A stretch of DNA of 64,000 bases from Pyramidobacter porci. Its GTDB lineage: Bacteria > Synergistota > Synergistia > Synergistales > Dethiosulfovibrionaceae. This document shows, piece after piece, positions 1 through 64,000 of this stretch; the first letter of the stretch is position 1; the number at the start of each line of letters is the position of its first letter. The stretch lies in the NCBI RefSeq assembly GCF_009695745.1, contig NZ_VUNH01000003.1, forward strand, positions 124,001 through 188,000, in the 5' to 3' direction. The notes below the pieces were generated by a model that made no database searches, had not been told where the DNA came from, and worked only from the letters and a program-made list of their open reading frames with translations. The translations under genes were made by a program, and so were the position numbers.

Positions 1-266
1 CGACCCAAGCGCTGGCGAAGGATTTCGAAGTCCTCATCGAGGCGGAGGGCATCGCCGAGCGCGGCACGTTCATCGTCAATCCCGAGGGCAAGATTGTCGC
101 CTACGAGGTCAACTCCGGCAACGTCGGCCGCAACGCCGACGAGCTGCTGCGCAAGCTGCAGGCCTGTCAGTTCGTCGCCGAGCACGGCGACCAGGTCTGC
201 CCGGCCAAATGGAAGCCCGGCGCGGAGACGCTGAAGCCGAGCCTCGACCTCGTCGGAGCGCTCTAA
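1..266 (+). CDS. ahpC: Alkyl hydroperoxide reductase C (2-Cys peroxiredoxin), C-terminal part
   Basis: The 5' part lies outside the window; the reading frame enters at base 3 and ends with TAA at 264-266. The 87 visible residues include a peroxiredoxin thioredoxin-fold strand (RGTFIVNPEGKI) and the C-terminal resolving cysteine in the family signature VCPAKWKPG. AhpC reduces hydrogen peroxide and organic peroxides in the cytosol and is re-reduced by an AhpF-type flavoprotein. The next gene starts on the base after this stop codon and encodes exactly such a reductase, so the two form a peroxide-scavenging operon. Family assignment rests on the resolving-cysteine motif plus context; the peroxidatic cysteine is not visible. 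Confidence 0.9.
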   Translation, partial: TQALAKDFEVLIEAEGIAERGTFIVNPEGKIVAYEVNSGNVGRNADELLRKLQACQFVAEHGDQVCPAKWKPGAETLKPSLDLVGAL

Positions 267-1907
267 GTGAGCGCGGGCGAAAATCTCTACGACGCGATCA
301 TTATCGGCGGCGGTCCGGCAGGACTGACCGCCGCTCTTTATCTGGCGCGGGCGTGCTACCGCGTCCTGGTCGTGGAGAAGGAAAAATTCGGCGGACAGAT
401 CACGATCACGTCCGAAGTGGTCAATTATCCGGGCGTCGAGCGTGCCAGCGGCGCGGAGCTGACGGAAAAGATGCGCCGCCAGGCGGAAAATTTCGGCGCG
501 GAGTTCCTGCTGGCCGAGGTCACGGGCATAGATGCCGGCGGAGAGATCCGCAAAGTCTCGACCAGCCGCGGCGTCTTCGAGTGTTTCGGCCTGCTCGTCG
601 CCACGGGCGCGCATCCGCGCGCGGTCGGATTCGAAGGCGAACTGGATTTCCGCGGGCACGGCGTTGCCCACTGCGCGACCTGCGACGGCGAGTTCTTCAC
701 CGGCAAGCCGGTCTTCGTCGTCGGCGGCGGTTTCGCGGCGGCGGAGGAGAGCGTTTTCCTTACCAAATACGCTTCGCACGTCACCGTGCTGGTCCGCGGC
801 GACGACTTTTCCTGCGCCAAGTCGGCGGCCGACGAGGCGCGGCGGAACGAGAAGATCACCGTGCTCACCAACACTTCGGTGGAAAGCGTCTCGGGCGATT
901 CCGTGCTGCGCCGCTTGGTCTACGTCAACAGCAAGACCGGCGAGCGCACGGTCTTCGAGCCGGAGAACGGCGACACCTTCGGCGTGTTTGTCTTCGCCGG
1001 CTACTCGCCGAGCACGGAACTTTTCAAGGGCATCGTCGAGCTGGACGAGCACGGCTACGTGATCACCGACCGGCAGCAGAAAACTTCGGCGGACGGCGTC
1101 TACGCCGCCGGCGACGTCTGCATCAAAAATCTGCGTCAGGTCGTCACGGCCGTCGGCGACGGAGCTCTGGCGGCGACCGAGCTTGAAAAATACTGCGCGG
1201 GAATGCAGAAGAAGACGGGACTGAAGCCGGAAGTGCCCCACAAGCGGGCGGCCGTGCATCAACCCGTCGATTCCGGCCGCACCGAGAACGCCCCGACGGT
1301 TTCTCCGGACGGCGCGCTCTTCACCGACGACATGGTCCGGCAGCTGAACGACCTGTTCGCCAAGATGGAGTCGCCGCTGATCCTGCGTCTGTCGCTGGAC
1401 GAACGGCCCGTTTCGCGCGAGCTGGAACGTTACATGGACGCGCTGGCGGCCTTGACGGACAAGCTGACCGTGGAAAAATCCGCCGCGGCGGACGACGGCG
1501 CCCCCTGCGTCAGAGTGTGCCGTGCCGACGGGCGCGAGACGGGCGTGGCGTTCCACGGCGTGCCCGGCGGACACGAGTTCACCTCGTTCGTGCTTGGGCT
1601 GTACAACCTCGCCGGTCCCGGACAGCGCATCGACGAGCGAACGAAAACGCAGGCTCAGGCGCTCGATCGCGACGTCCACATGACGATCATGGTCAGCCTG
1701 ACCTGCACGATGTGCCCTGAGCTGGTGACCGCGGCGCAGCGCATCGTCTCGCTGAATCCGCGCGTCTCCGTCGACATCTACGATCTCAACCACTTCCCGG
1801 CGCTGCGCGAGAAGTACAACGTCATGAGCGTTCCCTGCTGCGTCGTCAACGACGGACAGCCGATGTTCGGCAAGAAGACGGTCGAGGAACTGTTGGCGCG
1901 GTTCTGA
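267..1907 (+). CDS. AhpF-like peroxiredoxin reductase: thioredoxin reductase with C-terminal glutaredoxin-like domain
   Basis: A 546-residue flavoprotein with a GTG start directly after the ahpC stop. Residues 1-310 are thioredoxin-reductase-like: FAD motif GGGPAG (14-19), redox-active CATC (136-139), NAD(P)H-binding VVGGGF (151-156). A linker leads to a roughly 200-residue C-terminal region resembling the double thioredoxin fold of AhpF, with a second redox pair CTMC (480-483). In classical AhpF that domain is N-terminal, so the domain order here is swapped. Likely electron path: NAD(P)H to FAD to CATC to CTMC to AhpC. The length is close to that of AhpF (about 520 residues). The preference for NADH or NADPH cannot be told from sequence. 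The gene ends just before a strong hairpin. Confidence 0.85.
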   Translation: MSAGENLYDAIIIGGGPAGLTAALYLARACYRVLVVEKEKFGGQITITSEVVNYPGVERASGAELTEKMRRQAENFGAEFLLAEVTGIDAGGEIRKVSTSRGVFECFGLLVATGAHPRAVGFEGELDFRGHGVAHCATCDGEFFTGKPVFVVGGGFAAAEESVFLTKYASHVTVLVRGDDFSCAKSAADEARRNEKITVLTNTSVESVSGDSVLRRLVYVNSKTGERTVFEPENGDTFGVFVFAGYSPSTELFKGIVELDEHGYVITDRQQKTSADGVYAAGDVCIKNLRQVVTAVGDGALAATELEKYCAGMQKKTGLKPEVPHKRAAVHQPVDSGRTENAPTVSPDGALFTDDMVRQLNDLFAKMESPLILRLSLDERPVSRELERYMDALAALTDKLTVEKSAAADDGAPCVRVCRADGRETGVAFHGVPGGHEFTSFVLGLYNLAGPGQRIDERTKTQAQALDRDVHMTIMVSLTCTMCPELVTAAQRIVSLNPRVSVDIYDLNHFPALREKYNVMSVPCCVVNDGQPMFGKKTVEELLARF

Positions 1908-1928
1908 AAAATCGTACATAAAGTCAAT

Positions 1929-1974
1929 AACGGCCCGGCGGGAGCTGAAATTTTCCAGCTCCCGCCGGGCCGTT
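1929..1974. terminator. Strong hairpin after the ahpC/ahpF-like operon
   Basis: A perfect 19-bp inverted repeat (1929-1947 with 1956-1974) with an 8-base loop lies 21 bases after the reductase stop. There is only a weak T content after it, so it may act as a terminator or as an mRNA-stabilising structure. Confidence 0.65.
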
Positions 1975-2029
1975 GCCGTTATGGGCTGACCGCGTCGAAA
2001 GGCAGATCGCGAAATAGATCTCGTACTGC

Positions 2030-2177
2030 TTCTTGATAAAAAGCGCTAACATGGTTTGCCGGGCGCTGCGGGTAAGTTCAGTCGCTCAGAACCATCTCGA
2101 CTGCCGCGCAGTCTGCGCAGCTCGCTTTGCGGATCTTACGCGCCTTGCCGCAAGGTTCGATTTTTTGATAAAGAAAC
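2030..2177. repeat. Dispersed fold-back repeat, copy A
   Basis: The core at about 2077-2136 matches 41345-41404 at roughly 85% identity in the same orientation (shared CGCAGTCTGCGCA and CTCGCTTTG). The left arm (2030-2070) matches the right arm of copy B in inverted orientation, including 15 identical bases TTCTTGATAAAAAGC and 16 identical bases TTTGCCGGGCGCTGCG. The unit is non-coding, lies between operons, and together with 1975-2029 (nothing recognised) fills most of the 1908-2398 gap. It is probably a REP/MITE-like element. Confidence 0.7.
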
Positions 2178-2217
2178 CGTATCATGGCATCGCCCGCCGT
2201 CGAAAAAAATGGATCCA

Positions 2218-2246
2218 TTGACACGCTCAGGGAAAATTATTATACT
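2218..2246 (+). promoter_or_regulatory. Near-consensus sigma-70 promoter for the transporter/hydrolase operon
   Basis: -35 TTGACA (2218-2223), 17-base spacer, -10 TATACT (2241-2246). The predicted start near 2253 leaves a leader of about 145 bases before the first gene, in which I see no recognisable regulatory RNA. Confidence 0.85.
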
Positions 2247-2398
2247 CAAGCCGAGGTCTTTTTGGATACATTTATTTTTTGTTTACGACGCCGGATTTTA
2301 GGCGTGTGCGATATTCCTGAGACCGGGAAAGGGGGCGTGTTTTCAAGGTCGGCGGCGGAGGTGCGGCAGAGGCATTCCTTTTGAAAGGAGCGGCTTGA

Positions 2399-2650
2399 AT
2401 GGATATTTTCAGCAATAGTTTTGAAAAAAAATGGGCGCTGATATTCGGTTTTCTGTTTTTTATCATCATGGTCCCGTTCCCGTTCTTTTACGCGACCCGG
2501 TATATCCCCGTGATTTACGGGCTGCCCAGTTTCATCGTGGGCTGGACGGCCCACACGGCGATCACGATGATCCTCATCGTCGTGTTCTATGCGCAGGCCA
2601 TGCGCCGTCCCGAGTATCACGAGTTTGACGAAGAGCGGAAGGGAGAGTAG
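2399..2650 (+). CDS. Small two-helix membrane protein paired with the symporter
   Basis: An 83-residue protein starting at ATG 2399 behind an AAGGAG site. Two hydrophobic segments (about 12-32 and 42-65) separated by a short polar loop, with an acidic/basic C-terminal tail (about 68-83), indicate an inner membrane protein. It lies 6 bases upstream of a sodium:solute symporter. Small two-helix proteins (the DUF997/DUF3311-type families) are commonly encoded just before such symporters and are thought to be accessory subunits. I assign it that role by position and topology; exact family membership is not established. Confidence 0.7.
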   Translation: MDIFSNSFEKKWALIFGFLFFIIMVPFPFFYATRYIPVIYGLPSFIVGWTAHTAITMILIVVFYAQAMRRPEYHEFDEERKGE

Positions 2651-2656
2651 TTCATC

Positions 2657-4132
2657 ATGGACGTAGGGACAATGCTCAAGCCGATCCCGTCGGTCTTTTA
2701 CGGCGTTCTCGCTTTTTATTTCGTGCTGATGGCGGGCATCGGGTATTTTTCGGCGAAAAACACCAACACGCTGAAGGACTTCTTCGTCATGAGCGGCAAG
2801 GCCGGCGCTATCGTCAGCGGCTTCGCCTATTTCGCCACGCAGTACAGCATGAGCACGTTCATGGGCTGCCCGGCGACCTGCTACAAGGTCGGTTTCGCGG
2901 GGCTGTCCATTTCCGTGCCGGGGCTGGTGTTCTCCATGATCATCCCGGTGCTGCTGGTGGGGCGTAAGCTCATCAGGCTCGGGCACACGCAGGGTTTTCT
3001 GACGCTGGCCGACTATCTGGGCGACCGTTTCGAGTCCAACGGTCTGCGCACGTTCCAGGCGCTGCTGATGATCCTCTTCATGATCCCGATGATGGGCGCG
3101 CAGACCATCGGCGCCGGCGTGATCCTGCGCGTTTACACGGGCGCGCCCGAGTGGGTGGGCATCGTGGGCATGGGGATCGTCGTTATCCTTTACTGCATGA
3201 GCGGCGGCATCCGCGGCGCCATGCTGACCGACGTGATCCAGGGCGGCCTGATGCTGGCCACGGCCATCGTCACGTTTGCGGTGTCGCTCGATCTCGGCGG
3301 CGGCTTCGAGGCGATCTCGGCGAAGCTGCTCGAACTCAATCCCGCCTACATGTCCCATCCCGGCGTCGGCGGGGCGTACGGCTGGGCGAACTACGTGTCG
3401 ATGATCGTGCTGTGGAGCTTCTTTTCGATCTCGCAGCCGACGCTGGTGACGAAGTTCTTCGCCATGAAAGACTACAAGGTCATGTTCAAGGCAACGATCC
3501 TCGGCACGCTGGGCATGTGGATCGCCGCGACGCTGATCGAGTGGTCGGGCGTCAACGGCATCGTTTCCATTCCCGGCCTTCAGGGCAAGGACATCGACTT
3601 CATCGTGCCGCTGCTGCTGCAGAAGAGTCTGTCGCCCGTCATTTCCTCGCTGCTGATCACGGGCATCATGGCGGCCGGCATGTCGACGATCGACTCGCTG
3701 CTGATCTCCGCCACGGGCGCGATCACGCGCGACATTTACCAGATGCGCATCAACCCGCGGGCGACCGACGGCCAGATCCTGCGACTGTCGCGCTACGTCA
3801 CGGTGATCATCGGCGTGATCGCCATCTGCTTCGGCGTTTCCCGTCCGGCGACGATCTTCAAGCTGATCCTGTTCGCTTTCGGCGGGCTGGGGATCTGGAC
3901 GGCGCCTGTGCTGCTGGGGCTTTACTGGAAGGGCGCGACCCGCGCGGGCGCGTTCGCCGGCGTGGCGGTGGGCGAGGTCCTCTTCGTGCTGATGACGCTG
4001 AAACATCCCGGCTGGGCCTTCGGTTTCAACCCGCTGATGGTCTGCTGGGCTTACGCGATGATCGTCATGATCGTCGTCAGTCTGGTGACCCGCAGGGCTT
4101 CGGACGAGACGCTGAAGCGCCATTTCGCCTAG
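2657..4132 (+). CDS. Sodium:solute symporter family (SSS) transporter
   Basis: A 491-residue polytopic inner membrane protein with about 13 hydrophobic helices, as expected for the SSS (LeuT-fold) family. Family features include the N-terminal KNTNTLKDFFVMSGKAG segment followed by a conserved YFATQYSMSTFMG helix, the GGIRGAMLTDVIQG segment, and the late AAGMSTIDSLLISATGAITRDIY block, which aligns with the sodium-site helix of PutP/PanF relatives. It should import an organic solute with Na+. The substrate is unknown. The downstream creatininase-like and M28-like hydrolases in the same transcription unit suggest an amide- or peptide-like compound. Confidence 0.88.
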   Translation: MDVGTMLKPIPSVFYGVLAFYFVLMAGIGYFSAKNTNTLKDFFVMSGKAGAIVSGFAYFATQYSMSTFMGCPATCYKVGFAGLSISVPGLVFSMIIPVLLVGRKLIRLGHTQGFLTLADYLGDRFESNGLRTFQALLMILFMIPMMGAQTIGAGVILRVYTGAPEWVGIVGMGIVVILYCMSGGIRGAMLTDVIQGGLMLATAIVTFAVSLDLGGGFEAISAKLLELNPAYMSHPGVGGAYGWANYVSMIVLWSFFSISQPTLVTKFFAMKDYKVMFKATILGTLGMWIAATLIEWSGVNGIVSIPGLQGKDIDFIVPLLLQKSLSPVISSLLITGIMAAGMSTIDSLLISATGAITRDIYQMRINPRATDGQILRLSRYVTVIIGVIAICFGVSRPATIFKLILFAFGGLGIWTAPVLLGLYWKGATRAGAFAGVAVGEVLFVLMTLKHPGWAFGFNPLMVCWAYAMIVMIVVSLVTRRASDETLKRHFA

Positions 4133-4157
4133 GGCTCGTCCAGTCATGACGGAGGTT

Positions 4158-4186
4158 CCCGCCGCGGCCGACCGGCGCGCGGCGGG
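4158..4186. terminator. GC-rich hairpin between symporter and creatininase-like gene
   Basis: A 9-bp stem (4158-4166 with 4178-4186) lies in the 98-base gap, followed only by a loose T-containing tract. It is probably a weak attenuator or RNA-processing hairpin rather than a full stop. Confidence 0.35.
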
Positions 4187-4230
4187 GATCTCTCCTTGCT
4201 TTTGTTCGGGAAGTACGGGAGGAATTGAAA

Positions 4231-5016
4231 ATGTATCTGGCTTCGATGACGTGGTACGAGTTCCGCGAAGCGGCTTCCGACGATCTGCTGGCGTTGGTCC
4301 CGCTGGGAAGCACCGAGCAGCACGGCTCCATCGGCCCGCTGGGAACCGATTTCACGATCCCGGAAGAGATGGCGCGCCGGCTCGAAGCGCGCTCTCCCGA
4401 CCGTCTGGTCGTGCTGCCGGCGATGCCCTACGGCGTGTGTCCCTATCACACGGAGTTCAGCGGCACGATCGACATCGGCACGGCGGCGCTGCAGTCGGTG
4501 ATGACGAGCGTCGCCGAGCATCTGATGAACGCCGGCGTGCGCCGGTTCGCCTTTCTCAACGGACACGGCGGCAACGATCCTGCGCTTGAAGCGGCGTGCC
4601 TGCGGATCTACGAACGCGGCGGGCTGGGGGCGATCCTGGACTGGTGGACGATCGCCCGCGAGCTCGATCCCCGGTGGGGCGGCGGCCACGGCGGCGGTCA
4701 GGAGGCGGCGGTGATGATGGCGCTGCGCCCCGACTGGGTGCGCAAGGAAAAGAACTTCGTCCCCGAGGAGATCCGGTCCCTGACGCCGGAGCTGAAAAGC
4801 ACGTACGGCAACGCCATTACTTTCAGGGGCGCGACGGTGAAGATCATCCGCTCGACGGCGGCGTTCACCAAGACCGGTACCTTCGGCGGCGACGACGACG
4901 GCTGCGCCAAGGCCAATCCCGAATGGGGACGCCAGATTTTCGAAGGCACGGTTCGCTATCTGAGCGATTTCGTGGAGGAGTTTCTGAAAGCTCCTCTGCC
5001 GGCGGCGAAATGCTGA
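4231..5016 (+). CDS. Creatininase-family metal-dependent amidohydrolase
   Basis: A 261-residue cytosolic protein. ATG 4231 is preferred over the in-frame TTG at 4225 because GGGAGG (4217-4222) sits 8 bases upstream of the ATG. Family motifs: GSTEQHG with metal ligands E29 and H31, LGTDF with D40, and the NGHGGND box in the middle. The length matches creatininase/MftE/FAPy-deamidase relatives (about 240-270). Members hydrolyse C-N bonds in small cyclic or linear amides with two metal ions. Which substrate is used here cannot be read from the sequence. It overlaps the next gene by 7 bases, so translation is probably coupled. Confidence 0.88.
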   Translation: MYLASMTWYEFREAASDDLLALVPLGSTEQHGSIGPLGTDFTIPEEMARRLEARSPDRLVVLPAMPYGVCPYHTEFSGTIDIGTAALQSVMTSVAEHLMNAGVRRFAFLNGHGGNDPALEAACLRIYERGGLGAILDWWTIARELDPRWGGGHGGGQEAAVMMALRPDWVRKEKNFVPEEIRSLTPELKSTYGNAITFRGATVKIIRSTAAFTKTGTFGGDDDGCAKANPEWGRQIFEGTVRYLSDFVEEFLKAPLPAAKC

Positions 5017-6647
5017 CGTCCGCGGAACGCGACCTTCTTGGCGCGATCGATCACGGCCGCGTCTGGAAGGACGTCGAAACGATCGCCGCTTTTGACCGCC
5101 GGTCGGGGCGCGAGGGCGAGGCGAAGGCGGCGGACTTTATCGCCGAACGCCTCAACCGCGCCGGCGTGAAATGGACATTGCACCGTTATCCCGTCTGGCT
5201 CAGCGATCCCGTCTCGGCGCGGCTGACCTTGATCGACGCGGACGGAAGCGAGCGCCGCCTGCCGTGCAAGACGTGGAGCTTCTGTGCTTCGACGCGCGAG
5301 CCCGTGCGGGGGACGCCGGTCTTTGTCGAAAAGACGGAACTGCTGCACAATCCGCTCGACCTTCTGGCCGCGCGCGGCGCCCCGCGCGAGCGCGACTTGT
5401 TGGGAAAGATCGTCGTCGCGCGCACCGCGTCGCCGGTCGCGGCCATGGACGCGCAGGACCGCGGCGCGGCGGCGCTGGTCTGCGTCTGGGAACAGGGCGA
5501 CGAAACGCTGATCCACGAGGGCAACGTCAATTTTATCTGGGGACAGCCCGACCCATGGGAAAGTTCGCTTTATCCCGCGCTGCCGGTCGCGGTCATGCCG
5601 CGCGGCGAGGGCGAGGAACTGATTCGCCGCGCCAGAGGCGGAGAGGCGGTTCTCGAACTCGAAACGCGAGTGGAGAGCGGCTGCCGCGATATACCCGTGC
5701 TCGAAGCCGACCTGCCCGGCGAAAGCGAGGAGTATGTGCTGCTGGGCAACCATCTGGATTCGTGGCATTACGGCGCCTGCGACAACGCCACCGGCAACGC
5801 CGTCGCGCTCGCGATGGCCGGACTTTTCGCCGGACGACCGCTGGCGCGGGGAATCAAGATCTGCTGGTGGTCAGGACACTCGAACGGCCGCTACGCCGGC
5901 TCGTCGGCCTTCGCCGCGGACAATTTCGATTCGCTGCAGCGCCGCTGTCTGGCGCTGTGCAACGCCGACATGCCGGGGCTGCGCGGCGCGGACGACTTCG
6001 CGCGCGGCTCTTCGGGGCCGGACCTGCGCGGTCTGTACGCTTCCGTCGTCGCCGACGCGACCGGTCAGATCCTGCGCCCCGGCGGCTTCGTGACGGGCTG
6101 GGACCTGTCGTTCAAGAACATCGGCGTTTCCAGCTGCATGAGCTGGAGCTCGACGCTGCCCGACGGTTCGCCGGACGGCACGGCGAACAGCTTCATGAGC
6201 TGGTGGTGGCATACGGAAGAGGACGTGATGGAACACGTCGATGCCGGCGTCATGAAGCAGGATGCGCGACTTTACGCGCTGGCGCTGAGCCGCCTGGCGT
6301 CGCCCGAAAAATTCCCCTTCAACGTGTCGGCCTTGGCCGCGGTGCTGGAACGGGAGCTGGCCCGCTATGAAGACACGGAAGACCTGCGCGCGCGGCTGCA
6401 AGAACTGCCGCTATCGCGGATAGAACCCCTGCGCGCCACGCGGCTTTTGAACCGCGCGCTGTACGCCTTCAAGGACGCGCAGCAGCAGGATTGGGCTCTG
6501 CCGCTTGATTGGCTGCCGGGACTGTCCCTGGCGCAGAAAGCTTCTCCGCGCGGCGGGCGGGCGAAACTGATGATTCAGGCATTCCGGCGCGGACAGATCA
6601 ACCGTCTCGGCGATCTGGTCTGCGCGCTGGAGAGCCTGGCGTCGTAG
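5010..6647 (+). CDS. M28-like zinc metallohydrolase/aminopeptidase with altered catalytic box
   Basis: A 545-residue protein whose ATG (5010) overlaps the end of the creatininase-like gene. An insert at about 100-230 looks like a protease-associated (PA) domain. Metal-site residues visible are H248 and D250 (HLDSW), D258 (CDNATGN), a later CNADMPG aspartate and a WHTEED histidine. The box that normally reads GEE-x-GLLGS, supplying the catalytic base and a ligand, is SGHSNGRYAGSS here (288 onward), so the Glu-Glu pair is absent. There is no signal peptide, so the protein is cytosolic. It is either a divergent M28 subgroup with other chemistry or inactive as a peptidase. With the symporter and amidohydrolase it suggests stepwise breakdown of an imported amide. 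Confidence 0.75.
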   Translation: MLTSAERDLLGAIDHGRVWKDVETIAAFDRRSGREGEAKAADFIAERLNRAGVKWTLHRYPVWLSDPVSARLTLIDADGSERRLPCKTWSFCASTREPVRGTPVFVEKTELLHNPLDLLAARGAPRERDLLGKIVVARTASPVAAMDAQDRGAAALVCVWEQGDETLIHEGNVNFIWGQPDPWESSLYPALPVAVMPRGEGEELIRRARGGEAVLELETRVESGCRDIPVLEADLPGESEEYVLLGNHLDSWHYGACDNATGNAVALAMAGLFAGRPLARGIKICWWSGHSNGRYAGSSAFAADNFDSLQRRCLALCNADMPGLRGADDFARGSSGPDLRGLYASVVADATGQILRPGGFVTGWDLSFKNIGVSSCMSWSSTLPDGSPDGTANSFMSWWWHTEEDVMEHVDAGVMKQDARLYALALSRLASPEKFPFNVSALAAVLERELARYEDTEDLRARLQELPLSRIEPLRATRLLNRALYAFKDAQQQDWALPLDWLPGLSLAQKASPRGGRAKLMIQAFRRGQINRLGDLVCALESLAS

Positions 6648-6727
6648 TCGTTGAGAGAAGACGGTTTTCAACGAAGAAGCCGAACGATTTTTTTTTCAAT
6701 CGGCGAAGAGAATCAGAGAGACGAAAG

Positions 6728-6784
6728 AGAAGCGCGTTTTCGCGATCGTTTCAACCGCGGAAGCGCGCTTCTTTAGTTTTTTTT
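6728..6784 (+). terminator. Terminator of the symporter/hydrolase operon
   Basis: A 9-bp stem (6728-6736 with 6764-6772) followed by a T-rich run (TTTAGTTTTTTTT). It separates the operon from the oppositely oriented phosphoesterase gene. Confidence 0.6.
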
Positions 6785-6793
6785 GCCGCGAGA

Positions 6794-7918
6794 TCATGGG
6801 GCGGCGCGGAGCGTAAGCAGCGTGATTTCGGCGGGATCCATGAGCCGCAGCGGAAAACCGCTCCAGAGCGACGTGCCGGGGCTGTTGAACAGTTTCATGC
6901 CGCCGACGTCGTACCATCCCTTGACGAAGCCGCCGTTGAACCGGGCGACGAGCCGGTCGAGCCCCGGCATCATGCCGCCGTGCGTGTGCCCCGACACCTG
7001 CAGGGCTACGCCGCGGGCCGCGTTTTCGCGCGCCGCCTCGGGGCGGTGGGCCATGAGGATGACCGGAACGCCGCGAGGCGCGCCGGCCAGCGCTTTGTCC
7101 GGATCGGGCGCGGCGTAGCCCAGGCGCCCTCCCTGCTGGTCGGAAACTCCGGCCAGCACCAGCCGTCCTGCGCCGCGGATCAGCACACGATGCTCGTTTT
7201 CCAGCATCGTGACGCCGAACTCGCGCAGCTGCTTCATCCAGGCGTCGAAGCCCGAATAGTATTCGTGGTTGCCCGACGAGCCGAAAACGCCCAGCGGCGC
7301 TTTCAGCTGCGCCAGCGGCTCCAGATCCGCCCTGCGCTGGCTGACCAGCCCGTCGACGAAATCGCCGGGCATCAGGATCAGGTCGGGCTTGAGCGCCATC
7401 GTTTTGTCGACGATGGCCTGGATCAGAGGGCGGCGGTTCAGCGCGCTGGCATGAAGGTCGACGAGCAGCGCCACCCTGAGCCCCTCGAACTCGGGAGCCA
7501 GCCCGCGGATCGTCACGGGGCGCTCGGCGACGTCCGGCACGCGGATCGCCTCCCACGTGCCGTAAAAGGTCAGCGCCGCGGCGAGGGCGAAGACGAGCAG
7601 CGAGGCCCCCGCGGCGGGAAACGGGCGGTGGACGCAGAGTTTCCACAGCAGCCAGGCCGCGTCCTTGATCAGCAGCAGAAACAGCGCCACGATCAGCAGA
7701 TTGTAAAGCAGCGAGCCCGCGATCATGACCCAGCGCGGCAGATCGGGGGCGAAGAACATGCCGCCGCCCAGCCGCTGGTAGATGGAGTTTTTGAAAGCTC
7801 CCGCCAGCAGCAGCGCCGCGGCGGCCAGCTTGCCCCAGAGAGGGAGCCGCAGCGGCCAGATCATGCTGAACGTTTCGTACAGGAAAATAACGCCCGAAAT
7901 TGCGATGATGATGCGCAC
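6794..7918 (-). CDS. Membrane-anchored metallophosphoesterase
   Basis: A 374-residue protein with a GTG start at 7918 and GGAGG 6 bases upstream. The N-terminal 140 residues contain about four hydrophobic helices. The C-terminal domain (about 145-374) has the calcineurin-like metallophosphatase motifs in order: DLHAS, GDFVDG, GNHEYY, MAHRPE and GHTHGG. This matches the YkuE/YaeI-type family of membrane-linked phosphoesterases, some members of which act on envelope lipids such as UDP-diacylglucosamine, but no specific substrate can be assigned. It is transcribed alone; a plausible promoter (TTGACC at 8014-8009, AT-rich -10 near 7990-7984) lies upstream. Confidence 0.85.
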   Translation of the reverse strand: MRIIIAISGVIFLYETFSMIWPLRLPLWGKLAAAALLLAGAFKNSIYQRLGGGMFFAPDLPRWVMIAGSLLYNLLIVALFLLLIKDAAWLLWKLCVHRPFPAAGASLLVFALAAALTFYGTWEAIRVPDVAERPVTIRGLAPEFEGLRVALLVDLHASALNRRPLIQAIVDKTMALKPDLILMPGDFVDGLVSQRRADLEPLAQLKAPLGVFGSSGNHEYYSGFDAWMKQLREFGVTMLENEHRVLIRGAGRLVLAGVSDQQGGRLGYAAPDPDKALAGAPRGVPVILMAHRPEAARENAARGVALQVSGHTHGGMMPGLDRLVARFNGGFVKGWYDVGGMKLFNSPGTSLWSGFPLRLMDPAEITLLTLRAAP

Positions 7919-8128
7919 AGAGAACCTCCGTCACTTTTGATCGTCTATGGCGGCCGGAACCGGGACGGCCGAAAACCTCGAATAATTTAACACTGGAAGT
8001 CCGCTTCTGGTCAAGTGTCGTTTTTTTATGGGCGTTTTCGAGGCGTTCATGAGCACCATTGTGAGTTGATGGTAAAATCCGGACATTGCCGTAGGACGGC
8101 GATAAATATATTGTTGTTTTCAACGGTC

Positions 8129-8157
8129 TGGACGGAATCGCGTCTTTGCAGTACAAT
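8129..8157 (+). promoter_or_regulatory. Putative promoter for the OmpH-like gene
   Basis: TGGACG (8129-8134), 17-base spacer, TACAAT (8152-8157). It is placed about 40 bases before the start codon. Confidence 0.55.
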
Positions 8158-8197
8158 GACCACGTCAAAACAGACTGAACCAAGGAGGAATTACCAA

Positions 8198-8623
8198 ATG
8201 AAGAAGTTTTTCCGTGTCTCTACGCTGCTTGCAGCTCTGACGCTGGTCATCGCCGGCGCGGCTTACGCCGATACGAAGATCGGCGTGGCCGACATGCAGA
8301 GGATCCTTTTCAATCATCCCAACTTCGCGCAGGTCAGCAAGAGAATCGAAGCGGTGTATCGTTCCAAGGAACAGGAGCTGAAAAGCGCTCTCGAAAAGGT
8401 CACCGACAAGAAGAAAGGCGCCGAGACGATCGAAGCCAAACGCCGCGAAGCCGCGCAGGAAGAGATGAAGCTCAAGGAGCCCATCTACAAGGAGATCCGC
8501 CAGGCCGTCCGCACCGTGGCCAAGAACAAGGGCTGCGACGTGGTTCTCGATTCCCAGGCCGTTCAGTTCGGCGGCGTTGACCTCACCGCCGACGTCATCA
8601 ATGAGTTGAAGAAAAAGAAGTAG
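8198..8623 (+). CDS. OmpH/Skp-family periplasmic chaperone
   Basis: A 141-residue exported protein; ATG 8198 follows an ideal AAGGAGG. The signal peptide (1-24) ends AAYA before DTKIG. The mature part starts with the family's short strand (KIGVADMQRILFNHPNF), continues into a charged coiled-coil hairpin (about 50-105, KKKGAETIEAKRREAAQEE) and ends with a strand ending GGVDLTADVINELKKKK. OmpH/Skp proteins hold unfolded outer membrane proteins in the periplasm, which implies a diderm envelope. In many diderms it lies beside bamA/lpxD; here it stands alone between a promoter and a terminator. Confidence 0.88.
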   Translation: MKKFFRVSTLLAALTLVIAGAAYADTKIGVADMQRILFNHPNFAQVSKRIEAVYRSKEQELKSALEKVTDKKKGAETIEAKRREAAQEEMKLKEPIYKEIRQAVRTVAKNKGCDVVLDSQAVQFGGVDLTADVINELKKKK

Positions 8624-8630
8624 CTCCGGT

Positions 8631-8672
8631 ACAAAAAATATCCTGCGTCCTTCGGCGCGGGATATTTTTTGT
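8631..8672. terminator. Bidirectional-looking terminator after ompH
   Basis: A 13-bp stem (8631-8643 with 8660-8672) whose right arm ends in ATTTTTTGT; the left arm begins with an A-run. Confidence 0.8.
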
Positions 8673-8741
8673 CGCGATTTTACGGCTGACGTTGTATGAT
8701 TGAACAAGCTCTCAAAAATGCTTGAAATGGAGGAGAATACA

Positions 8742-9236
8742 ATGGCGGACATTCAGTGGCACATCGTACAGGCGGAATTTCCCTCGGACTGCAACGTGAT
8801 CGTCGGGCAGAGCCACTTCATCAAGACGGCGGAAGATCTTTACGAGGTCATGGCGACCTCGGCGCCGGGCATGGAGTTCGGCGTAGCCTTCTGCGAAGCG
8901 TCGGGCGACTGCAAGATCCGTTACGAAGGCAATAATCAGGAGATGGTCGATCTGGCCGTCAGGAACGCCCGGGCGATCGCCTGCGGGCACACGTTTTTTA
9001 TCATATTGCGCAAGGCGTATCCGCTCAACGTGCTGGACCGCATCAAAAACTGTCAGGAAGTGTGCCGCGTTTTCGCGGCGACGGCCAACCCGCTGCAGAT
9101 CATCGTCGCCCAAACCGAACAGGGACGCGGTATTGCCGGCGTGATCGACGGCTTCCCGCCGGCGGGCGTCGAAACGGCGGAAGATATCGAGGCGCGCCGC
9201 GATCTGCTGAACCGGATCATCGGCTACAAGCGTTAG
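8742..9236 (+). CDS. Adenosine-specific kinase family protein (DUF355)
   Basis: A 164-residue cytosolic protein, ATG 8742 behind GGAGG. It matches the PF04008 family (adenosine-specific kinase, typified by archaeal PAE2307) across its length: N-terminal QSHFIKTAEDLYEVMATS, GMEFGVAFCEASGD, central CGHTFFIILRKAYPLNVL, and C-terminal QTEQGRGIAGVIDGFPPAGVE. The family binds adenosine/AMP; its physiological role in bacteria is not well defined. It lies 27 bases before radA without an intervening terminator and may be co-transcribed. The start at an earlier in-frame ATG is rejected because it lacks a ribosome site. Confidence 0.85.
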   Translation: MADIQWHIVQAEFPSDCNVIVGQSHFIKTAEDLYEVMATSAPGMEFGVAFCEASGDCKIRYEGNNQEMVDLAVRNARAIACGHTFFIILRKAYPLNVLDRIKNCQEVCRVFAATANPLQIIVAQTEQGRGIAGVIDGFPPAGVETAEDIEARRDLLNRIIGYKR

Positions 9237-9263
9237 CGCGCCGTCAGAGGCGAAGGAGGAACC

Positions 9264-10619
9264 ATGGCGAAAAAAGACGGCAAGCGGTACAGCTGCATTG
9301 AGTGCGGCTATGTTTCCCTGGTCCCTTCGGGCAAGTGCCCGCGCTGCGGCGCCTGGGGCACCTTGGAAGAAGAGATTCCCGTCGCGCCCAGCATGGCGGC
9401 CGCCGGCACGGCGAAGATCCTCACGCCGGTGGACATCAGCACGCTGGAGCCGCCTCGGCGGCTTGCCTCCGGATTCGGCGAACTGGACCGCGTGCTGGGC
9501 GGCGGCTGGGTGCCCGGCGGCGTCGTGCTGCTGGGCGGTCAGCCCGGCATCGGCAAATCGACGCTGCTGCTGCAGGTCTGCGGTCACATTTCGTCAACTG
9601 GGCGCCGCGTGCTCTACATCTCCGGCGAAGAGTCGCCGTCGCAGCTGGGGCTGCGCGCCAAACGACTAAAGATTCTTCACGACGGGCTCGACGTCTGTTG
9701 TCACACGGTCATCGACGACGCGCTGGCGCTGGCGAAAGACCACAGCCTGATCGTCGTGGACAGCGTCCAGGCCATGCGCACCTCGCAGGCCGAAGGCTGG
9801 CCGGGCACGCCCACGCAGGTGCGCGCCACGGCGCAGGTTTGTGTCAACTACGCCAAAGAGCACGGCATTCCCATGGTGCTCGTCGGGCACATCACCAAGG
9901 AAGGGCGCATCGCCGGCCCCATGCTGCTGGAGCACATGGTGGACGCGGTGGTCATGTTCGCCGACGACAATTCGTCGGTGTACCGCACGCTGCGGGCCAG
10001 CAAGAACCGCTACGGCGGCACCGACGAGATGGGCATTTTCGAGATGCGCAGCGACGGCTTGGCGGAAGTGCCCGATCCCAGCTATCTCTATTGGAATCGT
10101 TCCGACGGGGCGGTATCCGGCGTCGTCATGACCGTGATCATGGAAGGCTCGCGGCCGCTTGTGGCGGAGATCCAGACGCTGGCGAGCGAAAGCAGCTTCG
10201 CCTACCCCAAGCGCGCCGGCATCGGTCTTGGCGCCAACAAGATCGGCATGCTGCTGGCCGTGTTGCAGAGCCGCTGCGCTCTGCCCTCGTTGCGCGACGA
10301 CATTTACTGCAACGTCGCCGGCGGGCTGGAGATCCACGATCCCGGCGCCGATTTGGCGCTGGCGGCGTCGATGGCTTCGGCGCTGACGGGGCGGAACGTC
10401 CTGTCCGAGTGCTGCCTGATCGGCGAGGTCGGACTGGCCGGCGAAGTGCGTCCCGTTTCCGGTTTGGCGCAGAGATTGCGCGAGGCGGCCCGTTTGGGCT
10501 TTAAACGCGCCGTGGTCAGCTCCCGCGAGGAGAAGCCGCGGCTCGACGCCGAAATCGAACTGATTCGCGTGCTTTCGGTCGGCGAAGCGCTGGCCCGCGC
10601 CAGTGTGGTTGAGCCATAG
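9264..10619 (+). CDS. radA: DNA repair protein RadA
   Basis: A 451-residue protein with a good AAGGAGG. An N-terminal C4 zinc finger (C11, C14, C25, C28) is followed by a RecA-like ATPase core with P-loop GQPGIGKST (about 92-100), the RadA-specific KNRYGGTDE box and a C-terminal Lon-like domain (about 300-451, IHDPGADLALAASMASAL). RadA is a hexameric helicase that promotes branch migration during homologous recombination. The length equals that of typical RadA (about 455). It is preceded by the DUF355 gene and followed by leuS, which has its own promoter. Confidence 0.97.
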   Translation: MAKKDGKRYSCIECGYVSLVPSGKCPRCGAWGTLEEEIPVAPSMAAAGTAKILTPVDISTLEPPRRLASGFGELDRVLGGGWVPGGVVLLGGQPGIGKSTLLLQVCGHISSTGRRVLYISGEESPSQLGLRAKRLKILHDGLDVCCHTVIDDALALAKDHSLIVVDSVQAMRTSQAEGWPGTPTQVRATAQVCVNYAKEHGIPMVLVGHITKEGRIAGPMLLEHMVDAVVMFADDNSSVYRTLRASKNRYGGTDEMGIFEMRSDGLAEVPDPSYLYWNRSDGAVSGVVMTVIMEGSRPLVAEIQTLASESSFAYPKRAGIGLGANKIGMLLAVLQSRCALPSLRDDIYCNVAGGLEIHDPGADLALAASMASALTGRNVLSECCLIGEVGLAGEVRPVSGLAQRLREAARLGFKRAVVSSREEKPRLDAEIELIRVLSVGEALARASVVEP

Positions 10620-10631
10620 TTTTTCAAAATT

Positions 10632-10662
10632 TTGTGAACAGATCCCGAAAAACTGCTATAAT
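10632..10662 (+). promoter_or_regulatory. Promoter for leuS
   Basis: Extended -10 TGCTATAAT (TATAAT at 10657-10662) with a weak -35 TTGTGA (10632-10637). The TG extension can compensate for the long 19-base spacing. Confidence 0.65.
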
Positions 10663-10712
10663 CGCAGTGATTTTTTCTTGTGCGCAAGAATTTTCGAGGA
10701 GGAAGCTTCTGC

Positions 10713-13223
<2,511 letters not shown>

Positions 13224-14138
13224 ATGCCCGCGCTGGTGCTCATCGCGGCGCCGGCGGGCGCTCAGCCCCGTCTTCGCGCGGAAACGCTCTCCGCTTACGA
13301 AAAGAAAGGCTACGTGCTGGACCGGCGTCTGGAAACGGCCGCGTGGCCTGAGCTGTTCGAAGAGGCTCTGACGCCGAGCCTCTTTGTCCCCCGGCGGATT
13401 TTCGAGGTCGACGACGGCCGGTCGCTGGGCGTTTTGCCCGACAAGTACAAAAAATATGTCGAGCGCGGCGACGCCGACGTGATCTTTCTGATCCATTCCG
13501 ACAAATCTTTGCAGAAGGAATTGGGCGACGTTTTCGAAACGGCCTTTTCCGTACCCTATGAAACGGCGCCTTATTGGCCGAGCCAGCGCGTCGGCTGGCT
13601 GCAGAGGATTGCCCGCGCTTCGGGCTGTACGCTGGACGCCGCGGCGGCGGCGCTGCTGGCGGAGTGGATCGAAGACGAAGAAGAGCTGCGCAGCGAGGTG
13701 GACAAGCTGGCCAAAGCGGCGCCGAACAAGCGCATCACGGTGCAACAGGTCAATTCCCTTTCCATGGACGAAGGCGGCAAAGGCGTGCTCAACCTGCTCG
13801 ACGCCGTCGCCAAGGCCGACGTCGCCGCTGCCGTGAAAAATCTCGCGATCCTGCGCGAGGAAGGCGAACTGATCCCCGCGCTTGCGGCGGTACATAAGCG
13901 CGTGCGCGGCGCCATGTTCGCGGCTCGCTTGGGCGATGCCGGAGCGGGAGCGGTGCATCTCACCAATTTTCAGACAAAAACGGCCCGCGCCATGGCGCAG
14001 ACCTACGGTCCCGAACTCCTGTCACTGTGGCTGGGCGAGCTGATCCGCCTGTCCTGGAGCGAGCGCAGCGGCGAGGGCGAAGGCTGGGAAGGGCTGGAAA
14101 AGCTTCTTCTCGCCGTCATGTCCCGCGCCGCGGGATAA
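13224..14138 (+). CDS. holA: DNA polymerase III delta subunit
   Basis: A 304-residue protein starting on the base after the leuS stop. Sequence identity to HolA is low but the pattern fits: N-terminal ATPase-like fold without a P-loop, the ADVIFLIHSDKS strand, W-Q-R linker (VGWLQRIARASG), then DAAAAALLAEWIEDEEELRSEVDKLA, which corresponds to the family's helical domain II, and a C-terminal helical bundle. Delta opens the beta clamp during loading. The position next to rpsT is common for holA in bacteria and supports the call. Confidence 0.82.
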   Translation: MPALVLIAAPAGAQPRLRAETLSAYEKKGYVLDRRLETAAWPELFEEALTPSLFVPRRIFEVDDGRSLGVLPDKYKKYVERGDADVIFLIHSDKSLQKELGDVFETAFSVPYETAPYWPSQRVGWLQRIARASGCTLDAAAAALLAEWIEDEEELRSEVDKLAKAAPNKRITVQQVNSLSMDEGGKGVLNLLDAVAKADVAAAVKNLAILREEGELIPALAAVHKRVRGAMFAARLGDAGAGAVHLTNFQTKTARAMAQTYGPELLSLWLGELIRLSWSERSGEGEGWEGLEKLLLAVMSRAAG

Positions 14139-14157
14139 AAGCCGAAATCGGAAAAAC

Positions 14158-14205
14158 AAAAAATGCCGCCGGAAGACGTTCATTCATCTTTCGGCGGCAT
14201 TTTTT
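14158..14205. terminator. Bidirectional terminator between holA and rpsT
   Basis: A 14-bp stem (14158-14171 with 14192-14205) carrying an A-run on the left and a T-run on the right, serving both converging genes. Confidence 0.85.
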
Positions 14206-14219
14206 ATGGTCGGTGAAGC

Positions 14220-14501
14220 TTATTCGGCGGGCTTTTCGGCGGAGAGGGACTTGACCTTCGCAGTCATCAGGGCCTTTCTGCGGGCGGCTGTATTGCGATG
14301 GAGCACGCCTTTGACAACGGCTTTGTCGAACACGGACTGGGCCGCGTTGAGCTGGAGCACGGCGGCTTCGGCGTCACCGTTCTGGACGGTGGCGAGGACC
14401 TTTTTCATGGCGGTCTTGCAGCGGCTCTTCCAGTAGCGGTTGTAAAGGCGGTTTCTCTCAGAAGTGCGGACGCGCTTGATAGCGGACTTCTTGTTGGGCA
14501 T
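14220..14501 (-). CDS. rpsT: 30S ribosomal protein S20
   Basis: A 93-residue basic helical protein. ATG 14501 (MPNKKSAIKRVRTSERNR) is preferred over the in-frame GTG at 14510 because AGGAGG lies 8 bases upstream of it. S20 binds 16S rRNA early in 30S assembly. The C-terminus (SLSAEKPAE) is slightly longer than the E. coli protein (87). It is a single-gene unit converging on holA. Confidence 0.95.
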   Translation of the reverse strand: MPNKKSAIKRVRTSERNRLYNRYWKSRCKTAMKKVLATVQNGDAEAAVLQLNAAQSVFDKAVVKGVLHRNTAARRKALMTAKVKSLSAEKPAE

Positions 14502-14532
14502 TCGGTTCACCTCCTCCGGTTAAACGATAAGA

Positions 14533-14562
14533 ATTCTACCACGGACCGTGGTTTATTCGCAA
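14533..14562 (-). promoter_or_regulatory. rpsT promoter with a palindrome in the spacer
   Basis: On the minus strand: -35 TTGCGA (14562-14557), 18-base spacer, -10 TAGAAT (14538-14533). A 15-base palindrome ACCACGGACCGTGGT (14538-14552) lies in the spacer and touches the -10. Confidence 0.6.
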
Positions 14563-14694
14563 CAGACAAATGATATTCTACCAGAAAAACAATAAAATGG
14601 AAATGTGGGCCAAACGGTGCAAGTCGTTGTAAAATATCTTTTCGGAGCGCTTTGAAAAACTCCGCCTATTCTAACAGAAAAACACGGTGATCGC

Positions 14695-16635
14695 ATGGAA
14701 GATTTTTTCGGTCCCGAAGGGATTCTCAACGCGCGCCTTCCAAATTTCGAATATCGCCGGCAGCAGCGCGAACTGGCTGAAAAAATAGAGAATTTTTTGC
14801 AGTCGGACCGGCGTCTTCTGGCGGCGGAAGCGCCGACGGGCGTCGGCAAAACCTACGCGATGCTGGTCCCCGCCATGCGCTGGGCGGCCGCGAACAACAG
14901 CACCGTACTGGTGCTCACGTCGGGCATCACGCTGCAGGAACAGCTGATCTACAAGGACATTCCCGCGCTGCTGGACGTGCTGGGGCTCGACCTGCCGTAT
15001 GGGCTGCTCAAAGGCCGCGGCAACTATGCCTGCATCCGCAAAGCCCGCGAGATCGGCGCGGAAGGTTTTCTCGACTTCGGCGGCGATAAGGGGCAAGCTT
15101 CGCGCGACATCAGCGGCTGGCTTTATGCCACCGAAACGGGCGACCTGAGCGAGCTGAGCTTGGGCGACACCCATCCGGCCCGCGAGCGCATCGCCTCGTC
15201 TTATCTGACCTGTCTCGGTCCTTATTGCCCGCATCACGAGCGCTGTTTCTATAACAAGGTGATACGCAACCTGTCGCATTGGCGTGTCATCGTCGCCAAC
15301 TATCACGTCTATTTCTCCTACGTGCTGGGGCAGCGCAAGCCCTTTCCGGCCCCTTTCGGGCTGCTGATCTGCGACGAGGCGCATAAGATGGAGGACGCGG
15401 CCCGTGCGGTCACGCAGGTGGGCGTCGACGCGCGGGACTGGCAGCGTCTTCTGCGGCGCGCGCCCCGCCTCGACAAGGTGGAGGCGTCTCTGCTGCGCAG
15501 CGTGGACTGCCCGGCCGATCGTTTTGCCGAGGAAGTGGCCGATCTGAGCCGGGTCTTTGAGAGCGTTTTCGATCAGCTTGCCGCGCTGCTGCCCGACGGG
15601 AAAAGTTTCACGGCCTATCCGCCGGAGCTGAAAAACGACACGGCCGAGCTGCTGGTCAAATGCGACCGGATCATCGGCCATCTGGACGAACTTCAGGAAG
15701 CGGCCGCCGGCGGCGGGCACGACGCGAACGCCCTGCGGGACGACGGCGGGATCGCCGTCTGGAACGGCGAACTGACGGCGTTCCGCGACTCGCTGCGCTG
15801 GTGCTACGACACGCAGAACTATCCCGAGTGGGCCTATTGGCGCGAGGGCGGCAGCCTGAAGAGCTCCTGTGTGAACGGCGGCGACCTGATCCCGCCGGCC
15901 TTCGACGACGATGAGATAAAAGTCGTCGCCCTGTCGGCGACGATGACGGTGGACAATTCGTTCGAGTATTGGGCCAACGAGACGGGGCTGGCCCCCGACG
16001 AGACGGCGGTGCTCGATTCGCCGTTCGATCTGTCTTCGCTGATGGAGATCGACGTCGTCGATCTGGGGATGCCGGTGATGTCGCCGGGCTACGCCGACGC
16101 GGTGGCGCGGGTGTGCCGCAAATACGCGCGCGAAAACGGCGGCGCGACGCTGATCCTGCTCTCGTCGCGGCGGCTGCTGACGGCCGTTTCCGCTTATCTG
16201 AAGATGAACGCTGAAAAGGATCGGCTGAATATCCTCGTGCAGGGCGACCTGCCGCGCACGGAACTGCTGGAACTGTTCAAGGAAAACGAGCGCAGCGTGC
16301 TGGTGGGCATGGCGTCGTTCCGCGAGGGCATCGACGTGCCCGGCGAGGCGCTCACGCAGGTGATCATCGACCGCATTCCTTTTCCCCATCCCGACGATCC
16401 CGTCGGCGAGGCGCGCGCCAAACTGGAGGGCCGCGAAAATTTCGTCAAGGTGGTGCTGCCCAGCGCCAAAATGCAGCTGCGCCAGGCGGCGGGGCGGCTG
16501 ATCCGCTCCGGCGCCGATCGGGGGCGCGTGGTGATCCTCGACGGGCGCATCGTGACCCGCCCCGACTGGAAAATATTGAACAGCCTGCCGGCGGTCCCTG
16601 TAAAAAAATACCGCCTGGTCGGCGCTCGTAAATGA
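14695..16635 (+). CDS. DinG/XPD-family ATP-dependent DNA helicase
   Basis: A 646-residue superfamily 2 helicase. Motif I is APTGVGKT (about 42-49) and motif II is CDEAHKM. Between them lie four cysteines (NYACIRK, then TCLGPYCPHHERCFYN) spaced as in the 4Fe-4S cluster of XPD/DinG helicases. The C-terminal helicase half contains ALSATMT, MASFREGIDVPGE and motif VI QAAGRLIR. Such enzymes unwind DNA 5' to 3' and help remove R-loops and damaged structures. There is no N-terminal exonuclease domain. The ribosome site is weak. The gene stands where dnaA often lies in other bacteria, upstream of rpmH. Confidence 0.9.
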   Translation: MEDFFGPEGILNARLPNFEYRRQQRELAEKIENFLQSDRRLLAAEAPTGVGKTYAMLVPAMRWAAANNSTVLVLTSGITLQEQLIYKDIPALLDVLGLDLPYGLLKGRGNYACIRKAREIGAEGFLDFGGDKGQASRDISGWLYATETGDLSELSLGDTHPARERIASSYLTCLGPYCPHHERCFYNKVIRNLSHWRVIVANYHVYFSYVLGQRKPFPAPFGLLICDEAHKMEDAARAVTQVGVDARDWQRLLRRAPRLDKVEASLLRSVDCPADRFAEEVADLSRVFESVFDQLAALLPDGKSFTAYPPELKNDTAELLVKCDRIIGHLDELQEAAAGGGHDANALRDDGGIAVWNGELTAFRDSLRWCYDTQNYPEWAYWREGGSLKSSCVNGGDLIPPAFDDDEIKVVALSATMTVDNSFEYWANETGLAPDETAVLDSPFDLSSLMEIDVVDLGMPVMSPGYADAVARVCRKYARENGGATLILLSSRRLLTAVSAYLKMNAEKDRLNILVQGDLPRTELLELFKENERSVLVGMASFREGIDVPGEALTQVIIDRIPFPHPDDPVGEARAKLEGRENFVKVVLPSAKMQLRQAAGRLIRSGADRGRVVILDGRIVTRPDWKILNSLPAVPVKKYRLVGARK

Positions 16636-16644
16636 ATTTGCGTA

Positions 16645-16674
16645 TTTACAACTTCGCCCCGGATGTGATATAGT
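16645..16674 (+). promoter_or_regulatory. Putative promoter for the rpmH operon
   Basis: TTTACA (16645-16650), 18-base spacer, TATAGT (16669-16674), about 70 bases upstream of rpmH. Confidence 0.6.
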
Positions 16675-16745
16675 TCGAGGGCTGAATTGACTATCCAGAA
16701 AAGTATTTTCATGCTGGAGTTCCTAAATTAGGAGGTGTACATCGG

Positions 16746-16880
16746 ATGAAGCAGACTTTTCAGCCTCACGTCAGATCGCGCAAGAGGGGCATGGGATTCC
16801 TCGCCCGTTCCCGGTCCCACGGCGGACGCGGCGTGCTCGCCGCGCGTCGCGCCAAAGGCCGCAAGCGCCTGGCCGTCTAA
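16746..16880 (+). CDS. rpmH: 50S ribosomal protein L34
   Basis: A 44-residue very basic protein read directly from the sequence: it begins [18 protein letters not shown] and ends [15 protein letters not shown], the diagnostic L34 signature. ATG 16746 follows AGGAGGTG. It is the first gene of the conserved rpmH-rnpA-yidD-yidC-jag block. Confidence 0.97.
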
Positions 16881-16890
16881 TCCGCAAGCC

Positions 16891-17268
16891 TTGGTCTTCC
16901 CATATCCCGCTTCATTACGGCTTAAACAGGGCTGGGAATACGACACACTATTCCGCACCGGCAGTCGTTTAAAAGGCAGGCTGGTGCGGTTGTTGTTTGT
17001 TAAGGCGCCTGACGGTAAAACGCGCTTCGCCATGGCGGTCGGCAAAAAGGCGGCCAAAGCGCACCTGCGCAACCGCGGCCGCCGTGTGCTCAAGGAATCG
17101 CTGCGCCGTCTCCATCCCTGGATGAAAGAGGGCTGGTGGTTCGCCTGCATGCTGAACGAGCAGGGGCTTCGGGCGAAAGCCGACGAGGTGTATGCCGATC
17201 TTGGCGCTTTGTTGAAGCGCAAAGGCTTTATGAAAGATGACTGGCCCGGTGCGATCTGGTATCAGTAG
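16891..17268 (+). CDS. rnpA: Ribonuclease P protein component
   Basis: About 125 residues, starting at TTG 16891, 10 bases after rpmH. The RnpA signature is present ([24 protein letters not shown], matching the RNR box), as is the N-terminal [23 protein letters not shown] strand region. It binds the 5' leader of pre-tRNA together with the RNase P RNA, whose gene is also in this window (about 41.6 kb). The start has no strong ribosome site; the short gap to rpmH suggests reinitiation. The 3' end overlaps yidD by 32 bases. Confidence 0.93.
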
Positions 17269-17503
17269 ATTTTTCGTCTGGCTTTTGGTGTTGCCGATCC
17301 GCGGCTACAAGCGCTGGATCTCGCCGCTGCTGGGCCATCGCTGCCGTTTTTATCCCAGCTGTTCAAGCTACGCCGTCGAAGCGCTGAAAGTTCACGGCCC
17401 CGTCAAAGGGCTGGCGCTCGCCGTCTGGCGGCTGCTCCGCTGCGGCCCCTGGAGCGAGGGCGGTTTCGACCCGGTGCCGCCGGCGCGGAAAAAACGTTTC
17501 TGA
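17237..17503 (+). CDS. yidD: Membrane protein insertion efficiency factor YidD
   Basis: An 88-residue protein with the diagnostic family core [25 protein letters not shown] and a downstream [17 protein letters not shown] segment. An amphipathic/hydrophobic N-terminus places it at the inner membrane. YidD assists YidC-dependent insertion; yidC follows after 43 bases. Confidence 0.95.
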
Positions 17504-17546
17504 CCATTCTTATGGTTTATAAAATTTCTGAGAAGGTGACGGAATC

Positions 17547-18473
17547 TTGTGGAAAGCTCTGAGTGATTATCTTTTTCAGTTTTTGAACCTCCTTTACAGC
17601 ATGACCGGCAACTGGGGCTGGGCTATCGTCGCCCTGACGGTGATCGTCCGCCTGGTGCTGCATCCCCTGAACGCCAAGCAGATGCGCAGCATGCAGCAGA
17701 TGCAGCGTCTTCAGCCTCGTCTCAAGGTGCTTCAGGAAAAATACGCCAATGACCGCGATACCCTCAGCCGCGAGACGATGGCGCTCTACAAGGAGAACAA
17801 GGTCAATCCGGCTTCGGGCTGTCTGCCGCTGATCATCCAGCTGCCGATCCTGATCCTGCTGTTCAACGTGCTGCGCGACGCCAGCGCTCAGTTCGGCGAA
17901 GCCACTTTCTGCGGCGTGCCTCTGGCCGGCACGGTGCTTTCCTCGATTGCCAAGGCGGTCGGTTTCAGCGGCGATCCTCTGACGGCCGGTTTCATGGACA
18001 CGTGCCGCGCCATCGGCGCCAATCCCGCGGGACTTTCCGCCGTCGGCGTCTGGCTGCCGATTACGTTCCTGCTGCTGTTCATCGTCTTTTTGACTTGGTA
18101 CCAGCAGAAGCTCAGCGCGCAGGGCAATCCGCAGATGGCGACGATGAACATCGTCATGCCCATCTTCATGGGGTTCATCTGCCTTTCCATGCCCGGCGGA
18201 CTGCTCCTTTACTGGATGCTGTCCTCGCTGTTCGCCGTGATCCAGCAGTGGTTCACGGTGCACAAGGTGGCTAAAGAGGAGAAGCCCGTCCTGTTCAAGG
18301 ACAAGCCCCGCGAGGGCGAGGCGCCCGCTCAGAAGGCCGTCTTTGCGCCCCGTCCCGTCAGAGAAAAACGCCCCGCTTCCAAGCGCGAGCTCGGGGAAAT
18401 CCCCTCCGCCGCCGTGCAGAGCGGTGAAGCTTACGATGATTTCAGCGACTTCATCCCCAAACGGCATAAGTAA
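17547..18473 (+). CDS. yidC: Membrane protein insertase YidC/Oxa1
   Basis: A 308-residue inner membrane insertase; the likely start is TTG 17547 behind AAGGTGACGG. It is the short form, without the large periplasmic P1 domain of proteobacterial YidC: the sequence begins directly with the first Oxa1 helix, then the positively charged cytoplasmic hairpin (KQMRSMQQMQRLQPRLKVLQEKY), the SGCLPLIIQLPILILLF helix and three further helices. The C-terminal tail (about 245-308) is basic and probably contacts ribosomes. Short YidC with a neighbouring jag is the Gram-positive/Thermotogae arrangement. Confidence 0.95.
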   Translation: MWKALSDYLFQFLNLLYSMTGNWGWAIVALTVIVRLVLHPLNAKQMRSMQQMQRLQPRLKVLQEKYANDRDTLSRETMALYKENKVNPASGCLPLIIQLPILILLFNVLRDASAQFGEATFCGVPLAGTVLSSIAKAVGFSGDPLTAGFMDTCRAIGANPAGLSAVGVWLPITFLLLFIVFLTWYQQKLSAQGNPQMATMNIVMPIFMGFICLSMPGGLLLYWMLSSLFAVIQQWFTVHKVAKEEKPVLFKDKPREGEAPAQKAVFAPRPVREKRPASKRELGEIPSAAVQSGEAYDDFSDFIPKRHK

Positions 18474-18502
18474 GGCCTGACACCGAAGGAGGTTCCCGCA
18501 CG

Positions 18503-19339
18503 ATGGAAGAAAACATTCTGAAGACTCAGGACGACGAAGTGCTGGTGCTGGAAGTTTCCTCGGAAGACGAGGCGCGCGACCGCGCCGCGTCTCATTGGAA
18601 CATCGCCAGGGAAGATGTGCTCCTCACCATCGTCGGCGAAGAGAAAAAACTCTTCGGACTTTTCGGCCGCAAGCTGAAGGTCGAAGCGCGCCGCCCCGCC
18701 GTCCCCGCGGCGGGACCGGCGAAAGCGGCCGAAGCGAACGGCGGATTTGTCGTTTTGCTTGAAAGAGTCCTGAAGGCGGCGGGGCTTGACCTCGAAGTCA
18801 ATGTCCAGTCCGACGGCTCGGTCAACCTCTCCGGCCCCGACAGCCGCATCCTGCTGGCCGGCCGTCAGGGCGAGGGACTGAAAGCCCTCGATTACATCGT
18901 CAACCTGATGGCCCGCAACGACGGTCCCGTGCCTCACGTGCGCATCGACTGCGAGGGATTCCGCCGCAAGCGCGAGAAGGATCTTGAGCGCATCGCCATG
19001 GACGCCGCCAAGGAAGCGATGAAGACGCGGCGCACCGTGTACCTTCAGCCCATGTCCAGCTGGGAGCGCCGCATCGTCCATCTGACCCTGCGCGAAAGCG
19101 CCAACGTGGAAACTCATTCCATCGGCGTCGAACCCGGCCGCAAAGTGGCCGTCCGCCTGATCAGCGGCGGACGCCCCGAGCGCCGTTACGAGAGTGAGGG
19201 CGAGGAGCGGCGCGAACGTCCCGACCGGCGGCACGGCGAACGCTCCGGCAGCCGCCGGCCCCGCCGCCGCCGTTCCAGCCGCCCGGACATTTCGCCGGCC
19301 GGGCAGTCTCGGGTTCCAACGGACGACAACGCAGAATAA
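18503..19339 (+). CDS. jag: Jag/KhpB RNA-binding protein
   Basis: A 278-residue cytosolic protein, ATG 18503 after AAGGAGG. An N-terminal Jag_N domain (about 8-62, including EEKKLFGLFGRKLKV), a KH domain (about 80-150, with the GRQGEGLKAL loop) and an R3H domain (about 185-225, WERRIVHLTLRE) are followed by an arginine-rich disordered tail (about 230-265). KhpB homologues bind RNA with KhpA and affect cell elongation and division in Gram-positives. The last gene of the rpmH block; mnmE/mnmG, often next, are absent. Confidence 0.93.
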   Translation: MEENILKTQDDEVLVLEVSSEDEARDRAASHWNIAREDVLLTIVGEEKKLFGLFGRKLKVEARRPAVPAAGPAKAAEANGGFVVLLERVLKAAGLDLEVNVQSDGSVNLSGPDSRILLAGRQGEGLKALDYIVNLMARNDGPVPHVRIDCEGFRRKREKDLERIAMDAAKEAMKTRRTVYLQPMSSWERRIVHLTLRESANVETHSIGVEPGRKVAVRLISGGRPERRYESEGEERRERPDRRHGERSGSRRPRRRRSSRPDISPAGQSRVPTDDNAE

Positions 19340-19386
19340 CAAAAAAACCCATCCCGATGTTTAAGGTATCGGGATGGATTTTTTTG
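19340..19386. terminator. Bidirectional terminator between jag and the S9 peptidase
   Basis: Core stem 19350-19358 with 19368-19376, flanked by a 7-base A-run and a matching T-run, so it can serve both converging genes. Confidence 0.85.
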
Positions 19387-19421
19387 TGCCCGTCTGTGGA
19401 AATGAAACGGCGAAAGAGGGG

Positions 19422-21323
<1,902 letters not shown>

Positions 21324-21463
21324 AGCGATCAGTCCTTTCGATAGCGTTGAATTGGAAAACACCTTTGTAGTTTAGCAGAATCGGCGGGAAAGAACATGGC
21401 GAAACGCACAATATGGAATTTTTTTTGCGGCAGCCCGTCGAGGGGAGGATTTTGACTTTCGCC

Positions 21464-21492
21464 TTTCAATCTTTCGCCGCCGAGTGTATAAT
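21464..21492 (+). promoter_or_regulatory. Putative promoter for ptb
   Basis: -10 TATAAT (21487-21492), weak -35 TTTCAA (21464-21469), 17-base spacer. Confidence 0.6.
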
Positions 21493-21557
21493 CGATACAT
21501 AAAATCGCGTCAGAGGTCGCTTCTCCTGTGGCGCAAATCATCCAAGGGGGAATTTTT

Positions 21558-22493
21558 ATGGAACAGCTTCGCAGTCTGAGCGCGCTTCTGGATTACGCCA
21601 AGCAGATCACCGCCGCCAAAGGTCCCAAATGCATCGCCGTCGCCAAGGCGGACGACCCCGGCCTGTTCGAGGCCATGGAAGACGCCCGCAAGGCCGGCAT
21701 CGCCAAATTCACGATCACCGGCGAGCGCGCCAAGATCGAGGCCGCCGCGAAAGCCGCCGGCGCCGATCTGGCCGACTACAACGTGATCGAGTGCTCCGCC
21801 AGCGAGGCGGAAATGGCGATCAAGGCCGTCACCGAAGTTTCCTCCGGCAAGGCCGACATCTACATGAAGGGACAGCTGCACACCGCCAACTTCCTGCGCG
21901 GCATGCTGAACAAGGAAGTGGGCCTGCGCCGCGGCAAAAACACGATCTCCCACTGCTTCTTCCACCACATCAAGGGCTACGACCACCTGTTCTTCGTCAC
22001 CGACGCCGCCTTCAACATGTATCCCGACGTGGCCCAGAAGGCCGACATCGTCCGCAACGCCGTACAGCTGGCCCATTCCTTCGGCATCGAGTGCCCCAAG
22101 GTCGCCTGCCTGGCCGCCGTTGAAGAAGTCAATCCCGACATGCCCGCCACGCTCGACGCCGCCGCTCTGACGGCCATGAACAACCGCAAGCAGATCAAGG
22201 GCTGCATCGTTGACGGCCCCTTCGCCCTCGACAACGCCGTCAGCGAAAAGTCCGCCCAGATCAAGGGCATCGACTCGCCCGTGGCCGGCAAAGCCGACAT
22301 CCTGCTCGCGCCCAACATCGAGGCCGGCAACGCCCTGTTCAAGGCCATCGTTTACTTCTCCGAGAACGAAACGGCCGGCCTGATCATCGGCGCCGCCGCT
22401 CCGATCGTGCTTACCAGCCGCGCCGATTCGCCCCGCACCAAGCTGCTTTCCGTGGCAGCCGCCGTCGTTTTCGCCGACAGCCTCAAAAAGTAA
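21558..22493 (+). CDS. ptb: Phosphate butyryltransferase
   Basis: A 311-residue protein of the phosphate acetyl/butaryltransferase family; ATG 21558 behind AAGGGGG. Family features include ADIYMKGQLHTANFLRGMLNKEVGLRRG, the HHIKGYDHLFFVTDAAFNMYPD block and the C-terminal GLIIGAAAPIVLTSRADSPRTKLLS, all typical of Ptb rather than Pta. It interconverts acyl-CoA and acyl-phosphate; with a kinase (not in the window) it would yield ATP from butyrate or branched-chain acyl-CoA made in amino acid fermentation. Single gene bounded by a promoter and terminator. Confidence 0.9.
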   Translation: MEQLRSLSALLDYAKQITAAKGPKCIAVAKADDPGLFEAMEDARKAGIAKFTITGERAKIEAAAKAAGADLADYNVIECSASEAEMAIKAVTEVSSGKADIYMKGQLHTANFLRGMLNKEVGLRRGKNTISHCFFHHIKGYDHLFFVTDAAFNMYPDVAQKADIVRNAVQLAHSFGIECPKVACLAAVEEVNPDMPATLDAAALTAMNNRKQIKGCIVDGPFALDNAVSEKSAQIKGIDSPVAGKADILLAPNIEAGNALFKAIVYFSENETAGLIIGAAAPIVLTSRADSPRTKLLSVAAAVVFADSLKK

Positions 22494-22519
22494 TTCCCGC
22501 GCGCCCCGCCGCGCTTTCC

Positions 22520-22554
22520 GAGCCGTCCGACGCCGCGCGTCGGACGGCTCTTTT
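22520..22554 (+). terminator. Terminator after ptb
   Basis: A perfect 13-bp stem (22520-22532 with 22538-22550), 5-base loop, then TTTT. Confidence 0.8.
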
Positions 22555-22596
22555 GGGATTCGGAACAAAATTTTCTCCGCGCAAGGAGGAACCGAT

Positions 22597-23631
22597 ATGA
22601 TCCGCTTCAACTGCGATTACAGCGAGGGCTGCCACCCCGCCGTCCTCGAAGCCCTGGTCCGCACCAACATGGAGCAGACGCCCGGCTACGGCGAAGATGC
22701 GCACTGCGAACGCGCCGCCGCGCTGATCCGAACCGCCTGCGCCGCGCCGGAGGCGGCCGTGCATTTCCTCGTCGGCGGCACGCAGGCCAACTTCGTCATG
22801 ATCGCCGCGGCGCTGCGCCCGCATCAGGCCGCCGTCTGCGCCGGTACCGGGCACATCAACGTGCACGAAAGCGGCGCCGTGGAAGCGACCGGGCACAAGG
22901 TAATCGCCGTGCCGGGGACGAACGGCAAGATCTCGGCCGCCCAGGTGCGCGCGCTCGTCGAAAACCATTGGGATGACGTGACCCACGAGCACATGGCGCA
23001 GCCCAAGCTGGTCTACGTTTCCAACCCGACCGAGCTGGGCACGATCTACAGCCTGGCCGAGCTGACGGCGCTGCACGATCTGTGCCGCGAGAAAAATCTC
23101 TATCTCTATCTGGACGGCGCGCGCCTGGGCTACGCTCTGGCGGCCGCGGGCAACGACCTGACGCTGGCCGACGTCGCCCGCCTGACCGACGCCTTTTACA
23201 TCGGCGGCACCAAAGTCGGCGCGCTGTTCGGCGAGGCTCTGGTCATTACCAACGAGGCGCTGAAGGAAGACTTCCGCTACATCGAAAAGCAGCGCGGCGC
23301 CATGCTCGCCAAGGGGCGCCTGCTGGGAGTGCAGTTCGAAACGCTCTTTACGGACGGTCTGTATCTGAAAATCTCCCGTCACGCCGTGGATATGGCCATG
23401 CTGATCCGCGACGCCTGCCGCGCCGAGGGCTGGGAATTCTTGGTGGAGTCGCCGACGAACCAGCAGTTCCCGATCGTTCCCGTCGAAGCGTTGAAAAAAC
23501 TCGGCGAGAAGTACGCTTATTCGCCGTGGGCGAAAATCGACGGGCGGCGCGAGGCCGTGCGCTTCTGCACCAGCTGGGCGACCAGGGAAGAAGACGTTCG
23601 CGCGCTCGCCGCCGACATCGCCGGATCGTAG
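22597..23631 (+). CDS. ltaE: Low-specificity L-threonine aldolase
   Basis: A 344-residue PLP enzyme of fold type I, ATG 22597 after AAGGAGG. N-terminal FNCDYSEGCHPAVLEAL, the cofactor region FLVGGTQANF, the PLP-phosphate/ring contact DGARLGYAL and the Schiff-base lysine in GGTKVG (K206) match the threonine aldolase/beta-eliminating lyase family. It splits L-threonine (and allo-threonine) to glycine and acetaldehyde. Together with serine dehydratase further on it points to hydroxy-amino-acid catabolism. Exact stereospecificity is not readable. Confidence 0.87.
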   Translation: MIRFNCDYSEGCHPAVLEALVRTNMEQTPGYGEDAHCERAAALIRTACAAPEAAVHFLVGGTQANFVMIAAALRPHQAAVCAGTGHINVHESGAVEATGHKVIAVPGTNGKISAAQVRALVENHWDDVTHEHMAQPKLVYVSNPTELGTIYSLAELTALHDLCREKNLYLYLDGARLGYALAAAGNDLTLADVARLTDAFYIGGTKVGALFGEALVITNEALKEDFRYIEKQRGAMLAKGRLLGVQFETLFTDGLYLKISRHAVDMAMLIRDACRAEGWEFLVESPTNQQFPIVPVEALKKLGEKYAYSPWAKIDGRREAVRFCTSWATREEDVRALAADIAGS

Positions 23632-23668
23632 AAAATTTTGCCGACAGAATGTCCCGCGCGGAACGCAG

Positions 23669-23708
23669 GACGCCGCCTCGAAACGATAATCGAGGCGGCG
23701 TCTTTTTT
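23669..23708. terminator. Terminator between ltaE and the exported-protein operon
   Basis: A 12-bp perfect stem (23669-23680 with 23691-23702) followed by TTTTTT; it can also serve the converging minus-strand operon. Confidence 0.8.
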
Positions 23709-23736
23709 GCGGTATATCGGAAAAACTTGGGCTTTT

Positions 23737-24873
23737 CTAATCGGCGTGCATCCTCTGCCAGCTGGGATCGCCGCGGTGCTGTTCGTCGAGCCGGTCGGCC
23801 ATGCCGTTCCAGATCGCGCGCAGCTCCTCGACGGAACGGCGCAGCTTGCGCGCGTACACGGGGCCGCCGGTGGAACTGTACGAGGGATCGACCTTGAAGG
23901 CGTCGGGCGCGATGTTCTTGTTCATGCGCAGCGGGGTCAGTTCGGGATCGCGCAGGACGGCGATCTCGGCGATCACCTGGGCGGTCAGCTTGTCGACGTT
24001 GTCGAGGATCTGATAGTCGTCCACGCCTATGTTGCCGAGCGCGTCGGCGCCGGGCAGTTTCGACACGGCGTCTACGGCCTTGTCGTAGGAACTCCTGGCG
24101 GCTTTTTGCCGTCGATCCAGCTCCGCGAAGAGTTCCTCGCATTCTTTCAGCTTGGCGTCGCTGACGGCCATGACGTGATTGTCGATGATGCGGGCGAGAT
24201 TGTTGATGCCGCTGGCGGCGCGTTTGCCGCCGGTGTTGACGTATTGAGAGAGGCCGGAATAAAGCAGCACGTCGTTGAAAAGATAATTGTTCGGGTACGC
24301 GCCGCTGCGGGAGGCGCGGCCGGAAATTCCCTGCCCGCCGCGCAGCGATTCCACCATGGAGAGAAAAGCCCGGTAAGCGACGTTGTACTCTCGAAGCGTC
24401 TCGGCGTACTCCGCATCGTACTTGCGAAACCACTCGAAAGACTCGTGGAGCCGGTTGGCGCGCAGCACCATGCTGTTGGCCATGATGACGGCGACGAGCT
24501 GGTTCATATATTGGTCGAGAGTAGATTTTTTGACGTAAGTGTAGTAGGCTTCGATGATTTCCTTGACGCGCTGGATGTTCTGAGCCGTGTCGCGGATGGC
24601 GGTCCGCTCGTCGAACATGTTGCGCGCCGTCGTGTAGACCTGGAAATTCTTGAGGGCAAATTCCATGGAGGGGTCTTTGAAGACCGTGCCGACGACCAGC
24701 GGATGGCGGATCGTGTGCATCTGCTCCAGCAAATCCATCGCGACTTTGAGGTTCAGTCCCTCGGGACTGACTTCCGGCATCGGGAGCCGAGGCGGATCCT
24801 GATCGGCCGCGGCGGGCTGCGCGGCAGCCGCCAGGCACAGAGCGAGAACGGCGATAACGGCGCGGAGTTTCAT
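23737..24873 (-). CDS. Exported protein of unknown function (third gene of the three-gene operon)
   Basis: A 378-residue protein I do not recognise. A Sec signal peptide (MKLRAVIAVLALCLAAAAQPAAA) is followed by a mostly helical mature region: long amphipathic stretches (RTAIRDTAQNIQRVKEIIEAYYTYVKK; ECEELFAELDRRQKAARSSYDKAV) separated by a glycine-rich turn (GGQGISGRASRSGAYPNN, about 176-193). There is no lipobox and no catalytic motif I can name. ATG 24873 has GAAAGGAG upstream. It lies 19 bases after the 441-residue exported protein gene, and its last bases face the ltaE terminator. It probably acts in the periplasm with its operon partners. Confidence 0.75.
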   Translation of the reverse strand: MKLRAVIAVLALCLAAAAQPAAADQDPPRLPMPEVSPEGLNLKVAMDLLEQMHTIRHPLVVGTVFKDPSMEFALKNFQVYTTARNMFDERTAIRDTAQNIQRVKEIIEAYYTYVKKSTLDQYMNQLVAVIMANSMVLRANRLHESFEWFRKYDAEYAETLREYNVAYRAFLSMVESLRGGQGISGRASRSGAYPNNYLFNDVLLYSGLSQYVNTGGKRAASGINNLARIIDNHVMAVSDAKLKECEELFAELDRRQKAARSSYDKAVDAVSKLPGADALGNIGVDDYQILDNVDKLTAQVIAEIAVLRDPELTPLRMNKNIAPDAFKVDPSYSSTGGPVYARKLRRSVEELRAIWNGMADRLDEQHRGDPSWQRMHAD

Positions 24874-24892
24874 GGCGATCTCCTTTCTGCGG

Positions 24893-26218
24893 CTAGAAAC
24901 GGAAGCCGATGTCGTAGACGAACCAGCGCCCGCCGTCCTGGCGGCGCAGGCGGTGCGGCTTGGGCGAGCCGACGACCTTGCCGTTGGCGTCCCAGGCGCG
25001 GGTTTCGACGACCGCTTCCTCGAGCTTCGTTCCGCTGGCTTTTTTGATGTCCGCGCGATCCTTTTCGTCGAGGAAGTAGTTGTCGAAGGTGTCCTTTTCG
25101 TCGAAGCCTTTGAGCACCTTAATCCTGGCCTTGCCGAAGGTGACGTGGACGTACTGGCTGTGGAAGCGGCGCTGGTGCAGGTCCCAGAAGAAGGTCGACT
25201 GTTCGCCGTCGATGTCCTTGCGGTCGGCGGACGGGTCGATGCAGCTGCAGTACAGCTTGAAATTTTTCTCCTTGATGGCGGTGACGAAGATCTCCATCAG
25301 CCGTTCCGGCGTCACGTCGTCGGGAACGCTTTTGACGCTGTACCAGCTTTCCTTGACGCGCTGCACGCTCTCTTCGCCGATGAAGACGCCCGACGATTCG
25401 TGGTTGGCGTCGTACAGTGCCATGCAGTGGTCGGGGACGTACAGCGCCACGGGCGTGACGACCCAGCCGAACTGGTAATTGCCGACTTTGTTCTCGCTGG
25501 CGTCGGGGATCTCCGAGGTGATGTCGGTGATCTTGCCCAGGATCGTCCAGTTCTGTACGTCTTCAAGATCGGTGTCGACCTGGCGGCGGAAGCGCTTGAC
25601 GGCCTCGTAGGGGCCGAGCCAGGCGCGTCCGGAAATATCGACGAAGTAGTAGCCGGTGGAGGGCTTGCCGACGGCGATGTATTCGCCCGTGGCGCCGTAG
25701 AACTGTCCCTGCGGGTAGCGCGCGTTTTCGAGGACGACGTAGCGCCCCTGCAGGTCGTCGACGGAGACGGTCTTGTAATCGGGCGTGGGGAATATTTTTT
25801 CGATCGTCTCGGCGCGCTTTTCGCCGATCAGCTTTTCCCAGGCGGCCTTGCCGGCGGCGGCGATGTCTTTGCGCAGCGTTTCCTCGGTGCGCAGGTAGCT
25901 CGTCATCTCCGGCGTGATCTCCATAAAGTCGCCCTTGCTCTTTTTCAGCGCCACGCGGGCGCGCTCGAACAGCGCCTGCACCTGGGGATCGTTCGGGTAT
26001 TTCTCGTGCAGCTCCTGCACGCGGCTCAGCGCGGCGTCCTTGCTGCGCCAGATCGTCTTCTCGCCGCCGCGCTCGCGCGCGACTTCCTGTTCGAACTCGC
26101 GCAGGTAATGTTCGGCGTAGCTGATCAGCTGCCGCTTGTCGGCCGCGGGCGCAGCCGCGGCCAGCGCGGCCCAGAGAACAATCGCGGCCAGCGCCGCGAT
26201 TCTTTTCTTTTTCTTCAT
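24893..26218 (-). CDS. Exported protein of unknown function (second gene of the three-gene operon)
   Basis: A 441-residue protein with a short signal peptide (MKKKKRIAALAAIVLWAALAAAAPAA). Residues about 40-95 look like a TPR-type helical hairpin (VQELHEKYPNDPQVQALFERARVAL). The middle (about 160-260) is strand-rich with YFVDISGRAWLGPYEAVKRFR. The end (about 300-441) resembles an NTF2-like fold: paired helices ERLMEIFVTAIKEKNFKLYCSCIDP followed by strands ending GGRWFVYDIGFRF. No enzyme motif is visible. ATG 26218 follows AAGGAAGTG. The NTF2-like reading is a weak structural guess, not a family match. Confidence 0.75.
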   Translation of the reverse strand: MKKKKRIAALAAIVLWAALAAAAPAADKRQLISYAEHYLREFEQEVARERGGEKTIWRSKDAALSRVQELHEKYPNDPQVQALFERARVALKKSKGDFMEITPEMTSYLRTEETLRKDIAAAGKAAWEKLIGEKRAETIEKIFPTPDYKTVSVDDLQGRYVVLENARYPQGQFYGATGEYIAVGKPSTGYYFVDISGRAWLGPYEAVKRFRRQVDTDLEDVQNWTILGKITDITSEIPDASENKVGNYQFGWVVTPVALYVPDHCMALYDANHESSGVFIGEESVQRVKESWYSVKSVPDDVTPERLMEIFVTAIKEKNFKLYCSCIDPSADRKDIDGEQSTFFWDLHQRRFHSQYVHVTFGKARIKVLKGFDEKDTFDNYFLDEKDRADIKKASGTKLEEAVVETRAWDANGKVVGSPKPHRLRRQDGGRWFVYDIGFRF

Positions 26219-26274
26219 GATAAAATCACTTCCTTGCGATAAAAATTTAAAATCAGTCCTTCGCGCCCATTATA

Positions 26275-28059
26275 TCAGGCGCAAAAATTTACGCCATCGC
26301 GGAGCGGGGATATTTTCTTCGTTGAAAAGATCATAACCGTTTCGCGACGGCCGCGCCTCACCCGAAGAGGTGATTCCGCGGCGGCGCTGCCGACGACCTG
26401 TTGGAACTGGCGCTTGGCGCGAGCTCTGATGCCGGCGCCTGGACCGGAAGCTTCTTCTTGCCGCTGCTCCGGGGCGGCATCGGGCCCCGCGGGCTTCTCC
26501 CCGTCGGCGGGGGCTCTCCGTTCTTCGCGCATTTTTTGGTCGAGCAGACGGCCGAACTGGGGTTCTCTGACGAACAGCTCGGCGTCGGCTCCGTCAGGGC
26601 CGGTCACGGTGATATTGAAGACGCCGAAAGCGTCTAGCGCGTCGACGGTTGCTTCGGCGGCGCGGCGTCGTTCAGCGTCCGCGCTCGGCGGCCCGAACCG
26701 GTCGATCAGTTTTTTCAGCTCGGTCCTGAGGGCGGGGAAATCCAAACTGAAGGCGAAATAGCCGGGCTTGGCCAGCGCGTTCCGAATATCGTCCGCCGGC
26801 GAGGGCGTCCGCTCCAGTTCGGCGCTGTTCTGAAAAGCGGCGATGAAGCCCCGCGGCGACGATGCGGCATAGCCGGAAAACAGCAGATTGTTCGACAGGC
26901 GCAGTCCCTGCCACTGCCCTTGGGCAAACGGCTCGGTCTTGACGGAGGCGCGGGATTCCGCCTGCTTTTGGAGAAGCCCCAGCAGCAGCTCGCAGACGCG
27001 CTGATTCGCGCCGCTCAGATGGAGGTAAAAGCCGGGGTAGGAGCCCAGCAAACCGCTGGAGCGCCCCGCTACAGCGACGGTGATGCGGCCGCGCAGCACT
27101 TCCGCCAGATCGCTCATGGTCAGGCCGAATTTTTCCAGCGCGGGGAGCAGCTTCTGGCGCAGCGAGCTGTCGAGAGCGTCTTCGCTCGGCAGCAGTTTTT
27201 CGACGCTCAGCAGCGCCAGTAGCGGTCCGCCGCCGACAAGAAGCGGCTTTTCCTGAACGGGAGGAAGCGCGTATCCCGGATGAGTGTCGGCGCTGCCTTT
27301 GGCGGCTTCGAACGCGACGATCTCGCTTGCGTTGCTCCACAGCCGGGCGCGGAGCGAACGCTCCGTGTCGCTGATGCCCACTTCGAACGCAAAGGGAGCT
27401 TTAAGGAATTTGTCGGGCAGGGCTCTTTGGCCGAACAAGAGCGGCAGCTGCGACTGCGGCAGAAAGAACGCGAAGCCGATGGGAGCCGGCGCGTGCTTCG
27501 GCTCCAGCGGCTCGGTATCCGGCACGGCGGCCATCGCTTCGAGCAGGGTGGAATCGTCCGAAGCGCCGACGATGAAGCGCTGCCCGCCGCGCCTCAGCAG
27601 CGCGATATAAACGGGCGACTCCTCGGAGCCGGCCACGGCCAAAGTCTCAAGCGTGGTTCCCGGAGGCGCCGCGCTCAGATGGAGAGGAAAGGTTGCGCTC
27701 CCGAAGGGCAGCTGAAATCCGTCGTCCAGCTCGACGGCGAAAACTCCCGTGCCGACGCTCCGCGCGCCGACGTCGTAGCGCCACCGGCCTTCGGCGCTGC
27801 CGGCGTGCAGGACCAGTTCGCGGAAGTCGGGATCCTCGTCCAATTCCATGGCGGCGGCCGCCGCTTTGCTGAAAATTTGTTCCAGCGGCCTCGCGCCGTC
27901 GTTGAAGAGAGCTTTTACGTTCTCGCAGCTCATGGAAAGACGGCTTTCTTCCTTGAAAAAAGGCGAAACCAGCTGCGCCGTGGTCACCGCCTCGGCGGGA
28001 ACGGCCCACAGCGCAGCAGCGAGAAACAGCGGCGTTGTTCGGTACGATAGGAAAGACAT
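26275..28059 (-). CDS. Exported protein of unknown function (first gene of the three-gene operon)
   Basis: A 594-residue protein; ATG 28059 is chosen because AAAAGGAGCG precedes it and it yields a signal peptide (MSFLSYRTTPLFLAAALWAVPAEA). Longer in-frame starts lie upstream of the promoter. The mature part alternates strands and helices, with segments such as YIALLRRGGQRFIVGASDDSTLLEAM and FGLTMSDLAEVLRGRITVAVAG that recall large periplasmic DUF-type proteins, but I cannot name a family. After residue about 505 the chain turns to a Pro/Ala/Glu-rich linker and an arginine-rich tail ending VNFCA. Weakly bound neighbours suggest a joint periplasmic role. Confidence 0.72.
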   Translation of the reverse strand: MSFLSYRTTPLFLAAALWAVPAEAVTTAQLVSPFFKEESRLSMSCENVKALFNDGARPLEQIFSKAAAAAMELDEDPDFRELVLHAGSAEGRWRYDVGARSVGTGVFAVELDDGFQLPFGSATFPLHLSAAPPGTTLETLAVAGSEESPVYIALLRRGGQRFIVGASDDSTLLEAMAAVPDTEPLEPKHAPAPIGFAFFLPQSQLPLLFGQRALPDKFLKAPFAFEVGISDTERSLRARLWSNASEIVAFEAAKGSADTHPGYALPPVQEKPLLVGGGPLLALLSVEKLLPSEDALDSSLRQKLLPALEKFGLTMSDLAEVLRGRITVAVAGRSSGLLGSYPGFYLHLSGANQRVCELLLGLLQKQAESRASVKTEPFAQGQWQGLRLSNNLLFSGYAASSPRGFIAAFQNSAELERTPSPADDIRNALAKPGYFAFSLDFPALRTELKKLIDRFGPPSADAERRRAAEATVDALDAFGVFNITVTGPDGADAELFVREPQFGRLLDQKMREERRAPADGEKPAGPDAAPEQRQEEASGPGAGIRARAKRQFQQVVGSAAAESPLRVRRGRRETVMIFSTKKISPLRDGVNFCA

Positions 28060-28107
28060 GCGATCGCTCCTTTTATGTCGGATAGTCAACGCGGATGAGA
28101 CGGACTC

Positions 28108-28136
28108 AATATAATGAAAATGTTTTCCGAAATCAA
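28108..28136 (-). promoter_or_regulatory. Promoter for the exported-protein operon
   Basis: On the minus strand: -35 TTGATT (28136-28131), 17-base spacer, -10 TATATT (28113-28108), about 50 bases before the start codon. Confidence 0.7.
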
Positions 28137-28168
28137 GCGCATTTTTGAAGACGCCGCGCGGCACGTTT

Positions 28169-28197
28169 TTGACGGGCCCATGCCGCTGTGGTAAAAT
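28169..28197 (+). promoter_or_regulatory. Promoter for the serine dehydratase operon
   Basis: -35 TTGACG (28169-28174), 17-base spacer, -10 TAAAAT (28192-28197). A GC-rich leader of about 100 bases with small hairpins (e.g. ACTTTCGGGAAAGT) follows; I recognise no riboswitch class in it. Confidence 0.75.
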
Positions 28198-28305
28198 GTC
28201 ACGCTAACCGGCGAGGCGTTCACTTTCGGGAAAGTCTCGCGGGCGGCTCTCCGCAAACGGGCGGCCGCTGATTTTCATCATCCTTCAAAGGAAGAGTCGA
28301 TCGAG

Positions 28306-28989
28306 ATGTCGTTACTGGATATTGTCGGCCCGGTGATGATCGGGCCGTCTTCGAGCCATACCGCCGGCGCCGTCAGGATCGGCATGCTGGCGCGCCGCCT
28401 CTGGGGCTGGAAGCGGCCGCTGCGTTCCGCCAAACTGTTCCTGCGCGGCTCTTTCGCCGCCACCTATTGGGGGCACGGCACTGACCGCGGGCTGGTGGCC
28501 GGCCTGCTGCGCATGCAGCCCGACGATCTGCGCATTCCCCGATCGTTTGAAGTCGCCCGCGCGGAAGGGCTGGATTTTTCTTTCGACACGGAAGAGATCG
28601 ACGGCGCGCATCCCAATTCCGTGCGCGTCGTCATGTCGGACGGCGCGGAACGGTGCGAGGTCGTCGGCGCGTCCATCGGCGGCGGCGCCGTGGAGCTGCG
28701 CGCCGTCGACGGTTTTCCCATGGTCGTGCCGTTCGACCAGCCGGCGCTGATCGTCATGCACCGCGACCAGCCGGGCGTCGTTTCGGCCATTACCGGCGAG
28801 TTTTACCGCCTCGGGCTCAACGTGGCGCGCATGGAGATGGAGCGCCGCGTGCGCGGCGGCATGGCCGTTTTCGTGTTCGTTCTCGACGGTGCCGTTCCCG
28901 CCGATCTGGACGAGCGGATCCGGACGATCGTTCCCGCCTGCCAGCGCGTGATCCTGTTGAAAAGCGCCGAGGAAGGAGCTTCCGCATGA
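28306..28989 (+). CDS. sdaAB: L-serine dehydratase, beta subunit
   Basis: A 227-residue protein. N-terminal LLDIVGPVMIGPSSSHTAGAVRIGMLARRLWG is the signature of the beta (SDH_beta) domain, and the C-terminal 75 residues form an ACT-like domain (LIVMHRDQPGVVSAITGEFYRLGLNVARMEM). With the alpha subunit it builds an oxygen-sensitive 4Fe-4S enzyme that converts L-serine to pyruvate and ammonia. ATG 28306 stands about 15 bases after AAAGGAAGAG, so initiation strength is uncertain. Its stop overlaps the sdaAA start (ATGA). Confidence 0.94.
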   Translation: MSLLDIVGPVMIGPSSSHTAGAVRIGMLARRLWGWKRPLRSAKLFLRGSFAATYWGHGTDRGLVAGLLRMQPDDLRIPRSFEVARAEGLDFSFDTEEIDGAHPNSVRVVMSDGAERCEVVGASIGGGAVELRAVDGFPMVVPFDQPALIVMHRDQPGVVSAITGEFYRLGLNVARMEMERRVRGGMAVFVFVLDGAVPADLDERIRTIVPACQRVILLKSAEEGASA

Positions 28990-29867
28990 GATCCCTTGAA
29001 GAATTGATCGCCCGCGCCGGCGAGCGCGGCTCGCTGCCGGAAGCCGTCCTCGCCATGGACGCCGAAGAGCAGATGATTGACGTAGCCGCGCTGCGTCCGC
29101 GGCTGCGCGCGCGTCTCGAAGTGCTGCGCGAAACGGTTAGCGCGGCGCTCGCGGGACATTGGCAGCCGAAGCTGATCGGCGACGATAAGGACAAATACGC
29201 GGCGCTCGCCCGCGCGCCGCTGTCGGGCGGTTTGGTCTGGCGCGCCAGCGAGATCGCCGTGGCGCTGGGCACCTGCAACGCCTCGATGGGACGCATCGTC
29301 GCCGCTCCGACGGCCGGCAGCTGCGGCATTCTGCCCGGGCTGCTCTTTGCCTGGCAGGAAACGCGGCATGGCGGCGACGAAGAACTTCTGGAAGGGCTGA
29401 TCGTCGCCGCGGCCGTGGGCGAGATCATTTCCCAGCGCGCCACGCTGGCGGGCGCTTCCGGCGGCTGTCAGGCCGAGTGCGGCGCGGCCGCCGCCATGGG
29501 CGCGGCCGCTCTCTGCCACATGGAAGGCGGCTCGCCGGAAGCCTGCTCCCACGCCGTGGCGCTGGCGTTCAAGTCGATCCTCGGACTGGCCTGCGACCCC
29601 GTGGCGGGATTGGTGGAATCGCCCTGCGTCAAGCGCAACGGCACGCTCGTTTCCATCGGCGCGATTGCCGCCGACATGGCGCTGGCGGGGATCCGCTCGA
29701 TCATCCCGCCCGACGAAGTGATCGACGCCATGGGCGATGTCGGCCGCGCCCTGCCGCCTTCGCTGCGCGAAACGGCCCGCGGCGGCTGCGCGCTGACGCC
29801 CACGGGCAAGGCGCTGACGAAGAAGCTGAACGAGAACCGCGCGGAAGCGGGAGCGGCTCTCGTCTGA
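28986..29867 (+). CDS. sdaAA: L-serine dehydratase, alpha subunit
   Basis: A 293-residue protein starting inside the sdaAB stop (ATGA at 28986-28989), behind AAGGAG. Characteristic blocks: IVAAPTAGSCGILPGLL, LAGASGGCQAECGAAAAM and LACDPVAGLVESPCVKRN, whose cysteines are the ligands of the catalytic 4Fe-4S cluster. Split alpha/beta enzymes are typical of anaerobes and Gram-positives; E. coli SdaA is a fusion. No clear terminator follows before the metF leader promoter. Confidence 0.95.
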   Translation: MRSLEELIARAGERGSLPEAVLAMDAEEQMIDVAALRPRLRARLEVLRETVSAALAGHWQPKLIGDDKDKYAALARAPLSGGLVWRASEIAVALGTCNASMGRIVAAPTAGSCGILPGLLFAWQETRHGGDEELLEGLIVAAAVGEIISQRATLAGASGGCQAECGAAAAMGAAALCHMEGGSPEACSHAVALAFKSILGLACDPVAGLVESPCVKRNGTLVSIGAIAADMALAGIRSIIPPDEVIDAMGDVGRALPPSLRETARGGCALTPTGKALTKKLNENRAEAGAALV

Positions 29868-29907
29868 GAGAACGAGAAGGCTTCCCGGCGTCTGCGCAAA
29901 CAAGCTC

Positions 29908-29936
29908 TTGCGTCCGTCGATATTCTGTGATACTAT
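29908..29936 (+). promoter_or_regulatory. Promoter of the metF leader
   Basis: -35 TTGCGT (29908-29913), 17-base spacer, -10 TACTAT (29931-29936); transcription would begin near 29943, just before the structured leader. Confidence 0.6.
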
Positions 29937-29960
29937 CCAAAAATCCGAATAATCGTTTTC

Positions 29961-30056
29961 CTTTATCCAGAGTCAGGGGAGAGAGTCAGCTCAACGATCC
30001 TGCGCCAACCTGTCCGCGTCGTGCGGACGTGGTGGTCCTGCTGACAGCGATAAGCC
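29961..30056 (+). ncRNA. Structured leader RNA ahead of metF, S-box-like riboswitch candidate
   Basis: Closing helix TTATC (29963-29967) with GATAA (30049-30053), immediately followed by CAGAG as in SAM-I riboswitches. Inside: GGGGAGAGA (29976-29984), CCAACC (30005-30010), a perfect 6-bp hairpin GTCCGC/GCGGAC (30012-30017, 30023-30028) and GGTGGTCC (30031-30038). GTCAGC (29985-29990) can pair with GCTGAC (30040-30045). Conserved SAM-contact stretches of the S-box (GGCCC, GGTGCTAAATCC) are changed, so the ligand is uncertain. The position before metF-metH and the terminator right behind it argue for methionine- or SAM-related attenuation. Confidence 0.5.
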
Positions 30057-30076
30057 GCTGGGGCGAGAAAATTTTG

Positions 30077-30112
30077 CAGCCGTCTTGTCGTGAACAGGGC
30101 GGCTGTTTTTTT
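30077..30112 (+). terminator. Attenuator terminator in the metF leader
   Basis: An 8-bp stem with one G-T pair (30077-30084 with 30098-30105) directly followed by seven T. It lies 34 bases before metF, so it must be read through or prevented for the operon to be expressed. Confidence 0.75.
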
Positions 30113-30145
30113 ATGGAAATTTGAGGTAAAAGGAGTCGTGTCCAA

Positions 30146-31024
30146 ATGAACAACGCTTTTGAAAAGATGCTTCCCAATTTCTCCTTCGAAATTTTTCCTC
30201 CGAAGAGGACCGGCAGTCTGGAATCGGTTTACGGCACGGTAGACGCGCTGGCCAGCCTGCATCCCGACCTGATCAGCGTCACGTACGGCGCGGGCGGTTC
30301 GAACCGCGACAACACGATCGAAATCGCCTCCACGATCCAGAATCGTTACATGCTGCCCGCCGTAGCTCATCTGACCTGCGTGGGCAGTTCGCTGGAACAG
30401 ACCGACGCGCTGCTGGCGGAGCTGAAGGAAAAAGGCGTGCGCACGATTCTGGCGCTGCGAGGCGACCGCCGCGCCGACGCGGATTTTGGGGACGGTTACT
30501 TCAAGCACGCGGCGGAACTTGTGGCTCACATCAAGAAAAATTACGATTTTCGCGTGCTGGGGGCCTGTTATCCGGAGAAACATCCCGAAGCGCCTTCGCT
30601 GGAAGCCGATATCGCCCATCTGAAGGAAAAGGTCGACGCCGGCGTGGACGCGCTGATCACTCAGCTCTTCCTGAACAACGACGATTTTTATCGCTTTCGC
30701 GATCTGGCGCAGAAAGCCGGCATCAACGTCCCGATCATCGCCGGCATCATGCCGATCACTCAGGCCAGCATGCTGGACAAAGTGGTCTCCCTGTGCGGCG
30801 CTTCGGTCCCGCCGGCGGTGCGGCGCTTTGTGGACGCTTACGGCCATAACGCCGAAGCCATCCGGGAAGCGGGGATCGCTTACGCGGCGTCGCAGATCGT
30901 CGATCTGCTCGCGTCGGGCGTGGAGGGCATTCACATTTACAGCATGAACAAGGCTGGCGTCACTCGCCAGATCGCCCAAAATATTCACGGCATCCTTTAT
31001 TCGCTGCGGGTGAAGAAATCCTGA
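30146..31024 (+). CDS. metF: 5,10-methylenetetrahydrofolate reductase
   Basis: A 292-residue flavoprotein of TIM-barrel fold; ATG 30146 behind AAAAGGAG. Family blocks: FSFEIFPPKRTGSLE at the N-terminus, LISVTYGAGGS, HLTCVGSS, ILALRGDRR, the CYPEKHPEA segment, ITQLFLNNDDFYRF and the GIMPITQ strand. It reduces methylene-THF to methyl-THF, the methyl donor for MetH encoded two genes on. Its stop overlaps the next start by one base. Confidence 0.96.
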   Translation: MNNAFEKMLPNFSFEIFPPKRTGSLESVYGTVDALASLHPDLISVTYGAGGSNRDNTIEIASTIQNRYMLPAVAHLTCVGSSLEQTDALLAELKEKGVRTILALRGDRRADADFGDGYFKHAAELVAHIKKNYDFRVLGACYPEKHPEAPSLEADIAHLKEKVDAGVDALITQLFLNNDDFYRFRDLAQKAGINVPIIAGIMPITQASMLDKVVSLCGASVPPAVRRFVDAYGHNAEAIREAGIAYAASQIVDLLASGVEGIHIYSMNKAGVTRQIAQNIHGILYSLRVKKS

Positions 31025-31681
31025 TGGAACCGACGCGCAGACAGTTGGAAGAAGCGTTGCGCTATCTCCGCGTGCCTGTTGGGGGGCGCGAGGAAATGTT
31101 GGAGCTGGCGCGCGCCGGTTTCGCGGAGCTGGGCAGCTGCGCGAAACCGCGCAAAGTCTGGGGACGGTTCCCGCTGACGGTCGGGGAGCGCGGCATCGCG
31201 CTGGGCGACGGCTCGGTGATCTGTGTCTCGCGCGATCTGTCCCGACTGTTCAAAAACTGCCGTTCCTGCATCGTCATGGCGGTGACGCTGGGGCCGGAGG
31301 TTGACCGCCGCACGCAGCTTCTCGGCCGCGGCAGCATGAGCCGGGCGCTGTGCCTTGACGCCTGCGCGTCCGTGCGGGCCGATTCGCTTTGCGACGAGAT
31401 CGAAGACGAAGTCGAGGAAACGCTGCGCGAGGGCGAGTATCTGACGCTGCGTTTCAGCCCCGGTTACGGCGACGTCCCCATGGAGTTTACCGGCGATCTG
31501 CTCCGGCTTGTCGACGCGGAGCGCCGCATCGGCCTGACGATGACGCGGAAGGGCATGATGATTCCTATCAAGTCGGTGACGGCGCTGATCGGGATTTCCA
31601 GCGTACCGGAACAGCGGCGGCGCAGCTGCGACGACTGCTCCTTTGCGGCCTGCCAATACAGAAGAAAGGGCGGTTTCTGCC

Positions 31682-31698
<17 letters not shown>
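31024..31698 (+). CDS. Stand-alone methionine synthase reactivation-domain protein
   Basis: A 224-residue protein corresponding to the C-terminal activation domain of cobalamin-dependent methionine synthase, encoded as a separate gene. Signature stretches are LRFSPGYGDVPMEFTGDLLRLVDAERRIGLTMT and MMIPIKSVTALIGIS, which match the SAM-binding R-x-x-x-G-Y-P/S-GYGD region and PxKSVTA block. It ends in a cysteine cluster (SCDDCSFAACQYRRKGGFC) as in TM0269-like proteins. It should rebind SAM and flavodoxin/ferredoxin to rescue oxidised cob(II)alamin on MetH. It sits between metF and metH with overlapping ends. Confidence 0.88.
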
Positions 31699-34075
<2,377 letters not shown>

Positions 34076-34076
34076 G

Positions 34077-34116
34077 AAAAGGGATCTGACCTCGGCATGA
34101 GTTCAGATCCCTTTTT
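34077..34116. terminator. Bidirectional terminator between metH and the nucleoside phosphorylase
   Basis: A 13-bp stem made of AAAA+9 bp (34077-34089) and 9 bp+TTTT (34103-34115), serving both converging units. Confidence 0.85.
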
Positions 34117-34180
34117 GATTGCTTCTGACGGCGACGTGCGGAAAAAATTCGCCGTGCGGCGCTTGCGCACGCCGCGCCTT

Positions 34181-35011
34181 TTACCCGAGCCGCGGCGTCC
34201 AGTGCTTCTTGCCGGCGGCGCGTTTTTTCGCGTCGCGGCCGCAGAGGATCTGAACCGCCCGATTGCAGGCGGCCATGGCCGGTTCGAGCGGAACCGAGAG
34301 CATCTCGTCGGTGACGCGGTTGGCGACGGCCACGCAGAGGCAGCCGCTGCGGAAGCCGTACAGGTTGCTCATCGTGAAGAGCGTGGCCGCTTCCATCTCG
34401 AAATTGAGCACACGGGCGCGGCGCATGTCCTCGACGATGTTCTCGAAGAACGACTGCCGGTAGCCGCGGTAACCGGGACGCCCCTGACCGCAGTGGAACG
34501 AGCCGGTGGAGCAGGTGAGCCCCACGTGATACGCCAGGTCGAGTTCCTCGCAGGCCTCGATCAGCGCCAGCGTCACCTCGTGATCGGCGGAGGCCGGATA
34601 GCGGTCTTCCACGTAGAGATTGCTGGCGCCGTCGTGACGCACCGCCGCCGTGTTGACGATCAGATCGCCGCAGGCGATGTCTTTCTGGATGACGCCGCAG
34701 GTGCCGAGGCGGATGAACGTGTCGGCGCCGACGCGGAGCAATTCTTCCACGGCGATGGCAGTCGAGGGGCCGCCCATGCCCGTGGAAGTGACGGAAACGG
34801 GCGCGCCGCCGGTCGCTCCCGTAAACGTGCGGTGCTCGCGGTTGCCGGCGACGAAGCGCCGCTCGTCCCATGTCGCGGCGATCAAGTCGGCGCGGCCGGG
34901 ATCGCCGGGCAAAAACACATAAGGCGCCACGTCGCCGGGCGCGCACTGGATGTGGTACTGCCGACCCCCCATCTCCGGCGCGTCGGCGCTGGATTTCCAG
35001 TTTTCCGTCAT
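34181..35011 (-). CDS. udp: Uridine phosphorylase-like nucleoside phosphorylase
   Basis: A 276-residue cytosolic enzyme of the PNP/UDP family, ATG 35011 after AGAAGGAGTG. Features: phosphate-binding FLPGDPGRADLIAA and the NREHRTFTG stretch, SVTSTGMGGPSTAI, RLGTCGV, and the NFEMEAATLF motif that contacts the ribose. It cleaves (deoxy)uridine or related nucleosides with phosphate to base and pentose-1-phosphate. The family is clear; preference for uridine over other nucleosides is inferred from length and motif style. Confidence 0.85.
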   Translation of the reverse strand: MTENWKSSADAPEMGGRQYHIQCAPGDVAPYVFLPGDPGRADLIAATWDERRFVAGNREHRTFTGATGGAPVSVTSTGMGGPSTAIAVEELLRVGADTFIRLGTCGVIQKDIACGDLIVNTAAVRHDGASNLYVEDRYPASADHEVTLALIEACEELDLAYHVGLTCSTGSFHCGQGRPGYRGYRQSFFENIVEDMRRARVLNFEMEAATLFTMSNLYGFRSGCLCVAVANRVTDEMLSVPLEPAMAACNRAVQILCGRDAKKRAAGKKHWTPRLG

Positions 35012-35070
35012 GATCAGGTCACTCCTTCTGCGCCGTTGAAATTCAATGACAGCGCGAAACTTTACGAAAA

Positions 35071-35099
35071 ATTATAACATGACAGCGAAAAGACGACAA
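35071..35099 (-). promoter_or_regulatory. Promoter for the nucleoside phosphorylase
   Basis: On the minus strand: -35 TTGTCG (35099-35094), 17-base spacer, -10 TATAAT (35076-35071). Its -35 touches the terminator of the AsmA-like gene upstream. Confidence 0.7.
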
Positions 35100-35131
35100 A
35101 AGCCCGTGCGGCTGAAATGCACGGGCTTTTG
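35097..35131. terminator. Terminator after the AsmA-like gene
   Basis: A 13-bp perfect stem (35097-35109 with 35119-35131) with A/T-rich outer ends; on the minus strand it ends the AsmA-like transcript. Confidence 0.8.
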
Positions 35132-35156
35132 CGAACTTGCGGAAGACGGGACGCGC

Positions 35157-38100
35157 TTATTTCTTTTTGCCGTTTTTGTCTTTCGTTTTGAGCTTGGCGG
35201 GATCGGGGCCGACGGGAAGAGGATAGCTGAGAGAGTAGCGCTGATACGTTTTTTTCTGCCCGGCGTCTTCGGTCCAGTCGGTGGTCGCCACGTCGGCATA
35301 GCTGCCTTCGCCTCCGAATTTCATCAGGCCGATGTTGAACTCTCCGTAATTTTTGCCGGAAACTTCCAGATCGAAGTCGCGGAACTGCGTGGCGAGGCTG
35401 CCGCCGATGAATTTTTGCAGGAAGTTGGAGGCGAGGCTTTCGGCGGAAACGTTGCCCGACACGCCGGCCTGCATGACGGCGCCGAGCCCGCCTAGCAAAC
35501 CGTTGAGAACGCGCATGTTGACGCTGCCGCTGACGAGCATGTGGTACACGTTGTCGCCGCGCTGCAGCAGATCTTTGGGGATCATGGCGGGATCCAGTCT
35601 GGGGAGCGTGCGTCCCCGCTTCCATGCCGTGCCGGTGAAGGAAACGAAGTGAAAGAACGTGTCGTCGGGCCAGGCCGTGATGGCGCTGCCGGGCAGGACG
35701 AAGACCTCGCCGTCGTTGACGTTGAAGAAAACGTTGCCGTGCTGGATCTTGAACGGGTCTTTACCGGTGACGGCAAGTTGTCCCGGATATTTGTCGACGA
35801 CGACGTCCCGGATGCGGATCCTGCCGTCGCCCTGCACCAGCGTGGTCAGGCCGGAACGGACTGTGCCCCTGAAGCTGACTTCGCTTTTCCCGGCGAGCTG
35901 CGCCGGCGGCGCAAAAGGCGCGGCAAGGCGGTTCAGGTCGATGTCCTTGCCGTTCAGCTGCACCGAATAAGTTCCTTTGGCCACGTCGCCGTCCGCTTTT
36001 ACATGGAACGTGCCGCCACCGAGTTCGAACTGTCCGTCGGGAATATCCATTTTGTTCTGTCTGAAAGCGAAGGGAATCAGCACGTTGCTTACCGGCGCCT
36101 GCGCAACGGTGACGAGCGGCGAAGCGGCCTGACCGGTCAGACTGACGTCGCTGCCGTCGATCTCGCTGTGGACGGCGAGCGAAACGCGGCCGTCCGCGAC
36201 GCCGGTCAGAGAGGGATCGAGCGCGTCGAGGCGGACCGTGGTGGCCGTCACGTCGAACGCGCCTTTCAGTCCCTTTTTGAAATCCACCGTGCCGGTGATC
36301 TCGGAGCGGCGGTCGCCCAAGGCGATCGAAGCCTTTACGTCGACATGACTGTCTTTTAACTCGGCCGCGCCTTTGGGATTGACGATCTTGAATCCGCTGA
36401 CCTGGATCTCTTCGCTTTCCAGTTCGGCGCTGACGTGCGGTCTTTCCAGAGAACCCTTGACGAGGAGAGAGGCCGTCACGCTGCCGGCAAATTTCATCGT
36501 GTTGGGAAGGATTTCCGTCAAATCCATTTTTTCCACGTCGAGCCGCAGGTCGAGCGACGAGCGGCGCCTGTCGAGCGGCAGGACGACGGTTCCGCCGCCG
36601 CCGAAGGGAGCGTCACGTTTGGTGCGCCCTTTCGTCTCCACGTTTATCTTTTCGCGGCCGCCGCTGACGTTCAAGGCGACTTCTTTGACGCCGAACTGAC
36701 CGGCGTCCAGCCTGTCGATGCGCGAATCGAGCGCGAGCTCGGGCCTGGCCGTCGTGCCTCCCAGATGAAATGTGCCATGAACAGTGCCGCTGACGGTCCT
36801 GCCGGGAACGGCCGAGCCGAGGTCGAGGCGTTCGGCCAGACCGTTCAGATCGAGCGCCGGCGCCTTGCCGGTCAGGCCGACGGTTCCCTGAAGCTGGACG
36901 CGCCCCTTGAAGACGTGGGCGGAAAGATGCTCTACCGTCAGTTCCTTGCGGCCGGCCAGCACGTCGGCCGCAATATCGGAAACCACGTACTGCTTCTGGA
37001 CCGTCAGGCGCGGCAGACGCATCGACAGGCGGGCTTTCGGCTGCGCCAGCGTGCCCGTGACGCCGAGCTCGGCATGGAGCGCGCCGTCGAGCCCTGCGCT
37101 TGCGGTTTCGGGAAAACATGAAGCAAGGTTTTTCAGCGCCAGCGAGGGCATTGAAGCCTTTACGTCCAGCGCCGCGTCCGGCGTCAGCCCCAGCGAGCCT
37201 TTGACCGAAAGCGGCGAACCCAGAAGATTTGCGGAGAGGTCCATCTGCACGGCGGCGCCGTTCAGGCTGACGACGCCCTCCACGTTGTCGGCCCGGTATT
37301 TTTGGTAAGCGATGTCGCCGTTTTTCAGAGCGATCGTGCCCGTCGGCCGGGCAAGGGATCCCGCGATATGCGCCCGAAGGCTTTCCAACGTGCTTGCCCC
37401 CAGCCCGGGAACCCACTTGCGCAAAGGCTTGAAGTCAACTTTTTGCAGCGTCAGGTCGGCGGCGATGCGCGGATCCTTGGCCGCCGCGTCGATGGAAGCG
37501 CTGCCTTTGACGAGAGCGCCGAGCAGCGTGCCTTCGAGTTTTTTCAGCGCGATCTGCCCGTCTTGCAGCGACGCCTGCATCTGCACGTCGCTTTGCAGCG
37601 CGCGCAGGCGCAGTTCGACCCGTTCCGGCAGGCCCGTTTCCGTGACGGCGAACGTGCCGTCGAGGCGAATCTGTTCCTTTAAATAATCGGCGTCGAGTTC
37701 CAGCGTGTAGGCCAGTTTGTTCGGTTCCGGCTGTTCGACGCTCAGGCGTTCGACCCGCCAGCCCAGAGAACCGGACAGATCCCTGGCGATGAAACTTTGC
37801 GGCGTGACGATCGACAAAAGGGCGATCCCATCTCCGTCTTTCGAGGGCTTTTGAGGCGGAGCGGGAAAATCTTTTTGTGCCGCGGCGGCCAGCCGCGCCA
37901 GCCGGTTCTCTTTGACGCGCAGCCCTTCCAGCTCGCCGCGCAGGATCACTTTGCGCCGCCGCCAGCTTTCTTCGGGATCGACGGCGACGAAAATTCTCCG
38001 CACGGCGACGATGGCGGGGTCGTTTTTGTCGCCGACGGTCAGTCCGAGCAGTTCGTAACCGTCGAACGGACTGCCGCCGAACTTTTCGAAGGCAGCGCTG

Positions 38101-38345
38101 AGATACTGCATTTTCGAAAAGTATTTGCCCGCACCGAAGGCGACGATGTCGGTGACCAGCGGTCCCCCCCAGATCACGAAGCCAGCCAGCCCGACCATAA
38201 TCGCAACCAGCGCCAGGAATATCTTGGGAACGAGAGACCAGCGAAGTCGTTTTTTGCCGTTCCGCTTTTGAGGAAGCGGGGCTTTGTCTTTTATCGCGTC
38301 GATGATCATCAACCCCATTCCAGCAACGCCCTGGTAAATGTCCAT
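35157..38345 (-). CDS. Large AsmA/TamB-like inner-membrane-anchored envelope protein
   Basis: About 1062 residues. ATG 38345 is the first start downstream of the promoter; ATGs at 38318 or 38309 are also possible, and none has a good ribosome site. After a basic cytoplasmic segment comes one transmembrane helix (LVPKIFLALVAIMVGLAGFVIWGG, about 40-63 of this start), then around 1000 residues of repeating amphipathic beta strands typical of AsmA-like proteins, with a C-terminal region (about 880-1040: IHHGNVFFNVND..., ITAWPDDTFFHFVSF) like the AsmA family end domain. Such proteins bridge the periplasm and are thought to carry phospholipids to the outer membrane. Single-gene unit. Confidence 0.8.
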   Translation of the reverse strand: MDIYQGVAGMGLMIIDAIKDKAPLPQKRNGKKRLRWSLVPKIFLALVAIMVGLAGFVIWGGPLVTDIVAFGAGKYFSKMQYLSAAFEKFGGSPFDGYELLGLTVGDKNDPAIVAVRRIFVAVDPEESWRRRKVILRGELEGLRVKENRLARLAAAAQKDFPAPPQKPSKDGDGIALLSIVTPQSFIARDLSGSLGWRVERLSVEQPEPNKLAYTLELDADYLKEQIRLDGTFAVTETGLPERVELRLRALQSDVQMQASLQDGQIALKKLEGTLLGALVKGSASIDAAAKDPRIAADLTLQKVDFKPLRKWVPGLGASTLESLRAHIAGSLARPTGTIALKNGDIAYQKYRADNVEGVVSLNGAAVQMDLSANLLGSPLSVKGSLGLTPDAALDVKASMPSLALKNLASCFPETASAGLDGALHAELGVTGTLAQPKARLSMRLPRLTVQKQYVVSDIAADVLAGRKELTVEHLSAHVFKGRVQLQGTVGLTGKAPALDLNGLAERLDLGSAVPGRTVSGTVHGTFHLGGTTARPELALDSRIDRLDAGQFGVKEVALNVSGGREKINVETKGRTKRDAPFGGGGTVVLPLDRRRSSLDLRLDVEKMDLTEILPNTMKFAGSVTASLLVKGSLERPHVSAELESEEIQVSGFKIVNPKGAAELKDSHVDVKASIALGDRRSEITGTVDFKKGLKGAFDVTATTVRLDALDPSLTGVADGRVSLAVHSEIDGSDVSLTGQAASPLVTVAQAPVSNVLIPFAFRQNKMDIPDGQFELGGGTFHVKADGDVAKGTYSVQLNGKDIDLNRLAAPFAPPAQLAGKSEVSFRGTVRSGLTTLVQGDGRIRIRDVVVDKYPGQLAVTGKDPFKIQHGNVFFNVNDGEVFVLPGSAITAWPDDTFFHFVSFTGTAWKRGRTLPRLDPAMIPKDLLQRGDNVYHMLVSGSVNMRVLNGLLGGLGAVMQAGVSGNVSAESLASNFLQKFIGGSLATQFRDFDLEVSGKNYGEFNIGLMKFGGEGSYADVATTDWTEDAGQKKTYQRYSLSYPLPVGPDPAKLKTKDKNGKKK

Positions 38346-38370
38346 GGAATTTTTTGATACTGCGAATTTC

Positions 38371-38399
38371 ATTGTAATATTTTGAAGGACCTCAGGCAA
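38371..38399 (-). promoter_or_regulatory. Promoter for the AsmA-like gene
   Basis: On the minus strand: -35 TTGCCT (38399-38394), 17-base spacer, -10 TACAAT (38376-38371). It argues against start codons upstream of about 38365. Confidence 0.6.
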
Positions 38400-38546
38400 G
38401 AGGACATGGGAAGAGTTCCTCATGGTTCGTCAGGCGGGACGTTCGATTGCCCGCACGGCAGAGAGCGGTTTCGCCGGATGAAATGGGGCCCGCGGCAAAA
38501 TCGGACATCCTGTTCTCTTCAGCAGCACCGATGTGCCGGAGTGGTG

Positions 38547-38552
38547 TATAAT
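38547..38552 (+). promoter_or_regulatory. -10 element ahead of the small protein/ArsA pair
   Basis: A perfect TATAAT with no clear -35 partner, about 60 bases upstream of GTG 38611. The rest of 38400-38610 shows nothing recognisable. Confidence 0.45.
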
Positions 38553-38610
38553 AAGCAAAACGGCGAGCTGTGCGGGATGAGATGACGATTATGCGTAGAG
38601 GTGAAGTGGA

Positions 38611-38907
38611 GTGAACGGAACTTTTAAAGAAAAAATGGCCGTCGCGTGGGAGTGGATTCGTCTCTTTTTCTGGGGAGCTTCGTTTGACAAGCGCATGGGC
38701 GTTGTTCGCAAGGAGGCTTACGACGTCAACGACGAGCTGATGCTGCTGCTTTTCGGCGATTATCTGGGCATTCCCAATCCGGTTTCCTACTATATGATGG
38801 AGCTGCTGCCTTACATTGCGAAGGATATCCCCGGCTGGGAGCGCCGCATGATGAACCGGCAGATGCTCATCGCGGAAAAGGCTGGACAGTACGGATTTGA
38901 CGGCTAA
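38611..38907 (+). CDS. Small protein of unknown function upstream of the ArsA-like ATPase
   Basis: A 98-residue protein starting at GTG 38611 (AGGTGAAGTG upstream). It has a tryptophan-rich N-terminus (EWIRLFFWGASFDKRMG), then FGDYLGIPNPVSYYMMELLPYIAKDIPGWERR. It is probably soluble and helical, possibly peripherally membrane-associated. I do not recognise the family. It lies 10 bases before the ArsA gene start, so the two are almost certainly co-translated and may work together. Confidence 0.75.
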   Translation: MNGTFKEKMAVAWEWIRLFFWGASFDKRMGVVRKEAYDVNDELMLLLFGDYLGIPNPVSYYMMELLPYIAKDIPGWERRMMNRQMLIAEKAGQYGFDG

Positions 38908-38917
38908 GGAGAAAATC

Positions 38918-39880
38918 ATGGCTTATAAACGGTTCACATTCTTCGGCGGCAAGGGCGGTACCGGCAAGACAACGTGTTCGTCGGCTTATGCGCTTCATCT
39001 GGCTCGCCAAGGTGTGCGCACGCTGGCGGTGTCCACTGATCCGGCTCATTCTCTGGCCGATGCGTTTGGCACCGGAATCGGCAGCTCAGTGGTCAAGCTC
39101 GAGGAGAATCTCTGGGGACTGGAGATCGACGCTGCGCTCGAAGCGAAGAAATACATGGAAGGCATTCGCGAACAGATGCGCCAGATCGTCAGTCCCGCGA
39201 TTGTGGAGGAGGTCGACAAGCAGCTGCGCATTGCTTATGTGTCTCCCGGTTCGGAAGAATCGGCGATCTTCGATTGTTTTGTCGATCTGATGGAGCAAGC
39301 GGGGCAGAAGTACGACGCGATCGTTTTCGACACGGCCCCAACCGGGCACACGCTGCGTCTGTTGACGTTGCCCGAAGTGCTCGGCATGTGGATGGAACAT
39401 CTGCTGGAGAAGCGCCGCAAAGCTATGGATATGATGCGTCTGGCCTCTCATTATGAACGCGACCTGCTTGAGAAGCTGAAAGAAGATCCCGTTTTCGATC
39501 TTTTGACTCGCCGCCGCGACCGTTTCCAGCGTGCCCGCGAATTATTGACCAATCACGAACTGACGACCTTCCACTTTGTGCTCAACGCCGAAAAATTGGC
39601 AGTTCTCGAAACGGAGCGAGCCGTGGCCCTGATGAATGAGTTCGAAATCGCCGTGGGGCCGCTGATCGTCAACCGCGTCATGCCGCCGGAAACGGGAAGT
39701 TTTTTCGAGAAAAAAAGGGCTCAGCAGACTCAATATCTCGAGCAGATCCAAAAAGAGTTCGGACAGTACGGCATCGTGCAGTTGCCGATGCTCGACGGCG
39801 ACATCGAAGGCATGCAGGAGCTGGAAAAGCTCCTGCCCCTGCTGGCCGTGCTCGACGCGGAGAAAATCGCCGCCTCGTGA
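38918..39880 (+). CDS. ArsA/Get3-type single-domain ATPase
   Basis: A 320-residue P-loop ATPase of the SIMIBI class; ATG 38918 with AAGGAG 6 bases upstream is chosen over TTG 38897. The deviant Walker A GGKGGTGKTT (10-19), switch I STDPAHSLAD and switch II DTAPTGHTLRLL are canonical. There is one ATPase domain, as in Get3 and many bacterial homologues, not the two of plasmid ArsA. No arsB, arsR, arsC or arsD is near, and the cysteine pair for arsenite is not evident, so arsenic resistance is unlikely; a targeting or chaperone-like role for tail-anchored membrane proteins or an unknown partner is possible. Confidence 0.85.
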   Translation: MAYKRFTFFGGKGGTGKTTCSSAYALHLARQGVRTLAVSTDPAHSLADAFGTGIGSSVVKLEENLWGLEIDAALEAKKYMEGIREQMRQIVSPAIVEEVDKQLRIAYVSPGSEESAIFDCFVDLMEQAGQKYDAIVFDTAPTGHTLRLLTLPEVLGMWMEHLLEKRRKAMDMMRLASHYERDLLEKLKEDPVFDLLTRRRDRFQRARELLTNHELTTFHFVLNAEKLAVLETERAVALMNEFEIAVGPLIVNRVMPPETGSFFEKKRAQQTQYLEQIQKEFGQYGIVQLPMLDGDIEGMQELEKLLPLLAVLDAEKIAAS

Positions 39881-39891
39881 CGCGACGGCAC

Positions 39892-39936
39892 AGAAGCGGA
39901 CGGAAGACGCCCAGCGCCTTCCGCCCGCTTCCCTCT
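39892..39936. terminator. Terminator between the ArsA-like gene and the glycosylase
   Basis: A 14-bp stem with one mismatch (39892-39905 with 39917-39930) followed by CCTCTTTT. Confidence 0.65.
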
Positions 39937-39951
39937 TTTGCGAGCGCGCTC

Positions 39952-40437
39952 CTACAGCCAGGGAAGAATGGCGCCGTAGGCGGCGCAAAGCCGTTCGAAA
40001 GATACGGCGCAGTTGGCAGGACTGGTGGAGGGAAGCGCTATCGCGGGATGTTTCGTAACCGGCTCAATCAGTTTGCGGTAAAAAGCGGCTGATTTTGCGC
40101 CAGTGCAGAAAATGGCCTGAATCGGAGCGCGATCGAGAACGACCGATAGATCGTTGGGCACCGGGCGCTTGATCGAGGCGTCGCTGGCGCCTTCGATCTC
40201 GCACGAGCGCAGCACGTCCCACAGAGCGATACGATGGCGAAGGACGAACCCTCGCCGAGCCTCTCGGTCGAAAGGAATCTCGCTTTTGAAAAGCGCCGCC
40301 AGAACTTTCCAGAAACGGTTCTGCGGGTGGGCGTAATAGAACCCGGCTTCCCGCGATTTCGGCGAGGGCATGGTGCCGAGGATCAGAACGCGAGATGAGG
40401 CGTCGAAAACAGGTTCCAGAGGATGAACGATGAGCAT
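39952..40437 (-). CDS. Uracil-DNA-glycosylase superfamily DNA-deoxyinosine glycosylase
   Basis: A 161-residue enzyme; ATG 40437 after AGGAGG. The N-terminal RVLILGTMPSPKSREAGFYYAHPQNRFW block and the C-terminal ALPSTSPANC box are the hallmarks of the family 6 hypoxanthine-DNA glycosylases (UDG superfamily). It removes deoxyinosine, formed by adenine deamination, to start base excision repair. Length fits the family (about 160). A longer in-frame start would lie upstream of the promoter. Single gene. Confidence 0.87.
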   Translation of the reverse strand: MLIVHPLEPVFDASSRVLILGTMPSPKSREAGFYYAHPQNRFWKVLAALFKSEIPFDREARRGFVLRHRIALWDVLRSCEIEGASDASIKRPVPNDLSVVLDRAPIQAIFCTGAKSAAFYRKLIEPVTKHPAIALPSTSPANCAVSFERLCAAYGAILPWL

Positions 40438-40477
40438 ATGGTTTTCCTCCTGCGCAAAGACGTGTGACCTTATTCTT

Positions 40478-40506
40478 ATTATAGAGCAGTCGCCAGTTGG
40501 ATTAAA
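40478..40506 (-). promoter_or_regulatory. Promoter for the deoxyinosine glycosylase gene
   Basis: On the minus strand: TTTAAT (40506-40501), 17-base spacer, TATAAT (40483-40478). Confidence 0.6.
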
Positions 40507-40521
40507 GTGGAACGCGCCGGT

Positions 40522-40550
40522 TTGATTCGCACCGTGCAAAAGAGTACAAT
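40522..40550 (+). promoter_or_regulatory. Promoter for the HD-domain gene
   Basis: -35 TTGATT (40522-40527), 17-base spacer, -10 TACAAT (40545-40550). Confidence 0.7.
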
Positions 40551-40613
40551 AAAAGACACGCCGCCGCAGGGCGGCTCTTTCATCCGAAAATTTTCAGGGG
40601 AGGTTGTTGCGCG

Positions 40614-41174
40614 ATGATACCGACACCGCAGGAGGCCTATGAACTGTTGAAAGAATACAACACGGGGGAGTTTCATCTCAAACATGGCCGTATCGTCGGC
40701 GATGTGATGCGCTGGTTTGCCGTCGACCAGGGATTTGGCGACGAGGCCGACTTTTGGCAGACGGTGGGAATTCTTCACGACCTCGATTTCGAAAAATATC
40801 CCGAGCAGCACTGTGTCAAAGAAGAAGAGATCATGCGCGAGCACGGCGTCGACGAACGCATAATTCACGCGACGACCAGTCATGGCTTTGGCCTGACGGG
40901 GATTGCCGCCCGACCGGAGCACCGGATGGAAAAAATCCTCTTCGCCGCCGATGAACTGACCGGTCTGATCGGCGCTGTGGCGGTCATGCGTCCCTCCAAG
41001 AGCGTGAGCGACCTCGAAGTGAAGTCCGTGAAGAAAAAATTCAAGGACAAAAGTTTCGCCGCTGGCTGTTCACGCGACGTAATCCGTCAGGGAACCGAGA
41101 TGCTGGGCTGGGAACTTGACGAACTGATCGGCAAAACAATAGAGGCGATGCGCGCCAGCGAAAACGCGGACTGA
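40614..41174 (+). CDS. HD-domain phosphohydrolase
   Basis: A 186-residue cytosolic protein. An H24-x-x-x-D type first ligand region (FHLKHGRIVGDVMRWFA) is followed by the HD pair H55-D56 (GILHDLDFEKYPEQH), a later histidine region (IIHATTSHGF) and KILFAADELTGLIGA with the last aspartate. This is the HDIG-like metal-dependent phosphohydrolase fold; a substrate (nucleotide or cyclic nucleotide) cannot be assigned. ATG 40614 has GGGGAGG upstream. Monocistronic, closed by a strong hairpin. Confidence 0.8.
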   Translation: MIPTPQEAYELLKEYNTGEFHLKHGRIVGDVMRWFAVDQGFGDEADFWQTVGILHDLDFEKYPEQHCVKEEEIMREHGVDERIIHATTSHGFGLTGIAARPEHRMEKILFAADELTGLIGAVAVMRPSKSVSDLEVKSVKKKFKDKSFAAGCSRDVIRQGTEMLGWELDELIGKTIEAMRASENAD

Positions 41175-41244
41175 AAAACGCGCTGAAAGGGCGAGAGGTC
41201 GACGCCCTTTTGTGAAGAACGAGCGCTTGCCGGCGTTTTAGTAA

Positions 41245-41281
41245 AAAATGAGCCGTCCTTCCGGAAGGGCGGCTCATTTTA
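41245..41281 (+). terminator. Terminator after the HD-domain gene
   Basis: A near-perfect 18-bp stem (41245-41262 with 41263-41280, with G-T pairs) with A- and T-run ends. Confidence 0.75.
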
Positions 41282-41310
41282 CCTCCTTAACGCTCTGATA
41301 CTACTCCTCA

Positions 41311-41455
41311 ATTAAAAGGCTGAACACAAGGGCGCTGCGAGGGAGTCCAGTCGCTCGAACATACTCGACTGCTGCGCAGTCTGCGCAACTCGCTTTGTGA
41401 ATCTCCCTCGCAGCGCCCGGCAAACTATGTCAATGCTTTTTATCAAGAAATAGTA
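41311..41455. repeat. Dispersed fold-back repeat, copy B
   Basis: The core (41345-41404) is about 85% identical to copy A. It is enclosed by a perfect 15-bp inverted repeat GGGCGCTGCGAGGGA (41330-41344) / TCCCTCGCAGCGCCC (41404-41418). The right arm to 41451 is the inverse of copy A's left arm. With the terminator at 41245-41281 and the rnpB promoter it explains most of the 41175-41591 gap; I see nothing in 41456-41550. Confidence 0.7.
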
Positions 41456-41556
41456 TGAGTGCGTTTATTATAACGTCTTTAAAAGCGAAATGGTTTCTGC
41501 CATCGGACTTCCCCCGGCAGGAGCGCCGCGTGGGAGCGTTGGCGGAAAATTGCGGC

Positions 41557-41585
41557 GTGACGCGAGCACGAAACGATGATATACT
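41557..41585 (+). promoter_or_regulatory. rnpB promoter
   Basis: GTGACG (41557-41562), 17-base spacer, TATACT (41580-41585), placed 7 bases before the start of the RNA. Confidence 0.7.
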
Positions 41586-41591
41586 TCAGAA

Positions 41592-41933
41592 CCGGAGTGG
41601 TCCTGATAGTCGCTGCCGTGCGAACGGGAGAGGAAAGTCCGGGCTCCACAGGGCAAGACGCTGGATAACGTCCAGTTGGCGCGAGCCACAGGAAAGTGCA
41701 ACAGAGAGCAGACCGCCCGGTTCCCGCACCGGGTCAGGGTGAAAGGGTGGGGTAAGAGCCCACCGGGCGACAGGCGACTGTCGTGCCTGGCAAACCCCGT
41801 CTGGAGCAAGATCGAATAGGGAGGGCCGAGGCTGCCCGCTGACCTCCGGGTACAGATCGCTTGAGACATGCAGCAATGCATGTTCTAGATAAATGACTAT
41901 CCCAGACAGAACCCGGCTTACGGGCCACTCCGT
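41592..41933 (+). ncRNA. rnpB: RNase P RNA
   Basis: About 342 bases. The universal core is directly visible: GAGGAAAGTCCGGGCTCC near the 5' end, the ACAGGGCA segment, the AGGGTGAAAGGGTGGGGTAAGAG region (as two short blocks), and the 3' signature ACAGAACCCGGCTTA. The termini pair through GGAGTGGTCC (41594-41603) and GGGCCACTCC (41922-41931), forming P1. It is the catalytic RNA that matures the 5' ends of tRNAs with the RnpA protein encoded at 16.9 kb. Ends are estimated to within a few bases. Confidence 0.95.
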
Positions 41934-42044
41934 CATTCCGTAAAAATATAAACAGCTTAAAAGTCCCATGTTACACAAATAATATTTTGAATTATCTGCA
42001 TTTATCCTGTAATTAATAATTCTAAGATTTCGATAATTTATCAT
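41934..42044. other. AT-rich block between rnpB and the mraZ promoter region
   Basis: About 110 bases that are mostly A and T (e.g. ATAATATTTTGAATTATCT, TAATTAATAATTC), in strong contrast to the surrounding GC-rich sequence. No open reading frame, tRNA or repeat is recognised in it. Confidence 0.6.
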
Positions 42045-42080
42045 GGATCTTCCCCAGCTTGGGGAAGATCCAATTTTTTT
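42045..42080 (+). terminator. rho-independent terminator downstream of rnpB
   Basis: A perfect 11-bp stem (42045-42055 with 42061-42071), 5-base loop, then AATTTTTTT. It isolates rnpB from the cell wall cluster. Confidence 0.9.
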
Positions 42081-42178
42081 GCTCTCGTTTTGTCGTCTTT
42101 TTCTTTGTTGGGGGTATAGCTCGTCAACAAATATGTCGAAGCTTCATTTTGCTACGATTGAGAGGATCTTTCAGCTTA

Positions 42179-42207
42179 TTGACCCTCCTCGAAAAAAACG
42201 ATATTCT
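42179..42207 (+). promoter_or_regulatory. Promoter of the division/cell wall cluster
   Basis: -35 TTGACC (42179-42184), 17-base spacer, -10 TATTCT (42202-42207). Predicted start near 42214. Confidence 0.75.
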
Positions 42208-42214
42208 GGCCACG

Positions 42215-42238
42215 GTGGAGTAAAGTGGTAGAAAGTGG
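42215..42238 (+). promoter_or_regulatory. MraZ operator (three GTGG repeats, 10-bp period)
   Basis: GTGG occurs at 42215, 42225 and 42235, each followed by six bases, and the last two are preceded by AAA (AAAGTGG). This matches the phased direct-repeat operators described for MraZ and lies between the -10 and the mraZ start, ideal for autorepression. Confidence 0.75.
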
Positions 42239-42249
42239 GGAAAATGGAC

Positions 42250-42681
42250 ATGTTCATGGGAAGCTACGACCATCGCATAGACAACAAGGGACGACTCGTC
42301 ATGCCGGCGAAGTTTCGTTCCCAGATGGGGGACACCGTGGTCTGCACGGTGGGCCTCGATAATTGTCTTGCCGTCTACCCCATGGACGCGTGGAACGTAT
42401 ATCTGCAGAAGCTCCAATCGCTGCCATTCACCAAGGGACAGGCCCGCCAGTTTATGCGCACGCTGCTTGGGGCGGCGGAGGAACTTCCCGTGGATGGGCA
42501 GGGACGCATTCTGCTTTCTGCAAAACTGCGCAAATATGCGCTGTTAAGCGACGCGGTCGTCGTCAATGGAGTCAACGATCATCTGGAAATCTGGAACAGC
42601 GAGAAATGGGCCGCCAGTAATGACGAAATGCTGGAGAACTTCACTTCCCTGGCCGAGGGGGTGTCGGATCTTGGAGTTTGA
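42250..42681 (+). CDS. mraZ: Transcriptional regulator MraZ
   Basis: A 143-residue DNA-binding protein with two AbrB-like MraZ repeats: MFMGSYDHRIDNKGRLVMPAKFR (short blocks of the first) and the second around ELPVDGQGRILLSAKLR. ATG 42250 is chosen over 42244 and GTG 42235 because family members begin MFMG and GTGGGG lies 9 bases upstream. It represses the cluster it heads by binding phased GTGG-type repeats, which are visible just upstream. It may also pair with rsmH; the two overlap by 11 bases. Confidence 0.95.
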   Translation: MFMGSYDHRIDNKGRLVMPAKFRSQMGDTVVCTVGLDNCLAVYPMDAWNVYLQKLQSLPFTKGQARQFMRTLLGAAEELPVDGQGRILLSAKLRKYALLSDAVVVNGVNDHLEIWNSEKWAASNDEMLENFTSLAEGVSDLGV

Positions 42682-43612
42682 GCACGTTCCCGTGCTCCTG
42701 ACGAAAGTCGTCGAGAGCATGGATCTCAAAGCCGACGCGTTGATCGTCGACGGCACGCTGGGATTGGGCGGTTATTCGGAAGCGTTTTTGAAGCGCTCTC
42801 CCCGGTGGAGGGTCATTGGCATCGATCGTGATGAACGGGCGCGAGACATCGCCCGTCAGCGGCTGGCCCCTTTTGGGGAACGTTTTTTGGCTCTCGACGG
42901 AGATTTTCGGAACATGAGAGAACTTTGCGCGTCTGTCGAGATTCAGACAGTTGACTGTGTGGTGCTCGATCTGGGCGTGTCGAATATGCAGCTGGCCGAC
43001 AGTCAACGCGGTTTTTCATTCCGCGAGGACGGGCCGCTGGATATGCGGATGAATCCCGCTGGAGGAGCTCGAGCGGCGTCGGAATTAGTGAATGAACTTT
43101 CGCGAGAATCTCTGACGGATATTTTTCGAAAGTACGGTGAAGAGCGTTTCGCCTGGAGCATCGCCGGCGAGATCGTCAAAGAACGGCTGAAAAGGCCGAT
43201 AGCGACCACGGCGGAACTGGTCGATGTGATCCGCCGGGGGATTCCCGCCCCGGTGATGCGCAAGATGAACGGCCATCCGGCGCGCAAGGTGTTCCAAGCC
43301 TTGCGGATTGCGGTGAACGACGAACTGGGCGCGCTGGAGCGGGGCTTGAGCGAAGCTTTTTCGCTCCTGGTAGAGGAAGGGCGGCTGCTTGTCGTGACGT
43401 ACCACTCGTTGGAGGACCGCATCGTCAAGCGGCGGTTTAAGGAGTGGAACGAAGAGGGGAAAGGCGTTCTGGAGCCGCGAAAGGGACAGGTTCCTGACGA
43501 CGAGGAAGTGGAACGCAACCCGAAGTCGCGTAGCGCACGGCTTCGCGGCTTTCTCAAGAAAAACATGTCGAACAAGGTGAAAGGGCGGATCGGACCATGG
43601 CGCAGGGTGTAA
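42671..43612 (+). CDS. rsmH: 16S rRNA (cytosine1402-N4)-methyltransferase RsmH
   Basis: A 313-residue SAM methyltransferase, likely from TTG 42671 (MEFEHVPVLLTKVVES) with GAGGGGG upstream, overlapping mraZ. Class I methyltransferase motif I is VDGTLGLGGYSEAFL; then IGIDRDERA, VVLDLGVSNMQLA, RGFSFREDGPLDMRMN, and the late VTYHSLEDRIVKRRF block complete the family signature. It methylates N4 of C1402 in the ribosomal P site. The 3' end overlaps ftsL by 16 bases. Confidence 0.96.
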   Translation: MEFEHVPVLLTKVVESMDLKADALIVDGTLGLGGYSEAFLKRSPRWRVIGIDRDERARDIARQRLAPFGERFLALDGDFRNMRELCASVEIQTVDCVVLDLGVSNMQLADSQRGFSFREDGPLDMRMNPAGGARAASELVNELSRESLTDIFRKYGEERFAWSIAGEIVKERLKRPIATTAELVDVIRRGIPAPVMRKMNGHPARKVFQALRIAVNDELGALERGLSEAFSLLVEEGRLLVVTYHSLEDRIVKRRFKEWNEEGKGVLEPRKGQVPDDEEVERNPKSRSARLRGFLKKNMSNKVKGRIGPWRRV

Positions 43613-43962
43613 GATATTCGAGAAGAAATTCCGGGAAGTTTGGACAGGCGTTAGTGATGTTCTTTATCACTTCAATTATGTGTCTGGGGCTTCTGTCGAT
43701 GCTGAGGAACGATTCTCAGCGGATGGATGAGGCTATCTCTGCGGTTCAGGGACAGCTGGATACGTGCGAGAAAGAATGCCGCGATCTGGAGCGCGAAGCG
43801 GCGGCCATGATGTCGCCCCGCGTGATCTATACTTATGCGGCCCATCAGCTCGGCATGACTCAGGTTCATCTGGCGGGCGCCGTCCGTCTGGATGGCGTCG
43901 GGCGCTCCAGCGGCACAAGGGCCGCTTCTCTGATCGGTTCGGAAGTCGTGTTGTCTCGTTAA
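43597..43962 (+). CDS. ftsL: FtsL-like cell division protein
   Basis: A 121-residue bitopic membrane protein in the usual ftsL position between rsmH and the penicillin-binding protein. A short basic cytoplasmic N-terminus, one hydrophobic helix (about 15-36, ALVMFFITSIMCLGLLSML), then a coiled-coil heptad segment (RMDEAISAVQGQLDTCEKECRDLEREAA). FtsL recruits FtsW/FtsI with FtsB and FtsQ at the septum. Sequence conservation of this family is low, so the name rests on topology, size and synteny. Confidence 0.8.
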   Translation: MAQGVRYSRRNSGKFGQALVMFFITSIMCLGLLSMLRNDSQRMDEAISAVQGQLDTCEKECRDLEREAAAMMSPRVIYTYAAHQLGMTQVHLAGAVRLDGVGRSSGTRAASLIGSEVVLSR

Positions 43963-44009
43963 TGATGATAATGGGGAATCGCTTTTGACGGAGAACGGGT
44001 GACGAGGAA

Positions 44010-45704
44010 ATGCCGGAAGGGAGAACGGGTGAGACGAAAAGAGAGCCGTGCTGCAGAAAAATTCAGTGGTGTCTCGTCTTTATCGTGATGGCCTGGTATC
44101 TGGCCGCGCTGGTGAAGGTCCATATTTACCCGGATCGTCGGGCGGCCGAGCAGCTCGCCAAGCAATATCAGCAGAACGAGCGCAAGGCGATGGACCGGGG
44201 CAGCATCTATGACGGCCGCGGCGAGCCGCTGGCTCTCTCCGTTACGACATACAGCGTGTTTCTCGATCCGGGAGTGGAAGGTTTTGAGCCCGGCAGTCTC
44301 GACAATCTGGCGCCTTATATCGGCAAGGTGAAAGTGCAGGCCCTGGGCAAAAAATTGGATCGTCGCTTTTATTGGATCAAACGTTATCTTGAGCGCAGCG
44401 AAGCAGAAGAGATCGTAAAGAACTGCGGCAAGGGATTTTACATCAGAGAGGAACGCAAACGGATCTACCCGAAGGGAAATATGCTTTCACACCTGCTGGG
44501 ATTCTGCGATCAGGACGGCTGGGGGCTTGCCGGCATCGAGCTGATGTGGAACGGCACGCTGGTGGTTCCCGAAAAAATGCACACGAGTTACCGTGGCGCG
44601 CCGGCGGCCGTGGACGTGACGCAGGGGGCGAAGTCCCACAGCGGAAAGCAGGGATTGTACCTGACCATCGATTCTGAAATACAATATGCAATAGAGCGTT
44701 TTCTTGGCGCTCAAGCCGCCGAGATCAAGGCTCCCTGGGCGGCGGGAATTTGTCTGGAAACGAGGACCGGCGCCATCAAGGCCATGGCCAGTTATCCCGT
44801 TTTCGATTCAAACAATCGTTCTACATTCAAGAATCTGAAAGCCTTGAGCAACAATGCCGTAAACCGGGTGTACGAACCGGGGTCGACCTTTAAACCCATT
44901 ATGGTCGCCATGGCGCTTGAACAGGGAAGAGTGAAACAGGGCGATTCATTCCGTTGTCCCGCGCATTTGAAGGTGGCCGACGGTTATATCAGCGATTCCC
45001 ATCCGAAGGACAACGGCGTCATGAAGGTGGCACAGATCATCGAAAAATCGTCGAACGTGGGCATGGCCCAGATCGGCATGAAAATGCCTCCCTTCAGTAC
45101 GTATGAGGAAATGCGCTCTTGGGGGATCGGTTCCCGCACGGGCATCAAACTGAACGGTGAGGAAGTGGGGCTGTTGCCGACGGCTGACAAGTGGTACGGG
45201 ATCACTCCGGCGAACGTCGCCATCGGGCAAGGTTTCGCGGTGACGCCGCTTCAGCTTGTCACGGCTTTCAACGCTATCGTCAACGACGGCGTGCTCCTCC
45301 GTCCTTATCTGGTGCGTTCGGCCGTCGACGGCGAAGGGCATCAGGTGTATCACTCCGAACCGATGGAGGTGAACCGCGTCGTCTCGCCGCGAAATTCCAA
45401 ATGGCTTCGCGGCGTCCTGCGCCAGGTAGTGGTCAGCGGCACGGGCAAACCGGCCGACAGCGAGCTGGTCCACGTAGCCGGAAAAACCGGTACCGCTCAG
45501 GTTGCCCGGAACGGGAAGTACGTCAAAGGGCTTTACAATTCGTCCATGATCGGCTTCTGGCCCGCGAACGATCCTGAGTATACCATGCTGATCGTTTTCG
45601 GCGATGTGACGGGCAGTTTGTACTACGGCGGTCCCGTCGCCGGTTCGGTTTTTAAAAAAATTGTCGACGAAGTGGAACGTCTGAAGGGCATCGGAGTCAA
45701 GTAA
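44010..45704 (+). CDS. ftsI: Septal peptidoglycan transpeptidase (penicillin-binding protein 2/FtsI)
   Basis: A 564-residue class B penicillin-binding protein. One N-terminal transmembrane helix (about 20-38) precedes the pedestal domain (RGSIYDGRGEPLALSV near 53-68). The transpeptidase domain shows the active-site serine S292-T-F-K295 in YEPGSTFKP, the SSN motif in IIEKSSNVGMAQ and the KTGT box. FtsI cross-links septal wall and partners FtsW, also encoded in this cluster. The length is typical. A PASTA domain is absent. Confidence 0.94.
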   Translation: MPEGRTGETKREPCCRKIQWCLVFIVMAWYLAALVKVHIYPDRRAAEQLAKQYQQNERKAMDRGSIYDGRGEPLALSVTTYSVFLDPGVEGFEPGSLDNLAPYIGKVKVQALGKKLDRRFYWIKRYLERSEAEEIVKNCGKGFYIREERKRIYPKGNMLSHLLGFCDQDGWGLAGIELMWNGTLVVPEKMHTSYRGAPAAVDVTQGAKSHSGKQGLYLTIDSEIQYAIERFLGAQAAEIKAPWAAGICLETRTGAIKAMASYPVFDSNNRSTFKNLKALSNNAVNRVYEPGSTFKPIMVAMALEQGRVKQGDSFRCPAHLKVADGYISDSHPKDNGVMKVAQIIEKSSNVGMAQIGMKMPPFSTYEEMRSWGIGSRTGIKLNGEEVGLLPTADKWYGITPANVAIGQGFAVTPLQLVTAFNAIVNDGVLLRPYLVRSAVDGEGHQVYHSEPMEVNRVVSPRNSKWLRGVLRQVVVSGTGKPADSELVHVAGKTGTAQVARNGKYVKGLYNSSMIGFWPANDPEYTMLIVFGDVTGSLYYGGPVAGSVFKKIVDEVERLKGIGVK

Positions 45705-45719
45705 GAGGAGTGCGTGACC

Positions 45720-47219
45720 ATGGATCGGCGATTAAAAAGAGGACTTGAAGATCTGAAAAATGCTGGGCTTCTGACAGATATCGGCGGTGACTGGAACAAA
45801 ATACCGGCGGACTGCACCCTGAAAAGCGACTCCCGGACCGTCGGCCCGGGAGATATTTTTGCTTGCGTCGTAGGGCTTCATGCGGACGGGCATCGTTTCA
45901 TCGAGCAGGTGCTGAAAGCCGGTGTGTCGTATCTTTTGATTCAGCGCCCTGTGTCGGGACTGCCGATCCCTTGGATCCAGGTAACCGACGTCCGGGCGGC
46001 GATGGGATATATCGCCGCGGCTTTGAACGAAGAGCCGTCTGAAAAGATGAAAATGTTCGCCGTTACGGGAACGCAGGGCAAAAGCACCACCAGCTACATG
46101 GTGCGCAGCATTCTGCAAAACTGCGGCGTCAAATGCGGCCTGCTGGGAACGATCGTTTACGACGACGGTTCCGCGTCTGTGCTCGCCGACCGCACGACGC
46201 CCGAGGGCAGCGAAATTCAGCAGTTCTTGAAAAGCATGGTCGAGAACGGCTGCCAGGCCTGTTCCATGGAATGCTCCTCGCACGGCATCGTGCAGGGACG
46301 TCTGAGCGGATGCGTTTACGACGGTGCCGTTTTCACCAATCTGACGCCCGAACATCTCGACTTTCACGGGACGATGGCGAATTACTACGAAGCCAAGGCG
46401 ACGCTGTTCCGCAAATATCTGAAGCCGGGCGCGGCCGTGGCGCCGAACGCCGCCAGCGAATACGGCCGCCGTCTTGCGGCCGAGTTTCCGGAGGCCATGA
46501 CCTGGGCTCTCGAAGCTCCGGCCCGCCTGCAGGGGACGAATGTAAAGCTCGATATCGACGGGAGCGAATTCGACCTGACCCTCGACGGGCGAAAGATGGG
46601 GCGCGTTCATATCCCGCTTTCGGGGCGCTATAACGTGGAAAACGCGCTTGGCGCGGCGGCCGTCTGTTTAGCCGAAGGCTGCGACGAAAAAAAAGTCGTC
46701 GCAGGTCTGGCTCTCATGCCTCAGGTGCCCGGACGCATGGAACGCCTGAATCTCGACAACGGCGTGCGCGTCGTCATCGATTACGCGCACACGGCGGATG
46801 CGCTGAAAGCGCTGTTGGAAACGCTGCGCCCGTTGACCGAAGGACGACTCGTCAGTCTCTTCGGGCACGGCGGCGACCGTTTCGCCGGGCATCGTCCGTT
46901 GCTGGGGCGGGCAGCGGCGCAGAAAGCCGATCGGATCTTCGTCACCATGGACAACCCGCGCACGGAAGATCCCGTAAAAATCGCCGAACAGATTATGGCG
47001 GGCATCAAAGAAGTTCGCGCCGACGATTGCTGGTCCATTGAACTTCCTCGAGACGCCGCGATCCGCAAGGCGCTGGACTGGTGCCGCCGCGGCGATCTGC
47101 TGGTGCTCTCCGGCAAGGGGCCGGAAGCGTATCTGGAAATCAACGGTGTCAAATATCCTTACAGCGACCGGTCGGTCGTCGAGGGCTGGAGCTGCGAGAG
47201 GGGAGTGAAGATCCGGTGA
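45720..47219 (+). CDS. murE: UDP-MurNAc-tripeptide ligase MurE (meso-DAP type)
   Basis: A 499-residue Mur ligase. ATG 45720 lies 9 bases from AGAGGAG; GTG 45714 would be only 3 bases away. Features: P-loop TGTQGKSTTSY, the ECSSHGIVQGRL segment with carbamylated-lysine-type chemistry, TPEHLDFHGTM, and D411-N-P-R414, the motif that selects meso-diaminopimelate in MurE. It adds the third peptide residue to the wall precursor in the cytosol. The DNPR reading predicts DAP-type peptidoglycan. GTGA overlap with murF. Confidence 0.95.
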   Translation: MDRRLKRGLEDLKNAGLLTDIGGDWNKIPADCTLKSDSRTVGPGDIFACVVGLHADGHRFIEQVLKAGVSYLLIQRPVSGLPIPWIQVTDVRAAMGYIAAALNEEPSEKMKMFAVTGTQGKSTTSYMVRSILQNCGVKCGLLGTIVYDDGSASVLADRTTPEGSEIQQFLKSMVENGCQACSMECSSHGIVQGRLSGCVYDGAVFTNLTPEHLDFHGTMANYYEAKATLFRKYLKPGAAVAPNAASEYGRRLAAEFPEAMTWALEAPARLQGTNVKLDIDGSEFDLTLDGRKMGRVHIPLSGRYNVENALGAAAVCLAEGCDEKKVVAGLALMPQVPGRMERLNLDNGVRVVIDYAHTADALKALLETLRPLTEGRLVSLFGHGGDRFAGHRPLLGRAAAQKADRIFVTMDNPRTEDPVKIAEQIMAGIKEVRADDCWSIELPRDAAIRKALDWCRRGDLLVLSGKGPEAYLEINGVKYPYSDRSVVEGWSCERGVKIR

Positions 47220-48586
47220 GACTGAGTCGATTGGCGTCGCAGGCCGGCGTGACGGTGAAGGGAACCGACCCCGAGCTGCCTCTGGTCATTCGGGTGGACA
47301 GCCGCGAAACGCAGAAAGGCGAAGGCTTTGTGGCGCTTCACGGCACCAAGGTCGACGGGCACCGCTTCATTCCCGACGTGCTTGCGAAGGGGGCCTCGCT
47401 GATCGTCTGCGAGGCGGCGGCATATCAAGAGGAATGGAGCTCGCTGTATCCCCAATGCGCTTTTGTCCTGACGCCGGAACGCTGCGAATTCGGCCTTGCC
47501 TCTTTGGCCTCGGCCTATCTGAGATCGCTGGAGCATCTGCGCGAAACGATTGCCATCACGGGCAGCGTCGGAAAAACTTCCGCGAAAAACGATACGAAAG
47601 CTCTTTTGGAAGATTATTTTAAACTTCACGTTGCCGGAGGCAACTATAATACGCTCATCGGCTGTGCCGTGACGGTGCTGGCCGCACCGACAGACACGGA
47701 AGTCATGCTGTTGGAAATGGGCGCCAATCATCGCGGGGAAATCGCCGCGATGGTGAGTTATCTGCCGCCGACGATCGCTGCGATCACCGAGGTGGCGCCG
47801 GCCCATCTGGAAAGTTTCGCTTCCCTTGAAGGCGTGCTTCAGGCCAAATCGGAAATTTTGGCGTCGAAAAATCTGCGCTGCGCCGTGATCAACGGCGACA
47901 ACGAAATGCTCTGTACGCGCGCCGAAGAGTTGGGACTGCCGGAAGTAATCCGTTTCGGCCGTTGCGGCGAAGTGCTCTTTGCCCGCGAGCGATTGAGCTG
48001 GGAAAAAGATCATTTTACGGTGCGCGCGATCCTGACGGGGCTGGACGGTTTGTCGTTCAACCTTTCTCTGCCGTTGGCCGGCGTGCATCAGCTCTATCCG
48101 CTCTGCTGCGCCATCGCCATCGCGGGGCGTCTGGGACTTTCCAGCCGCGAGATCGCGGCGTCGTTGCCCAAGTGCCGCAACAGCGCCGGACGCGGCGAAG
48201 TGCGTCTGTCCGAAAGCGGCGCGGCGATTCTCGACGAATGTTACAATGCCAGTCCAGCCGCTGTGAAAGCGTCTCTGGCCGCCATGGACTCCGCCGACAT
48301 CCCGGGGCGCCGTTTTTTGATCCTCGGCGAAATGCTGGAGCTGGGAACGGCGTCAGTTTCGGAACACGGCAGGATCTTTGAGCGGGCGCTTCAAGTCAGC
48401 GACCTGCTGTATCTCTTCGGCGAAGAATGGAAAAACGTCGAGGGGGCGGCGGATTATTACTACGACTCCATCGATGCGCTGATCGAGGCGGTGGATAGGA
48501 CGCGGCCGGGCGAAGGCGACGTGATTCTCGTCAAGGGCTCGCGCGGCAATCATCTCGAACGCGTGGTCAAGGCGCTTGAATTATGA
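47216..48586 (+). CDS. murF: UDP-MurNAc-tripeptide:D-Ala-D-Ala ligase MurF
   Basis: A 456-residue Mur ligase; GTG 47216 overlaps the murE stop and has AGGGGAG upstream. N-terminal recognition domain with RVDSRETQKGEGFVAL, P-loop TGSVGKTSAKN, EMGANHRGEIAAM and the C-terminal ILDECYNASPAAVKASL and LVKGSRG segments. It adds D-Ala-D-Ala to complete the pentapeptide. D-Ala-D-Ala ligase itself (ddl) is not in the cluster. Confidence 0.95.
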   Translation: MRLSRLASQAGVTVKGTDPELPLVIRVDSRETQKGEGFVALHGTKVDGHRFIPDVLAKGASLIVCEAAAYQEEWSSLYPQCAFVLTPERCEFGLASLASAYLRSLEHLRETIAITGSVGKTSAKNDTKALLEDYFKLHVAGGNYNTLIGCAVTVLAAPTDTEVMLLEMGANHRGEIAAMVSYLPPTIAAITEVAPAHLESFASLEGVLQAKSEILASKNLRCAVINGDNEMLCTRAEELGLPEVIRFGRCGEVLFARERLSWEKDHFTVRAILTGLDGLSFNLSLPLAGVHQLYPLCCAIAIAGRLGLSSREIAASLPKCRNSAGRGEVRLSESGAAILDECYNASPAAVKASLAAMDSADIPGRRFLILGEMLELGTASVSEHGRIFERALQVSDLLYLFGEEWKNVEGAADYYYDSIDALIEAVDRTRPGEGDVILVKGSRGNHLERVVKALEL

Positions 48587-49548
48587 CGATGACGATGATG
48601 CAGCCTCTGCTGATCTTTTGCGTGATTTTTTTCTGCGAAATCGCCGCTCAACGTTCGTGGATCGTTTGGATGCGACAGCGTCATGTGTCTCAGGTGCAAA
48701 AAGCCTATGGAACGCACATTGACGAAGAGGTCAAGGCGAACGTGCCGTCCATGGGCGGCGTGGTCTTTCTGCTGATCGGCTCGGGGCTTCTGATCAGTCA
48801 AATGATCCAGGGCCATCGTTCCGGTGTGGTTTTCTGGTCCTATCCGATCCTTGCGGCGATGGTTGGCCTGGCCGACGACATGCTGAAATTCAAGAACAAA
48901 TCCAGCGAGGGACTGCGCAGCATGCAGAAATTTATCCTGCAGGCGGCAACTACGCTTCTGTGGTTCCTTTTGCTGGGACTGGACGGCACGATTCCCTCCC
49001 TCTGGGGCGGCTGCTCGATTGGCCACTGGATTTGGCCCGTCGCGTTGTTTTTTGCCGTCGGAATACAGAATTCGGTGAACGTGACTGACGGTCTTGACGG
49101 CCTCGCTGCCGGGGCAAGCGCGATCACTTTCGCGGCGCTCTATCTTCTGTCGCCTGATTCCGGTTATTACGGAACCGCCGCCGGCGCCGCCATCTCGCTG
49201 GGCTTCCTGTGGCACAACTGTCACCCTGCCCAAGTCTTTATGGGCGACGTAGGGGCACATTTCCTGGCCGGACTGATGGCGTCCTGCGCTTTTATGGGGA
49301 CCGGCGTACTGGTTCTTGTTCCCGTCGGCATGGGATTCGGTTTGGAAATGCTCTCGGTCGTGATTCAGCTGATTGCCATTCACGGGTGGGGCAAGCGGGT
49401 GTTCAGGATGAGCCCGATCCATCATCATTTTCAGCTTCTCGGCTGGCCCGAAGATCGTATTGTCGTCCGCTTTTGGATGATTCACGCGCTCTGTCCCCTG
49501 TTCTGCGCAGCCTTTGCGTATTGTCTGCTGCATTTCCTGCTTGTCTGA
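48583..49548 (+). CDS. mraY: Phospho-N-acetylmuramoyl-pentapeptide transferase MraY
   Basis: A 321-residue polytopic membrane enzyme starting in an ATGA overlap with murF. Ten or so helices and the family boxes PSMGGVVFLL, NVTDGLDGLAAG, MGDVGAHFLAG and SPIHHHFQLLGWPE are present; the aspartates and histidines in these boxes bind Mg2+ and UDP-MurNAc-pentapeptide. It makes lipid I on undecaprenyl phosphate at the inner membrane. The sequence is somewhat shorter than E. coli MraY (360). Confidence 0.95.
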   Translation: MTMTMMQPLLIFCVIFFCEIAAQRSWIVWMRQRHVSQVQKAYGTHIDEEVKANVPSMGGVVFLLIGSGLLISQMIQGHRSGVVFWSYPILAAMVGLADDMLKFKNKSSEGLRSMQKFILQAATTLLWFLLLGLDGTIPSLWGGCSIGHWIWPVALFFAVGIQNSVNVTDGLDGLAAGASAITFAALYLLSPDSGYYGTAAGAAISLGFLWHNCHPAQVFMGDVGAHFLAGLMASCAFMGTGVLVLVPVGMGFGLEMLSVVIQLIAIHGWGKRVFRMSPIHHHFQLLGWPEDRIVVRFWMIHALCPLFCAAFAYCLLHFLLV

Positions 49549-49608
49549 CCGGACGGGATTGCCGTCGTCTGAGTCTGCCTGCGGCGCACGGTGAAGGAAG
49601 GGGTTTGG

Positions 49609-50919
49609 ATGGTTCATAAGATTACTGTTGTCGGCGCCGGCGTCAGCGGACAGGCGTTGGCGCTTTGGGCGGCCCAATGCGGCGCCAGCGTTTTCGTGAC
49701 TGACTGCCGGGCGGAACTTCCTCGTCAGACGCAGGAGCTCTTCAGCAAGGCGAGAATTCAATGGGAAGTCGGCGGCCATACCCCCAGATGTTGCCAGTGC
49801 GACCTGATGGTGGTAAGCTCGGGCGTCCCGGAAAAGTCCGAGGCGGTACGACTGGCCCGCGTTGCAAACGTTCCCGTGCAGGGAGAACTTGATCTCCTTG
49901 CGTCACATCTCAAAGGAAAAATAATCGCCGTGACGGGCACCAATGGCAAGACAACCTGTACGGCGCTGATTGCCCATCTGTTGCAAAGTTGCGGTCTGAA
50001 TGCCGTCTCTGTGGGGAACATCGGCGATCCCTTGGCGGCCCATGCGGATCGGAGTTACGACGCCATCGTGATGGAGCTGAGCAGTTTTCAGCTGCACTGG
50101 AACACGCAGCTCAGACCGGACGTTGCCGTCCTGACGAATCTGGCCCCCGATCATCTTGACTGGCATGGCAGTTATGAGAACTACAAAAGCGACAAGTGCA
50201 GGATCTTTCTGCCCCGTGAGGGGGAGTGCTACGCGGTGACGCATGACATCGACGCGTTCCGCGTCCCGGCGGGACGTACCGTTTGCGCGCTGGGACGCGG
50301 CAATTTGAGGATCGACATGGACGGCAGCGATGTGCTTCTGGTCGATCGCGAAAGACGCCGCCTGTTGTTCCATAAAAGCTCGTTGAAACTGCTCGGCGCC
50401 CATAATTTGGAAAATGCCGCCATGTCTTGTGCCGCCGTGGCGCTTGCGTTTCGCGACATCGATCCCTCCGCGGGGCTTGCCAGTTTTGAAGTCCTCCACC
50501 ATCGCTGTGAACCGGTGGGCGAACGGAATGGCGTCCTTTACATCGACGATTCCAAAGGAACCAACGTGGCCGCTGTGATCGCAGCTTTGCACAGCATCAG
50601 CGGCCGCAAACTCATCATCCTTGGCGGCCAGGGCAAGGGCGAACGCTATGATGAACTTGCCCGAGTCGTGTGCGAAGAGACGTTTGCCGCGATTGTGATC
50701 GGTTCCGAAGCCGAAAAAATTTTTGCGGCGCTGCTGGCTGCCGGTTACAGACATGCCGTGCGGGCGAACGATATGAGCGAAGCTGTGAAGAAAGCCTCGA
50801 AACTTGCCGGCCCCGGCGATAAAGTCCTTCTTTCTCCCGCCTGCACAAGCTGGGACATGTATCATAGTTATGAAGAACGGGGAGATCATTTTGCCCAACT
50901 CGTCAGAACGCTATTCTAA
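49609..50919 (+). CDS. murD: UDP-MurNAc-L-alanine:D-glutamate ligase MurD
   Basis: A 436-residue Mur ligase, ATG 49609 after GGAAGGGG. The N-terminal Rossmann-like domain (VVGAGVSGQALALWA) binds UDP-MurNAc-Ala; the P-loop is TGTNGKTTC (about 109-117), followed by ELSSFQLHW, TNLAPDHLDWHGS and the C-terminal IDDSKGTN and LLSPACTSWDM boxes diagnostic of MurD. It adds D-glutamate. It overlaps ftsW by 29 bases. Confidence 0.96.
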   Translation: MVHKITVVGAGVSGQALALWAAQCGASVFVTDCRAELPRQTQELFSKARIQWEVGGHTPRCCQCDLMVVSSGVPEKSEAVRLARVANVPVQGELDLLASHLKGKIIAVTGTNGKTTCTALIAHLLQSCGLNAVSVGNIGDPLAAHADRSYDAIVMELSSFQLHWNTQLRPDVAVLTNLAPDHLDWHGSYENYKSDKCRIFLPREGECYAVTHDIDAFRVPAGRTVCALGRGNLRIDMDGSDVLLVDRERRRLLFHKSSLKLLGAHNLENAAMSCAAVALAFRDIDPSAGLASFEVLHHRCEPVGERNGVLYIDDSKGTNVAAVIAALHSISGRKLIILGGQGKGERYDELARVVCEETFAAIVIGSEAEKIFAALLAAGYRHAVRANDMSEAVKKASKLAGPGDKVLLSPACTSWDMYHSYEERGDHFAQLVRTLF

Positions 50920-52000
50920 CCAGATAAGAGGGGCGCGGTTTTATAATCGCGACGCCGGCAGCGGGAGCGTTTTTGGACTGTGGATTGTGCCCTTGATCCT
51001 TTCCACGTTGGGCGTTGTTGTGGTCTCGTCGATGACGGGCTGGGATCTTTCTTCGCCGGGATTGAAGCAGGCGCTGTGGCTCATGGTAGCTTTGACGGGG
51101 TTTATCGTGGTGACGCAGGTGCCGCTGAGTTTCTGGTCGAAACACAGCGTTTTTTTGCTGGCCGTGGCCTTTGGGCTGCTGGCGATGACGGTTTTTTCTC
51201 CGTTGAAAGTCGTCGTCAAAGGGGCTTCCCGATGGATTCGCCTTGGTCCAGTCAACTTTCAGCCGTTGGAAGTCGTGAGCTTTGTGATGATGATTCATCT
51301 TGGCAAAGTCTATATGCGGGTGAACAGCATGTGGAAAGCGCTGATCCTTAGCGGCATCCTGTTTGCTCCTTTTGCCCTGATCATCATGAAACAACCTGAC
51401 TTTGGCGGCTTGCTGCTGCTCGTGGGCATCGTCGGCGCTCTTTTCATCGAACGGTACGGCATCTTGTTGCCGCTGATTACGGGAATTGCCGTATCTCCGG
51501 TGCTATGGTACATGGCGAATTATGGATATCGCGCCGAACGGATCGAAACATGGCTCGACCCTTGGACCGATCCGCTGGGTTCCGGCTATCAGGTCATTCA
51601 GGGACTGATCGCTTTTGCCAACGGGCGAATATGGGGCATCGGTCTTGGGCGGGGCCAGCAGTTCTTGCCGGAAGTACATAACGACTTTATTTTCCCTGCT
51701 CTTGGAGAACAGTTGGGGCTTGTCGGCACGATGAGCGTTTTTCTTCTGTTTGTGTTTTGGACGCTGCGCGTCTATGCCGCATACAGAAAAGCGACGCCGG
51801 AACGGCGTATTCTCATCTGGGGATGCTGCGTCGCGGTACTGCTGCCATTTTTCATCAATCTGGGCGGCGTCATGAAACTGATCCCTCTGACAGGCATGCC
51901 TCTGCCGTTTATCAGCTACGGAGGCACCTCGCTGGTATTCATGTGGGCAAGGATCGGTCTGCTGATCAGACTGATCAAAGAACCGATAGAAGGCGCGTAG
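50891..52000 (+). CDS. ftsW: Septal SEDS glycosyltransferase FtsW
   Basis: About 369 residues with 9-10 membrane helices. TTG 50891 is preferred because GGGGAG lies 6 bases upstream; ATG 50870 has no ribosome site. SEDS landmarks include GASRWIRLGPVNFQPLE, MKQPDFGGLLLL, WLDPWTDPLGSGYQ, GLGRGQQFLPEVHNDFIF and PLPFISYGGTSL. FtsW polymerises lipid II at the septum together with FtsI, whose gene is upstream. The start overlaps murD. Confidence 0.94.
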   Translation: MPNSSERYSNQIRGARFYNRDAGSGSVFGLWIVPLILSTLGVVVVSSMTGWDLSSPGLKQALWLMVALTGFIVVTQVPLSFWSKHSVFLLAVAFGLLAMTVFSPLKVVVKGASRWIRLGPVNFQPLEVVSFVMMIHLGKVYMRVNSMWKALILSGILFAPFALIIMKQPDFGGLLLLVGIVGALFIERYGILLPLITGIAVSPVLWYMANYGYRAERIETWLDPWTDPLGSGYQVIQGLIAFANGRIWGIGLGRGQQFLPEVHNDFIFPALGEQLGLVGTMSVFLLFVFWTLRVYAAYRKATPERRILIWGCCVAVLLPFFINLGGVMKLIPLTGMPLPFISYGGTSLVFMWARIGLLIRLIKEPIEGA

Positions 52001-52014
52001 AGGAGGACGGTGAC

Positions 52015-53052
52015 GTGACGTACAGAATCCTGCTGGCTGCCGGGGGGACCGGCGGTCATATCATCCCGTCCGTTGCTTTCGGCTTGTGGCTGCAGAAGCG
52101 GGGCGAATCTGTCATTTGGCTCTCGGGCAGCCGCCCGCTGGAAGATGAAATTTATAAGGCTCATGGCGTAGTTCCTCGAAGATTGTCTCTGGAAGGTTCT
52201 CCTTTGGGAGTGTCCGGCCTGCGTTCGCTGAAGCGCTGGAAACACCTTTTCAGTTCTTTTTTCGAGGCGCGCGCGATTTTAAAGAAAGAACGGATCGACC
52301 GTTGTGTGCTGTTTGGCGGTTATCTTTCGATGCCCGTCTTGCTGGCGGCGCGTTGCCTCCATGTTCCCGTGCTCATGCATGAACAGAATACCGTAGCGGG
52401 GAAGGTCACCCGTTTTGCGGCCAGATGCGGTATTCCTGTCGCTTGTGCCTGGGAAGAGTGCAAGGGACTGGGCACGGCAAAAAAAATTGTGACGGGGATG
52501 CCGTTGCGCGAGATCCACCTGATCGATAAAAAGGACGCCCAGAAACGGCTGCTGGGGACGCTTCTGGGCGATGACGAAAAATTGATTATTATTTTGGGCG
52601 GCTCTCTGGGGAGCGGCGGCATGAGAAAAGTGCTGCAAGATGCACAAAATATGATAAAATCAACGAGTTATAAAGTCTTGTGTATGGGAATCAAGGACGA
52701 AGACCGTCCTTTCCCCGAAGCGTTGACTCATGAAGCCTGCTGGGACATGGCGACGGTGTTTTCTGCAGCGGACATGATTATCTGCCGAGCTGGAGCTTCG
52801 ACACTGGCCGAACTTCGGGCTCTGGGAATCCCGGCGCTCGTCGTGCCGTGGTTAAAAGCCGCTCGACAGCATCAGTTGAGCAACGCCCAATATTTCTCCA
52901 AATTGACGGGAGCCCCCGTCTTCTTGGAGGGCTCTTCTCAAGAACAGTTTCGTGCGGCCTTGCAGTCTGTTGCAGAGCGGCGCATGAGCTGTGAGGATTC
53001 GAGCGCAGGCGCGGTAAAACTTTATGAAGCCTTGCGCAGCCTCACAGTTTGA
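52015..53052 (+). CDS. murG: UDP-GlcNAc:undecaprenyl-PP-MurNAc-pentapeptide GlcNAc transferase MurG
   Basis: A 345-residue GT28 enzyme, GTG 52015 with AGGAGG 8 bases upstream. The N-terminal glycine loop AAGGTGGHIIPSVA and the VLMHEQNTVAGKVTRF segment, then the second Rossmann domain with LGGSLGS and ICRAGASTLAELRALGIPALVVPW define MurG. It converts lipid I to lipid II on the inner face of the membrane. It is followed by murC after 14 bases. Confidence 0.95.
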   Translation: MTYRILLAAGGTGGHIIPSVAFGLWLQKRGESVIWLSGSRPLEDEIYKAHGVVPRRLSLEGSPLGVSGLRSLKRWKHLFSSFFEARAILKKERIDRCVLFGGYLSMPVLLAARCLHVPVLMHEQNTVAGKVTRFAARCGIPVACAWEECKGLGTAKKIVTGMPLREIHLIDKKDAQKRLLGTLLGDDEKLIIILGGSLGSGGMRKVLQDAQNMIKSTSYKVLCMGIKDEDRPFPEALTHEACWDMATVFSAADMIICRAGASTLAELRALGIPALVVPWLKAARQHQLSNAQYFSKLTGAPVFLEGSSQEQFRAALQSVAERRMSCEDSSAGAVKLYEALRSLTV

Positions 53053-53066
53053 AAGGGGAATCCCAC

Positions 53067-54497
53067 GTGAGTCGAAAAAAAATAGATCTGGGCAGTATCA
53101 AGAACATCCACCTTATGGGTGTTGGCGGAGCGGGGATGAGCGGGCTGGCACTGCTTTTCCACGAGTTGGGCTTCAATGTCAGCGGTTGCGATATGGGGCG
53201 CACGGCTTACGTCGAAAAGCTGGAGAAAGCCGGCGTAAAAATCCTTTACGGACACGACGTGCGCCATTTGGATGAGTGCGGAGTCGATTTGCTGGCGTAC
53301 AGCAGCGCTATCCCCGCGTCCAATCCCGAGCTGGCCGAGGCGCGCAGGAAAGAGATTCCTGTGATGCAGCGGGCCGAGCTGCTGAGTCTGCTCTTCGACT
53401 CCAAGAACGGCATCGGCGTGGCCGGAACACACGGCAAAACGACGACGACTTCGCTAATCAGCTATATTCTTGAGCAAGCCGACATGCAGCCCACCATTGC
53501 GGTCGGAGGAGAACTGTGCGACATCGGATGCAACGCCAAGCTCGGCATGGGTGAGTATATGGTCGCCGAGCTTGACGAAAGCGACGAGTCTTTTGAGTAT
53601 TTTCACCCTCTTTACTCCGTCGTGACCAACGTCGATTGGGATCACGTGAATCATTATCCCGATCTTCAGGCCGTCATCGATGCCTTTGGTCGTTTTCTTT
53701 GCAACACCAAGGAAGGCGGTAAACTCTTCCTATGTGGAGAGGATGCCGGAGTTAAAAAGGTGATCGAAGCGCTTCCGGACGATTTGAAGAATCGCGTGCA
53801 TCTTTTTGGGCGCGACCCTTCGTTCGATTTTTACGCCGCGGACATCCAGTATCACTGCGGCGGCGGTTTGAATTACAGTTTCTATGCGAAAGGCCGGAAG
53901 ATGGGAACCATTGAGCTGGTGATTTCCGGCGAACATAATGTTCTCGATTCTCTGGCGGCATGTGGCGTCGCTCATGAACTGGGAGTTTCCTTCGACATCG
54001 TTCAAAAGGCCATGAGAATGTTTCATGGGGCGAAGCGGCGTCTCCAGCTGCGCGCCATGTGTCCGGACAATATCTTGGTATACGACGATTATGGACACCA
54101 TCCCCGCGAGATCGAGGCGACGCTGAACGCGGTCCGGCTTATGTACCCTGACCGTCGAATCCTGTTGATATTTCAGCCTCATCGCTACACGCGGACCCAG
54201 GCTCTTTTCGATCGTTTCGCGGAAGTGCTGGCCAGCGTGCCTCAGGTCGTGCTGCTGCCGATCTATGCGGCGGACGAGCAACCGATTCCCGGCGTGTCGT
54301 CCGAACTGATCGGCGCCACAGTGGCCAAACGTGGCGGCAACTGCGTTCTCGCTCAGAATAAAGTTGAAGCAGCGGGAAGAGTCATGTCGCTGGTTCGTCC
54401 CGGCGACTTGATTCTGACTGAAGGGGCGGGCGATGTCTGTGTGATTGGAGATCTGGTCATTCAAGAGTTGAACAGGAGTTTTGCGTCAGCTCTTTGA
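53067..54497 (+). CDS. murC: UDP-MurNAc:L-alanine ligase MurC
   Basis: A 476-residue Mur ligase from GTG 53067 (AAGGGGA upstream). The N-terminal NAD-like loop MGVGGAGMSGLALL, P-loop GTHGKTTTTSL, the ELDESDESF and TNVDWDHVNHY segments, DDYGHHPREIEATL and the C-terminal FQPHRYTRTQAL and TEGAGDV boxes are canonical. It adds L-alanine to UDP-MurNAc, the first Mur ligase step. In many bacteria murB and/or ddl follow here; neither does. Confidence 0.96.
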   Translation: MSRKKIDLGSIKNIHLMGVGGAGMSGLALLFHELGFNVSGCDMGRTAYVEKLEKAGVKILYGHDVRHLDECGVDLLAYSSAIPASNPELAEARRKEIPVMQRAELLSLLFDSKNGIGVAGTHGKTTTTSLISYILEQADMQPTIAVGGELCDIGCNAKLGMGEYMVAELDESDESFEYFHPLYSVVTNVDWDHVNHYPDLQAVIDAFGRFLCNTKEGGKLFLCGEDAGVKKVIEALPDDLKNRVHLFGRDPSFDFYAADIQYHCGGGLNYSFYAKGRKMGTIELVISGEHNVLDSLAACGVAHELGVSFDIVQKAMRMFHGAKRRLQLRAMCPDNILVYDDYGHHPREIEATLNAVRLMYPDRRILLIFQPHRYTRTQALFDRFAEVLASVPQVVLLPIYAADEQPIPGVSSELIGATVAKRGGNCVLAQNKVEAAGRVMSLVRPGDLILTEGAGDVCVIGDLVIQELNRSFASAL

Positions 54498-54523
54498 CAT
54501 CTTAATTTTTGTGGGGGCGGGCA

Positions 54524-55285
54524 ATGCGGAAAAGATTGCGGTGGTGCATATACTCTTTTTTAACGGGATCTTTTCTGTGCCTGAACGATCGTTTTCAACC
54601 CTTTCGCCTGAAGTCGTTGCAGGTTGAGAATTTTTCGGCCGAATTCGAGATGAATCTGCGCGATTGGAGCGAGTCATTCCTGAATTTTCATCCGGCATGG
54701 CTTCTGGCGAAAAGCGAGCTCAAAAGCTATGAACGGCAGTACCCCTTTGCGATAGAAACGCAATGGAGCCCTTTTCGCGGCGCCCTGAAACTGACCGCGG
54801 TCCCTTTTGTCCCGGTCATGAAAATCGTCTGGCAGCATGCCGAGTATCTTATCGCGCAGGACGGTGCGGCATGGCGCCGCGATTTATGGGACAAGGTGCT
54901 GACCGCGGAAATTCCGCAGCTCCCTGAACTTCGGGTAGGAAATACGTTCCCCTTGCTCGAGGATCTAGGACTCAACGGAGTTACTCATTTGACGGTTCCG
55001 TATCAATGGCTTGATTCACTGCAGCAGACCCTGCTTTCCCAGAAGGACCTGAAAGTTTCCGACGTTGAACTGCTCCGCCGCGGCGGAGAGGATGTGATCG
55101 CCTGTGTTTTTGAAAACATAAGGACAAAAAGCCGGTCGTCTTTTATTGGAAAAGTGTCTCGTCTTGAAAAAAGTCTCATCGTCGTGAGAGAATTGACTGG
55201 CGCGAAACCAGGACAAAAAACGTCGATAGATGCGACGTACGAAGATAAAATAATTATTAAGAAAGATAGTGTCATCCCTGAATGA
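54524..55285 (+). CDS. ftsQ: FtsQ/DivIB-like division protein
   Basis: About 253 residues, ATG 54524 behind a G-rich site. A basic N-terminus and a short hydrophobic helix (about 7-22, WCIYSFLTGSFLCL) precede an extracytoplasmic part in which LKSLQVENFSAE could start the POTRA domain. Similarity to known FtsQ/DivIB is poor; the assignment rests on single-pass topology and location directly before ftsA. FtsQ links FtsL/FtsB to the early divisome. Confidence 0.68.
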   Translation: MRKRLRWCIYSFLTGSFLCLNDRFQPFRLKSLQVENFSAEFEMNLRDWSESFLNFHPAWLLAKSELKSYERQYPFAIETQWSPFRGALKLTAVPFVPVMKIVWQHAEYLIAQDGAAWRRDLWDKVLTAEIPQLPELRVGNTFPLLEDLGLNGVTHLTVPYQWLDSLQQTLLSQKDLKVSDVELLRRGGEDVIACVFENIRTKSRSSFIGKVSRLEKSLIVVRELTGAKPGQKTSIDATYEDKIIIKKDSVIPE

Positions 55286-55312
55286 CGTTTAAGGGTAAAG
55301 GAGAGAGAATTC

Positions 55313-56620
55313 ATGGGCAGAGATTCTGACATCCTGGTGGGACTTGATCTCGGTACGAAGAAAATAGCCGTGGCAGTTGCCGAACGAGCGCCGGAAAATC
55401 CCGATAAAGCTCAGATCATAGGCATAGGACAGGCGCCTTCTCGAGGTCTGCGCAAAGGCATGATCGTCAATCTCGATCAGGCGGTCAGTTCGGTCTCCGA
55501 CGCTATCGCCGATGCCGAGTCTATGCTCAGCGGTATAAAGATCAGCCGCGCTGTGGTCGCTTTCAGCGGTATCGACGTAAAATGCCACGTGCTGAAGGGG
55601 AAAATTTCCCTGGGGCGTTCACCGCGCCAGATCATGGCCGAAGACATCGAACGGGTCATCGAGACGGCGCTGAGCGAGCTTCAGCTGCCGCCGAGCAGTT
55701 GCTGCCTCCATTCAATTCCCATTAAATATGCTCTCGACGGAAACAGCGGGATCGACAACCCTTTGGAGATGACGGGCATCCGTCTGGAGGTCGAACTGAC
55801 GGCGCTCGTAATCCCTACTACTGTAGCGCAAAATGTGGTAAACTGTGTAGAAAAAGCGGGAGTCTCTGTCGTTGGCCTTGTTCTGAAACCTGTCGCCGAA
55901 GCTTTGGGAACGCTGAGCGCCGACGAGCGGGCGATGGGCGCCTCCCTTGTGGCGATTGGCGGCGGAACGACGAGCGTGTCGATCTTTTCCGAAGGACATA
56001 TGGTTCACGCCGCGGAAATTCCCGTTGGCGGCGATCATATTACCAACGACATTTCCTGCGTCATGAAAATTCCCTTTGCGATTGCGGAAGAGCTGAAAAA
56101 AGATATCGACGTGGATCCGAAGGCGGAAACGGATGGATCGCTGACGGTGGAACACCGCGGCCGGAAGCGTGAACTCGGCAAGGAGGAAGTGGGGGAGATC
56201 ATTGCGAGCCGTCTGGACGAGCTTTTTGCTGACAGCGTTGTTCCCAGCCTCAAGGCTATCCAAAAGGCGGGTCTTCCCACTGACGTGATTCTGACGGGCG
56301 GCGTCGTGATGACCAAAGGTATCGTTCCGTTTGCCGATTCTTATTTGGGAACATCCGTGCGAGTCGGCGTGCCCGTGCTTCGGGAGGAGATGCAGCGAGG
56401 ACGCAATGACTGCCGTTACAGTGCCGTATCGGGGATCGTCGTATATCTGATGGAAAGAAGAAAGAATCCCTTTGCATACGTGGAAGCGCCTATGTCGATT
56501 TTCAAAAACATTGCCCCCGGCAAATCTTCTAAGAGAATGAAAGGTGCGAGAAGACCTTCTCAGTCGCCCCTTAAATCCTTTGCCCGCAATGCGAAAGAAC
56601 TTTTCAGAGAATTATTCTAA
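55313..56620 (+). CDS. ftsA: Cell division protein FtsA
   Basis: A 435-residue actin-like ATPase, ATG 55313 after AAAGGAGAG. N-terminal VGLDLGTKKIAVAVAE phosphate-1 loop, the 1C subdomain (about 85-165), IGGGTTSVSIF phosphate-2 loop, EIPVGGDHITNDIS and ILTGGVVMTKGI complete the fold. The basic amphipathic C-terminus (SFARNAKELFRELF) is the membrane-targeting helix. FtsA tethers FtsZ to the membrane; ftsZ follows after 14 bases. Confidence 0.95.
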   Translation: MGRDSDILVGLDLGTKKIAVAVAERAPENPDKAQIIGIGQAPSRGLRKGMIVNLDQAVSSVSDAIADAESMLSGIKISRAVVAFSGIDVKCHVLKGKISLGRSPRQIMAEDIERVIETALSELQLPPSSCCLHSIPIKYALDGNSGIDNPLEMTGIRLEVELTALVIPTTVAQNVVNCVEKAGVSVVGLVLKPVAEALGTLSADERAMGASLVAIGGGTTSVSIFSEGHMVHAAEIPVGGDHITNDISCVMKIPFAIAEELKKDIDVDPKAETDGSLTVEHRGRKRELGKEEVGEIIASRLDELFADSVVPSLKAIQKAGLPTDVILTGGVVMTKGIVPFADSYLGTSVRVGVPVLREEMQRGRNDCRYSAVSGIVVYLMERRKNPFAYVEAPMSIFKNIAPGKSSKRMKGARRPSQSPLKSFARNAKELFRELF

Positions 56621-56634
56621 GGAGGACCGGTTCC

Positions 56635-57807
56635 ATGGACGACAGCGAGATCTTCTCGATCACCAACGATGCACCCCTTGAGGATGACGATATCAGCACC
56701 TTAGTTCCTCGAGAAGTTATCAAGGTTATAGGTGTCGGCGGCGCCGGCGGCAACGCACTGAATACGATCATTCGCAGCGGCATCGACGACGTGGATTTTA
56801 TTGCCGGCAACACCGACGTTGCGGCGCTGCGGCTTTCGGAGGCCTCGTCGAAACTGATCCTGGGGCGCAATCTGACCAAAGGGCGGGGCGCCGGTGCGAA
56901 TCCCAGCGTGGGACAAGACGCGGCTCAGGAGTCTGAGGAGGAAATCACGAACCTTCTCGAAGGGGCCGACATGGTCTTCATCACCGCCGGTATGGGCGGT
57001 GGCACTGGTACAGGCGCGGCTCCCGTGATCGCCGGCATCGCCAAGGAAAAGGTCGGCGCGCTGGTCGTCGCGATCGTAACGTATCCTTTCAGCTGGGAGG
57101 GACCGAAGCGCATTCGGCAGGCGACCGAGGGCATCAGCAGACTGCGCGAGAAAGTCGACGCTCTGGTCATCGTGCACAACGACCGCATCATTGAGCTCTC
57201 CGATAAATCGACGACGTGGCAGGAAGCCTTCAAGATGAGCGATGAAGTCCTTCGGCAGGCCGTCGCCGGCGTGACGGGCGTCATTCGCAAGATCATGCAG
57301 GTCAACGTGGATTTTGCGGACGTGTGCACGATCATGCGCGACGCGGGGACGGCGATCATGGGAGTCGGCGAAGCCAAGGGCGATGGCCGCGTGCTCGCGG
57401 CGGCCCGCGCGGCGATGAACGGGCCGCTGATGACGTCGCCGATGAACGGTGCTTCCTCCGTACTGTACTGTATCGAGTCCGGCGAAGACCTGAGCATTCT
57501 CGAGATGAACGAAGCGGCGAAGTTGATCTCCGCTTCCGCCCGCGAGGACGCGAACATCATCTGGGGACAGGGCATTGATCCCTCGATGGGCGATACCGTG
57601 CGCTTTACCTTGATCGCTACGGGATTCAAGGACATCCTTGCCGATAAGAACGACACCAAGGCGCAGGCCGGGGCAGATTCCGCCGGCTTGTTCGAGAAAC
57701 AGAACCTGACGCCCAGCGACGTGGTTTCGGAAGAGCCTCACAGTATTTTTGAAGGGCTTGGCTCTGGACTTGATATCCCGACGACTTATAGACGCCGCAA
57801 AAAGTAA
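56635..57807 (+). CDS. ftsZ: Cell division GTPase FtsZ
   Basis: A 390-residue tubulin homologue, ATG 56635 with [20 protein letters not shown], the G-box GGGTGTG (about 121-127), the ARAAMNGPL-type region and the T7 loop with [11 protein letters not shown] (co-catalytic aspartate) are present. The C-terminal tail [12 protein letters not shown] is the conserved peptide that binds FtsA. FtsZ forms the division ring. It ends the classic cluster; a hairpin follows. Confidence 0.98.
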
Positions 57808-57820
57808 CGAGGATTTTCGG

Positions 57821-57852
57821 ACGGGGACAAGTCTGCTTGTCTCCGTTGTTGT
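57821..57852 (+). terminator. Hairpin after ftsZ
   Basis: An 11-bp stem with one G-T pair (57821-57831 with 57836-57846) and a T-rich tail (TGTTGTTTAT). It may partially end the cell wall transcript. Confidence 0.6.
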
Positions 57853-57887
57853 TTATGTTACGATTCTATGAAACTGAGGTGATTTTT

Positions 57888-58553
57888 ATGGCGGCCAGAT
57901 CAACAAGCCGTTTTAAACAAAAACCGGCTGTCCCGTTTGGCGACTTTATGCTGCCGATTCTTGGCGTTGTCGCATTAGGCATTGTGGTGGTCGGAGTTCG
58001 CCTTCTTTGGGCTCCTAACCCTCCGAAGCCAACCGTTATCACACAGCCGCGCCCGATTGCCCAACACCAGAGCGCCAAGAGAGACGGCGTGGTGACGAAA
58101 AAAGAGAAAATTGACAATGTGATCATCGCTCAACCCGTACAGCGTAAAAGCGACGGCCGCTCCCAGACCGAAGACCGCCCGGCCACGACAAGCGGCGAGG
58201 GTGGTGACAATGCGTCGGCGAAAAGCCCGTCGCAACCACGTGCTGCTCGTGTCGATCCCAAGAAAGGCGAGGCTGCGCCAGGGGAAAATCGCGTCGTTGT
58301 CCGCGGCGGCAGCATCGACAAGAGCCTGTTCATTATCCAGTGCGGTTCTTACACCGACCGCGCGGCGGCGAATGCCGTCGTTTCGTCGCTTCAGAAGATG
58401 GGACACAGCGCCGTGGTGCGCCAGGCGGAGGTGCGCGGCAAGAATTATTATCGCGTGATCGTGGCCGGCGGCCGCGACCGTGCGGTGGCCGACGAGATCG
58501 CGAAGGACATCAAGGCGGCGGGGCATCCGGTTCTGGTACGACAGAATCAGTGA
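57888..58553 (+). CDS. SPOR-domain membrane protein
   Basis: About 221 residues; ATG 57888 with GAGGTG upstream is chosen over earlier in-frame ATGs. One transmembrane helix (about 18-39, MLPILGVVALGIVVVGVRLLWA), a long disordered Pro/Lys/Ser/Gln-rich linker, and a SPOR domain at about 143-221 (LFIIQCGSYTDRAAANAVVSSL ... YYRVIVAGG). SPOR domains bind denuded septal glycan, so this is probably a divisome-associated protein (FtsN-like in design). It is fused to the division cluster by position and overlaps rapZ by 4 bases. Confidence 0.88.
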   Translation: MAARSTSRFKQKPAVPFGDFMLPILGVVALGIVVVGVRLLWAPNPPKPTVITQPRPIAQHQSAKRDGVVTKKEKIDNVIIAQPVQRKSDGRSQTEDRPATTSGEGGDNASAKSPSQPRAARVDPKKGEAAPGENRVVVRGGSIDKSLFIIQCGSYTDRAAANAVVSSLQKMGHSAVVRQAEVRGKNYYRVIVAGGRDRAVADEIAKDIKAAGHPVLVRQNQ

Positions 58554-59452
58554 GCGGCAAGATCATGCTTCCGAAAAAACTGCTGATCATCACGGGGCTG
58601 TCCGGCAGCGGAAAAAGCAGCGTGCTGCATCTTCTGGAAGATCAGGGCTTTTTTACGGTCGACAACATTCCCGTCGGCATGCTTCCGGAGCTGATCGGGA
58701 TCCTGTCTCAGCATCCCAAGGCGCTGGAAAACGGCGTGGCGGCCGTGATCGACGTGCGCAGCCTCGATCTGCCCGACTGTCTGCCGCGCGTGCTCGACGA
58801 TCTGAAGCGGAAGGGCGTCGACGTCCAGATTCTCTTTCTCGAAGCGTCGGAGGATGTGTTGCTGCGCCGCTACAGTTTGACGCGCCGGCGTCATCCGCTG
58901 GGCTTCATGAACTCCCTGCTGGAAGGGATCGGCCTTGAGCGCAAACAATTGGCGCAGTTCCGTCGCATCGCCGACCGTATCATCGATACTTCCGCGCTGT
59001 CGAGCGCCCAGCTTCGCGCCGAGATCTTCTCGATCCTGGCGCGCAATCCGGCCGGACTGCAGGTGACGGTCAGCTCGTTTGGCTTCAAGTACGGCGTGGC
59101 GCTTGACGCTGATTTTATGCTGGACGTGCGTTTTCTCGTCAATCCTTATTACGTGGAGACGCTGAAACATCTCTCGGGACGTGACGAACCGGTACAAAAG
59201 TACATCTACAGCGATCCGATGGCCAGCTCGTTTTTGCACCAGAGTCTGGAGCTTTTTGAGAGCATCATTCCCGTGTACCATTTCAGCGGCAAAAACTATT
59301 TGCAGATCGCCATCGGCTGCACAGGCGGCCGTCATCGCTCTGTTTTTGCGGCTGAATGGCTGAGTGAGCGATTGGGACGGATCGACGGCGTGGAGTGCCG
59401 TATCAAGCATCGTGACCTCGAACGGGACGAGCGGGGAGGGCGGAAATCATGA
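58550..59452 (+). CDS. rapZ: RapZ/YvcJ nucleotide-binding protein
   Basis: About 300 residues; GTG 58550 overlaps the SPOR stop (ATG 58565 is an alternative). P-loop GLSGSGKSS (16-24), FFTVDNIPVGMLPELI, FLEASEDVLLRRYSLTRRRHPL and a C-terminal domain ending IGCTGGRHRSV, the RNA- or metabolite-binding part in E. coli RapZ. YvcJ/RapZ binds ATP/GTP and connects envelope precursor supply to regulation. It is followed by yvcK and whiA as in Gram-positives. Confidence 0.95.
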   Translation: MSGKIMLPKKLLIITGLSGSGKSSVLHLLEDQGFFTVDNIPVGMLPELIGILSQHPKALENGVAAVIDVRSLDLPDCLPRVLDDLKRKGVDVQILFLEASEDVLLRRYSLTRRRHPLGFMNSLLEGIGLERKQLAQFRRIADRIIDTSALSSAQLRAEIFSILARNPAGLQVTVSSFGFKYGVALDADFMLDVRFLVNPYYVETLKHLSGRDEPVQKYIYSDPMASSFLHQSLELFESIIPVYHFSGKNYLQIAIGCTGGRHRSVFAAEWLSERLGRIDGVECRIKHRDLERDERGGRKS

Positions 59453-60588
59453 CGCTTTTGTTCGCCGTGGCGCTGATTTTTGTCGGCGGCTGTCTGGCCG
59501 GCGGCGTGACCGTATCTCTGCTGTTCCGCAACAGCCGCCGTGTGCGAAGCTTCATATCGAAAAGAACAAACGAACGGGAAGCGGCGGCGGCGGCCGTACA
59601 GCTCCGTCTCGCAGGAGGACCCCATTTTGTGGCAGTCGGCGGCGGGACGGGGCTTTCTTCTCTTTTGAAGGGGCTGAAGGGCTATACGCGCAACATCGTC
59701 GCCCTGGTCACGGTGACCGACGAAGGGGGCAGTTCCGGGCGTCTGGTGCGTGACTGGGGCATGCTGCCTCCCGGCGACATCCGTAATTGTCTGGTCGCTT
59801 TGAGCGAAAACGACGATCAGCTGCGGGCCTTCATGAACTTCCGCTTCGGCCAGGGCGATCTGAAAGGGCACAGTCTCGGCAATTTGATTTTGTTGGCGGC
59901 GACGGAGCAGTCGGGCGATTTCAAAAACGCCGTGGAGCTCGTCAACAGTTTGCTGGCGATTCGCGGTCGGGTGCTGCCGATCACGACGGAAAACGTCACG
60001 CTCGTCGCCGAGACGAACGACGGAACGACGCTGCGCGGCGAGCTGGCGGTGGCGGAACGCGGCCGCGACATTCGCCGTATCCGCCTCGAGCCTTCGGGCG
60101 TGAAGCCGGTGCGCGAGGCGTTTTCGCTCCTTCATCATGCCGATATGGTCATTCTGGGGCCGGGCAGCCTTTTTACGAGTGTCATCCCCAACCTGCTGGT
60201 GGAGGACTTTACCGCCGCGCTGCGCACATCGAAGCGCCCCGTCGTTTACGTTGCCAATCTGATGACTCAGCCGGGGGAAACCAGCGGCATGACGCAGCTC
60301 AACCACGTTCAGTGGGTCGCCAAAGCGCTGGGGCGTTATCCCGACGCGGTGGTTCTCAGCGAAGACGTCATTCCCGAACCGCTTCGGGAAAAGTACCACG
60401 CTCAAGGAGCGGAACCTTTGTCGCTGGGGCGGCAGGACGAAGAGTTTTTGATCTCGAAGGGCTGTCAGGTTTTCCGCGCCTCGCTGCTTCAGATTCAGGA
60501 GAGCGGCGTCGTGCGCCATCACAGCGCCCGCCTGGCGGAAGCGTTGATGCGGATCAACCGCAAACTGAACGACGGGTACGAGTTATGA
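59449..60588 (+). CDS. yvcK: YvcK/CofD-like gluconeogenesis factor, membrane-anchored form
   Basis: A 379-residue protein starting in an ATGA overlap with rapZ. The YvcK/CofD domain (about 58-379) shows FVAVGGGTGLSSLLKGLK, VTDEGGSSGRLVRDWGMLPPGDIRNCLVAL, GHSLGNLIL, ILGPGSLFTSVIPNLLV and NLMTQPGETSGM. Unusually, residues 1-27 are a hydrophobic helix (LLFAVALIFVGGCLAGGVTVSLLF) before a basic linker. YvcK binds UDP-sugars and is needed for cell wall homeostasis on some carbon sources. Confidence 0.93.
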   Translation: MTLLFAVALIFVGGCLAGGVTVSLLFRNSRRVRSFISKRTNEREAAAAAVQLRLAGGPHFVAVGGGTGLSSLLKGLKGYTRNIVALVTVTDEGGSSGRLVRDWGMLPPGDIRNCLVALSENDDQLRAFMNFRFGQGDLKGHSLGNLILLAATEQSGDFKNAVELVNSLLAIRGRVLPITTENVTLVAETNDGTTLRGELAVAERGRDIRRIRLEPSGVKPVREAFSLLHHADMVILGPGSLFTSVIPNLLVEDFTAALRTSKRPVVYVANLMTQPGETSGMTQLNHVQWVAKALGRYPDAVVLSEDVIPEPLREKYHAQGAEPLSLGRQDEEFLISKGCQVFRASLLQIQESGVVRHHSARLAEALMRINRKLNDGYEL

Positions 60589-61463
60589 AGATCAGCACCG
60601 AGCAGTGGGACGAATGGTTTCTGGCTCCCGTGACCGACGCTGTTTCCGCGGAATCCGAGCTGTCCGGGATCGTTGCCTGCATGAACAAACAGATCGTCGG
60701 AACCGAGGTGCGTATCTCGTCATCGCGGCTGTGGGTCTACCGCCGTTTCCGCCGTCTTTGGCCGTGTGTGCGTTGGAACGGCGAAGCGAACCTGAGCGAG
60801 ATCCTGCGCGTGCAGGATCGGAAAGTGGCGATCGTTTTGCCGCAGTCTCTTTATGGGACGATTCTTGCGAAACGTCGCCGCCGCGATTTCATCCGCTGGG
60901 CCTGGGCGCGCGGCGTTTTCGGCTGCGCGGGGAGCGTTTACAATCCCAAGAGGGGATATTACTGCATCATGCGTTTTCACGATGCGTCGCTGGCGCGCAA
61001 TATGAGCGAACTGCTGAAGGGCAGCGAAATCACCTTCTCGGTGCGGGATAAGGAGAACGTGCGCGAGCTGACGATCCGCGACCTTCAGCAGATCATGCGC
61101 TTCTGCTATTTTGTGAGCATGTCGGCTTTGGCGCAAAACCTTGAGAAGCGTTCGATAATGCGCGGCAGCCGCGACCTGGCCAATAAGCAGGCCAACTGCG
61201 ACAGCGCCAATATTCGCCGCAGCGTGGCAACTTCCCGCCAGCACGTGGCGGTGATCGATTTTCTGCGTCGGCTTGACGTGAAACTGATTCCCGAAAAGCT
61301 GATCCCCCTGGCCCGGGCACGGCTCGAGAATCCGGAAGCGACGCTGTCCGACCTTGGCGATCTGCTTCGCCCGCAGGTGAGCAAGAGCACCGTGAAATAC
61401 CGCCTGAAAAAATTGCTCGCGATCGCGGAAGAGGCCGGTTTTGATTCGTCAAAGCAGCCCTGA
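60585..61463 (+). CDS. whiA: WhiA family DNA-binding regulator
   Basis: A 292-residue protein, ATG 60585 overlapping the yvcK stop. The first two thirds are a degenerate LAGLIDADG-homing-endonuclease-like fold (RWAWARGVFGCAGSVYNPKRGYYCIMRF), then the diagnostic NKQANCDSANIRRSV segment and a C-terminal helix-turn-helix region (NPEATLSDLGDLLRP, VSKSTVKYRLKKLL). In actinobacteria and Bacillus WhiA links division and growth. Third gene of the rapZ-yvcK-whiA trio. Confidence 0.93.
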   Translation: MKISTEQWDEWFLAPVTDAVSAESELSGIVACMNKQIVGTEVRISSSRLWVYRRFRRLWPCVRWNGEANLSEILRVQDRKVAIVLPQSLYGTILAKRRRRDFIRWAWARGVFGCAGSVYNPKRGYYCIMRFHDASLARNMSELLKGSEITFSVRDKENVRELTIRDLQQIMRFCYFVSMSALAQNLEKRSIMRGSRDLANKQANCDSANIRRSVATSRQHVAVIDFLRRLDVKLIPEKLIPLARARLENPEATLSDLGDLLRPQVSKSTVKYRLKKLLAIAEEAGFDSSKQP

Positions 61464-61486
61464 CGTGAAAGTTATCGGCGCAAATC

Positions 61487-61515
61487 TTGACAGCCGGCTG
61501 TTTTGCGCTTAATCT
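61487..61515 (+). promoter_or_regulatory. Promoter for gap-pgk
   Basis: -35 TTGACA (61487-61492), 17-base spacer, -10 TAATCT (61510-61515), 79 bases before the gap start. Confidence 0.75.
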
Positions 61516-61593
61516 AAACATACGGTATGATGCCGCTTGCGAAGGCCGTCTTCCCCGGCGAAAACGGCTAATAATTCTTAGGAGGCTGCTGCT

Positions 61594-62616
61594 ATGAGCA
61601 AAGTTCGAGTTGCAATCAGTGGTTTTGGCAGAATTGGCCGTCTTGTTCTTCGTGCGATGTCGGAGTACGACAAAAAAGGACTTTTCGAAGTCGTCGCCGT
61701 TACGAGACACAGCGCGTCAGCCGACCAGATGGCGTATCTTTTCAAGTACGATTCCGTGCACGGCCGCTTCAACGGCACGGTGGGCGCCGAAAGTGATTCC
61801 ATCGTCGTCGACGGCCGGAAGATCCTCTGCGTCAAGCCCGAGAACGACGTTTATCCCTGGAAGGAACTGGGGGTCGACCTGGTCATCGAGGCCACCGGCA
61901 AGAACGTCACCGCCGAAAAAGCAGGCGCGCATATCGCTTGCGGCGCCAAAAAGGTCGTCATCACCGCGCCGGGAAAGGGCGACGGCGTGGCGACGTTCGT
62001 CATGGGCGTCAACGAGGAAAAGTACGATCCCGCCAAGGACCACATCGTTTCCAACGCGTCCTGCACCACCAACTGCCTGGCGCCGATCGCCAAGATCCTC
62101 AACGACGCGTTCGGCATCGAAAAGGGATTGATGACGACCGTCCATTCTTACACGGGCGACCAGAACCTGGTCGACAAGTCCCACAAGAAGAGCAACTACC
62201 GCGCCCGCGCGGCGGCCTGTTCCATGGTCCCCACCACGACCGGCGCCGCCAAGGCCGTGGCGCTCGTCATTCCGGCCCTGAAAGGAAAGCTGAGCGGCAT
62301 GGCGCTGCGCGTGCCCACGCCCGACGTCTCCATCGTCGATCTGACCTTCGTCCCCGGCCGCGCGGTGACGGCCGACGAAGTGAACGCAGCCGTGAAAAAG
62401 GCGGCTGAAGGCGCGCTGGCTCCCTACGTGGGTTACGTCACCGACGAGTGCGTGTCAGCCGACTTCATTCACGACGACCGCTCCAGCATTTTCGCGCCCG
62501 ATCAGACTATCGAGATGAACGGACTCGTCAAAGTCTTCGCCTGGTACGACAACGAGTGGGGCTATTCCTGCCGCTGCGTCGACCTGGTCAACTACGTGAT
62601 CTCCAAGGGGCTGTAA
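61594..62616 (+). CDS. gap: Glyceraldehyde-3-phosphate dehydrogenase
   Basis: A 340-residue enzyme; ATG 61594 behind TTAGGAGG. N-terminal NAD-binding ISGFGRIGRLVLRAM, catalytic SNASCTTNCLAP with nucleophile C157, the HSYTGDQNLVD stretch with the general-base histidine region and the C-terminal WYDNEWGYSCR are canonical. It converts glyceraldehyde 3-phosphate to 1,3-bisphosphoglycerate with NAD(P)+. It is followed at once by pgk, the next glycolytic step. Confidence 0.98.
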   Translation: MSKVRVAISGFGRIGRLVLRAMSEYDKKGLFEVVAVTRHSASADQMAYLFKYDSVHGRFNGTVGAESDSIVVDGRKILCVKPENDVYPWKELGVDLVIEATGKNVTAEKAGAHIACGAKKVVITAPGKGDGVATFVMGVNEEKYDPAKDHIVSNASCTTNCLAPIAKILNDAFGIEKGLMTTVHSYTGDQNLVDKSHKKSNYRARAAACSMVPTTTGAAKAVALVIPALKGKLSGMALRVPTPDVSIVDLTFVPGRAVTADEVNAAVKKAAEGALAPYVGYVTDECVSADFIHDDRSSIFAPDQTIEMNGLVKVFAWYDNEWGYSCRCVDLVNYVISKGL

Positions 62617-62617
62617 A

Positions 62618-63811
62618 ATGCTGAGGCTGCGCGGAATCTCCGAAGCGCCCCTGGAGGGCAAAAAAGTTCTGGTCCGCGTCGATTTCAACGTGCCGTTCAA
62701 AGACGGCAAAGTCAAGGACAATTCCCGCATCGTCGCGCATAAAAAGACCATCGACGCGCTGCTGGCCGGCGGCGCGCGGGTGACGATGGTTTCGCACTTC
62801 GGGCGTCCCAAAGGGCAGGTCGTGCCGGAGATGTCGCTGGGACAGATCCGCGAAGACGCGGAAAAGGGGCTGGGGCATCCGGTGCGTTTCGTTCCCGAGT
62901 GCGTCGGCCCGGAGGTCGAAGCGGCCGTCGCGGCGCAGAAGCCCGGCGATTTGCTGCTGCTGGAGAACTCTCGCTTTCACGCCGAGGAGCAGAAGAACGA
63001 TCCCGAGTTCAGCAAGCTGCTGGCAAAACCGTTCGATCTGTTCGTCATGGACGCTTTCAGCGCTTCGCACCGCGGCGACTGCACCACCGAAGGCGTCGCT
63101 CACGTGCTGCCCGCCTACGCCGGCTTTTTGATCGCCCGCGAAGTGGAAGCGCTCGAGCGCGTCAAATCCGATCCGGAAAAACCGTATGTGCTGGTGCTGG
63201 GCGGCGCCAAAGTTTCCGACAAGATCGGCGTGATCGAACACATGCTCGACACAGCCGACACGATCCTGATCGGCGGCGGCATGGCCTTTACCTTCTTGTC
63301 CGTGCGGGGCGGAACGATCGGCACATCGCTGTACGACGCCGAGCATGTGGATTTTGCCAAAGACGTGCTGGCGCGCGCCGCGGCGAAGGGCGTGAAGATT
63401 TTGCTGCCGACGGACGTGATCGCCGCCGCGGAGATCGGCGACGAGGTTCAGTGTTCCGTGGTTCCCGCGTCGTCAGTCCCCGACGGTCTGATGGGACTGG
63501 ACATCGGCCCGGAAACAGCCACAGCGTTTGCGGCTGAAATAGCGAAAGCCAGGACGGTGCTCTGGAACGGTCCCATGGGCGTGTTCGAGAACAAACCGTT
63601 CGCCGCCGGCAGCCGCGCCGTGGCGGAGGCGCTGGCGGCGGCCACCGCCAAGGGCGCGTTCACCGTAGTCGGCGGCGGCGACACTGCTTCGGCCGTGAAA
63701 AAATTCGGCCTCAAAGACGCGATGTCTCACGTGTCCACCGGCGGCGGCGCCAGCCTCGAATACTGCGAGGGCAAAAGCCTGCCCGGCATCGCCGCGCTTG
63801 AAATGAAGTAG
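62618..63811 (+). CDS. pgk: Phosphoglycerate kinase
   Basis: A 397-residue kinase starting 1 base after the gap stop (ATG 62618). N-terminal VLVRVDFNVPFKDGKV with substrate Arg/Asp residues, MVSHFGRPKG, LLENSRFH, MDAFSASHRGD, LGGAKVSDKIGVIEH and the C-terminal VLWNGPMGVFE and GGGDTASAVKKF nucleotide-binding boxes match the family. It makes ATP from 1,3-bisphosphoglycerate. Translation is probably coupled to gap, since no separate strong ribosome site is present. Confidence 0.98.
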   Translation: MLRLRGISEAPLEGKKVLVRVDFNVPFKDGKVKDNSRIVAHKKTIDALLAGGARVTMVSHFGRPKGQVVPEMSLGQIREDAEKGLGHPVRFVPECVGPEVEAAVAAQKPGDLLLLENSRFHAEEQKNDPEFSKLLAKPFDLFVMDAFSASHRGDCTTEGVAHVLPAYAGFLIAREVEALERVKSDPEKPYVLVLGGAKVSDKIGVIEHMLDTADTILIGGGMAFTFLSVRGGTIGTSLYDAEHVDFAKDVLARAAAKGVKILLPTDVIAAAEIGDEVQCSVVPASSVPDGLMGLDIGPETATAFAAEIAKARTVLWNGPMGVFENKPFAAGSRAVAEALAAATAKGAFTVVGGGDTASAVKKFGLKDAMSHVSTGGGASLEYCEGKSLPGIAALEMK

Positions 63812-63821
63812 CCGAGAGAGT

Positions 63822-63859
63822 AAAATCGCCCCGGAGAAACGTTCTCCGGGGCGATTTTT
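63822..63859 (+). terminator. Terminator after pgk
   Basis: A 17-bp stem (63822-63838 with 63842-63858), 3-base loop, ending in a T-run. Confidence 0.9.
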
Positions 63860-63880
63860 GTATATGGGGGAAGCGCAACG

Positions 63881-64000
63881 ATGGATCTGAGTTCATGCGA
63901 CCTGTGCCCGCGCCGCTGCGGAGCGAACCGGCGGGCCGGGCAAAAAGGCTGGTGCGGCGCCGGCGAACTGGCGCGCGTCGCGCTGGTGTCGCTGCACCGC
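63881..64000 (+). CDS. Radical SAM protein, PflA-like, N-terminal part
   Basis: Only the first 40 codons are in the window (ATG 63881, GGGGGAAG upstream). The start MDLSSCDLCPRRCGANRRAG and the following KGWCGAGELARVA carry four cysteines (C6, C9, C13, C25) in the pattern found at the N-terminus of pyruvate-formate-lyase-activating-enzyme-like radical SAM proteins. The radical SAM CxxxCxxC motif itself would lie beyond the window, so the call is provisional. Confidence 0.6.
   Translation, partial: MDLSSCDLCPRRCGANRRAGQKGWCGAGELARVALVSLHR

Follow-up and report, generated by a model that had tools for sequence, protein, structure and literature searches.

Three Genes on the Minus Strand of the Window

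The window is a 64,000-nucleotide stretch of contig NZ_VUNH01000003.1 of Pyramidobacter porci, located within contig C3 of the 2.5-Mb genome (G000). Three open reading frames lie on its minus strand (Table 1), with the sizes that a sequence-only reading of this DNA had given. As also read before, the gaps between them are 56 and 19 bases long. Ribosome-binding-like sequences are present. All three proteins start with a hydrophobic N-terminus, which is here regarded as signal-peptide-like, in agreement with the joint export proposed earlier. The three genes had been described as without recognizable family, and indeed none has a match near any cut-off in Pfam and NCBIfam. The locus is flanked by putative threonine-aldolase-like and L-serine-dehydratase-like genes, both read from translations.

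Table 1. Features at the locus, in positions of the window.
Feature	Position	Strand	Description
Gene 1	26275..28059	-	594 aa; exported; phylum-wide Synergistota family; very probably outside the two-gene module
Gene 2	24893..26218	-	441 aa; signal peptide; conserved module protein
Gene 3	23737..24873	-	378 aa; signal peptide; all-helical (predicted model), fast-evolving partner
Probable internal promoter of genes 2 and 3	26269..26277	-	extended −10 TGATATAAT; overlaps the gene 1 stop codon
Promoter-like site of gene 1	28108..28136	-	TTGATT-17-TATATT; conserved in four species of the genus

The sequence-only reading placed all three genes under a single promoter. The promoter match ahead of gene 1 exists, but a perfect extended −10 sequence, TGATATAAT, at the gene 1 stop codon and ahead of gene 2 speaks against a single promoter. 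Three perfect extended −10 sites are observed in the window, against 0.23 expected. The site is intact in both genomes with an intact gene 2 (G000 and G116), and is mutated to TGATGTAAT in both genomes losing gene 2 (G117 and G118). Because the site is kept with gene 2 and mutated where gene 2 is lost, separate transcription of genes 2 and 3 is suggested. Genes 2 and 3 probably have their own promoter at the stop of gene 1. The two other perfect extended −10 sites in the window (TGNTATAAT) are at 10654–10662 on the plus strand and 35071–35079 on the minus strand.

Gene 1 as an Older, Independent Neighbor

The idea that the three genes constitute one exported system with one promoter is supported by their common strand, tight spacing, and joint export, and by several genomes of the locus group f6, in which all three slots are on one strand within ~10 kb. 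The distribution of gene 1 and the probable internal promoter ahead of gene 2 argue against it. With a profile of gene 1 relatives, the gene 1 family is seen in 158 of 188 Synergistota genomes and in 59 of 63 genera. It is thus nearly universal in the phylum, while gene 2 is rare (19 of the 188 genomes). Two deeper species of the genus (G119 and G120) have a gene 1 homolog at the same locus, with the same putative flanks plus one extra gene on the dehydratase side, and genes 2 and 3 are absent there. These homologs are 672 aa (G119) and 668 aa (G120) long, against 594 aa in the window, where the C-terminal part is shorter. Compared with these two species, gene 1 of the window has a different tail, which ends just before gene 2. 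Gene 1 is also retained where genes 2 and 3 decay. Both G117 and G118 have lost most of gene 2 by a deletion, and their gene 3 is broken. The deletion fuses the beginning of gene 2 with the part of gene 3 that codes for the mature protein (L078 7600–8900 in G117 and L077 7700–8900 in G118), and gene 3 is also frameshifted in both genomes. One in-frame TGA is reported in gene 1 of G117.

Gene 1 is placed outside the unit because it stands alone in two species, is retained in two others that lose gene 2, and is widespread where gene 2 is rare. It is an older, independent neighbor of genes 2 and 3. The division into a module of genes 2 and 3 and a separate gene 1 is held with high confidence, and one system of three genes is improbable. 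Of the joint system proposed by the sequence-only reading, what stands is that genes 2 and 3 are tightly linked and recur together across phyla; gene 1 does not share this linkage. A looser association of gene 1 with the pair remains: in six f6 genomes, a distant gene 1 relative shares the strand of gene 2 and lies ~6–8 kb away from it. Profile comparison of gene 1 gives links inside its own family only. One of the 18 members of the gene 1 family alignment A5 matches TcaA_5th, the model of the NTF2-like domain of TcaA (E 1.5e-4).

Genes 2 and 3 Recur as a Unit

A scan of genome contigs revealed 136 relatives of gene 2, and 80 of them were kept. With 44–62% identity, relatives are found in Kiritimatiellota, Desulfovibrionaceae, Succinivibrionaceae, Bacillota, and others, mostly in metagenome-assembled genomes (MAGs) from gut and rumen. 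The record names include Kiritimatiellae, Lentisphaerae, Verrucomicrobia, Desulfovibrio, Mailhella, Desulfobulbaceae, Succinivibrionaceae, several Bacillota families, and Dehalococcoidales; MAGs are numerous among these records, and individual ones may be misbinned. Directly after gene 2, within ~75 bases, an open reading frame is present in 73 of 75 loci (the one counted in L126 may be spurious), coding for ~335–410 aa where complete. Most of these downstream frames can be connected with gene 3, either through iterative profiles or through hhalign. The gathering by iterative profiles is permissive, and also takes in f6 proteins that hhalign leaves unlinked. The gene 3 groups P, Q, 0, 4, 1, and 5 are connected by hhalign in chains. 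Groups 2 (f6) and 6 stay apart in hhalign, which links neither the f6 group nor the L150/L163 group to the gene 3 family. Profile comparison did not link the f6 gene 3 to P0003, the gene 3 protein of the window. The slot after gene 2 in f6 may be occupied by another family than gene 3.

Gene 3 is the only neighbor conserved across gene 2 loci. Together, genes 2 and 3 make up a two-gene module, found again and again as a unit and in no fewer than six phyla. The number of copies per genome is 1–3, and some are tandem pairs. The second copy in the P. porci genome (G000:C2:127885–130358) is 62% identical in gene 2 and 35% identical in gene 3. At L080 4975–8707, L011, and L082, the pair is arrayed in tandem, and the gene 3 copies of these arrays have diverged strongly.

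Single-protein searches of Pfam, NCBIfam, PADLOC, and PDB sequences, extended to alignments for Pfam and PDB, assigned neither gene 2 nor gene 3 to a family, and gave no convincing match for either protein. The pair is undescribed in the sense that the searched libraries contain no model of either protein; the literature was compared by word search only, and an earlier mention under no name is possible. Identity of 44–62% across many phyla, accompanied nearly always by a fast-changing partner of its own, usually corresponds to a real, selected function.

Contrasting Rates and an Apparent Change of Compartment

Gene 2 is conserved, and gene 3 is diverging very fast. Across 67 loci, the distances of gene 2 and gene 3 are correlated, and pairs with 70–80% identity in gene 2 average 30% in gene 3. 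Between species of the genus, dN/dS is 0.37–0.76 for gene 3 versus 0.16–0.21 for gene 2. Relaxed constraint on gene 3 is as possible as positive selection, because no dN/dS exceeds 1. A tree in which all Synergistota copies are forced into a single clade is rejected (p-AU 0.0004). This fits either horizontal transfer or old paralogy.

Hydrophobic N-termini are present in diderms in 41 of 45 gene 2 and 39 of 44 gene 3 proteins, and in monoderms in none of 30 for either gene. The monoderm copies appear to be cytoplasmic, and a purely periplasmic role of the pair fits poorly with this. A single switch of compartment is sufficient, because a quick tree groups the gene 2 sequences of monoderms in one clade (SH-aLRT 100).

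Predicted Structure of Gene 2

The predicted model of gene 2 (pLDDT 81.7) consists of TPR-like helices (residues ~28–133), a central alpha/beta domain (~153–290), and an NTF2-like C-terminal domain (~299–441). The TPR-like part and, tentatively, the NTF2-like part had been recognized from the sequence, and the model agrees with both. At the fold level, residues 295–439 of the predicted model align with the NTF2-like structure 9vxg (Z 10.3, rmsd 3.1, 104 residues aligned). The NTF2-like proteins YchJ, MecA_N of PBP2a, and the CaMKII hub align with the C-terminal domain over ~100 residues (Z ~8–10). Gene 2 differs from these proteins in that its domain is joined to a central domain and to TPR-like helices, and sequence identity is 8–17%. 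The N-terminal part of the model resembles BamD (Z 8.5 over 67 residues). Gene 2 has no TPR match in Pfam, and its match to TPR_hemY is weak (E 0.01).

Gene 3 and Its Possible Relatives

The predicted model of gene 3 (pLDDT 87, pTM 0.81) is a long helical bundle, as expected from the earlier description of this protein as helical. The best-conserved stretch is near the C-terminus, at residues ~312–343. Searches of gene 3 against PDB and viral libraries by Foldseek and VIA yielded nothing above helical-bundle noise; gene 3 may nevertheless have a known fold.

Three weak resemblances can be considered. First, alpha-helical pore formers of the ClyA type are long helical bundles of similar size and recurrently match gene 3 weakly (E 0.03–0.1, Z ~7.3–7.9); the scores of gene 3 against ClyA-type proteins and designed bundles are at noise level. 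Unlike ClyA-type pore formers, gene 3 contains no hydrophobic tongue, and has a signal peptide in diderms. Beyond residue 35, a potentially membrane-inserting segment (a 19-mer with a mean Kyte–Doolittle value of at least 1.6) is present in only one of 92 gene 3 relatives. Second, P0003 matches the PADLOC model of DzbA (E 2.5e-4), a component of the Dazbog defence system. This match is absent in the two other gene 3 proteins tested. Third, P0003 weakly matches encapsulated-ferritin (EncFtn) models (E 0.05–0.16).

The third resemblance would suit a ferritin-like, metal-storing or ligand-binding bundle with gene 2 as its loading chaperone. The E-values are only those given above, the gene 3 family profile retrieves no ferritins, and similarity among helical coils is common. 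This explanation is very improbable.

The first two resemblances bear on the possibility that genes 2 and 3 are a conflict module for antagonism or for defence against phages or predators, where gene 3 would be the component in an arms race and gene 2 its carrier or guard. The fast divergence and elevated dN/dS of gene 3, a phylogeny at odds with that of the species, and the several diverged copies per genome, including tandem pairs, are all consistent with such a module. The near absence of hydrophobic segments past the N-terminus, structural scores at the level of helical-bundle noise, and a DzbA match that is weak and confined to P0003 speak against it. Moreover, no defence or secretion genes recur beside the pair at the gene 2 loci surveyed, and gene 2 has no match among phage, plasmid, and IMG/VR sequences. 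Taken together, a conflict module is rather unlikely.

Gene Neighborhoods and Possible Function

The paralogous pair of P. porci (L073/L093, G000:C2:114000–137000) heads a run of genes on the same strand, coding for a 557-aa exported protein, an SPFH (band-7) protein, a zinc-ribbon protein, alpha-2-macroglobulin (A2M), and PBP1C. It also adjoins a LuxR-type response regulator and a histidine-kinase-like gene. The adjacent band-7 and zinc-ribbon genes are the arrangement of SPFH/YdjI-type envelope operons; no such genes are seen beside the locus in the window, where flanks were read from translations. Most f6 loci (L084–L088, L090, and L091) contain gene 2 and one or two exported helical genes, followed by PspA, YbjN, GIDE, a leucine-rich repeat (LRR) protein, and the distant gene 1 relative.

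Several neighbors recur. LRR proteins are found near the pair in f6, L136, L145, and L146, zinc ribbons in the Pyramidobacter C2 locus, L169, and L174, and A2M with PBP1C in the Pyramidobacter C2 locus and L168. These three kinds of neighbors recur in separate phyla. In four genomes, which belong to at least three lineages, TMEM43 is near gene 2 (L083, L124, L146, and genome G202). The TMEM43 family is present in 7 of 14 genomes bearing gene 2 and in 0 of 14 controls; this limited comparison is the background for neighbor recurrence, and covers TMEM43 only. Outside Synergistota, the majority of copies have unrelated neighbors, and so do nearly all copies in monoderms. In Lachnospiraceae (L156 6564–9648), the pair is adjoined by a DUF6935 protein and a clostripain-family (C11) peptidase, and relatives of the DUF6935 protein are near the pair in four loci.

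Envelope-stress operons of the PSP/YdjFGHI type have partner sets of PspA, band-7/SPFH, zinc-ribbon, and CesT/YbjN proteins, and YdjG has an NTF2-like domain (PMC11237479, PMC8581546). The position of the paralogous pair beside SPFH and zinc-ribbon genes and of f6 copies beside PspA, YbjN, and GIDE is similar. Unlike in these operons, the gene 2–3 pair also occurs alone, and PspA/IM30 is detected in none of six genomes of the genus. The words tetratricopeptide, LRR, TMEM43, and macroglobulin were searched for in the main text of PMC11237479, and none of them occurs there.

The link to the envelope given by neighboring genes is suggestive. A periplasmic envelope role is proposed because the paralogous copy adjoins the SPFH, zinc-ribbon, alpha-2-macroglobulin, and PBP1C genes. 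The best explanation at present is that one protein is a conserved adaptor and the other its cognate partner, evolving fast, and that they would serve envelope maintenance or defence; our confidence in it falls a little short of even. Gene 2, with its TPR-like arm and NTF2-like pocket, would bind and position its own gene 3 partner, perhaps through the conserved C-terminal stretch of gene 3, while the remainder of gene 3 would meet a changing target. In P. porci, the complex would act in the periplasm. The adaptor mechanism in combination with the envelope role is possible, on the doubtful side. It could further be speculated that the pair represents an undescribed two-protein system that spread horizontally, in which one conserved adaptor serves a helical partner undergoing rapid diversification. 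The entire system would have moved between diderm periplasm and monoderm cytoplasm, and would act in conflict or protect the envelope where gut communities are dense. This wider scenario is itself fairly unlikely. The contrast between a conserved and a fast-evolving protein, together with their joint change of compartment, offers a tractable test of paired-protein co-evolution, and one cultured host of the pair, Succinimonas amylolytica DSM 2873, is on record.

Follow-up and report, generated by a model that had tools for sequence, protein, structure and literature searches.

A predicted three-box MraZ operator ahead of the division and cell-wall gene cluster of Pyramidobacter porci

Three direct repeats with a GTGG core, spaced at a period of 10 bases, are found between the predicted promoter of mraZ and its start codon in Pyramidobacter porci, a member of the Synergistota. 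These repeats are interpreted as a three-box MraZ operator, through which MraZ would lower the transcription of its own gene and of the cluster behind it in an autorepression loop, a reading for which a probability of about 0.93 is estimated from the sequence evidence. The sequence of the repeats, their spacing, their uniqueness in the genome, their conservation and the joint loss of array and mraZ have been observed. The features of the window (the whole stretch of 64,000 nucleotides that was analysed) are collected in Table 1.

Table 1. Features around mraZ, in window coordinates
Feature	Position	Strand	Basis
rnpB (RNase P RNA class A)	41593..41936	+	301.8 bits
Terminator-like hairpin between rnpB and the mraZ promoter	42044..42072	+	13 pairs, then ATTTTTTTGC
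Predicted sigma-70-type promoter, TTGACC-N17-TATTCT	42179..42207	+	9/12 matches
MraZ box 1, GTGG core without AAA	42215..42218	+	Predicted; present in 6/6 genomes of the genus
MraZ box 2, AAAGTGG	42222..42228	+	Predicted from sequence and spacing
MraZ box 3, AAAGTGG	42232..42238	+	Predicted; runs into the Shine-Dalgarno-like GTGGGG (42235-42240)
Possible degenerate fourth box, AAAATGG	42241..42247	+	Weak, not conserved
mraZ, 143 aa	42250..42681	+	TIGR00242, 137.3 bits over a cut-off of 98.35; PF02381
Division/cell-wall gene cluster	42680..57807	+	Profile matches and gene order

Read directly from the window sequence, the cores occupy positions 42215-42218, 42225-42228 and 42235-42238, confirming the initial annotation, which had described three GTGG units at an exact 10-base spacing, the last two as AAAGTGG. 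When compared with AAAGTG(G/T) direct repeats of period 10, two of the three units are full and the first is reduced to GTGG; the array is located between the predicted -10 and mraZ. The 64 kb window contains a single GTGG-N6-GTGG-N6-GTGG, against a mean of 0.01 in 100 dinucleotide shuffles, and the whole genome (2,525,102 bases) likewise has one, the reversed-pattern control giving 0 matches there. The exact sequence AAAGTGGNNNAAAGTGG also has a single genomic match, the window site, and a genome-wide search for further MraZ targets gave no excess, with 12 matches at two mismatches or fewer versus 19 in the reversed control. The candidate for a fourth box lies 9 bp after box 3 in the window, and an ATGG is found 10 bp after box 3 in only three of the six genomes of the genus, which makes this fourth box doubtful. 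A period-9 run, GTGGCCGAAGTGGCCGAAGTGG, was also seen at locus L095 (G000:C4:40475-40496, minus strand); it is possibly a coding repeat, and bears nothing on the period-10 boxes.

Transcription is expected to start about 7 nt past the -10, near the first repeat. A promoter of the form TTGAC-N17-TAnnnT is present in all 11 mraZ-bearing genomes of the window's family, in all of which the -10 is followed at a distance of 4 to 9 nt by the first in-phase core (RTGK and TTGG counted), and the array takes up the leader as far as the ribosome site; within the genus, three boxes are clear. GTGGGG is the sole Shine-Dalgarno-like stretch ahead of the mraZ start codon at 42250, besides which a second in-frame ATG exists at 42244.

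The protein encoded by mraZ scores above the cut-off of the equivalog model and contains the DxxxR motif, the signature of the MraZ family, in each half (D11-R15 and D82-R86), both motifs being invariant in the eight MraZ sequences aligned. Its closest named relative is that of Pyramidobacter sp. C12-8 (97%), and the solved MraZ structures 1n0e, 9qlr, 9qlg and 9sx6 match it. Downstream, rsmH, an ftsL-like gene, ftsI/PBP, murE, a Mur ligase gene (murF by order), mraY and murD are followed by ftsW, a murG-like gene, another Mur ligase gene (murC by order), an ORF, ftsA and ftsZ. From mraZ at 42250 to the end of ftsZ at 57807, this agrees with the cluster of about 15 kb that had been described, and a terminator-like hairpin is located just past ftsZ (57820-57847). 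The ORF between the last Mur ligase gene and ftsA (54509-55285) has no Pfam match, and its place in the gene order suggests an FtsQ/DivIB-like protein.

In the 35 loci considered for rnpB adjacency, out of the 49 mraZ loci in the order, rnpB immediately precedes mraZ, with both on one strand, in 29 (the window, 19/20 and 9/14). As exceptions, it is on the opposite strand in L087, and none was found in the stretch examined for L028, L017, L088, L094 and L023; two of these loci lacking rnpB, L017 and L023, have a tRNA-Sec gene ahead of mraZ. Several relatives contain a palindrome-like stretch of the GGGACTAAAGGGCC type, situated 26-27 nt ahead of the first box, which initially suggested an activator site similar to the DosR/DevR box. 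This idea was abandoned after folding: in a number of the relatives with this stretch, it makes up the 3' arm of an extended hairpin between rnpB and mraZ, and it is therefore read as the rnpB terminator. This fold is clearest in G020, G029, G051, G022, G031 and G017, and no clear hairpin was obtained at this stretch on folding G038 and G057, taken as examples.

The conservation of the array was analysed in 61 genomes (the own genome and 60 relatives), of which 49 have a MraZ match and 12 have none. When GTG(G/T) cores at a spacing of exactly 10 bp are counted over the 80 bases preceding mraZ, at least two cores are in phase in 46 of the 49 mraZ-bearing genomes, at least three in 36 and four in 12; at the other periods from 6 to 15, no run of three cores was found in any of these 49. 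Likewise, GTGG pairs separated by 4-25 bp in the 70 bases before mraZ accumulate at a spacing of 10 (62 pairs) and 20 (42 pairs), the next being a spacing of 8 with 8 pairs, and the control stretch from -300 to -100 contains zero such pairs. The three exceptions (G006, G008 and G033) lack any in-phase pair of GTGK, but do have three RTG(G/T) in phase. The box consensus obtained from 64 boxes, with one genome per genus from 23 of 24 genera and G033 left out, is AAAGTGG, in agreement with the published mollicute site (AAAGTGKN3)3 (PMC5282649).

A second set of 43 loci, drawn from several phyla and including Bacilli, Lachnospiraceae and Actinomycetota, shows the same arrangement, with at least two period-10 cores within 150 bases in 43/43 and at least three in 41/43. 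This set was compared with other periods, not with shuffles, and at those periods at most 8 loci have two cores in phase and none has three. It has to be noted that three of the 43 are Pyramidobacter relatives counted twice (L032, L033 and L034 repeat G004, G003 and G001), that L002 repeats L001, that the position of L063 was shifted by 9 nt and that L075 was dropped, having no upstream sequence. An attempt to refute the initial annotation through a lack of conserved spacing or sequence in relatives thus failed, in 46/49 genomes and in all 43 loci.

The strongest evidence for the repeats as putative MraZ operators is the loss of the array together with mraZ. Among the 12 genomes without a MraZ match, three were dropped for having no rsmH match (G013, G035 and G041) and one for a partial rsmH in a short locus (G023), leaving eight scorable genomes, two from the window's family (G009 and G012) and six from genus g5 of family f3, which represent about two independent loss events. 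A search of the 700 bases preceding the rsmH match found no pair of GTG(G/T) or RTG(G/T) cores at a 10 bp spacing in any of the eight, so that at least two phased GTGK occur in 46/49 genomes with mraZ versus 0/8 scorable genomes without it. In G009 and G012 (L108 and L107), mraZ is missing between rnpB and rsmH, rnpB is still just upstream, and a promoter of the window type, TTGACT-N17-TAATGT, begins 91 nt ahead of the match to the rsmH domain. Therefore, the array goes with mraZ while the promoter can stay, and these relatives constitute a natural experiment supporting a function of the boxes. In G006 and G008, congeners of G009 and G012, mraZ is kept and the boxes are degenerate, as if MraZ control were decaying in this genus.

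The binding site of mollicute MraZ reportedly goes back to a 2016 study by Fisunov, and the Escherichia coli mraZ promoter site is said to come from one by Eraso in 2014. The mollicute site is given as (AAAGTGKN3)3 (PMC5282649), and in Mycoplasma genitalium AAAGTG[T/G] repeats occur once in the chromosome, before mraZ, the dcw transcripts being higher without MraZ (PMC8475190). The window site shares with the mollicute one the core, the 7+3 unit, the period of 10, the three units and the location before mraZ, although its first unit lacks AAA and its host belongs to a different phylum. In Burkholderia cenocepacia, a fragment that MraZ binds carries four repeats of 7 nt set apart by 3-nt spacers, located past the -10 and across the start site (PMC7761207). 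Direct repeats of 7 nt, 3-nt spacers and a position downstream of the -10 are common to both sites, whereas three repeats are clear in the window, its start site is predicted, and the site is known from sequence, while binding was shown in B. cenocepacia. In E. coli, where MraZ is described as repressing the first 11 genes of the dcw operon (PMC7761207), repeats also lie before the dcw cluster and downstream of the -10 in an autogenous arrangement, the comparison being one of descriptions, not of repeat sequences (PMC7761207, PMC8475190). The direct-repeat site of HsdC in Mollicutes similarly has GTG-type repeats over a promoter, but its spacing is 1 nt off that of the MraZ boxes and it controls restriction-modification genes (PMC5282649). 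The window site fits the known kind of MraZ operator in every testable feature; within the limited literature searched, no prior work on MraZ boxes in Synergistota was found.

The G-richness of the region before the start codon could favour a repeat arising by chance, an explanation of practically negligible probability when 0.01 arrays are expected per window and 0 were found in the reversed control over 2.5 Mb, and already refuted by a conservation that extends across the order and beyond. It is very unlikely that the repeats, being G-rich, serve translation initiation, as a Shine-Dalgarno stretch plus spacer unrelated to MraZ. Box 3 merges with GTGGGG, which lies 10-15 nt ahead of the ATG at 42250, and under a loose pattern a Shine-Dalgarno-like stretch overlaps the last in-phase box in 31/49 genomes; however, the two other cores, 25 and 35 nt before the start, are too distant for this role, the period of 10 is strict across genera, and the array vanishes together with mraZ even though a ribosome site is still required for rsmH. 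Since the last box sits at the ribosome site, some of the G-richness of box 3 could nevertheless serve translation.

An operator at which MraZ mainly activates, or a MraZ that also acts at many other promoters, is unlikely. The direction of control is unreadable from sequence, and in E. coli the influence of MraZ reaches about 23% of gene expression during early log phase (PMC7761207); on the other side, repression agrees with the position on the expected transcription start, the exact box pair has a single genomic occurrence with looser matches below the reversed control, and the MraZ proteins of E. coli and M. genitalium are reported as repressors (PMC8475190, PMC7761207). Against the operator reading itself count the absence of two in-phase GTGK in G006, G008 and G033, the lack of AAA in box 1, and a number of losses of only about two.

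In the proposed autorepression loop, subunits of the MraZ ring would engage one GTG core after another, the cores being spaced by roughly one helical turn along a single face of the DNA. With its start region covered by bound MraZ, the mraZ promoter would be less active, and mraZ and the genes as far as ftsZ (42250-57807) would be transcribed less; we infer the binding, its stoichiometry, the repressive sign and a single transcript over 15 kb. It is rather improbable, but conceivable, that an operator in Synergistota lying wholly in the transcribed leader, merged with the ribosome site and directly behind the rnpB terminator, would also let MraZ block rnpB read-through, thereby tying division-gene output to RNase P RNA transcription.

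The control of the cluster by MraZ in this lineage, as originally suggested, is an interpretation well supported by conservation and co-loss. Taking into account that the site occurs once in the genome, MraZ may directly control this operon alone, in line with what is reported for M. genitalium (PMC8475190). The known picture of MraZ regulation is left unchanged by a site of familiar type and low surprise; the MraZ operator is extended by sequence evidence to the Synergistota, where single-operon control would now be predictable.
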